A stretch of 45,811 nt of DNA from Acidobacteriota bacterium (GTDB taxonomy: Bacteria; Acidobacteriota; Terriglobia; Acidiferrales; UBA7541), in the NCBI GenBank assembly GCA_003224145.1, contig QHYN01000208.1:1-45811 (forward strand), in the 5' to 3' direction. Shown here piece by piece: positions 1 to 45,811 of this stretch (its first letter is position 1; each line of letters begins with the position of its first letter). The position numbers and the translations under genes were made by a program. The notes beneath the pieces are model-generated. The model was not told where the DNA came from. It ran no database searches and saw only the letters and a list, made by a program, of their open reading frames with translations.

Positions 1-695
1 TGAAGCAAGACAAGATTAAGGAAACCATCGAGCATGGCGCCGAAGCCGTCTTCTCGCACGGCCAATTTGCCGGCATCCTTGTGGTCCTTGTCCTGGCTAT
101 CGCCCTCGGCTATGGGGGCTGGCGGTTCTACATCGATCGCCAGACGGTGCAAGCTTCGAGCGCATTCGATGTTGCAATGAAGGCCTACCAGAGCCGTATC
201 GGCACTGCGCCTGACCCTGCGGAACCCAATGAGCAGGTTTACCCGGATGAAAAGTCGCGTGTCCAGGATGCCTTGAACAAATTTAACAGCACTGCCGACA
301 AATATCCTTCCACAAATCCCGGCAAACTCGCGCGGTATTATGCGGCACTCTGCCTGGAAGATCTCGACCGCCAGAATCAGGCGCTTGAAGAGCTGAAGAA
401 GATCAGCAGCGGCAGCGACAAGGAGCTCGCGACGATGGCGCAGTATCAGATGGGCGTCATTTATTCGCGCACCGGTAAGACTGACGATGCCGTCAAAATC
501 TTTCGCGCGCTCGCGGATAAGCCGAGTGTGATCGTGCCCCGGCCTCTCGTGCTGTTGGAGCTTGCACGCGTTCTGGCCCCTTCCAATCCAAAGGAGGCGG
601 CGAGCATCTACCAGCAAATCAAGAAAGAGTTTCCGGATACCGCGCTTGCCGAGCAGGCCGACCGCGGGCTGGATTCCCTTTCACCAAAGTCCTGA
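1..695 (+). CDS. Membrane-anchored TPR protein, YfgM-like (start codon cut by window edge)
   Basis: The reading frame is open from base 3. Bases 1-2 are TG followed by AAG CAA GAC, so the start is most likely an ATG whose A lies one base before the window; the in-frame GTG at 81 would cut into the membrane helix. The protein begins KQDKIKETIEHG, has one membrane helix (about residues 24-44, ILVVLVLAIALGYGGW), and then a helical periplasmic part with TPR-like repeats (LARYYAALCLEDL, ELATMAQYQMGVIYSRTG). This layout fits the YfgM/TPR_21 family, which assists folding at the Sec translocon in Escherichia coli. That role is known for the family and only inferred here. The next gene starts 22 bases downstream on the same strand, so co-transcription is likely. 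Confidence 0.75.
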   Translation, partial: KQDKIKETIEHGAEAVFSHGQFAGILVVLVLAIALGYGGWRFYIDRQTVQASSAFDVAMKAYQSRIGTAPDPAEPNEQVYPDEKSRVQDALNKFNSTADKYPSTNPGKLARYYAALCLEDLDRQNQALEELKKISSGSDKELATMAQYQMGVIYSRTGKTDDAVKIFRALADKPSVIVPRPLVLLELARVLAPSNPKEAASIYQQIKKEFPDTALAEQADRGLDSLSPKS

Positions 696-717
696 GCTCC
701 GCCGCGGGTGGACCTTC

Positions 718-1881
718 GTGCAGATCTCGCGGAATGGATTGGAGCGGACCATCGAAACTCTTCCCACTCCAGCTCCCTGGGCCATGCGTGCCGAGGATTC
801 CCGTGGCCGCCGCTACCCGGAGCCGGCGCATCCCTATCGCAGTGTGTATGCCCGCGACCGCGACCGCATCATTCATTCACGAGCCTTTCGCCGCCTCGAA
901 GCCAAGACGCAAGTTTTCACTACCCGCTATTCGGATCACTTCCGCAATCGCCTGACGCACACGCTGGAAGTCGCGCAGATTGCGCGCACCGTGGCTGCCG
1001 CTCTGCGTTTGAACACGGAGCTCGCTGAAGCCCTGGCGCTGGTCCACGACATTGGCCATCCTCCGTTCGGGCACGCCGGGGAACGCAAACTGGACGAACT
1101 GATCCGCGCGCACGGCGGTTATTTCAATCACAATCTGCACGCGCTTCGCATCGTCGAACAATTCGAACAGCGCTATCTGGATTTCCCCGGCCTCAATCTC
1201 ACCTTTGAGGTCCGCGAAGGCATCATCAAACATTCCCGGGATTATTCGGAGAAGGAATTCCCGCAACTCCGCGAATACCTCTTCGATTTGCGCCCGCCGC
1301 TGGAAGCCCAGCTCATCGATTGGGTGGATGAAATTGCGTACAACACGGCGGATATCGACGATGCGCTGGAAGCAGAACTTCTCGATCTTGGCGCCTTGCG
1401 CCGGGAAGTTCCTTTCTTTGGCGAAGCCTACGCCCGTGTGAATGCGGCGCATCCCGGAGTCCGCGAAAAATTGAAATTCAACGAAGCGCTCAAGGGGGTC
1501 CTCGATTCGCTGGCCACCGATCTCATCGAGTCTACCGAGCAGCGCGTGCAGGCGTCGCATGCATCATCTACAGAGGACATCCGGCGGGCCCCAAAACGGC
1601 TCGCCGGCTTCAGCGCAGCCGCGGCAGCGCACAACGCGGAACTCAAGCACTTTCTGTTCACTCACATTTACAATCATCCGGCTATCACCGAGGACCGCGA
1701 CCGTTCGGTGAAATGCCTCGAAGAGCTTTTCACTTATTACCTGGCAACGCGCGGCTCCATGCCGCCTTCGCATGAAGAGCTTGCACAGACGGAAGCGCGG
1801 CACGTTATCGTTTGCGATTACATCGCCGGGATGACCGATCAGTTCCTTTTGCGCCAGCACCATGAGCATTTCGGACAGTGA
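718..1881 (+). CDS. dgt: Deoxyguanosinetriphosphate triphosphohydrolase-like HD protein
   Basis: A 387-residue HD-domain phosphohydrolase of the dGTPase family, which splits dNTPs into deoxynucleoside and triphosphate. Metal-binding HD motif residues are visible: H81 in RLTHTLEVAQ, H110-D111 in LVHDIGHPPFGH, and a later Asp in the DEIAYNTADIDD stretch. The N-terminal signature SRGRRYPEP followed by DRDRIIHSRAFRRLEAKTQV is typical of the bacterial type-2 group. The frame is open further upstream into the TPR gene, but homology begins near ERTIETLPTPAPWAMR, so I chose the GTG at 718; the ATG at 784 would remove conserved residues. Substrate range cannot be told from sequence. It probably shares a transcript with the TPR gene 22 bases upstream. 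Confidence 0.88.
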   Translation: MQISRNGLERTIETLPTPAPWAMRAEDSRGRRYPEPAHPYRSVYARDRDRIIHSRAFRRLEAKTQVFTTRYSDHFRNRLTHTLEVAQIARTVAAALRLNTELAEALALVHDIGHPPFGHAGERKLDELIRAHGGYFNHNLHALRIVEQFEQRYLDFPGLNLTFEVREGIIKHSRDYSEKEFPQLREYLFDLRPPLEAQLIDWVDEIAYNTADIDDALEAELLDLGALRREVPFFGEAYARVNAAHPGVREKLKFNEALKGVLDSLATDLIESTEQRVQASHASSTEDIRRAPKRLAGFSAAAAAHNAELKHFLFTHIYNHPAITEDRDRSVKCLEELFTYYLATRGSMPPSHEELAQTEARHVIVCDYIAGMTDQFLLRQHHEHFGQ

Positions 1882-1993
1882 TAGGCGTGTTCGAATCGGC
1901 CGGTCCAATTGACCGAGTCGAACGTTGCAAGTAGGATTTCGTTGCAAATATCGTTTGATCCTGCAATGGGTTGGAAAAAGACAAGGAGACCCC

Positions 1994-2611
1994 GTGTATT
2001 GTTCTAAGTGTGGTGCCCCGATGGCGGATGGCGTGGCATTTTGCTCGGCGTGTGGCCAAGCGTTTTCCAGCGCCGTCGCCCTGCCCCGAGCACCGACGAT
2101 GAACGGGCCAGCGATCGCGGCTGCTGCCCCTCGTGTGGAATATGGCGGGTTTTGGCTGCGTTTTGTTGCCTATCTCATTGACGGCGTGGTGATGAGTCTT
2201 GGCGTGATTTTGGTCCTGATTCCGTTGATCTTTCTAACGGGCCTGGGCGCGCTTTTGAGCGAGATCCATCCGCAGGAAGAATTGAGCGACGCGGGAATTT
2301 TTTTGATCATCGGAGTGATTTTCTTGTTTGCGACCGTCAGCCTGGCGGTCACGTGGCTCTATCACGCGCTGATGGAGAGTTCGGAGTGGCAAGCAACTGT
2401 GGGCAAGAAGGCGCTGGGCCTGGTGGTGACGGACATGGCAGGCCGGCGCGTTAGTTTTGGGCGCGCCACGGGAAGGCACTTTGCCAAGATCGTGACAAAC
2501 ATGGTCCCCGCATTCATCGGGTACATCATGGCGGGATTCACGGAGAAAAAGCAGGCCTTGCACGACATGATCGCGGGTTGCCTGATCTTGCGCCGCAGCA
2601 ACGGATTCTGA
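1994..2611 (+). CDS. Zinc-ribbon RDD-family membrane protein
   Basis: A 205-residue protein. It starts with a zinc ribbon (MYCSKCGAPMADGVAFCSACG, two CxxC pairs), then a Pro/Ala linker, then an RDD domain from GGFWLRFVAYLIDGVV with three or four membrane helices (about 60-85, 100-125, 175-195). RDD proteins are integral membrane proteins, and some act in ion homeostasis; the substrate is unknown. The GTG at 1994 is preferred because AAGGAG (1983-1988) sits 5 bases upstream and the zinc ribbon starts immediately; the frame is open upstream without homology. The spacer before it holds an imperfect inverted repeat around 1888-1923. Confidence 0.85.
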   Translation: MYCSKCGAPMADGVAFCSACGQAFSSAVALPRAPTMNGPAIAAAAPRVEYGGFWLRFVAYLIDGVVMSLGVILVLIPLIFLTGLGALLSEIHPQEELSDAGIFLIIGVIFLFATVSLAVTWLYHALMESSEWQATVGKKALGLVVTDMAGRRVSFGRATGRHFAKIVTNMVPAFIGYIMAGFTEKKQALHDMIAGCLILRRSNGF

Positions 2612-2698
2612 AAAACTGCAAATGAGGAGAGATTGTCGTCCTCTCAGACGGAATCTCCCCTCGGACCGCACAGCAAGACCTTGCAGAATTCTCCGTTC

Positions 2699-3274
2699 TT
2701 AGAAGCGCAGGAACGGTCCGAACGCTACGCGCGGGTTGTGGTGCGTGGAACCAGCGAAGTACATCTCATCTCCCGCTTCCAGACGGAGACCGATGGGGCC
2801 AAGATGCCCCTCCGCACCCAAGGCCGGATAAAGCACCGCGCTCACATTATTCGAGCGCAGATTGTCAACGGAACTCACGAACCCGGAGAAGCTTGCCGGC
2901 CGAGGATTCAGTTGGAAATTAATGAAGCCCCCTTTAACTGCTAGAAACGGGCGAATCGCATGGCGGCCCCCTATGAACTTCGGACCTACCAGCCCGTGCA
3001 GAACTTTCAGATTGCTGTTTGCCACCGTGACTGTGCAGCCCGAACTAAGGCACCGCTCGGTGAAGGCCTGCTCGAAGTCATAGCTCATCTCACCTTCCAC
3101 CATTACGTGCGAGAAAAGTTTGACGGCGGCGCGCCCTCCGAGTCCTGCCATATCCGTGTTCGTTTGGGTGATGCGGAAATAATCGCCATAAGCGCCAACC
3201 TGAAAGTGATCCTGCGCCGAAGCCAGCGGCACAAGCCAGCCTGTCAAGAACAAGAGTAGGACGACACGCTTCAT
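2699..3274 (-). CDS. Small outer-membrane beta-barrel protein
   Basis: A 191-residue exported protein. The signal peptide is MKRVVLLLFLTGWLVPLASA, with cleavage expected after ASA. The mature part alternates polar and hydrophobic residues and ends in GPFLRF, a C-terminal Phe as in outer-membrane barrels of the OmpA-like/OMP_b-brl class. Two Cys (LSSGC and ERC) may form a disulfide. The ATG at 3274 is preceded by GAGGAGA; the longer open frame to 3373 lacks a signal peptide. No substrate or receptor role can be inferred. It lies downstream of the trehalose-type unit on the same strand, 130 bases past the TreT-like gene, so it may or may not share its transcript. Confidence 0.75.
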   Translation of the reverse strand: MKRVVLLLFLTGWLVPLASAQDHFQVGAYGDYFRITQTNTDMAGLGGRAAVKLFSHVMVEGEMSYDFEQAFTERCLSSGCTVTVANSNLKVLHGLVGPKFIGGRHAIRPFLAVKGGFINFQLNPRPASFSGFVSSVDNLRSNNVSAVLYPALGAEGHLGPIGLRLEAGDEMYFAGSTHHNPRVAFGPFLRF

Positions 3275-3404
3275 TCGTAGTCTCCTCGTACAAAGAAGTT
3301 GGAACTGCAAAAAGCAGGGCCTGACTTGCGGCTGGGGAAGGTTTCTGCTTTTGGGGTTAGATGAGGGCTGCAAGCCCGGAGTTGCCAGTGCGTAGGACTT
3401 TCCG

Positions 3405-4634
3405 TTACTGGCCCCGGGTGAGCATCAGAAAGAGGGCCAGATAGCGCTTCAATTTTTGCGTAATGAGAAAGTTCTCCTTGACATGCTCGTGACCATGTTC
3501 TCCCAGCTTTGCGGCAATTTCCGGATGCGACAGCAAAAAGCGCATCTGATAGGCGGTGCCCTCCACGGAGTGGGTCAGCAGGCCGGTGTGCTTGTGAATG
3601 ATTTGCGTTGGAATGCCCCCGACAGCGGAAGCGACGACCGGCTTTTTTTTCCAGAGCGCTTCCGATACGGTGAGGCCGAAACCTTCGCGCAGACTTTTCT
3701 GGATGACGATCGTCGAAGCGCGCTGGAGCGCATTCACTTCGAGCGGCGCCCAAGCCGGGAGTTCGAGGATCTTGATGTCAGGATCGTGGCCCGCTTCGCG
3801 CCGGACTTCTTTGAGAACGATGGAGCCCTCGGGATCGTCTGCGGCGCTGCCGCCTGCAAGGACCAACTGGCAATCGAAGTAGCGCTTCACGATGCGGTAG
3901 GCACGGATTACGCCGACAGGATCCTTCAAGCGGTCGAAGCGGGAAATCTGAGTCAATATGGGACGTTGCGCGTCAATCTGGTAGCGATGCAGCGTTTGTT
4001 CGATAAATTCCTGATCAAGCGGGCAGTTCTTTTCGGAAAGCGGGTCAATGGCAGGATAAAAAAGATATTGCGGGATGGGGAGTTGCCGCGAAAATTCGGG
4101 AGAAGAAAACATGGCCCCGTCATAGCGCGAGACAAACTTCTCCAGAAACTCCCAGACTGCGCGATTCGGATGCGAGAGATCGATATGGCAGCGCCACACC
4201 CAATGATTGGAGCCGGGCTGCCTCGCGTCAATCAGGGCGGCTGGTTGCGGGTCATGGATGACTACGATTTCTGCATCGAGCGGCAGGGTTGTGCGATTAT
4301 GTTCGTTGTAAGCGAGAAAGATCTCGAAATCCCGGGGGCTGGCGTGATAGGGCTCACCATGCAAGGCGTTATGGAAGGACTTGGTGACGTCGAAAAAATC
4401 TTCGGCGCCGCTCATCACGTCCCATTTGATATTGAGGTCCAATTCTTCCGCGAGAGGAACGAGGCGGTTGAGAATTTCCGCAACGCCTCCGCCCACGGCG
4501 GTTGAGTTGATCATCTCGATGCTGCGCCCTTGTAAGGGTTTAGCCAGGGCGCGCAATTCCTCAATTTCACCGGCGCCAATCAATTCAGCGTAGTGGTCCA
4601 GGGGAATGCGGCTCACAACCAGAGTTTCCCTCAC
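3405..4634 (-). CDS. treT: TreT-like trehalose synthase (GT4 glycosyltransferase)
   Basis: 409 residues, GT-B fold. Signatures match trehalose glycosyltransferring synthase TreT, which joins glucose from NDP-glucose to free glucose to give trehalose in one reversible step: INSTAVGGGVAEIL at 42-55, IHDPQP at 126-131, WRCHID at 147-152, SRFDRLKDP at 231-239, and the GT4 EX7E pair E317/E325 in EGFGLTVSEAL. The GTG start overlaps the stop of the upstream DUF5752 gene as GTGA, and AGGAGAAAGG precedes it, so translation is probably coupled. TreT was characterised mainly in thermophiles such as Thermococcus and Thermoproteus. A related trehalose phosphorylase of GT4 is the main alternative; the acceptor was not tested by anything visible here. 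Confidence 0.82.
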   Translation of the reverse strand: MRETLVVSRIPLDHYAELIGAGEIEELRALAKPLQGRSIEMINSTAVGGGVAEILNRLVPLAEELDLNIKWDVMSGAEDFFDVTKSFHNALHGEPYHASPRDFEIFLAYNEHNRTTLPLDAEIVVIHDPQPAALIDARQPGSNHWVWRCHIDLSHPNRAVWEFLEKFVSRYDGAMFSSPEFSRQLPIPQYLFYPAIDPLSEKNCPLDQEFIEQTLHRYQIDAQRPILTQISRFDRLKDPVGVIRAYRIVKRYFDCQLVLAGGSAADDPEGSIVLKEVRREAGHDPDIKILELPAWAPLEVNALQRASTIVIQKSLREGFGLTVSEALWKKKPVVASAVGGIPTQIIHKHTGLLTHSVEGTAYQMRFLLSHPEIAAKLGEHGHEHVKENFLITQKLKRYLALFLMLTRGQ

Positions 4635-5329
4635 GCCTTTCTCCTCTCCCGATCAATCAAGCGAAGCATCTTCACTCTGGCACTATCCAAGGTGTTCGTA
4701 TAGATATCGATGTGATCGACACTGTCGGCGAGAGTGCGAAGACCTAAACTGCCGGAAAGCCAATGAGAAAAATCGTTCGTCCGGAGCTGGAGCCGCAATC
4801 GGGAAGAGATGAAGTGAAAGTGGAAACCGGCGTGACTCAGGTGCTCCAAGCCCTCGCGGAACTCCTCAAGGGTACGCGCGCTCCGTCCGAGGGGCACGTT
4901 CACTTCGACGCTCTCGCAGAAGTAGAATGGCTCGAGGGCCGACTGAGCCGCAAGTTGCGGCTGGGCTGCGCAAAAATCCTGAACCACGCGGCAAAGATCG
5001 CTGCGCAGCGCCGCAATCGACGTGTAATCGCGAATGTCGAGGGCCGCTAGTTGCTCGGCGAGATCATTCCGGTTCGTGGCGGAGAGCACCCACTGGGCGA
5101 AGTCGTTCGAAAAACCCTCCGTCAAGAAGTGATGGGTGCCCAGGGTTTGAAAGGTGTGGTGGAAAATCGAAGTATCGCTGCAATGTTCGAGCCCGGTCAG
5201 TAATTCCGCCAGTGTGCCTGCAGACTGATTGCTGATGCGCGTCAGATAGGACGCCGTTACGAAATCGAAAGGCGTTTCTGCGATGTTCAAGTGAGCAATC
5301 CTTCCCTCTCCAAAATACTCCAACGCCAC
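4631..5329 (-). CDS. DUF5752 family protein in trehalose-type operon
   Basis: 232 residues, predicted soluble, with no signal peptide or membrane helix. I recognise the DUF5752 pattern: FDFVTASYLTRISNQSAGTL, SDTSIFHHTFQTLGTHHFLTEGFSNDFAQWV, and FYFCESVEVNVPLG with HFHFISSRLRLQLRTNDFSHWL. The conserved His/Asp-rich first half (HH at about 56-57 and 65-66) could be a metal or substrate site, but no catalytic role is known to me. It sits between the HAMP-GT20 synthase (42 bases upstream) and the TreT-like gene (GTGA overlap), so a role in the same pathway is inferred. The GTG start at 5329 has only a weak Shine-Dalgarno sequence. Homologues in my memory begin close to PFDFVTASYL, so a start further in is possible. 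Confidence 0.75.
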   Translation of the reverse strand: MALEYFGEGRIAHLNIAETPFDFVTASYLTRISNQSAGTLAELLTGLEHCSDTSIFHHTFQTLGTHHFLTEGFSNDFAQWVLSATNRNDLAEQLAALDIRDYTSIAALRSDLCRVVQDFCAAQPQLAAQSALEPFYFCESVEVNVPLGRSARTLEEFREGLEHLSHAGFHFHFISSRLRLQLRTNDFSHWLSGSLGLRTLADSVDHIDIYTNTLDSARVKMLRLIDRERRKA

Positions 5330-5371
5330 CCCATCGTTGCAAGAGAAGAACCGCGGCTCCGGTCAACCGGC

Positions 5372-7675
5372 TCACGGCGCGTGCTGCGCCTCCGCGCGCT
5401 CCGGCAATTCGATACGGATCTCGGTTAGATCAGAGAGAAGATGCGCGGCCCAACGGTAGACATTGTGTTCCCGCACGGTGTGCCGCATCCGCTGCATCCG
5501 CGTGGTTTGCTCGTGTTCAGGCATTTCCAGCGCGCGGTGAATGGCTCGGGCGAGCTGCGAGACGTCATACGGATTGACCAGCAGCGCGTCGGAAAGCTCG
5601 TGCGCCGCCCCGGCAAATGTGCTGAGGATCAGCACTCCGCGCTCGTCCTCGCGCGAGGCAACGAATTCCTTGGCCACCAAATTCATCCCGTCGTGCAGCG
5701 AGGTGACCATGCAGAAGGAGGCGGCCCGGTAGAAACAAGAAATTTCCTCATGAGAGTGGTGTTTTTTCCGGAACACGATGGGTTTCCAGCGAGGTGTCTG
5801 GAAACGCGTGTTGATGCGTTCGGCTTCGGTGCTGACTTCTTCGAGAAAATTCTTGTAGCGCTCGATGTCGGTACGGCTGGGCGCGCCGATCTGAACGAAA
5901 CTGAACCGCTGCTGGTAATTCGGATACAGCTCGAAAAAGCGCTCCAGTGCGCGGAAGCGCTCGAGGATGCCTTTGGTATAGTCGACGCGATCCACGCCAA
6001 CGCCAAGAAGCGAAGCCTCAATTCCCATCTCTTCGCACAAAGCAGCGCGCAGTGCGCCCGCATTAGCAAAATCGCCGGCCGTCGCCCGAGGGTTTTCAGC
6101 AAACGCCACGCTGATGGGATACGGACGCACGCGCGTGACGTGACCTTGACGATTGACGGCGAAACGATCCCATTCGGTCAGCGCTTCAAGCGCGCGGTCC
6201 ACAGTTTCCAGAAAATTGTTGCAGTGCGATTGAATGTGGAAGCCGATTAGGTCGGCACCGAGAAGGCCGTCAATCAGCTCTCGTTGCCACGGGCAAATGC
6301 CGAAGACTTCCGGATTTGGCCAGGGAATGTGCCAGAAAGTAGCAATCCGCGCGTCAGGTCGGGCCTCTTTCACCATCCTCGGGAGCAGAGCGAGGTGATA
6401 ATCCTGCGCGAGGAGAATCGGTGATTCAGCATCCTCCATTTCCTGTAAAACCACATCGGTAAAGCGTTGGTTGATTTTCTGATACTGGAGCCAGTCTTCC
6501 GGGCGAAAGATCGGGCGTGTGTGTGCGATGTGGCAGAGTGGCCAGAGCCCCTCGTTCGAAAATCCTTCGTAATATCCCTTATCCTCTTCGTCAGTAAGCC
6601 AGACTCGGCGTAGGGTATAACTCGGATGGTCGGGAGGAACGCGAAGCCGGTCGTGCGCATCAACAACTTCGCGGTCGGCGTTGCCGGAGCCATTGGCGAT
6701 CCATGTGCCATTGCACGCCAGCAGAACCGGCTCGAGCGCGGTCACCACGCCGCTGGCAGGTACGATCGTTTTAATCGATTTTCCACCGTTGAAGACGTGC
6801 ATGTAAGGCTCGCGATTCGAAACGACAAACAGTGGTTTCTCCTGAAGCTTGTTGCGCACGCTGATGCGCAGCCGCTCGGCAGTCCACAGAGAGGCATGGG
6901 AATCGCGGAGCCGGGCTTCTTCTTCCGCTGCGGCACGCGCGGTATGCAAATCCTTCGCCAAGTGTGTCACTTCATGGTGTAACTGTTCCATGATTTCGCC
7001 CTGCGGCAGCGCTGATGGCGAATTTGGCTGCCCGGTCCGCACTGTACGCAGCCAGTTTGCAGTCCGCGTCAGCGGCCCCGTAAACGTCCAGCGAACAAGG
7101 ATCAGCGCAAGGCCCGTAATCAGCAAAGTTTGTACGCCTGCATTAAGGAGGGAATCCCGCAGCGTGTGCCCGACCTGCGTATCGATGTAACTGGTATCGT
7201 GCACCAGGACGAGCGAGCCCACAACTTCGCCACCGCGGTGAAGCGGCAAGGCGTAGACATGCAATGGAACTCTATCCGATTCACGCAGCGCTAAGGTTAG
7301 CTCGGCACTTTGGAATTCGCCTGTTCCCCTGTCTTCTTTTGTGGCTCGCGAGGCGGCTGAGGGACGCAATAGGAAGGACGGCCGTAGGCCCGGGGTAATC
7401 GCCAGAACCATGCCGCTGGCATCATAAACAACAATTCCTTTCAAGTGCTCGCGCTGGCCATATCGCTCGACGAGTCGCTGCAGGCCTTTCTCCTGCCCGC
7501 GATCCAGCAGCCGTTCCACGCTATCCTGAAGACTTTCGGCGAGGATTTCCGCGCGGCGCGAGAGGTCATTGCGCAAGATGCGCTTTTCGCTGCGCACCTG
7601 GTATGCGGCGAAGAGCAGGGACACGATGGCGACGCTCACGATCAGGGGCAGGACGATTTTCAGAGTCGTGCGCAT
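5372..7675 (-). CDS. otsA: Membrane sensor-HAMP-GT20 fusion (trehalose-6-phosphate synthase-like)
   Basis: 767 residues in three parts. First, a receptor-like N-terminus: TM1 about 5-25, an extracytoplasmic region 28-176 with a PAS/Cache-like pattern ([37 protein letters not shown]), and TM2 about 178-197. Second, a HAMP module 198-248 followed by a charged helix to about 275. Third, a GT20 domain 281-755 with the donor-site residues of OtsA: D425 (QDYHL), H449 (FWHIPWP), R563 and K568 ([11 protein letters not shown]), D662 and E670 ([10 protein letters not shown]). Standard OtsA has about 470 residues and no membrane part. The acceptor-side loop reads [11 protein letters not shown] rather than the usual WFGWSG type, so the acceptor may not be glucose-6-phosphate. 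The ATG is preceded by GAGGAG. Confidence 0.85.
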
Positions 7676-7784
7676 CGGGACTCCTCAATCCAAATACGAA
7701 GATGGACCGCGAGGGCTGGGTGCGGGCGGCCGCGTTGATATTACGATTGCCTTAGATCGGCTCGTGAATCGCGCCTTCGTCCTT

Positions 7785-8126
7785 TCAGCGAGCGCCCATT
7801 CCCGAAGTTGGGGTCACGATAACGTGAACGGCCACATTTCTATCCGCGAAACGGTACCCCACCTTCGCCGGAGAGCCCCCTTCGAGCTTGCCTTTGACCT
7901 TGCTGTCGCCGTCAATCATGAATTCCAATACTTTTCGTTCTTGACCCTTCGTGAATTCCAGTGAGAAAGCTGCATCTGCAATTTTTGAAATTTTCCCTAA
8001 GCATAGCCGGTCATCGGTGGATAGTCTGGCTGACGCGGATCTACCTGTGATCGGCGTAGCCCAAGCTGCTATGCTGCAGCAAAGCACCAGAATTGTGGCT
8101 AGGCAAAGGGCAGTCCGCAATCGCAT
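7785..8126 (-). CDS. Small secreted protein of unknown function
   Basis: 113 residues with a clear signal peptide (MRLRTALCLATILVLCCSIAAWA, cleavage near AWA). The mature domain, about 90 residues, reads as short beta strands (FSLEFTKGQERKVLEFMIDGDSKVKGKLEGGSPAKVGYRFADRNVAVHVIV). This resembles small OB-like periplasmic domains common in Acidobacteriota (DUF5666-like), but I do not assign a family. The ATG at 8126 has GGAGGTAA about 5 bases upstream, so the start is firm. It lies 109 bases upstream of the HAMP-GT20 gene on the same strand; co-transcription is possible but not shown. Confidence 0.7.
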   Translation of the reverse strand: MRLRTALCLATILVLCCSIAAWATPITGRSASARLSTDDRLCLGKISKIADAAFSLEFTKGQERKVLEFMIDGDSKVKGKLEGGSPAKVGYRFADRNVAVHVIVTPTSGMGAR

Positions 8127-8801
8127 TGAGTTACCTCCAATTCGATTTGGACCCGATGAAGAAAAGTGGGCACGATGGCAACCAAATCTTGCTGAGACCC
8201 TACTTTACATTAAATCCTTTCAGAATCAAGCAGATACATCCAACTCTTGCACGGCATTCGAACCCCCAGAGTACTAGTCCCATGAAAATTTTGCCCAAAC
8301 CCTGCTATTCCCCCCTAGTTCTCCCGCCGCGAATGGGCGAAGCAGCGGAGTATGCCCGCGTGTGTGGACTTCGGGAATCGTCCAAGAATTGAAAGGGCTC
8401 CGGGGGTATGTTTCAGCAGAGAATTCGTGTTACGGCATTGACGATTAGAAAGATCGCATCTAAGCAATCCATATTTCCGTAACGCTTACAAATTGTCAGA
8501 GCCACGCGCCCATTGTCAGGAAATTGTCTGCTCGACACGCCGCTAAGTGCTTATTCCTGTTCAGATTGGACACAAGGCCAAAAAGATTTTCTGGCCATCG
8601 TCTTGCTGTCGATTCAACATTGGTTCTCTTAAGGCGAAGTGCTGGTGTCAGCGGACCTTGGGGGCAACAGCAAAAGGTAAGGGATATCAGCCTGCGGATT
8701 CTTACTTTTACATCGCTTGCAAACTGGCAACGCTGTTCTGAGGCAACTAGTTGGGCTTGGCGAAGTACCCAAAGCACTTGTGGAAAGGGGTGGTTCAAAG
8801 C
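8127..8801. other. Long spacer between divergent genes
   Basis: 675 bases between the secreted protein (-) and the TonB-dependent receptor (+). No ORF here has both a ribosome site and a credible protein. It probably carries the two divergent promoters. Visible elements are a short palindrome GTAACGCTTAC at 8479-8489 and three copies of ATTGTC(A/T)G at 8492-8499, 8512-8519 and 8523-8530. Nothing else is recognised. Confidence 0.6.
8479..8530. promoter_or_regulatory. Possible operator cluster upstream of TonB-dependent receptor
   Basis: GTAACGCTTAC (8479-8489) is a perfect palindrome with 4-base arms around CGC, similar to LacI-family operators (TGTAAGCGCTTACA type) although with an odd-length centre. 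It is followed by three direct copies of ATTGTC(A/T)G with start-to-start spacing of 20 and 11 bases. Regulation of the receptor gene is inference only. Confidence 0.3.
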
Positions 8802-11800
8802 ATGCGTAAACTCCTATTTGGTTCCTTCTTCACTCTTCTGATTCTTGCAACGCTCCACGGGCAGGAATTCTCAGGCTTAGCTGGCGTGGTCTTGGACAAA
8901 TCCGGTGCTGCGATTGCGGACGTGGAGGTCGCCCTCGACAACGATCAGATCAACATTCATCTCAAGACGACTACCAACGACGCAGGTGACTATCAGTTTC
9001 CTCGCGTAACGCCTGGGCCGGGGTACAAACTCACGTTCTCGAAGACGGGATTCAAGAAGCTTGAGATTAGTGATGTTTCACTCGGTGTTGCTTTGACGAC
9101 CACCCGTAATGCCACACTCGAGGTCGGAGAGGTCACGCAATTCATCGAAGTCAAGGCTTCCGCTGCGGAAACGTTGAACACTAAAGATGCCAGCATCGGA
9201 AACGTGCTGGATACCCGGGCGTTGGAGAATTTGCCATCCATCTTTCGCGAGAATCCCTCTACTTTGCTGGGTCTGCAGGCTGGTGTTACGCCAGACGCCG
9301 GAGGCGGTGCGAATCGGGATGGAGCTGTCACTGGGGCCCGGACCGATCAGAGCAACCTTACGATTGATGGAATCGACGTGAACGACCAAGCGGGCGGCTT
9401 TGCCTTTACGACTGTGGGAAACGCGCCCATCGAATCGATTGAGGAATTCCGGGTGACTACGGCAAACGGCATAGCCACTGACGGGCGAAGCGCCGGCGGT
9501 CAGATCCAGTTGGTTACGAAGAGCGGCACGAATGATTTCCATGGTTCGGCCTACGAGTTCAATCGCACAGCAGCGACGGCGGCGAACGATTTCTTCAATA
9601 ATAGCGCTAAGATTGCGCGCCCCGCCCTGACCCGTAACCAGTTTGGTGGCTCAGTGGGCGGCCCGGTAAGGAAAGATAGGTTATTCTTTTTCTTCAATTA
9701 TGAAGGGCGGCGGGACACAAGCCAGAGCGCACAGGCGCGAACTGTCCCACTGGATCATGTCCGCACGGGCGGACTTGCTTATGTGAACAACCGCAATGAT
9801 GCGCAGGGCAGCCCCTGCAATGAATTTGCGCGTTTGAACGACCCCGTTACGGCTCAGTGCATCACCATTCTGACGGCCGCCCAAGTGGCGGCGCTGGACC
9901 CCTGCTCCATGTCCGGGAACCCCTGCGCAGGCACGCCCGGTTTCACGACCGTGGGCGCCGATCCGGCCCTGATGACCGTGATCACCAGCCGCTATCCTAG
10001 AGCGAACGACCTCGCAGGAGGCGACGGGATTAATACCGGTTTCTTCCGGTTCAATGCCCCCTTCCGGGTGGACCACAACACTTACGTTACTCGTATGGAT
10101 TACAAGTTGAACTCGAAGCAATCGCTTTTCGGAAAGTTCAACATCGTCCGTGAGAGCGACACCCAGGTCGTTCAGCAATTCCCTGGCGATCCTCCCGCGC
10201 AACTGTTTCAAGACCGGACCTATACGTACGTCATCGGACATACCTGGACGATTAACGCCAATAACATTAATACGGCTACTTTTGGAGTGACGCACCAATT
10301 CAATAATTTTCCGGCTGGCCCGAACGCTTTCCCGACGTTTCCGAATGAGTTTACGTATGGGCCGTACAGCGGTGCCTTTTTCGATAGCTTCAACATTCAG
10401 AGCCGTACCGTTCCGGTTCCAACGATTCGCGATGATTACGCGATGATCCACGGCAAGCACACCTTTGAGCTCGGAATGAATCTGAGGCCGATCCGCCAGA
10501 AGTCCTCTCTTACAAACGATTTCAACTTCATCAATATAGGAATCGGCGGAAATCTGAGCAGCCTTGGACCGGATGGGTCCTCGCTGAGGCCCGCAGACTT
10601 TGTCGCCTTGGGAAATAACGACCCAACGGCACGAGATGAGTGGGACAGTGCTTTCACTTTCTTGCTCGGGCGGTTCGCCTTCCAGCAAACCAACTTCAAT
10701 TACAATGTGTCCTTGCAATTCCAGCCCCCCGGCACGGGTAAGCGCCGTAACTTCCACTACAACGAATACGAGTTCTATGGGCAAGACTCCTGGAAAATGC
10801 GCAATGACCTCACGCTTACTTACGGGCTTCGCTGGTCGTATTATGGAGTGCCCTTTGAGGCCAACGGCTTCGAAACCGTTCCAAACGTCGGGCTGGACCA
10901 GCTTTTCTCGGCCCGAGTCCGGAACGGCGCGAACGGAGACTCCAGCAACCCGCCATTGCTCACTTATGACCTGGGAGGCCCGGCAAATCATGCCAAGGGT
11001 TACTACAGCCCGACGTGGACCAACTTCGGTCCGCGCCTGGGCCTAGCCTGGAACCCCTCCTTCAAGAGCGGATTGCTCAACAGCGTGTTCGGAGATCGTA
11101 AAACAACTGTCCGTGTGGGTGGCTCGATTGTCTACGACCGCGTGGCGGGCACGGTTTCGTTTGTTGCGGATCAGCTCAGCTTTCTCTTCCAAAACAATGC
11201 ATCAAAGCTCTTTGGCCAAACCGATCCAACAGCCTCCTTGCAAACCGACCCACGATTCACGAGTCTTACAACGCCGCCTGTGGCAGTTGTGCCGCCGGTG
11301 ATCACTCGCCCCATCACTCCCTTCGTTGATCCCATCACCGGATTCCCGTTCGGGGAGCAGCAGGATCAGTTCATCTATGCCGTGGACCCCAAGTTCAAGA
11401 CTCCGTATGAACATGTCTTTGGCCTGAGCGTTCAACGCCAACTACCAGCTGACACGCTATTGGAAATTGACTATGTCGGGAGACTTGGTCGCAGGCTCTT
11501 CGCCCAGTCGGACGCTGCACAGATTGTGGACTTCAAGGATCCTGCATCCGGGCAAGGCCTAATAGCTGCTTTCAACAACATTGCGACCGCCGAGCGTGCT
11601 GGAACGCCTCCAGCCAGCATTCCGACGCAGCCGTTTTTTGAGAACCAGTTTCAACAGGCTACGGGCGCGTCTTGTACGGACTTCTTCGGTGCGCCTTGCA
11701 CTTTCATTTATGCAAGCTTCCTGCCGGGATTCTTCGACAATGGCGACATTAGCGACTTCCTCGTGACGTTGAACGGGGCCGGGTTCATTAATCCGAATAT

Positions 11801-12623
11801 TGGACTGGCGGGCCAAGCCGCAAGCATTGCCTATGTCAGCAGCAAATCCTCGTCGAACTACAATGGGCTGTTAGTCGTTCTTCGCAAGCGGATGTCCCAT
11901 GGCCTGCAGATGGACTTCGACTACGCCTTTTCTCATTCCATCGACAATACCTCAAGCGTTGTAAACGTGGTCTTCACAGGTTTTGTCTGCGATCTGCGCA
12001 ATCTCCGCATATGCCGCGGCAATTCCGACTTTGATGCCACACACATTGTCAGTTCCAATTGGCTCTACGACCTGCCGTTTGGCCACAAGGGCTATATCGG
12101 CAGGAACTCGCCGGGATGGGCGGACCGCATTATCGGCGACTGGAGCGTCTCGGGCATCTGGAGTTGGCACACGGGCTTTGCAGCTAGCACGGCAACTGGT
12201 TCGTTCCCTGTCGGCAACTTTTTCGCGGCAATAAACTTTGATGGTGTACCTGCGGTCTTCAACGGAAATACTTCTGCTCTTGCAAGCAAAATTCACGAAG
12301 AGGGCGGCAACTTGCAGTACTTCGTCAGCCAGGCGAACGCGCGTTCAGCGTTCTCCTTTCCGCTCGGGGGGCAGATCGGCAATCGTAACAATTTGCGCGG
12401 ACCGGGCTATTGGACGGTAGATCTCCGAGTCAAGAAGGACATCAAGATGCCGTGGAGCGAACGCCAAAAGCTGCAGTTCTACGCGGAAGCGTTCAACGCC
12501 TTTAACCACGAGAACTTCGCTGATCCAAATACCAACATCAGCAGCGGGGCCTTTGGAGCGCTGACTGCCACGCGCGGAGGAGGCGCTCGACAGATGCAGT
12601 TTGCCCTGCGTTACGCATTCTGA
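8802..12623 (+). CDS. TonB-dependent receptor with carboxypeptidase-regulatory-like domain (Oar-like)
   Basis: 1273 residues. Signal peptide MRKLLFGSFFTLLILATLHGQ; a beta-sandwich CarboxypepD_reg-like domain about 22-105 (LAGVVLDKSGAAIADVEVALDN); a plug domain about 110-250 (ALENLPSIFRENPSTLLGLQAGV, SNLTIDGIDVNDQ, GRSAGGQIQLVTKSGTNDFHGSAYEF); and a long beta-barrel ending in QFALRYAF with the terminal Phe. This is the Oar-like class greatly expanded in Acidobacteriota, thought to import large or polymeric substrates using TonB/ExbBD energy. The substrate is unknown. The ATG at 8802 has AAAGGGG upstream; the open frame before it lacks a signal peptide. Transcription ends at the hairpin at 12650-12680. 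Confidence 0.93.
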   Translation: MRKLLFGSFFTLLILATLHGQEFSGLAGVVLDKSGAAIADVEVALDNDQINIHLKTTTNDAGDYQFPRVTPGPGYKLTFSKTGFKKLEISDVSLGVALTTTRNATLEVGEVTQFIEVKASAAETLNTKDASIGNVLDTRALENLPSIFRENPSTLLGLQAGVTPDAGGGANRDGAVTGARTDQSNLTIDGIDVNDQAGGFAFTTVGNAPIESIEEFRVTTANGIATDGRSAGGQIQLVTKSGTNDFHGSAYEFNRTAATAANDFFNNSAKIARPALTRNQFGGSVGGPVRKDRLFFFFNYEGRRDTSQSAQARTVPLDHVRTGGLAYVNNRNDAQGSPCNEFARLNDPVTAQCITILTAAQVAALDPCSMSGNPCAGTPGFTTVGADPALMTVITSRYPRANDLAGGDGINTGFFRFNAPFRVDHNTYVTRMDYKLNSKQSLFGKFNIVRESDTQVVQQFPGDPPAQLFQDRTYTYVIGHTWTINANNINTATFGVTHQFNNFPAGPNAFPTFPNEFTYGPYSGAFFDSFNIQSRTVPVPTIRDDYAMIHGKHTFELGMNLRPIRQKSSLTNDFNFINIGIGGNLSSLGPDGSSLRPADFVALGNNDPTARDEWDSAFTFLLGRFAFQQTNFNYNVSLQFQPPGTGKRRNFHYNEYEFYGQDSWKMRNDLTLTYGLRWSYYGVPFEANGFETVPNVGLDQLFSARVRNGANGDSSNPPLLTYDLGGPANHAKGYYSPTWTNFGPRLGLAWNPSFKSGLLNSVFGDRKTTVRVGGSIVYDRVAGTVSFVADQLSFLFQNNASKLFGQTDPTASLQTDPRFTSLTTPPVAVVPPVITRPITPFVDPITGFPFGEQQDQFIYAVDPKFKTPYEHVFGLSVQRQLPADTLLEIDYVGRLGRRLFAQSDAAQIVDFKDPASGQGLIAAFNNIATAERAGTPPASIPTQPFFENQFQQATGASCTDFFGAPCTFIYASFLPGFFDNGDISDFLVTLNGAGFINPNIGLAGQAASIAYVSSKSSSNYNGLLVVLRKRMSHGLQMDFDYAFSHSIDNTSSVVNVVFTGFVCDLRNLRICRGNSDFDATHIVSSNWLYDLPFGHKGYIGRNSPGWADRIIGDWSVSGIWSWHTGFAASTATGSFPVGNFFAAINFDGVPAVFNGNTSALASKIHEEGGNLQYFVSQANARSAFSFPLGGQIGNRNNLRGPGYWTVDLRVKKDIKMPWSERQKLQFYAEAFNAFNHENFADPNTNISSGAFGALTATRGGGARQMQFALRYAF

Positions 12624-12649
12624 TGCCAAACTGCCATCGTCGTATTCAG

Positions 12650-12680
12650 AAGGGAGGCTGCTCTTCAGCCTCCCTTTTTC
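12650..12680 (+). terminator. Rho-independent terminator after TonB-dependent receptor
   Basis: An 11-base perfect stem, AAGGGAGGCTG (12650-12660) with CAGCCTCCCTT (12666-12676), and a 5-base loop CTCTT, followed by a T-run to 12679. It lies 26 bases past the receptor stop. The mirrored A-rich side is weak, so it mainly serves the + strand. Confidence 0.9.
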
Positions 12681-12816
12681 TTGTGCTAAACAGGTTGCGC
12701 CCTGTTCACTGACAGGATTCGGAGGGATTCTCGTTGGTGCGTCGGTCAGTTGAGCCGTGTGGTGAAATGAACAAAGACACTGTCTCGGTATGGTGAGAAG
12801 GTCTCCCAAAATGGCT

Positions 12817-13170
12817 TCAGCTCCCCGGATCGGAATGGGGATCAAACACCACGGAAATTTCCAGCGCCGTTTCCGAGCTCCCCGGCGAGAACTTCCACTG
12901 CATCACCGATTTCTGAGCGCTTTCCGCCAATATGGGGTTGCCGCCGAGCACCTCGGTGTCTCTTACAGTGCCATCCGGCTTCACAAAAACCTTCAGCCGA
13001 ACTACTCCGCCAATGCCCCTGGATTTGAGAATTGTGGGATACGGCACCGGCGCCTTCTTCACGACTTTTCGTGCATTGTCCTGGGCATGCCCGCCTGCCA
13101 AACATAGCAGCATAAGCGTCAGTAAACCAAGTATTGCGCAAAAGTTCTTGTAAGGATGCAGTCTGGCCAT
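12817..13170 (-). CDS. Exported TonB C-terminal domain protein
   Basis: 117 residues. Signal-like segment MARLHPYKNFCAILGLLTLMLLCLAGGHAQ, then directly a TonB_C fold: YPTILKSRGIGGVVRLKVFVKPDGTVRDTEVLGGNPILAESAQKSVMQWKF. There is no long Pro-rich spacer, and the AGGHAQ end looks cleavable, so the protein may be free in the periplasm rather than an ExbBD-driven TonB. The start at ATG 13170 is set by the signal peptide and AGGGAT upstream; the same frame stays open to 14277 across other genes by chance. It is convergent with the TonB-dependent receptor, 193 bases apart. Confidence 0.75.
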   Translation of the reverse strand: MARLHPYKNFCAILGLLTLMLLCLAGGHAQDNARKVVKKAPVPYPTILKSRGIGGVVRLKVFVKPDGTVRDTEVLGGNPILAESAQKSVMQWKFSPGSSETALEISVVFDPHSDPGS

Positions 13171-13587
13171 GTTGATCCCTTGCGAATTGTGGGATAGTGT
13201 GAGGCTTGGAGTGCCAAGACCCCCGGTCGCACTACTACATCTCCTGAATGGAGCAGGTTCTTGCCCATCATTCGACCAATCTAAAAACTGCTTTCGATTG
13301 AGTAAACTCTCTCCCTGCGCCTCGCTGTAACATATTGTATTTACTTGACTTAACGGTCCTTCCCTGCGCAACCACTCCTGCCCCACCCTGCGCAAATCTC
13401 CCCGCCGTGCGCTCCCTTCGCAGCCCTTCGTAGCAGATTGAGAAACGATCGGGTTAACGCCGAGGTCCTCTGAGACGTTGCAATCACGACGCACGAGGCA
13501 GGGCCAGGCTGGGCGATTCCTTGACTTGGCGTGGTGCCGCCTGAATAATGGTAAGGCATGAGCGTAAGCGCCGGAGGCGCTGAAGAG
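13171..13587. other. Divergent promoter region
   Basis: 417 bases between the exported TonB-C gene (-) and the DUF177 gene (+). Apart from the + promoter at 13521-13549 I see an AT-rich patch (13327-13356, TGTAACATATTGTATTTAC) that may belong to the minus-strand promoter. No gene is supported. Confidence 0.5.
13521..13549 (+). promoter_or_regulatory. Sigma-70 type promoter for the DUF177-rpmF-plsX-fab cluster
   Basis: TTGACT (13521-13526), 17-base spacer, AATAAT (13544-13549). Transcription would start near 13556, which argues for the downstream ATG at 13588 as the DUF177 start. Confidence 0.6.
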
Positions 13588-14121
13588 ATGTTCCTTGACG
13601 TCAAGGAATTGGCCGTCCGCAAGCTGCGCATCCGGAAGATCTATGCTCCGGGCAGCATTGACTACCATTCTGCGGAAATTAAGCAAATCGAGCCGCTGGA
13701 AGTCACGGCGACCGCGGAATTGCTGGACAGGCAGATTCGCGTCGAGGGCAACCTCGAAACGAAAATCGAGTTGGTCTGCGCGCGCTGCCTGGAACCGGTG
13801 ATCGAAGAAGTCAGCCGCTCGTTTGACCTGTTTTATGCGCCGCTTCCCAAGGACACCAAACACAAAGAAGATCGGCTCAGGGACGACGATACCGAGATCG
13901 GCTTTTACGAAGGAGAAGGACTCTTCTTGGCGGACGTGTTGAAAGAGCAGGTGCTGCTGGCGTTGCCACTGAAAGTGATTTGCCAGAGCGACTGCCGAGG
14001 GCTGTGCCCGAATTGCGGCGCAAACCTCAACCACGAAGAGTGCCGCTGTGAGACCCACGCGACGGACCCGCGGATGGCTCCTCTCGCGCGCCTCAAGCAG
14101 GACTGGCTGAAAAAACAATAG
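13588..14121 (+). CDS. yceD: DUF177 (YceD family) protein
   Basis: 177 residues. It carries the YceD/DUF177 core: LEVTATAELLDRQIRVEGNLETKIELVCARCLEPV in the middle, then GEGLFLADVLKEQVLLALPLKVICQSDCRGLCPNCGANLNHEECRC, whose Cys pairs suggest a zinc site. In other bacteria and plants DUF177 proteins are linked to 23S rRNA accumulation, and yceD precedes rpmF as here. I chose ATG 13588 because GGAGG (13573-13577) lies 10 bases upstream and the protein then opens with MFLDVKEL; the ATG at 13558 would sit almost at the predicted transcription start. rpmF follows after 61 bases. Confidence 0.85.
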   Translation: MFLDVKELAVRKLRIRKIYAPGSIDYHSAEIKQIEPLEVTATAELLDRQIRVEGNLETKIELVCARCLEPVIEEVSRSFDLFYAPLPKDTKHKEDRLRDDDTEIGFYEGEGLFLADVLKEQVLLALPLKVICQSDCRGLCPNCGANLNHEECRCETHATDPRMAPLARLKQDWLKKQ

Positions 14122-14143
14122 CTTTCCAGGGCCCGAAGCCCTA

Positions 14144-14149
14144 TATAAT
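14144..14149 (+). promoter_or_regulatory. Possible -10 box before rpmF
   Basis: A perfect TATAAT hexamer lies 33 bases upstream of the L32 start, but no good -35 match is found 17 bases before it. It could give extra transcription of rpmF-plsX. Confidence 0.35.
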
Positions 14150-14182
14150 CCGCCCAACGCGGCGGGAACGAGGTGTAGTGCT

Positions 14183-14359
14183 ATGCCTAACCCAAAACGG
14201 AGGCATTCCAAGAGACGGACCAGCACGCGGCGGGCCCACGATTTTCTGGCCAAGCCCGGGCTGGGCAAGTGTCCCAATTGCCACGAAATGAAGCAGCCGC
14301 ACCAGGCGTGTCCTTATTGCGGCTACTACAAGGGCAAAGCCGTCCAAGAGTCGGCATAA
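14183..14359 (+). CDS. rpmF: 50S ribosomal protein L32
   Basis: 58 residues, the usual length for L32. The start MPNPKRRHSKRRTSTRRAHD is the classic basic L32 N-terminus; a zinc ribbon follows (CPNC at about 30-33 and CPYC at about 44-47), so this is the zinc-binding (C+) form of L32. L32 belongs to the large ribosomal subunit near the exit tunnel. The ATG at 14183 has a GAACGAGG purine stretch upstream. Position between DUF177 and plsX is the conserved order in many bacteria and ties ribosome and lipid synthesis genes into one transcript. Confidence 0.97.
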   Translation: MPNPKRRHSKRRTSTRRAHDFLAKPGLGKCPNCHEMKQPHQACPYCGYYKGKAVQESA

Positions 14360-14395
14360 GGTTTTCCGTTTCGCTGAGCCTGCGGGCAAAATCCC

Positions 14396-15403
14396 ATGAT
14401 CACCATCGCCGTAGACGCCATGGGCGGGGACCACGCGCCGCGCCCCGAGGTCGAAGGCAGTGTGCTGGCCGCACGCGAGTTCGATGTGCGCATTTTACTG
14501 GTGGGCCAGCAGAACTTGGTGCGCGCGGAGCTGGCCAAGCATGCCGCGCCAAATCTGCCGATTGAAATTGTCCCGGCGAGCGAAGTGATCTCTATGAACG
14601 ACCACCCGGTACAGGCCTTTCGGCGGAAGAAGGACAGCTCCGTGCACGTGGCCGCTCGCCTGGTGCGCGAGGCCAAAGCCGATGGCATGGTCAGTGCCGG
14701 CAATACCGGCGCGGTCATGACCGTGGCCAAGTTCCTGCTGGGAACACTCGAGTCCGTCGACCGCGTGGCCCTAGCGGCGCCTTTTCCCAACGCCAGGGGC
14801 GGCGTTTCCGTGCTCCTGGACGTGGGCGCCAACGTGGATTCCAAACCCGAGCATCTGGTGCAATTCGCCGTGATGGGCGAGGTGTATTACCGCGCGACGT
14901 TCGGCAGCAAGCGCCCGCGCGTCGGATTGCTCTCGGTCGGTGAAGAAGAGATCAAGGGAAACGAGCTGACCCGCGAGGTCTATGCGCGCTTGAGGAAGCT
15001 CCCGGGGCATTTCGTGGGCAACGTCGAAGGCGGCGATCTTTTTTCCGGCAGTGTAGACGTAATTGTCTGCGATGGATTTGTCGGCAACATCGCGCTCAAG
15101 ATTTGTGAAGGTCTGGCGGTCTCGATCTTCGATTTGCTGAGCAAGTCGCTGAAAAGCTCCATTTTTTCGCAGGTCGGGGCCATGCTCTCCAAAGGAGCCT
15201 TCAAGGGGTTGAAACGGACGATTGATTACACGGAGTACGGTGGCGCGCCGCTTTTGGGCGTGCGCGGGGTTTGCGTGATCGGGCATGGCCGTTCGAACGC
15301 CAACGCCGTGAAAAACGCCATCCGCGTCGCCGCGGGGCTCGCCCGCGCGCGCATCAACGAAAAAATCGAACAGGAGCTCTCCGCCACCGCGGTTCCCGCG
15401 TGA
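14396..15403 (+). CDS. plsX: Phosphate acyltransferase PlsX
   Basis: 335 residues, full length. PlsX converts acyl-ACP to acyl-phosphate, the donor for PlsY in phospholipid synthesis; it acts at the inner face of the membrane. Family signatures are MITIAVDAMGGDHAP at the N-terminus, ADGMVSAGNTGAVM near 97-110, VLLDVGANVDSKP near 140, and VDVIVCDGFVGNIALKICEG near 220-240, with EYGGAPLLGVRGVCVIGHG in the C-terminal part. It starts 36 bases after rpmF and ends 22 bases before fabD. fabH, which commonly sits at this point of the cluster, is absent. Confidence 0.96.
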   Translation: MITIAVDAMGGDHAPRPEVEGSVLAAREFDVRILLVGQQNLVRAELAKHAAPNLPIEIVPASEVISMNDHPVQAFRRKKDSSVHVAARLVREAKADGMVSAGNTGAVMTVAKFLLGTLESVDRVALAAPFPNARGGVSVLLDVGANVDSKPEHLVQFAVMGEVYYRATFGSKRPRVGLLSVGEEEIKGNELTREVYARLRKLPGHFVGNVEGGDLFSGSVDVIVCDGFVGNIALKICEGLAVSIFDLLSKSLKSSIFSQVGAMLSKGAFKGLKRTIDYTEYGGAPLLGVRGVCVIGHGRSNANAVKNAIRVAAGLARARINEKIEQELSATAVPA

Positions 15404-15425
15404 CGGCGCTAGAGAGGAATTCGCA

Positions 15426-16379
15426 ATGGGCAAAGTCGCATTTGTGTTCCCGGGTCAAGCCTCGCAATACCCGGGCATGGGAAAAGAACTGGCGGAGAAA
15501 TATCCCGCGGCGAAATCCGCTTTCGAAGAAGCCGATCAAGCCCTCGGCTTCTCCATTTCGAGGCTGTGCTTCGAAGGCTCCGAAGAAGACCTGAAGCTCA
15601 CCGCTAATACGCAGCCCGCGATTCTGACCTGCTCGGTTGCCGTGTGTCGCGTGCTGGCGGAAAGAGGATTGGCGCCCGACTTTGTGGCCGGGCATAGCTT
15701 GGGGGAATACTCCGCACTGGTTGCCGCTGGCGCGTTGAAGTTTGCGGACGCTGTGCAGCTCGTCCGCAAGCGCGGTACTTACATGCAGGATGCGGTCCCG
15801 GCGGGCGTGGGCGCCATGGCCGCGATCATGGGCCTGTCTCACGCGGTCGTGGCCGATGCGTGCAAGCGCGCGGCAGCAGGCGAAGTCTGCGCACCGGCCA
15901 ATTTGAATTCACCGGACCAAACCGTGATTTCTGGACACGCCGGGGCCGTGAAGCGCGCTGTTGAGCTTGCGTCGCAAGCGGGTGCCAAGCGCGCCGTAAT
16001 CCTGGCCGTCTCCGCGCCGTTTCATTCGGCGCTGATGCTGCCCATGCAGCAGAAGCTCGAAAATGACTTGCGGGACACCGAGTTTTCCAACCTGCAGGTG
16101 CCGCTCGTTACGAATGTGGATGCCGACACGACTACTAGCGGCAGCGAAGCGCGCGAGGCCCTCATCCGTCAGGTTTCCATGCCCGTGCGCTGGGAAGAGT
16201 CTGTGCGCTTGCTGATCGACGAGGGCGTGAACACCTTTGTCGAGGTCGGGCCGGGCCGCGTGCTGACCGGGTTGCTCCGCCAGATCGAGCGTTCCGTCGC
16301 GGCCCTCAATGTCGAAGATGAAAAGAGCTTGGCGGCGACCGCGGAGAAGATTGCCGGGGCGCGTTCCGACGCCGCATAG
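15426..16379 (+). CDS. fabD: Malonyl-CoA:ACP transacylase
   Basis: 317 residues. FabD moves malonyl from CoA to ACP to feed chain extension. The nucleophile S91 sits in the GHSLGEYSAL motif, H200 in APFHSALM completes the dyad, and Q11 in FPGQASQYPGMG forms the oxyanion side. A GAGAGGAATTCGCA ribosome site precedes ATG 15426. The 99-base gap to fabG holds a dispersed-repeat-like segment (see 16397-16440). Confidence 0.96.
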   Translation: MGKVAFVFPGQASQYPGMGKELAEKYPAAKSAFEEADQALGFSISRLCFEGSEEDLKLTANTQPAILTCSVAVCRVLAERGLAPDFVAGHSLGEYSALVAAGALKFADAVQLVRKRGTYMQDAVPAGVGAMAAIMGLSHAVVADACKRAAAGEVCAPANLNSPDQTVISGHAGAVKRAVELASQAGAKRAVILAVSAPFHSALMLPMQQKLENDLRDTEFSNLQVPLVTNVDADTTTSGSEAREALIRQVSMPVRWEESVRLLIDEGVNTFVEVGPGRVLTGLLRQIERSVAALNVEDEKSLAATAEKIAGARSDAA

Positions 16380-16396
16380 GCGTTTAGTCGTTGCGC

Positions 16397-16440
16397 TGTC
16401 ATCCTGAACGCACCCGACGAGGCTGCGCGAAGGATCTCAA
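16397..16440. repeat. Dispersed-repeat-like segment between fabD and fabG
   Basis: TGTCATCCTGAACG...GCGAAGGATCTCA resembles a short intergenic element I have seen in many environmental bacterial genomes (form TGTCATCCTGAGCG/GCGAAGGATCT). Its ends are not inverted repeats. The origin is unknown, and copy number in this genome cannot be judged from one window. Confidence 0.45.
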
Positions 16441-16478
16441 TTAGGCTTGGCCAAGAGTCTCGGAGATAAACTGATACG

Positions 16479-17225
16479 GTGTTCAGTCTGAAAGATAAAG
16501 TCGCTCTCGTCACCGGCGCATCCCAAGGCATCGGCCGCGACACAGCACTGGCGCTTGCGGGGGCAGGCGCCAAGGTCGCGGTTGCAGCGCGAAATGAGGA
16601 AAAGCTCGCCGCTCTGGTAAAGGAGATCTCGGCGGCAGGCGGCGAAGCCCTAGCCGTGAAGATGGACGTCGCGGACGCCGACCAGGTCAAAGCCGGTTTC
16701 AAGCAAGTCCTCGAGAAGTTCGGCCGCCTGGATATTCTCGTGAACAACGCCGCCGTCACCCGCGATGGCTTGGCCATGCGCATGAAACAGGACGACTGGG
16801 ACGCGGTGATTCGAACGAACCTGACGGGCGCGCACCTGTGCATCCAGCAGGCCTTGCCCGCGATGATGCGGGCGCGTGCGGGCCGCATCATCAACATTGC
16901 TTCCGTGGTCGCGCAGATGGGCAACGCAGGCCAAGCCAATTACGTTGCGGCTAAGGCTGGGCTGATCGGCTTGACGAAAGCCATCTCCATGGAAATCGCT
17001 TCGCGCAATGTCACCGTGAATGCCGTCGCGCCCGGCTTCATCGAGACACCGATGACGGATGTTCTCGGTGACAAGGTGAAAGAGGAGTTGAAAACACGCA
17101 TCCCTCTTGGCCGCATGGGTACCGCTCGTGAGGTCGCCGCAGCAATCGTTTTTCTGGCTAGCGACGAAGCCGGCTACATCACCGGCCACGTCCTCGATGT
17201 CAACGGCGGCATGTACTTGGCTTAG
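16479..17225 (+). CDS. fabG: 3-oxoacyl-ACP reductase
   Basis: 248 residues, classical short-chain dehydrogenase. It reduces 3-oxoacyl-ACP with NADPH during fatty acid elongation. NADP motif TGASQGIG (12-19), NNAAV at 89-93, catalytic S142, Y155 and K159 (ASVVAQMGNAGQANYVAAKAG), and the C-terminal GHVLDVNGGMYLA all match FabG. The start is GTG 16479 (MFSLKDKVALVTG) with GGAG at about 16462; other SDR enzymes are possible, but cluster position supports FabG. Confidence 0.94.
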   Translation: MFSLKDKVALVTGASQGIGRDTALALAGAGAKVAVAARNEEKLAALVKEISAAGGEALAVKMDVADADQVKAGFKQVLEKFGRLDILVNNAAVTRDGLAMRMKQDDWDAVIRTNLTGAHLCIQQALPAMMRARAGRIINIASVVAQMGNAGQANYVAAKAGLIGLTKAISMEIASRNVTVNAVAPGFIETPMTDVLGDKVKEELKTRIPLGRMGTAREVAAAIVFLASDEAGYITGHVLDVNGGMYLA

Positions 17226-17244
17226 TGTGTAAGCGATTCCGGCG

Positions 17245-17571
17245 ATGTCTGAGAGTGACTACGAGCGAGCATGGAATGAACAGAGAAAAGGTCTCTTCTG
17301 GCACCTCTTTGCCATTCTCTGCGGTTTACCGATATCCTTACTGGCCGGGGTGCTTCCAAGGCTGGTCCAGAGTCAGCAAGTAGCGCGTCTGCTCGTTTGG
17401 TTGCTCGCGGTAGCATGGGGATTCTGTTTTGTCTTGACCTATGTACGTTATTTCCGCATGCGATGCCCTCGTTGTGGGAGGAGATTTCAGTTCTCATGGT
17501 GGCACCACCATTATTTTCTGGGAGCAATGCGAGATTGTAAGCGATCTCCAAGACAGGCGTTAGGAGCGTGA
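17245..17571 (+). CDS. Small membrane protein with Cys pair, unknown function
   Basis: 108 residues. Two membrane helices (about 20-40 GLFWHLFAILCGLPISLLAGV and 48-67 LLVWLLAVAWGFCFVLTYV) are followed by a cytoplasmic tail with CPRCGRRFQFSWWHHHYFLGAMRDC, which could bind metal through CxxC plus the His triplet. ATG 17245 lies 19 bases after the fabG stop. I do not recognise the family. Its place between fabG and acpP is unusual; it might be a neutral insertion, since acpP has its own promoter beyond it. Confidence 0.6.
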   Translation: MSESDYERAWNEQRKGLFWHLFAILCGLPISLLAGVLPRLVQSQQVARLLVWLLAVAWGFCFVLTYVRYFRMRCPRCGRRFQFSWWHHHYFLGAMRDCKRSPRQALGA

Positions 17572-17577
17572 GCAAAG

Positions 17578-17606
17578 TTGACCTAGGGGGGCGGGGTAAA
17601 TAGAAT
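17578..17606 (+). promoter_or_regulatory. acpP: Sigma-70 type promoter for acpP
   Basis: TTGACC (17578-17583), 17-base spacer, TAGAAT (17601-17606). It gives acpP a leader of about 130 bases and a supply of ACP independent of the upstream fab genes. Confidence 0.65.
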
Positions 17607-17744
17607 GGGCAGGTTGCTCAGAGGGGCCCAAACCAACGATTTTGGCGCGGCTGTACTCCGCGCGCGTAGTGCAGGCAAGCAAGCCTGGGAAAACGAAGAC
17701 ACAAGTCTACAGAGAGTGCGACTAACGATCGCGGAGGAACAGGA

Positions 17745-17987
17745 ATGGCCAGCGTAGAAGAACGCGTAAAGCAGATTATCGTCGAGCAGCTTGGCGTGGA
17801 CGAAGCCGAAGTGACCCCCACGGCGTCGTTTGTGGACGACCTGGGGGCGGATTCGCTCGACCAAGTTGAATTGGTCATGGCGTTTGAGGAAGCCTTCGGC
17901 ATCGAAGTGCCCGACGAGGACGCCGAGAAAATGACCACCGTGAAAGACGCCGTCGAATACATCGACAAGCACTCCAAGGGTAAGTAA
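17745..17987 (+). CDS. acpP: Acyl carrier protein
   Basis: 80 residues, strongly acidic, the standard ACP size. S37 in the DSL motif ([17 protein letters not shown]) takes the 4'-phosphopantetheine arm. It carries growing acyl chains between FabD, FabF, FabG and PlsX. GCGGAGGAACAGG precedes the ATG. Base composition and helix pattern match housekeeping ACP rather than a polyketide-type carrier. fabF follows 38 bases later. Confidence 0.97.
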
Positions 17988-18025
17988 GCCACGAAACGAT
18001 CACCTCAACAGGGAGCATTCGAACG

Positions 18026-19270
18026 TTGACTCGCCGGGTAGTGGTCACGGGTGTTGGACTGGTCTGCGCGCTGGGCATCGGCACGGAGGAAAGCTGGAAA
18101 AACCTCGTCGGCGGATGCAGCGGCGTCGCACTGATCACCCACTTCGATACCAACGGTTTCGATTGCAAGATCGCCGGCGAAGTGAAGAACTTCGACCCCT
18201 TCCAGTGGATCGAGAAAAAAGAGCTCAAGAAAATGGCGCGCTTCATTCAGCTCGCCCTGGCTGGCGCGGATTTTGCCGTGAAGATGTCAGATTGGAAGCC
18301 GGAGCATTCGAATCTGGACGATGTCGGTGTTTATGTTTCCTCTGGCATCGGCGGATTCGACATCATCGAGCGGGAGCACGGCAAGCTGCTGAACGGCGGC
18401 CCCAACAAGATTTCGCCTTTTTTCATTCCTTCCGCCATCGTCAATCTTGCTTCCGGAAATATTTCCATTCGTTACGGAGCGCGCGGGCCGAATTCCGCCA
18501 CCGCCACAGCCTGTTCCGCTTCCGCGCATGCCATCGGCGACTCCTTTAAAATCATCGAGCGCAGTGCCGCGGAAATGATGATCTGCGGCGGCGCCGAAGC
18601 CACCATCACTCCGATGGGCGTTGGCGGATTCGCCGCCATGAAGGCGCTTTCCACCCGCAATGACGATCCCGCGCGGGCCAGCCGCCCGTGGGACGCCGGC
18701 CGCGACGGCTTTGTCGTCGGCGAAGGCGCGGGAATTCTGATCCTGGAATCACTTGAGCACGCGCAGAATCGCAATGCGCCGATCTTCGCGGAAATCGTCG
18801 GTTACGGAATGTCCGGGGATGCCTACCACATCACGCAACCGGAAGAAAATGGCAGCGGCGCCTACCGCGTGATGATGGCCGCCATCAAGGACGCGAAGAT
18901 TTCTCCTGACGATATCGGCTACGTGAACGCACACGGCACTTCGACGCCTATCGGTGATGTGATCGAAACGCGCGCGCTCAAGCGCGTTTTCGGCGAGCGC
19001 GCCCAGCGCGTGCCGGTCAGCTCCACCAAATCCATGACCGGACATTTGCTGGGCGGCGCCGGCGGCCTGGAAGCCGGCATCAGCGTGCTGGCGCTGCGTG
19101 ACCAGATTTTGCCGCCCACCATCAATCACCAAACCCCTGATCCGGAATGCGATCTGGATTACGTGCCGAATCACGCGCGCAAGGCGCCGGTCGAATACGC
19201 TCTCTCGAATTCTTTTGGTTTTGGCGGCACCAATGCCGCGCTGATTTTCCGGCGTTGGTCCGGCAAGTGA
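18026..19270 (+). CDS. fabF: 3-oxoacyl-ACP synthase II
   Basis: 414 residues. FabF condenses malonyl-ACP with acyl-ACP. The Cys-His-His triad is complete: C163 (TATACSASAHAIGDS), H303 (NAHGTSTPIGD) and H340 (KSMTGHLLGGAGG); the C-terminal NSFGFGGTNAALIF is typical. TTG at 18026 is the start (MTRRVVVTGVGLV) with AGGGAG upstream; no closer ATG or GTG fits the conserved N-terminus. Because fabH is absent nearby, initiation needs a FabH elsewhere or another route. Confidence 0.95.
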   Translation: MTRRVVVTGVGLVCALGIGTEESWKNLVGGCSGVALITHFDTNGFDCKIAGEVKNFDPFQWIEKKELKKMARFIQLALAGADFAVKMSDWKPEHSNLDDVGVYVSSGIGGFDIIEREHGKLLNGGPNKISPFFIPSAIVNLASGNISIRYGARGPNSATATACSASAHAIGDSFKIIERSAAEMMICGGAEATITPMGVGGFAAMKALSTRNDDPARASRPWDAGRDGFVVGEGAGILILESLEHAQNRNAPIFAEIVGYGMSGDAYHITQPEENGSGAYRVMMAAIKDAKISPDDIGYVNAHGTSTPIGDVIETRALKRVFGERAQRVPVSSTKSMTGHLLGGAGGLEAGISVLALRDQILPPTINHQTPDPECDLDYVPNHARKAPVEYALSNSFGFGGTNAALIFRRWSGK

Positions 19271-19291
19271 CACAAAGCGAAGGATCCCAAC

Positions 19292-19323
19292 TCCGCATGG
19301 TCCAGTGTCTGAGTCCATGCGGA
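19292..19323 (+). other. Hairpin between fabF and etfB
   Basis: Perfect 9-base arms TCCGCATGG (19292-19300) and CCATGCGGA (19315-19323) with a 14-base loop. There is no T-run, so it is not a classic terminator; it may be an RNA stability or attenuation element 24 bases before the etfB start. Confidence 0.4.
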
Positions 19324-19347
19324 AATCGCCCTAAATAGGAACCTCTC

Positions 19348-20112
19348 GTGAACATTATCGTGTGCATCAAGCAGGTACCCGCGAAGGACGCACCGTTGAC
19401 CATTGCCGGAAATTGGATCAAAGAATCCGACATCGGATTCGAAATGAACGAGCCGGACAGCTACGCGCTCGAGGAGGCCCTGCGCCTGAAGGAAAAACAC
19501 GGCGGAGAAGTGATCGCTCTCTCCATGGGACCGGAACGCGTGAAGCAAACCATCAAAGAAGCTCTCGCCAAGGGCGCGGACCGCGCCATTCACATTGCCG
19601 ACGATAACTTCGCGCAGCTCGACCCGCTAGCCTCGGCAAAAGCGCTGGCTGCCGCCATTCAAAAAGAAAAGGCCGATCTCGTTCTCACGGGCCTGCAAAG
19701 CGACGACCACGGCTTCGGCCAGACTGGCGTGCTGTTGGCGGCCCTGCTGGACCGCCCGCACGCGACCATCATCATGCGGATCGAGGTGCAGGACGGAAAG
19801 ATGAAACTCAAGCGCGAGCTCGAGGCCGGCTGGTTCCAGTGGATGGAGTGCCCGCTGCCCGCGGTGCTCTCCATTCAGTCCGGCATCAACAAAGTGCGCT
19901 ACGCCACGCTGAAAGGTATCATGGCCGCGAAGAAAAAAGAGATCGCCGTGATTCCGCGCGAATCGCTGGGCGTTTCTGCGGAGGCCACGCAGAAAATTGA
20001 AAAGATTTACGTGCCCACGAAAACGAAGAAGACAGAATTCCTGACGGGCACACCAAAAGAAGTAGCGGCGAAGCTGGTTGAAAAATTGAAATTTGAAGCC
20101 CGCGTGATTTGA
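19348..20112 (+). CDS. etfB: Electron transfer flavoprotein beta subunit
   Basis: 254 residues. ETF beta binds AMP and, with the alpha subunit, carries electrons from acyl-CoA and other dehydrogenases. Matching stretches are MNIIVCIKQVPAKDAP, NEPDSYALEEALRLKEKHGGEVIALSMGP, DLVLTGLQSDDHGFGQTGVLLAALL and the C-terminal MAAKKKEI. The GTG start at 19348 follows TAGGAACCTCTC. Only 2 bases separate its stop from etfA, so the two subunits are co-translated. Confidence 0.95.
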   Translation: MNIIVCIKQVPAKDAPLTIAGNWIKESDIGFEMNEPDSYALEEALRLKEKHGGEVIALSMGPERVKQTIKEALAKGADRAIHIADDNFAQLDPLASAKALAAAIQKEKADLVLTGLQSDDHGFGQTGVLLAALLDRPHATIIMRIEVQDGKMKLKRELEAGWFQWMECPLPAVLSIQSGINKVRYATLKGIMAAKKKEIAVIPRESLGVSAEATQKIEKIYVPTKTKKTEFLTGTPKEVAAKLVEKLKFEARVI

Positions 20113-20114
20113 CC

Positions 20115-21104
20115 ATGAAAATTCTCGTCATTACCGAGCTGCGGCAGGGAAAATGGAACAATGCCAGTTTCGAAACTCTCGCGGCGGCGCAGCAAATCGC
20201 CAAGGACACCTCGAGCAGCGTCAGCGCACTCGTGATCGGCAAAGGCGTAGCCGCGTTCGCCGATGAGCTTGCAGCGAAAAACGTCAGCGAGGTTGTGCGC
20301 GTGGAACACGACCTGCTCGACGCCTACACGCCGGACGGGTATTGCGTCGCGCTGAAGCAGGTCGTCGAGTCTGCAAAACCCGATTTGGTTTTGTTTCCTC
20401 ATACCTATCAGGTGCGCGACTTTGCTCCGAAGCTGGCAGCCATGCTCGGGAAAGGCATGATCGGCGACTGCATCGGCTACAGCAACGAAAGCGGCAAATT
20501 GGTCTTTGTGCGACAAATGTTCCAGGGCAAAACCGCTGCGGACGTCACCTTTGCCGGAGCCGCGCCGTGGTTTGCTTCTTTCCAATCCGGGGCGTTTCGC
20601 GCGGATTTGCTCGCGGCGCATCCTTCGGGAAAAGCCCCGGTCAATTCCATTACCATCTCGTTGAGCGCCGAACAGATTCGCACCAAGCCGCTCGAACTCT
20701 TCAAGGAAGCGAAATCCGCCGTGGACCTGACGCAAGCGCCTCTGATCGTGGCTATCGGCCGCGGCATCAAAGCGCCGGAAAATATTCCGCAAGCCGAAGC
20801 GGTCGCCAAGGCTCTCGGCGCGGAAATCGCGGCTTCGCGGCCCATTTGCGATGAAGGCTGGCTCCCGATGGAGCGTCAGATCGGCAGCTCCGGCCAGACC
20901 GTCGCGCCGAAACTCTATCTCGCCCTGGGCATCAGCGGCGCGATCCAGCATGTCGTGGGGATGAAAGGCGCGCGCACCGTCGTCGCCATCAACAAGGATT
21001 CCAACGCGCCCATTTTTGAAATCGCCGATTACGGCGTGGTTGGCGATATTTTCGAAATCATGCCCGCCCTTACAGAAGCCCTAGAAAAATCCAAATCGGC
21101 GTAA
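20115..21104 (+). CDS. etfA: Electron transfer flavoprotein alpha subunit
   Basis: 329 residues. The C-terminal FAD domain is plain: GSSGQTVAPKLYLALGISGAIQHVVGMKGARTVVAINKDSNAPIFEIADYGVVGD. The N-terminal half (MKILVITELRQGKWNNASFETLAAAQQIA) is the usual ETF alpha domain I. With EtfB it forms the soluble heterodimer that feeds the quinone reductase next door. ATG 20115 is chosen over the in-frame TTG at 20109, which overlaps the etfB stop. Confidence 0.95.
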   Translation: MKILVITELRQGKWNNASFETLAAAQQIAKDTSSSVSALVIGKGVAAFADELAAKNVSEVVRVEHDLLDAYTPDGYCVALKQVVESAKPDLVLFPHTYQVRDFAPKLAAMLGKGMIGDCIGYSNESGKLVFVRQMFQGKTAADVTFAGAAPWFASFQSGAFRADLLAAHPSGKAPVNSITISLSAEQIRTKPLELFKEAKSAVDLTQAPLIVAIGRGIKAPENIPQAEAVAKALGAEIAASRPICDEGWLPMERQIGSSGQTVAPKLYLALGISGAIQHVVGMKGARTVVAINKDSNAPIFEIADYGVVGDIFEIMPALTEALEKSKSA

Positions 21105-21116
21105 GCTTGTTCAGTT

Positions 21117-22775
21117 ATGACCGTCCAACGCGAACAACTCGAGGGGGATGTGCTGATCGTCGGTGCTGGCCCCGCCGGTCTCTCCTGCGCGCTGCATCTC
21201 GCGAATCTCATCAAGAAGCACAACGCCGCTGGCGCGAAGCCCGAACTTTCCTCGGAAAACATCTACGTCCTCGAAAAAGGCCGCGAAATCGGCGCGCACC
21301 AACTTTCCGGCGCGATCATGAACCCTAAAGCTCTGGCCGAGTTAGTTCCCGATTTCCAAAAATCGGCGCCGCTCGATACGCGCGTCACAGACTCCGCCGC
21401 ACTGCTGTTTACAAAAACTTCCTCGGTGCGTTTTCCAATCACTCCACCGCCGTTTCAAAACAAAGGCAATTACGTCGTTTCGCTCAGCAAAATCACGAAA
21501 TGGCTTGGTGGGCTGGTGGAAGCTGCAGGCGTCAACGTCTTCAAGGAATTTGGCGGCGCCGAACTTGTTTATCAGGGAAACGGAATCGCCGGCGTCATCA
21601 CTGAAGACAAAGGCCTCGACAAAAATGGCAAGCCCAAAGACAATTTCACGCCCGGCTATGAATTGCGCGCCAGAGTCACCGTGCTTGCCGAGGGCACGCG
21701 TGGCTCGCTCACCAAAAAACTCGTCGCGGCGAAGAAGCTCGACAATCTGAATCCGCAGAGCTATGGAATCGGTATCAAGGAATTGTGGGACGTGCAGCCC
21801 GGCCGCATTCCAGCCGGCTTCGTGGCGCACACGCTGGGCTGGCCAGTTTCCATGGACATGTACGGCGGCGGCTGGATCTACGGCCTTTCCAACAATCGCG
21901 TCTCCATCGGCCTCGTCATCGCTCTGGAATACGCCGACCCGCTGTTCGATCCGCACGCGGCGTTCCAAACCTGGAAGACGCATCCCTTTCTCAAAAAACT
22001 TTTGGACGGCGGCAAGCTCGTCCGTTACGGCGCGAAGTCGCTGCCCTACGGTGGCTGGTACGCCATGCCGCGCACCTATGTGGACGGCGGATTAATCATC
22101 GGCGATGCGGGCAGCTTTCTCGATTCCCAACGCTTGAAGGGCATTCACCTGGCGATCAAGAGCGGCATGCTCGCGGCCGAAACGATTCTAGACGCGCTGA
22201 AGTCCGGCGATACTTCCTCAAAAACGCTCAGCGCCTTCCCGAAAAAGATCGAACAAAGCTATATCAAAAAAGAACTTTGGCTGGTCCGCAATTTTCACCA
22301 GTCCTTCCAGGACGGCATGCTCCGGGGATTTATTCACACCGCACTCCAGCAGGTCACCGGCGGGCGCGGGCTGATCGATCCCATGCGCGCTCACGCGGGC
22401 TACGAGGCCTACAAAAAAATCAACGGTCGGCCCGCGCCCGAGCGCTTCAAAGGGGATGGCAAGCTCACCTTCGACCGCCTCACCGACGTCTATCACTCCG
22501 GAACTCGGCACGAAGAGGACCAGCCCTGTCATCTTCACGTTGCCGACACCAACATCTGTTCTACAAAGTGCGTCGTCGAGTACGGCAATCCCTGCCAGTA
22601 CTTTTGTCCCGCCGCAGTCTACGAAATGGCGAAGGAATCCGACGGCGCGCTGAAGCTGAAAATCAACGCCTCGAATTGTGTGCATTGCAAAACCTGCGAC
22701 ATCGCCGATCCTTACCAGATTATCGACTGGGTCGTCCCGGAAGGCGGCGGTGGCCCCAACTACGAAGGCATGTGA
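21117..22775 (+). CDS. etfD: Electron transfer flavoprotein-ubiquinone oxidoreductase
   Basis: 552 residues, the normal size for ETF-QO. It passes electrons from reduced ETF to the quinone pool at the inner membrane. N-terminal FAD motif DVLIVGAGPAGLSCALHLA; second FAD contact GGLIIGDAGSFLD; C-terminal 4Fe-4S cluster region with CSTKC, NPCQYFCPAAVYE and NCVHCKTCDIADP. It starts 12 bases after etfA, so all three form one transcript, and ends only 15 bases from the convergent lipoprotein gene with no obvious terminator between. Confidence 0.94.
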   Translation: MTVQREQLEGDVLIVGAGPAGLSCALHLANLIKKHNAAGAKPELSSENIYVLEKGREIGAHQLSGAIMNPKALAELVPDFQKSAPLDTRVTDSAALLFTKTSSVRFPITPPPFQNKGNYVVSLSKITKWLGGLVEAAGVNVFKEFGGAELVYQGNGIAGVITEDKGLDKNGKPKDNFTPGYELRARVTVLAEGTRGSLTKKLVAAKKLDNLNPQSYGIGIKELWDVQPGRIPAGFVAHTLGWPVSMDMYGGGWIYGLSNNRVSIGLVIALEYADPLFDPHAAFQTWKTHPFLKKLLDGGKLVRYGAKSLPYGGWYAMPRTYVDGGLIIGDAGSFLDSQRLKGIHLAIKSGMLAAETILDALKSGDTSSKTLSAFPKKIEQSYIKKELWLVRNFHQSFQDGMLRGFIHTALQQVTGGRGLIDPMRAHAGYEAYKKINGRPAPERFKGDGKLTFDRLTDVYHSGTRHEEDQPCHLHVADTNICSTKCVVEYGNPCQYFCPAAVYEMAKESDGALKLKINASNCVHCKTCDIADPYQIIDWVVPEGGGGPNYEGM

Positions 22776-22790
22776 CGATTTCTTTAAATT

Positions 22791-25004
22791 CTACGGCAGC
22801 AGACCAAACACCGTCAGTTCCGTTTGCGTTCCCACGTACACCTTTCCATTCGCGACGACGGGTACACAGAATTTTACGGCATTGCCGGCAGCATTGGCCG
22901 CTCCGATCACCGTATCGCTGCGATAAAGTTGCGTGCCCAGGTTGAGCGCATCATAAGCATAGAGCACCGCCGGGCCATCGGTGCCGGAACCGTTCATCGC
23001 CGTGGTGCTGTTCGTATCGAGAGCCCAAACAATTCCGTTGGTCGTCCCTGAAGAAGATACCGAAGGCGTCGCTCCCGGGAAGCCAAACGCATGCGCCGAT
23101 TGCGATCCCGGGGTTGTACTGAGCATGCTCGTGGACGTGCTGATTGGAAATGCTCGCAGTTGCTGCCCTACTACGGCGATATACACCGTGCTCTGCCAAA
23201 AAGCTGCGGTCGAATAAATCATTCCGCCCAATGATAATTCTTGCACCACCTGGTCGGTTGCATTGAGTTGCCCCATGTTGTCGCGGTTCACCACGTAGAT
23301 TTGTCCCTGCGCATTGGTTCCTTTTCCTCCGCCGATCAGCACATGAGGGACGCTCGAAGACGGTAAGTCCACCAGCACCACGGCGCCGCCCGCACCCAGG
23401 TCCAGGTCCTGCGAGTCCAGTGTTCCTTCGACTGTCGGTGTAAACCAGTCCTGCAGTGCCAGGCTGCTATTGAGTTTCAGAATACTGTCCCCGAAATCCT
23501 TGGTTCCGTCGTAGTCGCCGTTTCCTGTAATCACGTAGAGGTTGTTGCTGCTGTCAAACGCCGGTGCGCCTCCCGACATCCAAATGCCGCTTTCCCGGCC
23601 ATTGGGCGAATCATTGAACAAGACCGGCGCTTGCGCGAGGTTGGAAGCGCTGAATCGCATGATCCAGCCGTGATACGGCTGATTGTCTCCGTGCGAGGCC
23701 CAGGCAACGTACACGTTACCGCTCACCAGCGCGAGTCCCGCCCTTTGATTCTCTTCCAATGGACAGAAGGGTACGTTTCCAGCGCTGGACGAGCACGTTG
23801 AGCCATCGCCCACATCGCCCGTGCCGGGAACCGTAATCGCGGGGGTAATGTCCACGGGAGACGCGAATTTCTCCGTTCCGTCAATCAAGCTGAGAGCATG
23901 CAAGCGCTGGTGGTAGTTCCCAGTGCCTTCCTTGGTTTTTGCCACGACGTAAAGCGTCTGGCTCGCCGCGTCAATTACGGGCGTTCCGGTGATGCCGATT
24001 TTTTTGTTGATATCGGAAGCCCTCGTGTCTGCGAACGGCACCGCCGTCACACCAGCGCTCAAAAAGCTTTTCTGCCAATACTGACGACAGGGGCTGGCAT
24101 CGGCATCGAATGCATACACGCTGTCGTTTTCCGTCGCGACAAAAACGACGTTGTGCGTTCCCCCTCCGATGGACAAGTTCGGAAGCCATAGCGGCTGGGC
24201 GTAAACCTCGCCATCCACCGCGCAGGAAAACAGTTTGCCGAATGTGGTTGTATTGACGTTGGAGGGCGTGAGCGCAAATTCGTGCGTGTTTGTGCCGTCA
24301 CGCGACGGATTGTTGTGATAGGTTGTGACGCCAGTGAGGTCGGTCACTCCTACGGTTGCTGATGCCGACTTTGTGTTGTCTGCGTTGCTGGTAGCAGTTA
24401 CTGTGAACGAACCTGCAGTTGTGGAGGAGAACGTAACGGAAGTGGCGGTGGAGTTGGTGAATGCTCCTCCCGTCTTGGTCCACGTAACGCCCGCCGCTCC
24501 GACGTCATTTTGAACGGAAGCCGTAAAGCCGATGGCTTGCGAGATCACTGCCCCTCCACGCCTCGGCGAGATAGAAACAGAGATGGCGGCGTTCGATGCC
24601 ATTGTCATCGCGGTGGAAGGCCCGGAAAAAGTACTTAGATTGCCCTCTGCATCAGTGGCGCGTACCCGATACGAATAGGAAGTCGAAGCCGTCAGTCCCG
24701 TGTCGTTGAAGGATGTCGCCGTCGGTGTCGCAATTTGGGCGAAATTTGAGCACGCCGCGCCTTGACATCGTTCCACTTTATAACCAGTGACGCCAACATT
24801 ATCCGTCGAAGCCGTCCATGACAGATTGATTTGGCTGCTCGACGCCACCGTTGTGACAAGGCTGGTGGGGGCGGTCGGCGGGGTCGTGTCCGGAGGTGGA
24901 GCAGAGGCGGAATTGCATCCGGTTAAGGCCAGTCCGCAGCAAAGAATCAAAAGAACGGCACAACTGAATGTGGACCGTTGGCGAATCCCAAGAGTTCGCT
25001 TCAC
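22791..25004 (-). CDS. Lipoprotein with FN3 domain and PQQ-like beta-propeller
   Basis: 737 residues. Lipoprotein signal with lipobox LALTGC at about 23-28, a Pro-rich linker, then one fibronectin type III domain (PPTAPTSLVTTVASSSQINLSWTAS...YSYRVRATDAEGNLS), an Ig-like bacterial domain (about 135-220, GGAVISQAIGFTASVQNDVGAAGVTWT) and a C-terminal beta-propeller of PQQ/quinoprotein-like repeats (VFVATENDSVYAFDAD, LYVVAKTKEGTGNYHQRLHALSL, NLYVITGNGDYDG). It is exported and probably surface-attached; a binding role is inferred and no catalytic residues are recognised. GTG 25004 is chosen because GGGAGA precedes it by 6-7 bases; the TTG at 25022 lacks such a site. Confidence 0.78.
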   Translation of the reverse strand: MKRTLGIRQRSTFSCAVLLILCCGLALTGCNSASAPPPDTTPPTAPTSLVTTVASSSQINLSWTASTDNVGVTGYKVERCQGAACSNFAQIATPTATSFNDTGLTASTSYSYRVRATDAEGNLSTFSGPSTAMTMASNAAISVSISPRRGGAVISQAIGFTASVQNDVGAAGVTWTKTGGAFTNSTATSVTFSSTTAGSFTVTATSNADNTKSASATVGVTDLTGVTTYHNNPSRDGTNTHEFALTPSNVNTTTFGKLFSCAVDGEVYAQPLWLPNLSIGGGTHNVVFVATENDSVYAFDADASPCRQYWQKSFLSAGVTAVPFADTRASDINKKIGITGTPVIDAASQTLYVVAKTKEGTGNYHQRLHALSLIDGTEKFASPVDITPAITVPGTGDVGDGSTCSSSAGNVPFCPLEENQRAGLALVSGNVYVAWASHGDNQPYHGWIMRFSASNLAQAPVLFNDSPNGRESGIWMSGGAPAFDSSNNLYVITGNGDYDGTKDFGDSILKLNSSLALQDWFTPTVEGTLDSQDLDLGAGGAVVLVDLPSSSVPHVLIGGGKGTNAQGQIYVVNRDNMGQLNATDQVVQELSLGGMIYSTAAFWQSTVYIAVVGQQLRAFPISTSTSMLSTTPGSQSAHAFGFPGATPSVSSSGTTNGIVWALDTNSTTAMNGSGTDGPAVLYAYDALNLGTQLYRSDTVIGAANAAGNAVKFCVPVVANGKVYVGTQTELTVFGLLP

Positions 25005-25217
25005 GTAAAATCTCCCGCTCAAATTGTCGTGCTGCAGGACAGCAGGACGTATTCGCCAGCGTCTCGGTGAGAAGGCGGCGCCTGTCCTGGACGAAAAAAT
25101 ACCACGGATAGGTCAGCGCCGGAAGATTACGTTAGGACAGGTGGCCAAATGGTTTCTGAACCGGCTTTGGCAAACTCTTGCGTGCAAGAAGCATTGGCGC
25201 CAGCGCCGCTGAGACGT

Positions 25218-26273
25218 CTAGGCTCCGCGCGACCACAGTTTGCGCACAAAATTGCGGATGCGATCGATAAAGGAATCATTTGCGGGAGCCGCAGGTTTCC
25301 GCAGACTTCCAGACGCGGCGCCTGCGGGCCCCGACGGAAGAGCAGGCGTGGCCGCAGCGATCATTTCGCCTTCCACGCGGCCCTGAAAAATGAGCGTCGG
25401 CCGGACGCGCACGCGCCGGACCAGTATGATCATTTTCGGATCCACTTCCGGCTGCACTTTGGCTTTTGCGTCATAAATCAGCGGCGGCATGAACACCTGA
25501 TAGATTGGTTCTTCCTTGACGGCGGGCTTCTCTGCGGGGGCTGGAGGATCGGCCTTGGCGTCGAGAGCGTTCTTTCGCATTTCTTCGGCAGTTGCGGGCC
25601 GGCTAATTTCGAATTCCGTAGCCGGTGCGGCCTTGGCGGTTTGCAGTTCACAGACGCAATGCCCGGCCCCGGTGCGCAAGCCTTCGATCTGGCTATCGGG
25701 GAGCAGGACATCCCCTGTCTGAGGAATAATAACGCTCTGCCCGGTGAGCTGCTGTTCGACGCGGATCGCGCCGCGATTGGCGCGGATGCACATGCCGCCC
25801 GGCGCCTCGAAGCCGACGAGCACGTCCTGCGGCCCATCGCCAATGGCGATGGGCCGTACGTGAATCTGAGCGGTATAGATGGTCAACACAGGTTCGCGTT
25901 CGATGTGCGCGTGAATCGTGCCTGCACTGAGTGCCACCGTAAGAGAGCCGCCGGACTTGAGAACGGAGAGATGCGCCGGGCCACAAATGCTGATTTGGCC
26001 TCCCTCCACGAGATCGATGCGCGCGGTGCCGGATTTGACGCGCACGTCACTGCCGCTGCGCAGCATGGTCTTCACCTGGTCGTCAACAACCTCTACCCGC
26101 ATGGGTCCGGAAACGGCGATGGATTCGCCCTCAATGACCCCAACGGAATCGGAGCCGGGCTGATCCGGACGGGCCCCAAGCGCCGTTAAAATCGCAGACC
26201 CGGAAAAAATTGCGCCAGCGAACAGCACGGTTGCGCGACGCACCAAACGGGCTGGCATGGAGGGAAGCGGCAC
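25218..26273 (-). CDS. FecR-like exported protein
   Basis: About 351 residues. A hydrophobic N-terminal segment (RRATVLFAGAIFSGSAILTALGA) suggests a signal or anchor. Then comes a beta-rich FecR-like region (GVIEGESIAVSGPMRVEVVDDQVKTMLRSGSDVRVKSGTARIDLVEGGQISICGPAHLSVLKSGGSLTVALSAGTIHAHIE) and a Pro/Ala-rich tail ending in a basic helix (FIDRIRNFVRKLW). FecR proteins relay outer-membrane signals to ECF sigma factors, but none is adjacent, so a structural role is equally likely. The GTG at 26273 has GGAG 9 bases upstream; ATG 26258 is the alternative and has no ribosome site. Confidence 0.65.
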   Translation of the reverse strand: MPLPSMPARLVRRATVLFAGAIFSGSAILTALGARPDQPGSDSVGVIEGESIAVSGPMRVEVVDDQVKTMLRSGSDVRVKSGTARIDLVEGGQISICGPAHLSVLKSGGSLTVALSAGTIHAHIEREPVLTIYTAQIHVRPIAIGDGPQDVLVGFEAPGGMCIRANRGAIRVEQQLTGQSVIIPQTGDVLLPDSQIEGLRTGAGHCVCELQTAKAAPATEFEISRPATAEEMRKNALDAKADPPAPAEKPAVKEEPIYQVFMPPLIYDAKAKVQPEVDPKMIILVRRVRVRPTLIFQGRVEGEMIAAATPALPSGPAGAASGSLRKPAAPANDSFIDRIRNFVRKLWSRGA

Positions 26274-26312
26274 TTGGTCGTACTCCCGCGTACGGAGGCT
26301 GAAACTCTCGCC

Positions 26313-26318
26313 TATACT
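26313..26318. promoter_or_regulatory. Possible shared -10 region of divergent genes
   Basis: TATACT on + and, with neighbouring bases, TATAGT on - lie between the divergent FecR-like and acyltransferase genes. No convincing -35 on either strand. Confidence 0.3.
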
Positions 26319-26382
26319 ATACGTCGTCGGCTTTACCGCCGCACGAGAAGTTGGCGACCCGCCCGCCGAGACGCAGCAAACG

Positions 26383-27171
26383 ATGATGCCACCCGACCCA
26401 GCCATTGAGACCGCGAAAGGACCGGCTCCGGAACCGCTCAATGCGCATTACGACACGCGGCTGCCGCCGCTGCCGTGGTCGCGACGCGTGCAGATCCCCT
26501 TCATTGCCGCCGCGGTGTACAGCCTGATTTGCTTGCTGGGGCCGACGCTGCGCTATGAAATCCTCGGCTGGCATCATACGGAAAAAGTGCATGCATCAGA
26601 GAAGCGCTGCATCTGGGCATTCTGGCACCGGATCATCCTTCCGATTGTGTGGTGGTACCGCAATCATGGCGTCGTGGTAATGAACACGACGGCGTTTGAC
26701 GGCCAGTGGACGCGCAAGGTGATTGAGTGGCTCGGATTCGGCACGGCCCAGGGCAGCTCTTCGCGAGGCGGGCTGCGCGGATTGGCGGTGATGGCGCGGC
26801 GGCTCGAAGAGGGACTCGATTGTGCGTTCACCATCGATGGGCCGCGCGGCCCGCGGTACGTGGCGAAGCCTGGACCGGTGATGCTCGCGAAGAAGACTGG
26901 ATGCCCGGTGATGGTGTTTCACATCGGCGTCGATCGTGGCAAGACGTTCACGAAAACTTGGGACCATTTTCTGCTGCCGATGCCGTTTGCGCGCGCGGTG
27001 ATTTTGTTTGCCCCGCCGATCTATGTGCCGAAGGATGCGAACGCCGAGATGATGGAGGCCAAGCACGCGGAGATGCAGCGCGAACTCGAGCGCATCCGCG
27101 ACATCGCCGAAGGCTGGTTTTTGCTGAGCGAGCAAGCGCGCGAAAAACATCGCGCCGAGTTTAGCGGCTAG
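26383..27171 (+). CDS. Lysophospholipid/lipid A acyltransferase-like protein (DUF374)
   Basis: 262 residues from ATG 26383. The DUF374 signature is clear: RCIWAFWHRIILP (with the H of the acyltransferase motif), SSSRGGLRGLAVMARRLEEGLDCAFTIDGPRGPRYVAKPGPVMLAKKTGCPVMVFHIGVD, which corresponds to the IDGPRGP substrate loop. One N-terminal membrane helix (about 38-56, IPFIAAAVYSLICLLGPTL). The family relates to LpxL/PlsC acyltransferases and probably acylates an envelope lipid or lipid A precursor; the exact substrate is unknown. The frame is open upstream to 26257 but overlaps the divergent FecR-like gene. No strong ribosome site is seen, so the start is uncertain by one codon (second ATG at 26386). 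Confidence 0.82.
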   Translation: MMPPDPAIETAKGPAPEPLNAHYDTRLPPLPWSRRVQIPFIAAAVYSLICLLGPTLRYEILGWHHTEKVHASEKRCIWAFWHRIILPIVWWYRNHGVVVMNTTAFDGQWTRKVIEWLGFGTAQGSSSRGGLRGLAVMARRLEEGLDCAFTIDGPRGPRYVAKPGPVMLAKKTGCPVMVFHIGVDRGKTFTKTWDHFLLPMPFARAVILFAPPIYVPKDANAEMMEAKHAEMQRELERIRDIAEGWFLLSEQAREKHRAEFSG

Positions 27172-27189
27172 CTACCGCGCCGCCAGTGG

Positions 27190-27312
27190 AAAAGTGAAAT
27201 TAGAAAATTGAAGAGAGAAAAGAAAAGAGAAAAGCGAAACCTTACGGTGTGAAACCAAAAAGTCTGAGTTCAGAAGCTAAAACTCAAAATTGAAAACCTA
27301 AGACTCAAAACT
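27190..27312. repeat. A-rich low-complexity spacer between convergent genes
   Basis: Runs of GAAAATTAGAAAATT/GAGAAAAGA type and then AAACTCAAAATTGAAAACC/AAGACTCAAAACTGAG. The last part can pair with CTGAGTTCAG upstream (27264-27274). It resembles spacers at 33352-33390 and 42433-42464. Confidence 0.5.
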
Positions 27313-27317
27313 GAGTT

Positions 27318-28484
27318 TCAGTTGCCGGTGCGTTCGCCGAGCGTCACCGGCACGTCCATTTTCTTGCCACCGCGATACAAAGTGACCGTTACTTTGTCGC
27401 CCGGACGATGGTGGTTCAGGATCAAGTTGACATCGAATTGGTTCGCGACTTTCTGGCCGTCGATGGCCACGATGACGTCGCCGCCTACATAAATGCGGCG
27501 CATGCCAGCCTGAACAATGCGATCTCCGCCACGAATGCCGGCGGCGGCCGCCGGCCCGCCCTTCGTTACGACCTCGACGAGCAAACCTTCCTGCACCGGC
27601 AGATCCAGCGCCTCGGCAAGCCCGCCCGCCAGGACCATCGTTTCTACACCGAGGAATGCACGGTGGACGCGGCCGGTGGTGATCAGATCGTTGGCGATAG
27701 TTTTTGCCATGTTGATGGGAATGGCGAAGCCGATACCGGCGGTCGTACCCGTGGGCGTGTAAATTGCGGAGTTGATGCCGATGACTTCGCCGCGCGAGTT
27801 GATGAGCGGTCCCCCTGAATTGCCGCGATTAATGGCCGCATCGGTCTGGATGGCTTCTTCGATGAAGGTGGTTTGGCTTGTCTGCACCGTGCGGCCGAGC
27901 GCGCTGACAACCCCGGTGGTGAGCGTGGATTGGAAGCCGAAGGGATTGCCGATGGCCAGAACTTTCTGTCCAACCTGAATCGCTCCGGAATCGCCGAGCG
28001 GCAAGGCGGCAAGATGCTTGCTCTTGGGATCGATTTTCACGAGTGCGACGTCGTTACGCTGGTCCGCCCCGATGAATTTTGCCGGGTAGCGGGACTGATC
28101 GCCGAGCACGACTTCGATGGATTGCGCACCCTCGACGACGTGATAGTTGGTGAGGATATAGCCGCGTGGGTCGATGATAAAACCGGAGCCTGCGCCCTCA
28201 ACGGGGACGGGGTCCATGAAAAAATCGTATTCGGTCGCTTTGGTGAGGATGTTGGCCACGGCGGGCGAGGCCTGGCGGTAGATGCGGACGTTGATGGATT
28301 CATCCTCGGTCAGGGCAGCGTCGCGTTGCGCGACCGGGGAGGGCTTGGTACCGTCCAGGGGCAAGGCTTCGACATTAATGGGCTGTCGCGGGGCAAAACG
28401 CGCACCGGCCCAGAAGGCTCCAAGGATAAGGACCAGCGCGGCGATGATAACGCATGCGCGATGGAATGTGTTGACTGTGCTCAT
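27318..28484 (-). CDS. HtrA/DegP-like serine protease (S1C) with PDZ domain
   Basis: 388 residues. N-terminal membrane anchor (about 10-29, ACVIIAALVLILGAFWAGAR), trypsin-like domain 70-270 with the full triad H115 (TNYHVVEG), D145 (RNDVALVKID) and S223 (GNSGGPL), and one C-terminal PDZ domain (about 285-385, ending PGDKVTVTLYRGGKKMDVPVTL). One PDZ and a membrane anchor make it DegS/HhoA-like rather than DegP. It would degrade or sense misfolded envelope proteins. ATG 28484 follows AAGGGACGACACCC. It is the last gene of a folD-coaE-htrA run on the minus strand, 59 bases past coaE. Confidence 0.9.
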   Translation of the reverse strand: MSTVNTFHRACVIIAALVLILGAFWAGARFAPRQPINVEALPLDGTKPSPVAQRDAALTEDESINVRIYRQASPAVANILTKATEYDFFMDPVPVEGAGSGFIIDPRGYILTNYHVVEGAQSIEVVLGDQSRYPAKFIGADQRNDVALVKIDPKSKHLAALPLGDSGAIQVGQKVLAIGNPFGFQSTLTTGVVSALGRTVQTSQTTFIEEAIQTDAAINRGNSGGPLINSRGEVIGINSAIYTPTGTTAGIGFAIPINMAKTIANDLITTGRVHRAFLGVETMVLAGGLAEALDLPVQEGLLVEVVTKGGPAAAAGIRGGDRIVQAGMRRIYVGGDVIVAIDGQKVANQFDVNLILNHHRPGDKVTVTLYRGGKKMDVPVTLGERTGN

Positions 28485-28543
28485 GGGTGTCGTCCCTTCT
28501 GTTCCAGTCGAGGTACGTAGTATAGGCAAAATGCCGGAGCGGG

Positions 28544-29152
28544 TCACCGCGCCGCCTGGGTACGGCGGAGTTTGGCGGCCAGGGCTTCGACTTGCTGACG
28601 GGTTTGCTCAAGGGAGCCGGAGCAGTCGATTTTCTCCGTCGCGTGACGCAACTTTTCCTCGACCGGCATCTGTGCGGCGATGCGGCGGCGGGCTTCGGAT
28701 TCGCTGAGGCCGCGCGCGAGGAGCCGCTCAAGTTGCTGCTCTGGCCGGCACCAGGCGATGACGAGGCCATCGAGATGTTTGTGGATGCCGGACTCGATGA
28801 GCAGCGCGGCTTCGACGAACGCGGCATCGCGCGTTCCCTGGCGCGCCCATTCGTCGAATTGATGGAAGACAATTTCGGCGACGCGTGGGTGGATGATGGC
28901 GTTGAGACGATCGAGTTTGACGCGATCGGCAAACACCAGCGCAGCCAGTTTGGCGCGATCAATGCGGCCGTGGGCGTCCGCGATCGAGGGACCGAATTCG
29001 CGGAGAACTTCGTCGTAGGCGGGCTCGCCAGGCTCGATGAGTTGGTGAGCGAGCGAGTCGGCGTCGAGAACGGCGAAGCCCATTTCCCGAAGCATGGCAG
29101 CGACGGCGCTCTTGCCGCTGGCGATTCCGCCGGTGAGTCCGAGTCGCAGCAT
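28544..29152 (-). CDS. coaE: Dephospho-CoA kinase
   Basis: 202 residues, the usual CoaE size. It phosphorylates dephospho-CoA in the last step of coenzyme A synthesis. Walker A at 5-12 (GLTGGIASGKS region), DADSLAHQLIEPG near 30 (conserved Asp-Ala-Asp), HPRVAEIV near 86 and the LID region LLARGLSESEARRRIAAQMPVEEK near 145-170 are all CoaE marks. ATG 29152 is preferred over a TTG three codons upstream; GGAAAAA lies next to it. It starts 9 bases after the folD stop. Confidence 0.95.
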   Translation of the reverse strand: MLRLGLTGGIASGKSAVAAMLREMGFAVLDADSLAHQLIEPGEPAYDEVLREFGPSIADAHGRIDRAKLAALVFADRVKLDRLNAIIHPRVAEIVFHQFDEWARQGTRDAAFVEAALLIESGIHKHLDGLVIAWCRPEQQLERLLARGLSESEARRRIAAQMPVEEKLRHATEKIDCSGSLEQTRQQVEALAAKLRRTQAAR

Positions 29153-29161
29153 TTTTTCCAA

Positions 29162-30118
29162 TCACCGAGCCGTGGCGGTTGAAGGCGTCGCGGAAAATTC
29201 GGGGGAAGCGCGGCGGAGGCGCGCGGCCTTCACCGTGTTGCTCATGAGCATGGTGATGGTCATGAGGCCGACGCCGCCGGGAACCGGAGTGAGAGCGCCA
29301 GCGGTGTGGATGGCCTCAGGGTGAACGTCGCCGACGAGAATGCTGCCCTTGGCGCGGAATTTCTCCAGGCGGCCGGGGAAGTTTCGCAGCAGCCGCTCGG
29401 CTTCGGCGGGGTCCTTGATCGTGTTGGTGCCCACGTCAATCACCGTGGCGCCCGGCTTGATCCAATCGGGTTGCACGAAGCCAGCTTTGCCCATGGCGGC
29501 GACGAGGATGTCGGCGCGGCGGACGGCTTCGGGAAGGTCACACGTTTTGGAATGGCAGATGGTAACGGTGGCGTTGGCGTGCATGAGCAAAAGTGCCATG
29601 GGTTTGCCGACGATATCGCTGCGGCCGAGGACCACGGCGTTCGCGCCTTCGATGGAGATGTTGCTGCGGCGCAGGATTTCCATGCATCCGGCAGGGGTGC
29701 AAGCGACGAGGCCAGGACGCCCGCTGACGAGGCGGCCGAGGTTGACGGGATGAAAACCATCCACGTCTTTGGCGGGATCGACGGCTTCGAGGATGCGTTT
29801 GGTGTCAACGTGCGGAGGCAGAGGAAGCTGGATGAGAATGCCGTCGACGTTGTTGTCGCGATTCAAACCATCGACGACAGCGAGCAAATCTTGCATGCTG
29901 ACGGTTGCCGGAGGAGTGAAGAGCCCGCTCGCGAGGCCGAGGTGTTCGCAGGCCGCGATTTTGCTTTTGACATAGAGCTGAGAAGCGGGATTTTCTCCGA
30001 CGAGTACGGCAGCGAGCCCCGGGCGGACACCAGCCACGGCGAGGAGGCGGATTTCGTCCTGCAATTCGGCAAACATCTGGTCGCGAATTTTCAGGCCGTC
30101 GAGGATGCGCGCGGTCAT
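29162..30118 (-). CDS. folD: Methylenetetrahydrofolate dehydrogenase/cyclohydrolase
   Basis: 318 residues, slightly longer than typical (about 285-300) through a C-terminal tail after NTVKAARLRR. FolD interconverts methylene-, methenyl- and formyl-tetrahydrofolate with NADP. Marks: VGENPASQLYVKSK with the catalytic Lys, DGILIQLPLPPHVD, KDVDGFHP, GRSDIVGKPMALLL and TPVPGGVGLMTITMLM. The ATG at 30118 is set by homology (MTARILDGLKI); the frame remains open to 30430 through the repeat-bearing spacer without homology, and a TATGAT -10-like box lies upstream on the minus strand (30149-30154). Confidence 0.95.
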   Translation of the reverse strand: MTARILDGLKIRDQMFAELQDEIRLLAVAGVRPGLAAVLVGENPASQLYVKSKIAACEHLGLASGLFTPPATVSMQDLLAVVDGLNRDNNVDGILIQLPLPPHVDTKRILEAVDPAKDVDGFHPVNLGRLVSGRPGLVACTPAGCMEILRRSNISIEGANAVVLGRSDIVGKPMALLLMHANATVTICHSKTCDLPEAVRRADILVAAMGKAGFVQPDWIKPGATVIDVGTNTIKDPAEAERLLRNFPGRLEKFRAKGSILVGDVHPEAIHTAGALTPVPGGVGLMTITMLMSNTVKAARLRRASPEFSATPSTATAR

Positions 30119-30220
30119 GAAGCGCTCGCTTTCACAGAGCGAAAAGGAATCATAACACACGCTAAAATCGTGACTGTTGATTCGGGAATGACTACCCCTC
30201 CCCCCGTCTTTTTCGGAACT

Positions 30221-30278
30221 GCGCATTCTAAAGGACTTACATAGCCAGATCGCGTAACTGCGCATTTTGAAGGACTTA
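30221..30278. repeat. Repeat pair 1 of GCGCATTYTRAAGGACTTA
   Basis: Copies at 30221-30239 and 30260-30278 differ at two positions and start 39 bases apart; both are preceded by AACT. A third, degenerate trace (TTTTGAATGACTTTC) follows near 30290-30304. Confidence 0.75.
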
Positions 30279-30449
30279 AAGTACTTGTGTTTTGAATGAC
30301 TTTCAGGACGCCCGGAAAGGGAGGCTGCGCAAGCTCTTGAAGAAAAAGGGAAAGGAGGAAGTGGCGAGTTGCAACGACTAGTTGTGAGTTGAACAGAGAG
30401 TGAAGTAGAAGGGGGGTGCATCCAGGGCATTTTGTATGAATATCAAAAC

Positions 30450-30458
30450 AAAGGACTT
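30450..30458. repeat. Partial copy of the folD-spacer repeat
   Basis: AAAGGACTT here is the conserved half of the 19-base motif, without the ATTCT half. Confidence 0.35.
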
Positions 30459-30585
30459 GTAAAATTCTCAATTCGTAACTGTGTGAAAAGAAAGGAACGA
30501 CAGAGAGCTGGTTCGTGCTGTGCAACGACGGACGGAAGAAGAAAGAGAGGAAAATTGTGGGTGACACCCGGCAGTTTTCATAAGA

Positions 30586-30644
30586 GCGGATTCTAAAGAG
30601 GTTACGGGCGTCACGGTTTGTAAAAGCGGATTCTAAAGGACTTA
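30586..30644. repeat. Repeat pair 2 of GCGGATTCTAAAGRNSTTA
   Basis: Copies at 30586-30604 and 30626-30644 start 40 bases apart. The second is identical in ATTCTAAAGGACTTA to pair 1; the first differs in AGAGGTTA. Both are preceded by an A-rich AAGA/AAAA. Confidence 0.75.
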
Positions 30645-30800
30645 TAGTGACGGGGTATTTGTGACGGTGACGCAAGCGGGGATGGTGGCTAGGATTCACA
30701 ATTTATGTTAGCATATGCGTTATCTATCTGTAAAGGAAATTTAAGTGGTTTGTTTGCTGGGAGATAGCGGCCAGCGAATGGGAAGGACATGCTGACATTC

Positions 30801-32549
30801 TCAGTTGCGCCCATTCAGCTGGAAGAAGACATCAATGACGGTGTCCACCTCGACGGGCCTTCCGTCGAGCAGCGTCGGCTCATAGACCCACTGCCGAACA
30901 GCGTCGAGAGCAGCCTGGACCAGCAAAGGGTGTCCCGAGATGAGCTCCAACTGCATGATGGCGCCATCTTTACCGATGATGGCGTGCAATCTGACCACAC
31001 CTTCAATGCGCGCCTGCCGCGCAGCGTCAGGATAGACGGGCTGAACTTTGTTGCGGATTCTGGCCCCCTGGACGTTTCCACCGATCTGGATGCGCCCCAC
31101 GTACCCGGCAACGGAAGGCGCCGTCACGGTCACTTCCTCCGTGGGCACAATCTGCGAGGAGATCATCTGTAGCCCACAATCCTGGGAAGAGTGTGTGCAC
31201 GCGAGCCTAGCCCGGCGCAGCAACCTCAGTTCCGTGGCCTCTGGGAACGTATTCGGATAGGAAATGCTTTCCAGGTCTTTCGCGAACGGTGCAAGCTCCT
31301 GGTCCCCGCTGATGAATTTCACGCCGCGCACTACCGGGCCAGGCGAAAGCAGAATCCAGAACTCCGCGAATCCCTCCACTTGATGAGAATTTTTCACTGC
31401 AATGGTTCTCGCCTCCTTTAACAGTCCGTGACCATTTTCGATCATGGTGTCAATCCCGGCGTCGGCCCCGGCCAGGTTGGTTAGCCGCTCCCGTGTCTCC
31501 GTGGCCGACGAATCCGCGGCTAGAGCCATCTCATACATCCGAATCGCATCCGCCGTGCGCCGCTGTTTTTCGTAAATCTGGCCGAGGTGGTCAGCATCGA
31601 CGCTGAACGAGTGGATCATCCATGCGCACTTAACATATTTTTCGGCTTCCGGCAGATTGCCTTCCTGAAATCGGATCCAGCCCCAAGTGTCCCAGTAAGA
31701 CGCGATCCTCGAAGCCATATAAGCGTCTTCCTTCGTCAAATGTTCCAGAGACGCGTCGCGCATCTGTAGTACGGTGGCCGCTATTGCCGACTGGGAGTAT
31801 TTTTCCGCTTGTGGCAGATCCAGTTTGTCCACGGCCATTTCGTAGGCAACGGCGTTCCAACGAAAGGGAACCGGCTGCATTTGCGCGGATTTCTCGAGAG
31901 CCTGGACGGCTTTTTCCGCCTCATTCGCCTTGGCGTAAGCGCGGCCGAGGTTGAACATGACGCTGGCATCGTCTGGCGAGATGGTGGCCGCGGTCTGAAG
32001 CGTCGCAATCGCTTTGTCATACTGCTTCATCAGCAAGTAGACGCGGCCCAGGTTGGCAGACGCCCACGGGTCCTTGGGGTTCAGCTCGATTTGTTTCAGA
32101 TATTGGGCGATAGCCTCGTCGTACTTTTTTTGGTTCGCGAGCGCCTGTCCCAGATTGTTGTAAGCCCTGGGATCCTTGGGATCGACAAGGATGGCTTTTC
32201 GCAGCGCCGACTCTGCTTTGTCGTATTGCCCGAGCGCATTGTAGGTCCACCCCAGATAGTTCCAAGCATTCTTGTAATGCGGGTCGATGGCGACTACTTT
32301 CTCGAGGAGTTGAGCGCACGTCGAGTAGTCCCGATTCCTAGCGGCTTGGTCGGCGGAGCGAATCAGGCCTGGGATCGGACTTTCGGAGGCCGGAGCCACT
32401 GCCCCCGAATTTGTTTGGGCACTTGAGGCGGCCGGAAGTTGTGTGTCCTTGGGGGGTGGTACATTCTCCTGGGCGATAAAAGGAAGGGAAACAATGCAAA
32501 AAACCGCAAAGAGGCAACGTATTATCCCAGGCAAGGCGGAGAAGGCCAA
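30801..32549 (-). CDS. TPR protein with TonB C-terminal domain
   Basis: About 582 residues. An N-terminal hydrophobic segment (GIIRCLFAVFCIVSLPFIAQE) exports or anchors it. Six or more TPR repeats follow (YKNAWNYLGWTYNALGQYDKAESALRKAILVDPKDP; AYNNLGQALANQKKYDEAIAQYLKQIELNPKDP; and so on), then a spacer with a Cys pair, and a TonB_C domain at the end (VQPVYPDAARQARIEGVVRLHAIIGKDGAIMQLELISGHPLLVQAALDAVRQWVYEP). It may link receptor or envelope partners in the periplasm. The TTG at 32549 has GGAGG 8 bases upstream; the ATG at 32603 adds an unlikely basic lead, so the start is a judgement. Confidence 0.78.
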   Translation of the reverse strand: MAFSALPGIIRCLFAVFCIVSLPFIAQENVPPPKDTQLPAASSAQTNSGAVAPASESPIPGLIRSADQAARNRDYSTCAQLLEKVVAIDPHYKNAWNYLGWTYNALGQYDKAESALRKAILVDPKDPRAYNNLGQALANQKKYDEAIAQYLKQIELNPKDPWASANLGRVYLLMKQYDKAIATLQTAATISPDDASVMFNLGRAYAKANEAEKAVQALEKSAQMQPVPFRWNAVAYEMAVDKLDLPQAEKYSQSAIAATVLQMRDASLEHLTKEDAYMASRIASYWDTWGWIRFQEGNLPEAEKYVKCAWMIHSFSVDADHLGQIYEKQRRTADAIRMYEMALAADSSATETRERLTNLAGADAGIDTMIENGHGLLKEARTIAVKNSHQVEGFAEFWILLSPGPVVRGVKFISGDQELAPFAKDLESISYPNTFPEATELRLLRRARLACTHSSQDCGLQMISSQIVPTEEVTVTAPSVAGYVGRIQIGGNVQGARIRNKVQPVYPDAARQARIEGVVRLHAIIGKDGAIMQLELISGHPLLVQAALDAVRQWVYEPTLLDGRPVEVDTVIDVFFQLNGRN

Positions 32550-32733
32550 GTGAGCCACCTCCTTCCGGTATCTGTTCGGTTGCGCGCAGGCCGGTCGATG
32601 CAAGTATACATGGGATTTCTACAGTGGTTCGACCCGTCTGGCGGCGCACAAGGAAACGGTGGAACAGGTACGGCTAGCGGTGGCGTAAGAAACCATTCGG
32701 GCGAACGGGTATCTAATGCTGCGGGAGAGAACG

Positions 32734-33351
32734 ATGGGATTGTTTGCAGACTTAGGGGACCGGAGAGAGCTGGAGAAGAAGGCGAAAGCGGAAGGGCGGC
32801 TGCCGCCCGGGCAGTCATTGACGCTGAAATGGCCGGTGCTGCAGTACGGGAGTGTGCCAAGTTTTGATGCGGCGAAGTGGGACTTCAAGATTTCGGGATT
32901 GGTGGAAGAGCCAAAGCGGCTGACATGGGAAGAGTTTCGGGCGCTGCCACAGACGGAAGTGACTTCGGATTTTCACTGCGTGACGCGCTGGAGCCGGCTG
33001 GACAACCGGTGGAAAGGCGTGTTGTTCACGGAAGTACTGAAACTGGTGAAGCCGAAGCCGGAAGCACAGTTTGTGCTGGTGCAAGCGGAAGAAGGCTACA
33101 CAGCGAACGTGCCGCTCGAGGATTTACTGCGGCCGAACGTGCTGTTTGCGTTCGATCACGACGGTGAGCCTTTAGCCGCGGAGCATGGGGGGCCGCTGCG
33201 GCTGGTGGTGCCGCATTTATACGGGTGGAAGAGCGTGAAGTGGGTGCGCGGGTTTATGTTGCTGGACCACGACCGGCTGGGGTTTTGGGAACGGAACGGG
33301 TATCACGCGTACGGGGATCCGTGGAAGGAGCAAAGGTATTCAGGGGGCTAG
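32734..33351 (+). CDS. Sulfite-oxidase-like molybdopterin enzyme (YuiH type)
   Basis: 205 residues, a minimal molybdopterin-binding domain of the sulfite oxidase family without signal peptide or haem domain. The molybdenum ligand Cys is C82 in SDFHCVTRWSRLDNRWKGV; other marks are GYTANVPLEDLL, GEPLAAEHGGPLRLVVPHLYGWKSVKWVRG and the C-terminal YGDPWKEQRY. Substrate unknown; related YuiH proteins are uncharacterised. ATG 32734 has GGGAGAGAAC upstream; ATG 32716 is the alternative. No partner haem membrane subunit is encoded nearby. Confidence 0.88.
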   Translation: MGLFADLGDRRELEKKAKAEGRLPPGQSLTLKWPVLQYGSVPSFDAAKWDFKISGLVEEPKRLTWEEFRALPQTEVTSDFHCVTRWSRLDNRWKGVLFTEVLKLVKPKPEAQFVLVQAEEGYTANVPLEDLLRPNVLFAFDHDGEPLAAEHGGPLRLVVPHLYGWKSVKWVRGFMLLDHDRLGFWERNGYHAYGDPWKEQRYSGG

Positions 33352-33390
33352 AGGTTCGAGATTAGAAAAGAGAAATTCGAAAACAAAGCA
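33352..33390. repeat. Purine-rich low-complexity spacer
   Basis: GAGGTTCGAGATTAGAAAAG followed by AGAAATTCGAAAACAAAG; same style as 27190-27312 and 42433-42464. Confidence 0.4.
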
Positions 33391-33457
33391 GGAATTCGCG
33401 AGGTTTGCTTGCCAATCCACAAGCTGGAAGGGCGATGACGGAGCTTTTCTTGGTTAG

Positions 33458-33517
33458 ACTTCAGCGGCTAAAGCCGGTCCTTTTATCTCGCGGGGTGCGT
33501 GGGGGCTGAAGCCCCCA
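33458..33517. repeat. Palindromic repeat (REP-like)
   Basis: Two neighbouring palindromes: AGCGGCTAAAGCCGGT (33463-33478) and TGGGGGCTGAAGCCCCCA (33500-33517), both built around GGCT(A/G)AAGCC. The second forms a 7-base hairpin with a small loop. Such GGCTGAAGCC units are common between genes in Acidobacteriota-like genomes as I remember them. It lies between the convergent oxidoreductase and bactofilin genes and may also stop transcription. Confidence 0.65.
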
Positions 33518-33603
33518 CCTCCTGGGCAAAACGGCGCCGCGCAGTCGCGCGCCAAATTAAGGCGTGCTCCATTCCGTGAACTGACTCGGCAATCCGGGTA
33601 CCG

Positions 33604-34065
33604 TTAATTGGCGGCGGATGGGTTTTTGGTCGGGTCGATTTCAATGCGGCCCTTGAAATGGGCGCCGTCCTCGATGCTGATGCGCGCGGAGGAAATGTCG
33701 CCGATGATGGAGCCGTCCTTCTTGATGTCGACGCGGCCGCGGGCGTGTACATTGCCGACGACTTTGCCGTAGGCGACTACGTGGCCAGCATGAATCTCGG
33801 AAGTGAGCTGGGCCGCGGAGCCGACGGTCAGTTCATGGCCCTGGAGCGAGATGGGGCCATTGACGATGCCGTCGATCTGCAAGTCTTCCGAGCCGGTGAC
33901 CTGACCTTTGATTTGGATGCTTGCGCCGAGGCGCGCACCACTGCGAGCCGGGGTGCTGCCAAGGCGTCCTGACGGGGGCACGTTAAAAGGAACGACTGGA
34001 GACGGTGAAGCTGGAGAAGGCGAAACCGCGGGCGGTTCCGCTACCGATTGCTGCTTGGACCACAT
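33604..34065 (-). CDS. Bactofilin
   Basis: 153 residues. Central bactofilin (DUF583) beta-helix: IQIKGQVTGSEDLQIDGIVNGPISLQGHELTVGSAAQLTSEIHAGHVVAYGKVVGNVHARGRVDIKKDGSIIGDISSARISIEDGAHFKGRIEI, flanked by a Pro/Ser-rich N-terminal tail of about 45 residues and a short C-terminal tail. Bactofilins polymerise without nucleotide at the membrane and shape cells or anchor wall enzymes. ATG 34065 is preceded by GGGAGGT. Cell wall genes rodA and mrdA lie 7 kb away; a link is plausible but not shown. Confidence 0.92.
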   Translation of the reverse strand: MWSKQQSVAEPPAVSPSPASPSPVVPFNVPPSGRLGSTPARSGARLGASIQIKGQVTGSEDLQIDGIVNGPISLQGHELTVGSAAQLTSEIHAGHVVAYGKVVGNVHARGRVDIKKDGSIIGDISSARISIEDGAHFKGRIEIDPTKNPSAAN

Positions 34066-34349
34066 AAGACCTCCCTTATTCGAATGGCAAAATTGAAATT
34101 GCTCCAGGCGGGAGGGAGCAACGTGAATTCAATGGTGTCGTGCGCCGCCTCAGGAGACAACACGGAAAAGGTATGGGCTTGCCCAGTTTGGAAACTGACC
34201 CGGGGGACAGGGGGGAGCCAAGACTGGAGACGATTCGGGAAGGAGAGGCGGGCACGGAGCTGTCACGATTTTGCGGTACTTCGCACTAATCAGGTGGCGG
34301 GTGTATGATACCGCCATTCTGAGGTTCTCCCCGGTACGTGGAGTTGGCC

Positions 34350-36263
34350 ATGTTTTTGCCAGGCTCTCAGCATTGTGTAATCCTCGCGCTTCTCGTGTGC
34401 ACGGCGTTACCGCCTGCTGTTTTCGGACAGCGGCCAGTGCCAAGCCCTGGTACTACGAACAGAGGTGCGACGGCGCTTAACGGGGGCGATCCAACGATCG
34501 ACATGGATGTTTATGTGAGGGGGGCAGACGGCGCTCCCATCGAGGTGACGGCCGTAGTTACCTTGACTTCCCCGACGGGCCAAGTCGCCGGTCAAGGAAC
34601 AACGCTGGGAGGAAACATAAAATTCAGTGGGCTTGCTGCAAGTTCATATACCATCCAGGTCGTCGCGCCCGGTTATGAAAACGCGATCGAGGAATTTAAC
34701 AGCTACAATTCGGGAGCAGCGCGAGTCACGATTGCGATGCGGCCGGCGTCGAACGTGGAAAAGGCGGCGGCGGGCCCGTCACGAATCATGCTCGCTCCGA
34801 AAGCACAGAAAGAGCTGGGCAAGGCGCTGGAGGCGTTGCGCGCCAACAAGCCGGCGGACGCTCGGAGTCATCTGGATGCGGCCTATCGCCTGGCTCCGAA
34901 TCACCCTGCAGTGAATTATCTTTTCGGCGCGTACTTCTCGCAATTGAAGGATCTGGAGAAGGCCAAGTCGTACTGGACAAAGACTCTCGAATTCGATCCC
35001 AAGCATACCTCCGCGCTGCTTGCTCTGAGCGAGGCGCTGATGCGCGAGAGAAGACTCCCGGATGCGGAATCTTATGTGAAGCGCGCCGTTGACGCCGATC
35101 CCTCTTCCTGGCGGGCGCATGCGATCCTTGCGGAAGTCCGCTTGCAGCAGCAGCAAGCCGAAGAGGCGATCAAACAAGCTGAGCGGGCGCTGGAGCTGGG
35201 CCACGGAGAGGCTGCGAATGTCCAGCCGCTGCTGGCGCGTGCGTTAGTCGAGAGTGGAAACAAGGAACGCGCCACGAAAGTTCTGCAGGAGTACGTTCAG
35301 AATCATCCTGAAAACGCCGGGGCGCGCAAGCAGCTCGAGAGTTTGCAGATTTCCGCGCCAGCGGTTTCTCCGAACGTGGCAGCGGCCGCTGTCGAGGTGA
35401 AGCCAGCATCCGCAGCGGCTGTTGCCGAGGTGAAGACTTCGACGGCAACGGAGATGGCCGTCGCGCCGCCCCTTCCGTCCAGTTGGTTGCCGCCTGACGT
35501 GGACGAGACGGTACCCGCGGTGGAGCCTGGGGCCGTATGCGCATTGGACGAAGTGCTTCAGAAGACCGGGAAGCGGGTTCTGGAATTTGTGAAGAGCGTG
35601 GACCGGTTTACGGCGAACGAATTCCTGAAACACGAATCGATCAATAAGTCGGGGGTTGCAGGGTCTCCGGAAACGCGCAAATTCAATTACGTCGTAGCTA
35701 TCGAAGAAACTCGGCCAGGAATTCTGAACGTCGAGGAGTATCGACTACACGGTGATTCGCCCGTGGAATTCCCAGGCGGCGTGGCGACCCTGGGGCTGCC
35801 CGCTTTAGCGCTGATTTTTCATCCATACAATGCTGGAAACTTTGAGATGAGCTGCGAGGGCCTGGGCCGGTGGAATGGACAGCCCGTCTGGCAAGTGCAC
35901 TTCCGCCAGAGAGCCGATAAGCCGAATACCTTCCGAGAGTATAGAATCGGCCAGAACGGTCCCGCGTTTCCGGTGGGAGTACGAGGACGCGCCATGATCG
36001 CGACGGACAGCTATCAGATTTTGCGCATGGAAACAGACCTGGTGGCCAAGATACCGCAAATCCGTCTGGTTGCCGATCACATGGTGGTCGAATATGGACC
36101 GGTGAGCTTCCGGAACCGCAATGTGCAAATGTGGCTGCCGCAGACCGCGGAATTGTACTCCGAATGGAAAGGACACCGCATCCACCGGATCCACAGTTTC
36201 AGCAATTATCTGCTCTTTTCTGTGGATGAGAAGCAGCAAATTTCAGCGCCGAAAGAGAAGTAA
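34350..36263 (+). CDS. Secreted TPR protein with carboxypeptidase-regulatory-like domain
   Basis: 637 residues. Signal peptide (MFLPGSQHCVILALLVCTALPPAVFG), then a small beta-sandwich of CarboxypepD_reg type (about 45-130: DVYVRGADGAPIEVTAVVTLTSPTGQVAGQ... SYTIQVVAPGYENAIEEF), a TPR block (about 150-330, including AVNYLFGAYFSQLKDLEKAKSYWTKTLEFDP), an Ala/Val/Pro linker, and a C-terminal domain (about 390-630) of unknown fold with many aromatic residues and PVWQVHFRQR. Exported; function unknown. ATG 34350 has GGAG 6 bases upstream; GTG 34338 is the alternative. Confidence 0.75.
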   Translation: MFLPGSQHCVILALLVCTALPPAVFGQRPVPSPGTTNRGATALNGGDPTIDMDVYVRGADGAPIEVTAVVTLTSPTGQVAGQGTTLGGNIKFSGLAASSYTIQVVAPGYENAIEEFNSYNSGAARVTIAMRPASNVEKAAAGPSRIMLAPKAQKELGKALEALRANKPADARSHLDAAYRLAPNHPAVNYLFGAYFSQLKDLEKAKSYWTKTLEFDPKHTSALLALSEALMRERRLPDAESYVKRAVDADPSSWRAHAILAEVRLQQQQAEEAIKQAERALELGHGEAANVQPLLARALVESGNKERATKVLQEYVQNHPENAGARKQLESLQISAPAVSPNVAAAAVEVKPASAAAVAEVKTSTATEMAVAPPLPSSWLPPDVDETVPAVEPGAVCALDEVLQKTGKRVLEFVKSVDRFTANEFLKHESINKSGVAGSPETRKFNYVVAIEETRPGILNVEEYRLHGDSPVEFPGGVATLGLPALALIFHPYNAGNFEMSCEGLGRWNGQPVWQVHFRQRADKPNTFREYRIGQNGPAFPVGVRGRAMIATDSYQILRMETDLVAKIPQIRLVADHMVVEYGPVSFRNRNVQMWLPQTAELYSEWKGHRIHRIHSFSNYLLFSVDEKQQISAPKEK

Positions 36264-36458
36264 AAACGGACCGCCGATTGGAAGCCGGATGGCAAAGCGG
36301 ATGAAGTCATCAGCGGCTCCGGTGCAACCATCCTTTGATTACAGGATCTGGCTAAGCCGGGCGCATTTCTGAACCTGGTTATCCCTTTCGAAATAGCGGA
36401 GACATGAAGAAAAGCGCCGAGGAAGTCAGCATGCGGCGCGAGGCCAATGTGCCGCAGC

Positions 36459-36872
36459 TCAGGCGAGTTCGAGAACGCGATTGAAGAAGCTGACCACGTA
36501 TTTCCAGGCGAGGTAGTAAACGATCAACCCCACTGGCGCGGCAATCGGGAAAGCGTGGGCGGCAAAGTTGGGGATGGGAAAATTCAGAAGACTGGCGACA
36601 ACAATCCCGAGCGGCGCGAGCAAAATCGGCAGCAGCGCTCCGTGAAGTCCGATGGAAAGATGCAGACGCCCGCGGAGAGCGACAAAGAGCATGTTCCACA
36701 AACCCCAGAGGTTGGGGACGACGGCCATGGGAAATACGATTACGCGTTCGATGGGCACGGGTACGTTAAAGACGTAGCGCATCATGGCAAAAGCAGTGGC
36801 GACGACGAGAAGGAAAACAGTGGGAGCAACGATGCCGGCCATGTATGCGCGGAGATAAGGGTGCCGGTTCAT
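36459..36872 (-). CDS. Small integral membrane protein in sigma-factor operon
   Basis: 137 residues with four likely membrane helices (about 10-32 AYMAGIVAPTVFLLVVATAFAMM, 45-62, 75-97 and 108-130). Family not recognised. ATG 36872 has AGGAGGT 4 bases upstream; an in-frame GTG at 36890 overlaps the stop of the preceding gene but has no ribosome site. It ends a three-gene unit sigma factor - small membrane protein - this gene, so it may be the target or a partner of the regulatory pair. Confidence 0.7.
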   Translation of the reverse strand: MNRHPYLRAYMAGIVAPTVFLLVVATAFAMMRYVFNVPVPIERVIVFPMAVVPNLWGLWNMLFVALRGRLHLSIGLHGALLPILLAPLGIVVASLLNFPIPNFAAHAFPIAAPVGLIVYYLAWKYVVSFFNRVLELA

Positions 36873-36886
36873 AAAGACCTCCTGGC

Positions 36887-37111
36887 TCACAAGTGATAGA
36901 GCAATGCCGGAATGGTTCCGGGAAAGAACAAGAGAGCGGCGGCCAAGACCGCGGCAAGAGCCCAGTCGAACCAGGGAATGCGGAGCGGCTGGGCATCGAG
37001 GCGACGCAGCATTTGCGGCCAGAGATCCCGCGGGAGTTCGGTGTTCTTCACGGGAGGGAGCGCTTGCTTGAGGAGCGCCTGGAGTTGTTTTTCGTTTTCC
37101 TGATTGCTCAT
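36887..37111 (-). CDS. Small single-pass membrane protein, possible anti-sigma factor
   Basis: 74 residues. A short cytoplasmic helix-rich part (MSNQENEKQLQALLKQALPPVKNTELPRDLWPQMLRRLDA) is followed by one membrane helix (about 47-65, WFDWALAAVLAAALLFFPGT) and a short tail. The ATG overlaps the sigma factor stop as ATGA, with GGAGGT upstream. Position suggests an anti-sigma factor, but the usual HxxxCxxC zinc motif is absent and the cytoplasmic part is only about 45 residues. A long frame to 37642 is out of frame with the real sigma gene and is not the protein. Confidence 0.68.
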   Translation of the reverse strand: MSNQENEKQLQALLKQALPPVKNTELPRDLWPQMLRRLDAQPLRIPWFDWALAAVLAAALLFFPGTIPALLYHL

Positions 37112-37635
37112 TTTGCGGAAACCTCCACGCCCAGGGAATTGAGTTTTTTGCGCAAGATGCGAACGGCGCGAAAGACGCGAATTTTTACCAGCGCAGCAGA
37201 AATGCCCGCGGCCTCGGCGATGTCGTTGTACGGTTGGTCTTCGATCAGCGCCAGGGTGGCCACGAGGCGGTACTTCGCCGGGAGCTCGAGGAAAGCCTGC
37301 TTGATTTGGCCGCGCAGCTCGCTGCGGAGAGCGGGATCGCCGCCCGTTGCGGAGGGATAATCGTCTGAGAGCTCCGTTTCGCGGCGCACGTGTCTCAGAT
37401 GGTCCAAGGCCACGTTGGTGGCGATGCGGCGCGCCCAAGCGCGAAAGTTGCCCGCGGGATCGAAGCGTGCTCGATACTTGTAGATGCGCCAGAAAGTTTC
37501 CACGGTCAGGTCCTCGGCGATGCCGGAGTCGCGGACGATGCGAACGATCCAGGCGTAAACTTCTTTCTGGTGCTGGCGAAAGAGGGCCTCGAAGGCCTCC
37601 AAGTCGCCCGCGGCGAATCGGTCCAGCAGGTCCAT
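37108..37635 (-). CDS. RNA polymerase sigma factor, ECF subfamily
   Basis: 175 residues with two domains only. Sigma2 about 5-85 (DRFAAGDLEAFEALFRQHQKEVYAWIVRIVRDSGIAEDLTVETFWRIYKYRARFDPAGNFRAWARRIATNVALDHLR) and sigma4 about 112-165 (LRGQIKQAFLELPAKYRLVATLALIEDQPYNDIAEAAGISAALVKIRVFRAVRILR). It directs polymerase to stress or envelope promoters. The gene downstream overlaps by 4 bases (ATGA). The promoters it reads cannot be told from this window. Confidence 0.92.
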   Translation of the reverse strand: MDLLDRFAAGDLEAFEALFRQHQKEVYAWIVRIVRDSGIAEDLTVETFWRIYKYRARFDPAGNFRAWARRIATNVALDHLRHVRRETELSDDYPSATGGDPALRSELRGQIKQAFLELPAKYRLVATLALIEDQPYNDIAEAAGISAALVKIRVFRAVRILRKKLNSLGVEVSAK

Positions 37636-37760
37636 CCACCACTCTCTATACCTACTTACTGGATTTTCGGGCGCGTGGTTACATGTTTTTTTCCGGGTGC
37701 GGTTACTGGATGAATTGCCTGTGACTGTTGACGGAACGGAGCAAGGCCAAGAAACAGATA

Positions 37761-37783
37761 CCCGGGCCTGTCATCGGCCCGGG
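37761..37783 (-). terminator. Hairpin after the RNase E/G gene
   Basis: CCCGGGCC (37761-37768) pairs perfectly with GGCCCGGG (37776-37783) around a 7-base loop. It lies past the RNase E/G stop (37849) and before the sigma gene. On the minus strand it is followed by TATCTGTTTC, a poor T-run, so termination may need Rho. Confidence 0.5.
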
Positions 37784-37848
37784 CGTTCTTTGAATGGGTT
37801 GCCATGATGCGGTGCGACGCAGCGGCGCTGCCTCCCCTACATTGAGGG

Positions 37849-40800
37849 TTAGTAGATGTCGTACTGCTCCCAGTGGAGCGTGGCGTCGGACTGGATGATG
37901 ACGTGTTTGTGCGTGGTCTGCTCGAGCTCGTCGATGAGCATGGATTCGCGGGTCTTGAGCGCTTTGGCAATTTCCGGATGCACGCGAAGCGTGAGATTCG
38001 GGCTTTCCTGGTCGGCCAGAGCCATTTTGCGGGCCTCCGCCTGGATTTCGTAACAGAGCGTGGGGGTGGACTTGACCATGCCCGAGCCGGTGCAGTAGGG
38101 GCAGGGCTGGCAGAGGACGCGCTCAAGCGCCTGCTTGGTGCGCTTGCGGGTGATGCAAACAAGGCCAAACTCGTTGAAGGAGAGCGCTTTTGACGGGGCC
38201 TTGTCCTGCTCCAGGGCCTGCTGCAACGCCTGCAGGACTTTTTCGCGGTTGCGGCGCTCTTCCATGTCGATGAAGTCGACGACGATAATGCCGCCGAGGT
38301 CGCGCAGGCGAATCTGCCGGACGATTTCCTTCACCGCTTCGAGATTGGTTTTGACGATGGTGTCCTCGAGGCGCGTGGAGCCCTTGCCGACGAACTTGCC
38401 GGTGTTGACGTCGATGGCCACGAGCGCTTCGGTGTGGTTGATGACGATATAGCCTCCGGATTTCAGCCACACTTTGGCGCGCAGGGCCTTGTCGAGTTCA
38501 TGCTGGATGCCGAACTCTTCGAAGATCGGTGTTTCCTTGGTGTAGAGCTTTACCTTGTTGATGAGTTTGGGTTGGAAGCGGTTGACGAACTCGACGACTT
38601 TGCCGTACTCCTCTTCGCTGTCGATCCAAATGGCGGTGAAGTCGTCGCTGACGTAATCGCGAAGCATGCGTTCGACCAGGTCGAGGTCGCGATGGAGCAG
38701 AGCAGGAGCTTTGCGTTCCTCACTGCGCTGCTTGATTTCGTTCCAGGTTTTGCCGAGGAACTCAATATCGGCGCGGATTTCCTCGTCGGTGGCGCCGCCC
38801 GCGGCGGTGCGCACGATGAAGCCGCCGGGGTAGGTGCTACCTGCCTCGCTCACGAGGCGGCGAAGGCGCGCACGGTTTTCCGCGGAAACGATTTTGCGCG
38901 AGACGCCGGTGTGATGAACCGTGGGCATATACACCAGGAAGCGGCCGGGCAAGGCCACGTGACTGGTGATGCGCGCGCCCTTCTTTCCGAGAGGCTCCTT
39001 GGCGATCTGGATAACGATATCCTGGCCGGCCTTCAGCATTTCGGAAATGAGCTGCGGACGGCGCGGCGCGCCGAAATGGCCGCGGTCATGACGCGGACCG
39101 CCCGGACCACGCCGTTCGAATCGCGAACGGCCTCGATCACCGCCATGGCGATCCGGGCGGCCGCCGCGGTCTCGGCCCCGGAAAGGCCGCTGGAAGCGCG
39201 AATGCGGGCTGCCGCCAATGCGCGCGGAGTCCCGGGGAAAATCGCTGCGGGGAGCGGCGGGGCCGCTGGGCCGCGGAGAGCGGGTTTCGCCGGGGAGAAG
39301 TATGACGTCGTCCTCGATGATGGCCGCCTCCGCAACAGGTTCGCCGGAGGATGCCGCGATCACTTCGGTTTCAGAGGCAAGGTGTTCGGCTTCGAGCTGT
39401 TCTTCTGGGCCAGGCTCGTCGTGTGCGGATTCTTCTTCCTGTTCGCCATGCTCTAGTTCGTCTTCATGGGGCACGCCCACGGCTGCGGCGTGCTCGGCGC
39501 TCTCTTGCGCAACATCCAAGGCGAAATCCGCGCGATCGGCGGCGCGGCCGGCCTCCACCTCGGCCGTTTCTTCTTCCGTGAGACTCGAGACTTCCTCGGC
39601 ATGAGTTTCCGCCGCAGCCTCGGTCTCGGTCTCCTCTTCGGTGTCCTCTTCTTCTTCAAAGACGGCGCCACCGACAAGAGCGTCCGCTTCCGCTTCGGCC
39701 GTGGCTTCCTCGTGTTTGGCCTCGACGAGATCGGCGGCCAACGCGTCGACCTGATCCTCGTTTAGATCGGCATCGCTGTGCCCCGGTTCGGCTTTGTGTG
39801 CCGTGGGCGCCTCCGGCGCTTCGGTTTCTTTGGCGCCAGTCGCGGAAGGCGCTTCCGCGGCAGCATCCGCAAGGAGCCAGCTTGGCAGGCCACCCGAAAA
39901 GCGGCGGGGAACACTACCACCGCCCGAAGGGGCACTCGGGAGACTGCTTGCCGGGCGCGGCGAAATTTCATCATTGGGGACGGACTCGTCCCGTGACTCC
40001 TGCTCCACGATCGGAACGGGCGATTGAGCTGCTATGGGTTTGCCACGATATTTCGCCAGCGATTCACCTGGCAGAAGGAGTGTTTCTTCGGTGATGTCCG
40101 CCGAGGGGGAGGCCGAAGCCCGTGGACCTTCCTGACGGCGATTGTCGTATCCGCCGTGCTGCTGCCCCCCGCGACTGTCGTATCCGCGAAATTCGCCACT
40201 CTGGGGCGAGGCATACTTCGAAGGAGGGAGATTTCTGCCGCCTGGGCCCCCCTGCTGACGCCCGCCACGCTGGCGCCCACCCCCACCACGACGTCCCCAA
40301 CGGCCACCGCGACCACGATCGCCGCCGCGGCCATAATTCTGGCCCTGGCGGTCATTCCCGGAGCGGTTGGAGTAATTCTGAGTGGGATTGTAATGCGTTG
40401 AGAATTTCTGTGGAGCAGAAGCGTTCGAATCTGGCTGGCGTTCCTCCGGCGCCAGGGCGAGATCGTTTTCCCGCGGCGGGAGTTGATCTACCCCAGGTTG
40501 TTCTTGGAAATATTGAGCTTCGCTGGCGCCGTGGGGCACCTCCGGCGATGCCTGCTCCTGATCGGAGGCCGCTCTTGTGGGAAACTCCTCGTGGTGCCCT
40601 TGATCGTGACGCTCGCTCGCGCGTGCCAGAGTTTCGCCCGGGAGCACTTCGACGGTTGAGCCAATGGCGGGTGGGAGCGGCGCGAGCTGACCTTGCCCCT
40701 CGTGGGGCTGGAGGTGATCGTAGTCCTCGAGGTTCTCGAAAACGTCGCTGACGTACAGGAAAGCGTCACCATCCAAGCCAATGTCCACGAAGGCGGACTG

Positions 40801-40959
40801 CATCCCGGGGAGAACGCGGGTGACTTTTCCTTTGTAGATGCTGCCGACGAGAGCGAATTCTTTTTCGCGCTCGATATAAATCTCGACTAACTGACCTTCT
40901 TCAAGTATCGCAGCCCGCCGTTCGTGGGAGGCCGCGGAAATAACCAATTCTTTCGACAT
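37849..40959 (-). CDS. rng: RNase E/G family ribonuclease with large disordered insert inside the S1 domain
   Basis: 1036 residues. The catalytic part is standard: N-terminal S1 strands 1-72 (IYKGKVTRVLPGMQSAFVDIGLDGDAFLYVSD), DNase-I-like domain with metal residues D850 (VAIDVNTGKF) and D895 (IIVVDFIDM), and a zinc link C953/C956 (CPYC). Yet the S1 domain is split: about 560 residues (75-635) separate it from its second half (LISEMLKAGQDIVIQIAKEPLGKKGAR). The insert is disordered, with Arg/Gly-rich parts at 204-240 and 580-634, an acidic stretch at 370-550, and the motif LPGE three times. RNase E/G cleaves single-stranded RNA for mRNA decay and rRNA processing. ATG 40959 has AAGGAG upstream. 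Confidence 0.93.
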   Translation of the reverse strand: MSKELVISAASHERRAAILEEGQLVEIYIEREKEFALVGSIYKGKVTRVLPGMQSAFVDIGLDGDAFLYVSDVFENLEDYDHLQPHEGQGQLAPLPPAIGSTVEVLPGETLARASERHDQGHHEEFPTRAASDQEQASPEVPHGASEAQYFQEQPGVDQLPPRENDLALAPEERQPDSNASAPQKFSTHYNPTQNYSNRSGNDRQGQNYGRGGDRGRGGRWGRRGGGGRQRGGRQQGGPGGRNLPPSKYASPQSGEFRGYDSRGGQQHGGYDNRRQEGPRASASPSADITEETLLLPGESLAKYRGKPIAAQSPVPIVEQESRDESVPNDEISPRPASSLPSAPSGGGSVPRRFSGGLPSWLLADAAAEAPSATGAKETEAPEAPTAHKAEPGHSDADLNEDQVDALAADLVEAKHEEATAEAEADALVGGAVFEEEEDTEEETETEAAAETHAEEVSSLTEEETAEVEAGRAADRADFALDVAQESAEHAAAVGVPHEDELEHGEQEEESAHDEPGPEEQLEAEHLASETEVIAASSGEPVAEAAIIEDDVILLPGETRSPRPSGPAAPRSDFPRDSARIGGSPHSRFQRPFRGRDRGGRPDRHGGDRGRSRFERRGPGGPRHDRGHFGAPRRPQLISEMLKAGQDIVIQIAKEPLGKKGARITSHVALPGRFLVYMPTVHHTGVSRKIVSAENRARLRRLVSEAGSTYPGGFIVRTAAGGATDEEIRADIEFLGKTWNEIKQRSEERKAPALLHRDLDLVERMLRDYVSDDFTAIWIDSEEEYGKVVEFVNRFQPKLINKVKLYTKETPIFEEFGIQHELDKALRAKVWLKSGGYIVINHTEALVAIDVNTGKFVGKGSTRLEDTIVKTNLEAVKEIVRQIRLRDLGGIIVVDFIDMEERRNREKVLQALQQALEQDKAPSKALSFNEFGLVCITRKRTKQALERVLCQPCPYCTGSGMVKSTPTLCYEIQAEARKMALADQESPNLTLRVHPEIAKALKTRESMLIDELEQTTHKHVIIQSDATLHWEQYDIY

Positions 40960-41315
40960 AAAAACTCCTTGCGCGGTACGCCGGAGAGGCCGGAGTTGAC
41001 CGCAGGACGCATCGCCGCGAGCTTCTGCCCGTCGGGGGTCCGAGAAATCGGAGCCGCTCCCGGCAGCGCCGGGATGCACGCGTGGCACACTTGTAGGGAA
41101 GCGGCTTGGCGTTCGAAGCCAGAGAGAAGAAACTTCCTCAGACTATCGAGGCTGGTACGTTGCCGGAAACGAGCCGGGCAAACGGCGGACGATGCAGTCC
41201 TCACTCTAAAAATCCTTTTTGCCTGTGACCCCGGCGGGGCCGGGATCAACAATTCTAATTTCTCTTCCGGTGCATTCCGACGGAGCAGGAATGTCACACG
41301 GCACTGGCGGCCGCG
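40960..41315. other. Leader/spacer upstream of the RNase E/G gene
   Basis: 356 bases between rodA (stop) and the RNase start, minus strand. No credible ORF. It holds a GC hairpin CCCGG...CCGGG (41230-41244) near a TAGAAT-like box (41252-41257, minus). E. coli rne also has a leader of about this length that the enzyme uses to control its own mRNA; the same here would be inference. Confidence 0.5.
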
Positions 41316-42428
41316 TCAGTTGACGAAGCGACGAAGCCGTACATTCATCACCAGACCAATCGCCAGGAAAACAAACAGCGTGGCGGAGCCCCCGTAGCTC
41401 ATCAACGGCAACGGGATGCCGGTGACGGGCATCGCGCCGATCACCATCGCCACGTTGACCAACACATGGAACCCCAGCGCTGCCGCGACGCCCATGACCA
41501 GAAACATTCCCGCGCGATCTTTCGCGCGTTGAGCATTCTGCACTAAACGCAACAGAAGCGCCATGTACAACCCGAGAGCCAAGAGCACGCCTTTGAAGCC
41601 CTGTTCTTCAGCCCAAGCCGACATGATGAAATCCGAATAACGGACCGGGATGTAGCCCAGTTGATTCTGCGTGCCATTGCCGAACCCTTTGCCCCAGAAC
41701 CCGCCGGAACCTACGGCAATCTTTGACTGCAAAAGCTGGTAGCCGGAACCCTTGGCGTCATCTTCCGGGTGCAGGAAAGAGGTGATTCTCTCCCGCTGGT
41801 ACGGCTTGAGGATGCGCCGGCTGACGGGGGGATAAAAAACCGCCCCCACGAGCAGAACCCCTACTAGGGAAAAAGCCGCCGCATGTTGCCACTTTAAGCC
41901 CGCCAAAAAGGCACCTACTGCCAGCATCGGCATGAGCACAAGCGCCGTGCCCAAATCGGGCTGCTTGAGGATCAAGATCAGCGGAACACCCACTAACAAT
42001 CCTGCCTTGATGAGGTCCCGCAAATCAAGCTCATCGGAGCTCACTTCCGCAAAGAAGCGCGCCAACACAACTATTATAATCAATTTTACCAATTCTGACA
42101 CCTGGACAAATTCCCCCAGGGCGGGAATAGGGATCCAGCGCTTGGCGCCAAAATGGGTGCGCCCAATGAGAAGAACGGCTACGAGTGCCGCCAGGCCACA
42201 AAGATAGAGAATCGGAGCCTGGTCCAAAATCAGGTGATAGTCCACCCGCGAAAGCGCGAACATCAAAATGAAACCGACGGCCAGCCAGCGCACCTGCTTC
42301 ATGTGCATGCCGGCAAGGGAACTGCCGTGGGTGGCGGAATAAATCTCAATCACGCCGAGGGCGCAGATGGTCGCGAGAATGGCGAGAAGCCACCAGTCGT
42401 AATCGCGTGTTCCCGGCGCGTCTTTCAT
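41316..42428 (-). CDS. rodA: Rod-shape peptidoglycan glycosyltransferase RodA
   Basis: 370 residues, SEDS family. About ten membrane helices begin at DYDWWLLAILATICALGVIEIYSAT. Marks: HFGAKRWIPIPALGEFVQVSELVKL, KQPDLGTALVLMPML, GSGGFWGKGFGNGTQNQLGYIPVRYSDFIMSAWAEEQGF, and GIPLPLMSYGGSATLFVFLAIGLVMNV at the end. RodA polymerises lipid II for lateral wall growth with its PBP2 partner, which is the gene just upstream (113 bases). ATG 42428 has only a poor ribosome site. Confidence 0.94.
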   Translation of the reverse strand: MKDAPGTRDYDWWLLAILATICALGVIEIYSATHGSSLAGMHMKQVRWLAVGFILMFALSRVDYHLILDQAPILYLCGLAALVAVLLIGRTHFGAKRWIPIPALGEFVQVSELVKLIIIVVLARFFAEVSSDELDLRDLIKAGLLVGVPLILILKQPDLGTALVLMPMLAVGAFLAGLKWQHAAAFSLVGVLLVGAVFYPPVSRRILKPYQRERITSFLHPEDDAKGSGYQLLQSKIAVGSGGFWGKGFGNGTQNQLGYIPVRYSDFIMSAWAEEQGFKGVLLALGLYMALLLRLVQNAQRAKDRAGMFLVMGVAAALGFHVLVNVAMVIGAMPVTGIPLPLMSYGGSATLFVFLAIGLVMNVRLRRFVN

Positions 42429-42432
42429 AAAG

Positions 42433-42464
42433 GAAGTTGAAAGTTCAAAGTCGAAAGTTGAAAG
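42433..42464. repeat. Tandem-like GAAAGTT spacer repeat between rodA and mrdA
   Basis: GAAGTTGAAAGTTCAAAGTC followed by GAAAGTTGAAAG, four imperfect 7-8 base units. Similar purine-rich spacers occur at 27190-27312 and 33352-33390. Confidence 0.5.
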
Positions 42465-42541
42465 CCAGACAAAACTTTTGACTGCAAACGGGAAATAGGA
42501 GTCGGAGCGAATGGCCTTTTTGAATTTGTTTCATGGTGTCC

Positions 42542-44476
42542 TCAACGCTCGGGTTCGCGGTCTGGATTGGCCGGCGTGGTGTCAGCCGTTTCCTCTGTCT
42601 TGAGTGCCACTCGTGAAGCAGCCATTGCCGCTGGAACGCGTGGGCGCTGGGGTTCAGGGCGCTTGGCATCGGCAGTGAACTGCCCCTGGGTCTTCTTGTT
42701 CTTCTTATCGTAATAGGCCTTAATAATATCACGCACCACAGGTCCCGCAGCCTCGCCGCCGTGCTTTCCGCTTTCCTGCACCAGCACCGAGACGACAATC
42801 TCCGGATTGCGGCGCGGTGCATAACCGACAAACCAGGCATTGTCGAGAAATTTCTTCTGCTTGCCAAAGCGGTCGCGGGTAGCATAGCCGATCACCTGGG
42901 CAGTGCCGGATTTGCCGGAGAACTCGATGCCTTGAAGCTTGAGCGCGGCACCCGTTCCGCCACTGTTCACCACGCCGTACATGTCGTCCGTTATTTTTTC
43001 GATGGTGGACTCTGAGAGAGGGAACTTGTCCTCGTTGACATTCGGCGCATCCTTGAGCATGTGCGGCTGCATGAAGACGCCGCCGGAGGCGATGCCGCCG
43101 ATAAGGCGCGCGAGTTGCAGCGGAGTCGTGATGACGGCGCCCTGGCCAACGGCAACGGAGACAGTCTCGCCGGGGTACCACTTCCGGTGAAATACGCGCT
43201 GCACCCAATCTTCGCTGGGCATCAGGCCGGGTTCTTCGGAGGGCAGGTCAATGCCGGTCTTGCGGCCGAGGCCGAACTTGGTGGCGTAGTAGGAAATGCG
43301 ATCGATACCAAGCCGGACACCAAGGTTGTAGAAGAAAACGTCGCAGGACTGATTGACGGCCCTGTGTACGTCCACCACACCGTGGGAACTCTTGCCAAAG
43401 ACCCAGCATTTGAACTGGCGGCCGTAGAACGTGCCATAACCCGGGCAAAACACGCTGAAGCTTTCAGGGACAGCCTTTGTCTCATACATGGCGGTAGCCA
43501 TGACAATCTTGAAAACGGAGCCTGGAGCCAACTGCGCCTGAATCGCGCGATTCAGCAAGGGACGCTCCGGGTCGTCATTGAGCTTCTTCCACTCTTCCGC
43601 AGAGATGCGGATGGCAAAATCATTGGGGTCAATCGCGGGATGGCTAGCCATGGCCAAGACTTCGCCGCTGCGCGGATCGAGTGCAACGACGGCACCGGGG
43701 CGGGCGCCCAAGGACTGTTCGGCCACTTGCTGCATGTCTAGGTCGATGCTGAGCTGAATCTGTTTGCCGGGAATCGCTTCCTGCGTGGGAAGCGGGCCCA
43801 CTTCTTTTCCGATGCTGTTGACGATGACGCGCCGCTTGCCGTCGGTGCCCATCAGGATGTCATTGTATTGCCGTTCCAGGCCAAATTTTCCCGCAAAGTC
43901 CCCCATACGCAGCCTGCCGTTGCTCGCTTCAATCTGTTGCTCGCTGACTTCACCCACGTAGCCCGCGGCATGAGAAAGGAAACCGTCCGGCAGGTAGCGC
44001 CTGCGGGAAACGGAAATCATTTCCAGCACTGGAATGTCGGATTTGTGCGATTCGATGTAGGCGATGTCCGCGGGCGAAGCCTCCGGTTTGATGATGATGG
44101 ACTGAAATTTGGGGAGATTTTTTGTATTGCTGAGCTGGTCCTTCAAATCATCCAGCGAAATTCCAAGGCCTTCGGAAATGGCGGGAAGATATTTTTCCAC
44201 CAGGACTGGCTCGTCACGCAGCAGCAGAACGCTGAAGGAGGGCCGGTTGTCCACCAGCACGCGGCCGTCGCGGTCCAGCATGCGGCCGCGTGGCGCGATC
44301 ACGGGAATTTCACGAACGCGATTGCGCTCTGCCAGGGAAGCGTACTTGTCGGAGTCGATGACCTGGAGTTTCCAGAAGCCGAGCAGCAACACGCCAACCA
44401 TGCCCACAATAACATAGGATGCTATGGCCAGCCGCGCTTGCGGCAATCGATTGTCGTTGCGAAACCAGTAAGACAC
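42542..44476 (-). CDS. mrdA: Penicillin-binding protein 2
   Basis: 644 residues. Single N-terminal helix (about 17-37), pedestal domain with IAPRGRMLDRDGRVLVDNRPS, and transpeptidase domain with all three motifs: S320-V-F-K323, S377-C-D379 (SCD is normal for PBP2) and K522-S-G-T. It cross-links lateral wall peptidoglycan with RodA. The C-terminal tail after about 590 is Pro/Arg/Glu rich and disordered, longer than in many PBP2. The GTG start at 44476 gives MSYWFRNDN; upstream lies no mreC or mreD, which often precede this gene. Confidence 0.94.
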   Translation of the reverse strand: MSYWFRNDNRLPQARLAIASYVIVGMVGVLLLGFWKLQVIDSDKYASLAERNRVREIPVIAPRGRMLDRDGRVLVDNRPSFSVLLLRDEPVLVEKYLPAISEGLGISLDDLKDQLSNTKNLPKFQSIIIKPEASPADIAYIESHKSDIPVLEMISVSRRRYLPDGFLSHAAGYVGEVSEQQIEASNGRLRMGDFAGKFGLERQYNDILMGTDGKRRVIVNSIGKEVGPLPTQEAIPGKQIQLSIDLDMQQVAEQSLGARPGAVVALDPRSGEVLAMASHPAIDPNDFAIRISAEEWKKLNDDPERPLLNRAIQAQLAPGSVFKIVMATAMYETKAVPESFSVFCPGYGTFYGRQFKCWVFGKSSHGVVDVHRAVNQSCDVFFYNLGVRLGIDRISYYATKFGLGRKTGIDLPSEEPGLMPSEDWVQRVFHRKWYPGETVSVAVGQGAVITTPLQLARLIGGIASGGVFMQPHMLKDAPNVNEDKFPLSESTIEKITDDMYGVVNSGGTGAALKLQGIEFSGKSGTAQVIGYATRDRFGKQKKFLDNAWFVGYAPRRNPEIVVSVLVQESGKHGGEAAGPVVRDIIKAYYDKKNKKTQGQFTADAKRPEPQRPRVPAAMAASRVALKTEETADTTPANPDREPER

Positions 44477-44849
44477 AAAAACCCCGCGCGCAAGCAGTTC
44501 TTTCTCAGGGCTCTTTGCCCGCTCCGGCTTTGCCGGATTGCACTCGCGTCACGAAAAATCTGCAGCGTGGGTTTTAAGTTGGCCCCGGAATCGCCGGGGT
44601 CATGCTCAAATTGTCCGTCGAAAATTTCCTCGAACCTGGGCCACGAAAAAATCTTCCGGAGCTCCCGAAGTGCCGCCGGACCGATGCTGCCTGAAGCAGC
44701 AAAGGTCCTTTTCAAGCTACCACTTGGCTAGGAGGGCCGCAAGCCGTCCTGGAGGACAGGTTCCAGGTCTGCATGGATAGTTCGGGTGGACATGGTGTCG
44801 AGCGTGTTGCTCAGGCTACAGGTATCAAGCTATCGTAGGAGATTCTCTT
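44477..44849. other. Divergent spacer between mrdA and P-loop kinase
   Basis: 373 bases holding both promoters. Short stems are visible (CCCGGA/TCGCCGGGG region at 44583-44602; GGAGGGCCGC...GTCCTGGAGGACAGG at 44730-44762), but no RNA family is recognised. ORFs here (for example 44422-44715, minus) overlap mrdA and look like shadows. Confidence 0.5.
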
Positions 44850-45524
44850 ATGCCTGCCGAAGTGCGCATTGCTGGACCTCTGCGAATTGCCTTGATCGGC
44901 ATGTCCGGTACCGGGAAGACCTTCTGGAAAAAGAAGTTAGCGGAGAGTGGCGTTCCGGCCATCTCCTGCGATGACCACATTGAGCAAAAGCTTGCGCCGA
45001 GGCTTGCCGTCGGGGCCTACGTGGGAATTAGCGGCGTGGCCGCGTGGATGGGGTGGCCGGACAGCCCCACCTATGCGGAAAGGGAAGCGGAATATTTAGC
45101 GGAAGAGGTTCACACGCTGGACGAAGCTTTGGTGCAACTCGAAAGGCAGCCAGAAAAAGCTTTGGTCCTGGATACCACTGGGAGCGTGATCTATACGGGA
45201 AATCATTTGCTGATGAGATTGCGGCGGCAGATGACCATTGTGTACCTGGCGGCGTCGGCGGAAGAACTGCAAGTGCTCGTCGAAAGATATTTGCATGATC
45301 CGAAGCCGGTCTTGTGGCGCGGCGCATTCCAGCCGAAGCCCGGAGAAGCGCCGCGCGAAACGGTGACGCGGTGTTATCCGGCGCTGATCGAAGCGCGACG
45401 CCGAAGCTACGAAGCGCTGGCGCATTGCACGCTGCCGGTGTCGGCGCTGCGGGACACGGCGCTGGATGCTGAAGCATTCCTGACCATGGTTCGGACCAAG
45501 ATCGCGAGCAGCCGCTTGGGCTAG
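44850..45524 (+). CDS. Shikimate-kinase-like P-loop NTPase
   Basis: 224 residues. Walker A G17-MSGTGKT24 (ALIGMSGTGKTFWKKKLAE) followed by CDDHIEQKLAP, which resembles the DXD region of shikimate/gluconate-type kinases. The centre differs (VGAYVGISGVAAWMGWPDSPTYAEREAEYLAEE), and LVLDTTGSVIYTGNHLL is a likely Walker-B-like strand. The protein is longer than AroK (about 170) and lacks an evident shikimate site, so substrate is open. ATG 44850 has GGAG nearby. Threonine synthase follows in the same direction. Confidence 0.72.
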   Translation: MPAEVRIAGPLRIALIGMSGTGKTFWKKKLAESGVPAISCDDHIEQKLAPRLAVGAYVGISGVAAWMGWPDSPTYAEREAEYLAEEVHTLDEALVQLERQPEKALVLDTTGSVIYTGNHLLMRLRRQMTIVYLAASAEELQVLVERYLHDPKPVLWRGAFQPKPGEAPRETVTRCYPALIEARRRSYEALAHCTLPVSALRDTALDAEAFLTMVRTKIASSRLG

Positions 45525-45554
45525 TCTAAATGAGACTAGTCTAAATAAGACTAG
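45521..45554 (+). repeat. Tandem 15-base repeat forming two exclusive hairpins
   Basis: CTAGTCTAAATGAGA, CTAGTCTAAATAAGA and a third partial CTAGT. Arms CTAGTCT/AGACTAG (7 bases each) give hairpins 45521-45539 and 45536-45554, which share bases 45536-45539 and so cannot both form. The first arm contains the TAG stop of the P-loop gene. Confidence 0.75.
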
Positions 45555-45571
45555 TGCAGGGACGAAAATTC

Positions 45572-45811
45572 TTGAGATATGGAAGCACATCGCGAAAGGC
45601 TCCGCTCACCTCGTTGCGAGGCGCGGTGCTGCGCGGGCTCGCGCCGGACGGCGGGCTGTACATGCCGATGGAAATTGCGCGCCATTCGCCTGCGGAACTC
45701 GAAGAGTTCCGGCGGTTGCCGTTCACGGAGGTGTGCTTCCGCGTGGTGAAACCATTCGCCACGCCGGACGTGCCGGGAGAAGTGATGTGGCAAATCGTGA
45801 GCGAGGCCATC
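45572..45811 (+). CDS. thrC: Threonine synthase, N-terminal part (cut by window end)
   Basis: 80 codons to the window edge, frame open. The translation MRYGSTSRKAPLTSLRGAVL then RGLAPDGGLYMP is the classic threonine synthase N-terminus, followed by LPFTEVCFRVVKPF. The enzyme converts O-phosphohomoserine to threonine with pyridoxal phosphate; the catalytic Lys lies beyond the window. The start is taken as TTG 45572 with AGGGA upstream; no ATG or GTG in frame fits better. It lies 47 bases after the P-loop gene. Confidence 0.85.
   Translation, partial: MRYGSTSRKAPLTSLRGAVLRGLAPDGGLYMPMEIARHSPAELEEFRRLPFTEVCFRVVKPFATPDVPGEVMWQIVSEAI

Follow-up and report, generated by a model that had tools for sequence, protein, structure and literature searches.

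Known OtsA, a trehalose-6-phosphate (T6P) synthase of the GT20 family, is soluble. The protein described here (P0001) shares with such enzymes a complete catalytic domain, six named residues included, but it carries a sensor front and two transmembrane (TM) segments ahead of the enzyme. This front echoes that of WalK (YycG): both proteins have the same TM-Cache-TM-HAMP arrangement, and residues 1-275 resemble WalK in fold as well as in sequence, whereas the output of WalK is HisKA/HATPase and that of P0001 is a GT20 sugar synthase, no Pfam match to HisKA or HATPase_c being found in it. A census of Cache proteins gives as their outputs chemoreceptors, histidine kinases, c-di-GMP enzymes, serine phosphatases, cyclases, serine/threonine kinases, transcription factors and ion channels, and the sections of this census available to us name no sugar synthase (PMC4822843). 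The open-licence PMC literature (5.39 million papers), outside of which most subscription papers lie, yielded no bacterial T6P synthase that is fused to a sensor or bound to the membrane. If a Cache domain does act on a sugar-making enzyme, envelope sensing would be linked directly to compatible-solute metabolism.

In the msc-gt-tpsp operon of Thermoproteus tenax, a GT activates the GT20-TPP enzyme by complex formation, and a membrane-channel stress response has been proposed in the portion of the paper at hand (PMC3634074). GT20 and GT4 genes share one operon there, as in our case. On the other hand, the T. tenax complex has a PimA-like GT4, a fused TPP and a separate mechanosensitive channel, and that portion describes no GT20 sensor.

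The locus lies in a window of 45,811 nucleotides, the whole stretch of DNA analysed (Table 1). ORF and Pfam analyses confirmed the trio of genes announced in a preliminary description (GT20, DUF5752 and a TreT-like GT4), together with the GTGA overlap, in which the TGA stop of DUF5752 and the GTG start of the GT4 gene share positions 4631-4634. Nothing pointed to an internal promoter: between 2600 and 8400, promoter-like sites were no more numerous than in shuffled sequences (2 found versus 1.9 expected). We think it rather probable that P0001 is a membrane-bound T6P synthase with a WalK-like kinase Cache-TM-HAMP front, which would place the enzyme of this trehalose unit under the control of a signal.

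Table 1. Features of the unit, in positions of the window
Feature	Position	Strand	Basis
Sensor-GT20 gene (P0001), 767 aa	5372..7675	-	single uninterrupted ORF; Glyco_transf_20 E 1.7e-116
TM1, residues 5-27	7595..7663	-	hydropathy; model helix 2-59
Extracytoplasmic Cache domain (predicted), residues 28-175	7151..7594	-	model; WalK crystal 4ywz; weak dCache_1 E 0.014, below cut-off
TM2, residues 176-197	7085..7150	-	hydropathy; model helix 162-214
HAMP-like segment, residues 198-245	6941..7084	-	homology to Pfam-HAMP histidine kinases; block pLDDT 57-86
Conserved coil and linker (AR..A..EARLR....WT..RL), residues 246-275	6851..6940	-	conservation in alignment A2
GT20 catalytic domain, residues 282-752	5420..6832	-	Pfam; alignment to solved T6P synthases; invariant active-site residues
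42-nt gap between GT20 and DUF5752	5330..5371	-	position of OtsB in relatives such as G265
DUF5752 (OrfY-like), 232 aa	4631..5329	-	Pfam E 5e-52; OrfY 4CSO E 1.8e-24
TreT-like GT4 trehalose synthase, 409 aa	3405..4634	-	TreT_GT1 E 1.2e-52; PDB 6zj4 E 4e-125, 2x6q E 3.9e-104

The kinase-like front

The Cache-TM-HAMP-like front on a complete GT20, as first described, was borne out by two hydrophobic stretches in the hydropathy profile, the Cache fold of the model, the full Pfam GT20 match and the six residues. Modelled alone (pLDDT 85.9), the sensor combines a Cache-type sheet (78-160) with a long helix, the TM2 helix and cytoplasmic helices. Fold prediction delivered a Cache fold between two TM helices, with matches to WalK, DctB and CitA, but the HAMP loop was modelled with low confidence. 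WalK is the top fold match of the front: over 266 residues, the integrative model 9a5d_A superposes with Z 15.9 and rmsd 6.0, and the crystal of its receptor domain (4ywz) fits the Cache model with Z 15.5 and rmsd 2.4 over 139 residues. In sequence, residues 1-255 align with the fronts of 10 histidine kinases (hhalign of A2 and A3, prob 99.9, E 1.1e-32) with no gaps between profile columns, and the NCBIfam WalK model matches residues 5-256 at E 2.1e-8, far under its cut-off. Places of the phylum sample that match the front only (21 listed, a split gene of G074 left out, and 12 fetched) carry HAMP, HisKA and HATPase_c in all 10 scanned.

In Pfam, dCache_1 reaches 15.4 bits in P0001 against a cut-off of 45; among the members of alignment A1, it appears in 4/30 (best E 0.0012) and sCache_3_2 in 3/30 (best E 4.7e-6). 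The HAMP module of the preliminary description holds solely through homology, the related histidine kinases being recognised by Pfam HAMP: the segment aligns gap-free and in register with the kinase HAMP (hhalign), which Pfam places at about 189-237 in shorter kinases. Pfam HAMP itself, however, gives no match in P0001 up to E 10 and is absent from the best 25 of 43 families for 30 members.

Full-length sensor-GT20 matches occur in 29 of the 297 genomes sampled from the phylum; in one of them, G019, a stop lies inside the matched range and the ORF (L039) has 752 aa. Moreover, records titled from eleven phylum-level groups, mostly as metagenome-assembled genomes, carry sensor-GT20s among the best 80 of at least 586 matches, in a search with a query from sensor-GT20s and two peptide patterns that reveals spread, not frequency. 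A homologue, L139, comes from the named isolate Niastella soli MAH-29. This recurrence of full-length matches within and beyond the phylum rules out an artefactual fusion. The broader proposal of widespread one-component sensor enzymes, in which a kinase front would let an envelope cue set the T6P rate at the enzyme with neither phosphotransfer nor transcription, T6P being perhaps the intended output where OtsB is lacking, is a tentative one, to which we give somewhat less than an even chance.

Conservation across phyla extends to the HAMP-like segment and is most marked in the coil. Within the front it peaks in coil and linker (mean top frequency 0.71 versus 0.44 for Cache), 13 of the 25 coil columns (246-270) standing at 80% or more in A2. 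Linker length varies with the subtype (29 in 17/30, 22 in 7/30, 21 in 4/30 and 19 in 2/30), which does not support a strict heptad rule. Compared with L071, the nearest relative by GT20, dN/dS is 0.12 for the sensor and 0.06 for the enzyme, synonymous sites being near saturation, and these values make both parts look as if under purifying selection; for the sensor against L072, synonymous sites are saturated.

These features also bear on a rival explanation, namely that the kinase-derived front is a plain membrane anchor that has ceased to signal; it would keep a constitutively active T6P synthase at the inner membrane, close to where sugars are imported or the envelope is made. Four loci (L042, L143, L145 and L146) retain TM segments, HAMP-like part, coil and linker while the Cache domain is missing, so outside sensing is not required everywhere, and it is because of these natural variants that the anchor keeps some credit; the much lower conservation of the Cache columns relative to the linker is in line with it. 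For an anchor, however, the cross-phylum conservation of the HAMP-like segment and above all of the coil would be superfluous, and the apparent purifying selection on the sensor also counts against it. So does the length of the in-frame front, which reaches 220 aa or more in 105 of 119 distinct loci and leaves room for a Cache domain there, by a length criterion only and in a sample chosen for relatedness. We regard the plain anchor as unlikely, though worth keeping in mind.

In a signal-controlled enzyme, the reading that we prefer, a periplasmic or envelope cue, where the preliminary description named osmotic or envelope state, would alter the state of the Cache and TM parts, which HAMP and the conserved coil would relay to GT20, probably via a packing change in an oligomer. 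T6P would then be made at a different rate with no response regulator, and this bacterium, like its relatives in many phyla, may tune a protective sugar right at the enzyme. Since some relatives naturally lack the Cache domain or the whole sensor, simple deletions can address the question of sensing.

The GT20 enzyme and the fate of its product

Glyco_transf_20 (PF00982) is matched from 4 to 472 of its 473 positions by residues 283-751. No variation is seen at D425, H449, R563, K568, D662 and E670, which presumably have individual roles at the donor or acceptor site, either among 30 full-length sequences, of which P0001 is one, or across 139 aligned GT20 domains, and alignments place the donor and acceptor site residues of T6P synthase in P0001. 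Together with the active-site residues, R288, W325, Y369, W378 and R601, which we take to be glucose-6-phosphate contacts, are kept with or without OtsB; rows with and without it (12 and 34) do not differ at 16 active-site positions, gaps apart. P0001 is a putative T6P synthase, predicted from its sequence to be membrane-bound. Its score of 424.5 bits misses the NCBIfam OtsA equivalog cut-off (564.85), and with 306.6 bits for the GgpS model it is also under the cut-off of the latter, as could be expected if the product were another phosphorylated glucoside, e.g. glucosylglycerol phosphate. But OtsA outscores GgpS, the best solved relatives of the catalytic domain are T6P synthases, the presumed glucose-6-phosphate contacts are kept and OtsB is the commonest among the neighbours sought, which make such a product very improbable.

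The preliminary description had also noticed the lack of OtsB, and none was found in the genome of the window (G000): PF02358 has 0 matches and a profile of 16 neighbour OtsBs gives a best match at E 0.8. Both searches were equally empty in G261, G084 and G121, so that a divergent OtsB overlooked in these four genomes could be discarded. The positive controls of the profile (G265, G289; L082, L076, L144) are its own rows and match by construction; PF02358 independently picks up OtsB in G265 and G289, and not in the four. Among nine further genomes without OtsB at the locus, for which completeness is not given, eight had none genome-wide and the ninth, G302, has OtsB-like matches elsewhere. From these sequence searches, OtsB is apparently missing through loss in this genome and several relatives. 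As a feature of the unit, its absence holds genome-wide here and in several lineages, but it is no part of the architecture, since a same-strand OtsB lies nearby in 56 of 87 sensor loci.

With no recognisable OtsB in the genome, T6P must go to another phosphatase or be used unchanged. As for other trehalose routes in this genome, neither TreY nor TreS is above cut-off (partial amylase-type matches are present), no GH65 was found, and there is one TreT; TreY is above cut-off in G084. According to one explanation, T6P or a derivative, rather than trehalose, would be the GT20 output in OtsB-less lineages, for instance as a signal metabolite, while TreT would supply trehalose separately. The empty OtsB searches in the four genomes and in eight of the nine further ones agree with this, as do the absent GH65 and G297 (the genome of L071), where the sensor-GT20 is kept with neither OtsB nor TreT. 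A non-OtsB HAD phosphatase could nevertheless act instead, and the ungiven completeness of the nine genomes and the matches in G302 also count against it. We hold this output to be improbable, even if the repeated absence of OtsB raises the question of the role of T6P in those lineages. In relatives endowed with OtsB, the latter would take the phosphate off.

The TreT-like GT4 and DUF5752 as neighbours

The GT4 combines a TreT_GT1 domain with whole-length similarity to the solved TreT 6zj4 and 2x6q, presumably from T. uzoniensis and P. horikoshii, while the NCBIfam Thermococcales TreT cut-off is missed (389.3 bits versus 775). Unlike these TreT, it is encoded in a unit with a sensor-GT20 and DUF5752. 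It would convert NDP-glucose and glucose directly into trehalose.

The DUF5752 and TreT of the window, along with 23 OtsB seeds, served as tblastn queries (E 1e-4) for neighbouring genes, a search that distant ones may escape. The 87 loci counted are 105 sensor loci minus 18 with under 3 kb downstream; dropped beforehand were L106 and L111 (near-identical copies of L037 and L041), L022 (G262), and L001-L014, L016-L021 and L023-L031 as shorter cuts of the same places. The order GT20-(OtsB)-DUF5752-TreT recurs, patchily. DUF5752 and TreT are both on the same strand in 31/87 sensor loci having at least 3 kb downstream, and OtsB accompanies them in 22 of these 31. The link to DUF5752 and TreT put forward earlier is supported by this recurrence but patchy: neither is found on the same strand in 54/87, and both also stand beside sensor-less GT20s (11 of 20 such loci, chosen partly for DUF5752 matches). 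On a GT20 tree of 139 rows, made with FastTree only and unsure at some long branches, their presence requires 29 changes.

By analogy with T. tenax, the GT4 and DUF5752 proteins could bind GT20 in a complex and so govern its activity, much like the GT4 partner that activates TPSP there. The shared neighbourhood in 31/87 loci and the activation of the GT20-TPP fusion through complex formation would support it, but, in the part of the T. tenax study at hand, the GT is nearest to PimA, not TreT, and activation requires the TPS-TPP fusion (PMC3634074). The GT4 of the window is moreover a close TreT relative, and 54/87 sensor loci do without both partners. Control by such a complex appears quite improbable, and signal control through the front remains our preferred reading.

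Counted from DUF5752 (34 of 35 places, E under 1e-20, leaving out G095:C4:183738, the second piece of a split gene; set against the places of GT20, 25 in number, and of OtsB, 22 in number, in these genomes), 22/34 lie within 2.1 kb of a same-strand GT20 or OtsB, 21 of them near GT20. As only 6 of these 21 GT20s have a sensor or its remnant, the DUF5752 link is independent of the sensor.

The DUF5752 protein had been suggested as the missing phosphatase, which its usual place beside a separate OtsB (the 22 of 31 loci above) makes unlikely. PF19027 (176.7 bits versus a cut-off of 23) is its sole Pfam match up to E 10, hence no HAD-type Trehalose_PPase. Its single match among solved structures is OrfY 4CSO, of the same family and presumably from Thermoproteus tenax, whose 'transcription factor' label is the depositors' own; the open-licence PMC literature yielded no papers on DUF5752, 4CSO or OrfY. 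This kinship with OrfY also speaks against the phosphatase. We suppose that this OrfY-like protein may regulate the unit. Half of DUF5752 also recurs next to a receiver domain and PPDK_N, a further point against the phosphatase.

Architecture of the sensor-GT20 protein

All three genes lie on the minus strand with the domains that the preliminary description gave them, and the GTGA overlap of the last two was confirmed; 42 nt separate GT20 from DUF5752.

Coordinates of the features discussed
Feature	Place	Strand
P0001, sensor-GT20 (767 aa)	window:5372-7675	-
DUF5752	window:4631-5329	-
TreT-like GT4	window:3405-4634	-
GTGA overlap	window:4631-4634	
rodA-like and penicillin-binding protein-like genes	window:41316-44476	-
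Small ORF	L084:4874-5272	
About 1000-aa proteins	L169:709-3720, L172:883-3867	
Weak DUF5752 place	G000:C155:5790-6017	

Hydropathy places two membrane stretches in the front (residues 1-275), which AlphaFold2 modelled with a pLDDT of 85.9 (85.2 for the whole protein); both models agree on a helix 2-58 or 2-59, a short helix 62-72, a Cache sheet 78-160, a helix 162-214 and another from 227. The top fold match to the front (Foldseek and VIA-align) is WalK, through 9a5d_A, an integrative model and not a crystal (E 1.4e-11, Z 15.9, rmsd 6.0, 266 residues), and the crystal receptor domain 4ywz (Z 15.5, rmsd 2.4, 139 residues), followed by DctB, CitA, DcuS and many other Cache sensors. The extracytoplasmic segment is Cache-like, as had been proposed.

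The phylum search returned 21 front-only places among the matches listed (the split gene of G074 excluded), 12 of which were fetched, and the ten proteins domain-scanned all proved to be histidine kinases, each containing HAMP, HisKA and HATPase_c. The fronts of these ten align with a profile built from 30 GT20 fronts over 246 columns, residues 1-255 (E 1.1e-32), a value that gauges extent and is no independent discovery, since these kinases were first found by similarity to this front. The HAMP module claimed earlier holds through homology to HAMP-bearing histidine kinases, but Pfam HAMP has no match in P0001 and is absent from the 25 families listed, of 43, across 30 members. In L056, the split gene of G074, sensor and GT20 stand in different frames, a frameshift or assembly error.

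Solved T6P synthases are the closest structures to the GT20 domain (5jij, E 4.3e-74), and P0001 scores 424.5 bits with the OtsA model and 306.6 with GgpS, both under cut-off. The six catalytic residues named beforehand are indeed invariant, in 30 sequences including P0001 and in 139 aligned GT20 domains. In the latter R288, W325, Y369, W378 and R601, which we take to be acceptor contacts, are nearly so; neither set differs between OtsB-bearing and OtsB-less rows (12 and 34, gaps apart).

Proposed control at the join and spread of the architecture

This analysis establishes the architecture and its conservation; control of the GT20 enzyme by the sensor is the reading we favour as most likely. 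Across 30 diverse fronts the coil/linker 246-270 has a mean top frequency of 0.71 versus 0.55 for TM1, 0.44 for Cache, 0.52 for TM2 and 0.47 for HAMP, with W264 and L269 invariant. L042, L143, L145 and L146 have no Cache domain yet retain the HAMP-like part, the linker and at least one of the two TMs. These findings fit a signal passing through the linker, but they also show that some members do without outside sensing. The main rival, a front that is a plain membrane anchor, seems rather unlikely to us. In L047, L049-L055 and L057-L063 (13 loci assigned by alignment, L059 and L060 by tree position) the sensor is of a second subtype, whose extracytoplasmic part differs and whose coil is shorter; the 15 fetched stretches hold OtsB in 14 and DUF5752 or TreT in none.

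Full-length matches (query start <=30, end >=729) occur in 29 of 297 phylum genomes. Titles of the best 80 of at least 586 matches name Acidobacteria, Elusimicrobia, Omnitrophota, Nitrospirae, Deltaproteobacteria, Verrucomicrobia, Methylomirabilis/Rokubacteria, Patescibacteria groups, Gemmatimonadetes, Edwardsbacteria and Bacteroidota, the last including the named isolate Niastella soli. Among the matches listed, the nearest named relatives are the Acidobacteria of L071 and L072, 74% and 69% identical to the window protein in the best segment; one of these relatives is Candidatus Acidiferrum typicum. In a FastTree tree of 139 rows the window, L071, L072 and L134 group together (support 99), and sensor labels are clustered (9 changes for four labels versus 45.4 in shuffles).

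No sensor-fused T6P synthase turned up in the open-licence literature, outside which most subscription papers lie. HAMP is unmentioned in the available portions of a Chem Rev review covering OtsA and TreT (PMC11046441) and of a Ramlibacter genome paper describing an OtsA/OtsB/GH15 cluster (PMC3164672); excerpts of a Cache census give signal-transduction domains as the outputs of Cache proteins (PMC4822843).

Gene neighbours and the absence of OtsB

Same-strand neighbours were counted at the 87 distinct sensor loci that have 3 kb or more of downstream sequence: 22 carry OtsB, DUF5752 and TreT, nine DUF5752 and TreT without OtsB, 32 OtsB alone, one OtsB with DUF5752, one OtsB with TreT, and 22 none. 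The order in the 31 loci with DUF5752 and TreT is GT20-OtsB-DUF-TreT (19), GT20-DUF-TreT (9), DUF-TreT-GT20-OtsB (2) or GT20-DUF-TreT-OtsB (1). In two Nitrospirae records (L086, L090) DUF5752-TreT lies upstream of sensor-GT20-OtsB. The expected co-occurrence stands for these 31, but the link comes and goes, since 29 changes are required on the FastTree tree to account for where DUF5752 or TreT is present. Some GT20s without a sensor share these neighbours, which makes the unit independent of the sensor. Side-by-side trehalose pathways are already known, as excerpts report that S. acidocaldarius combines TreY/TreZ, TreT and a GT4-like TPS, with trehalose rising under salt stress (PMC7688234); in T. 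tenax, according to a partial text, a GT4 activates a GT20-TPP fusion via complex formation (PMC3634074).

The window's genome, G000 (4.79 Mb, 95.4% complete, 4% contaminated; the window is its contig C76), has one GT20 and one TreT. The lack of OtsB noted at the locus extends to the whole of G000, where none was found, as in G261, G084 and G121. Of nine further genomes whose locus lacks OtsB, eight likewise gave no match, while in G302, the ninth, other places match OtsB-like sequence. OtsB-bearing controls matched, but had supplied rows to the OtsB profile. TreT had no match either in the OtsB-less G297 (L071) and G299 (L134), and L134 retains DUF5752 beside GT20. Gene loss would be the simplest account of these absences. 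In L084 a small ORF between GT20 and DUF5752, at the place expected for OtsB, reads by eye like a low-molecular-weight phosphatase or arsenate reductase.

DUF5752

The sole solved-structure match to DUF5752 is 4CSO (E 1.8e-24), labelled 'OrfY protein, transcription factor'. The protein is internally duplicated, with a local score of 77 against a mean of 26 (sd 4.9, highest 56) in 500 shuffles, and NDF..W is present in each half. In both of the about 1000-aa proteins scanned, one half is flanked by a response-regulator receiver domain on one side and PPDK_N on the other. First suggested as a missing phosphatase or a regulator, DUF5752 more likely has a regulatory role than a catalytic one. Weak DUF5752 places number 41 among the matches listed, most in frames of about 1000 aa, and one lies in G000 itself. 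Near the far window end, genes read by eye like rodA and a class B penicillin-binding protein, of cell-wall synthesis.
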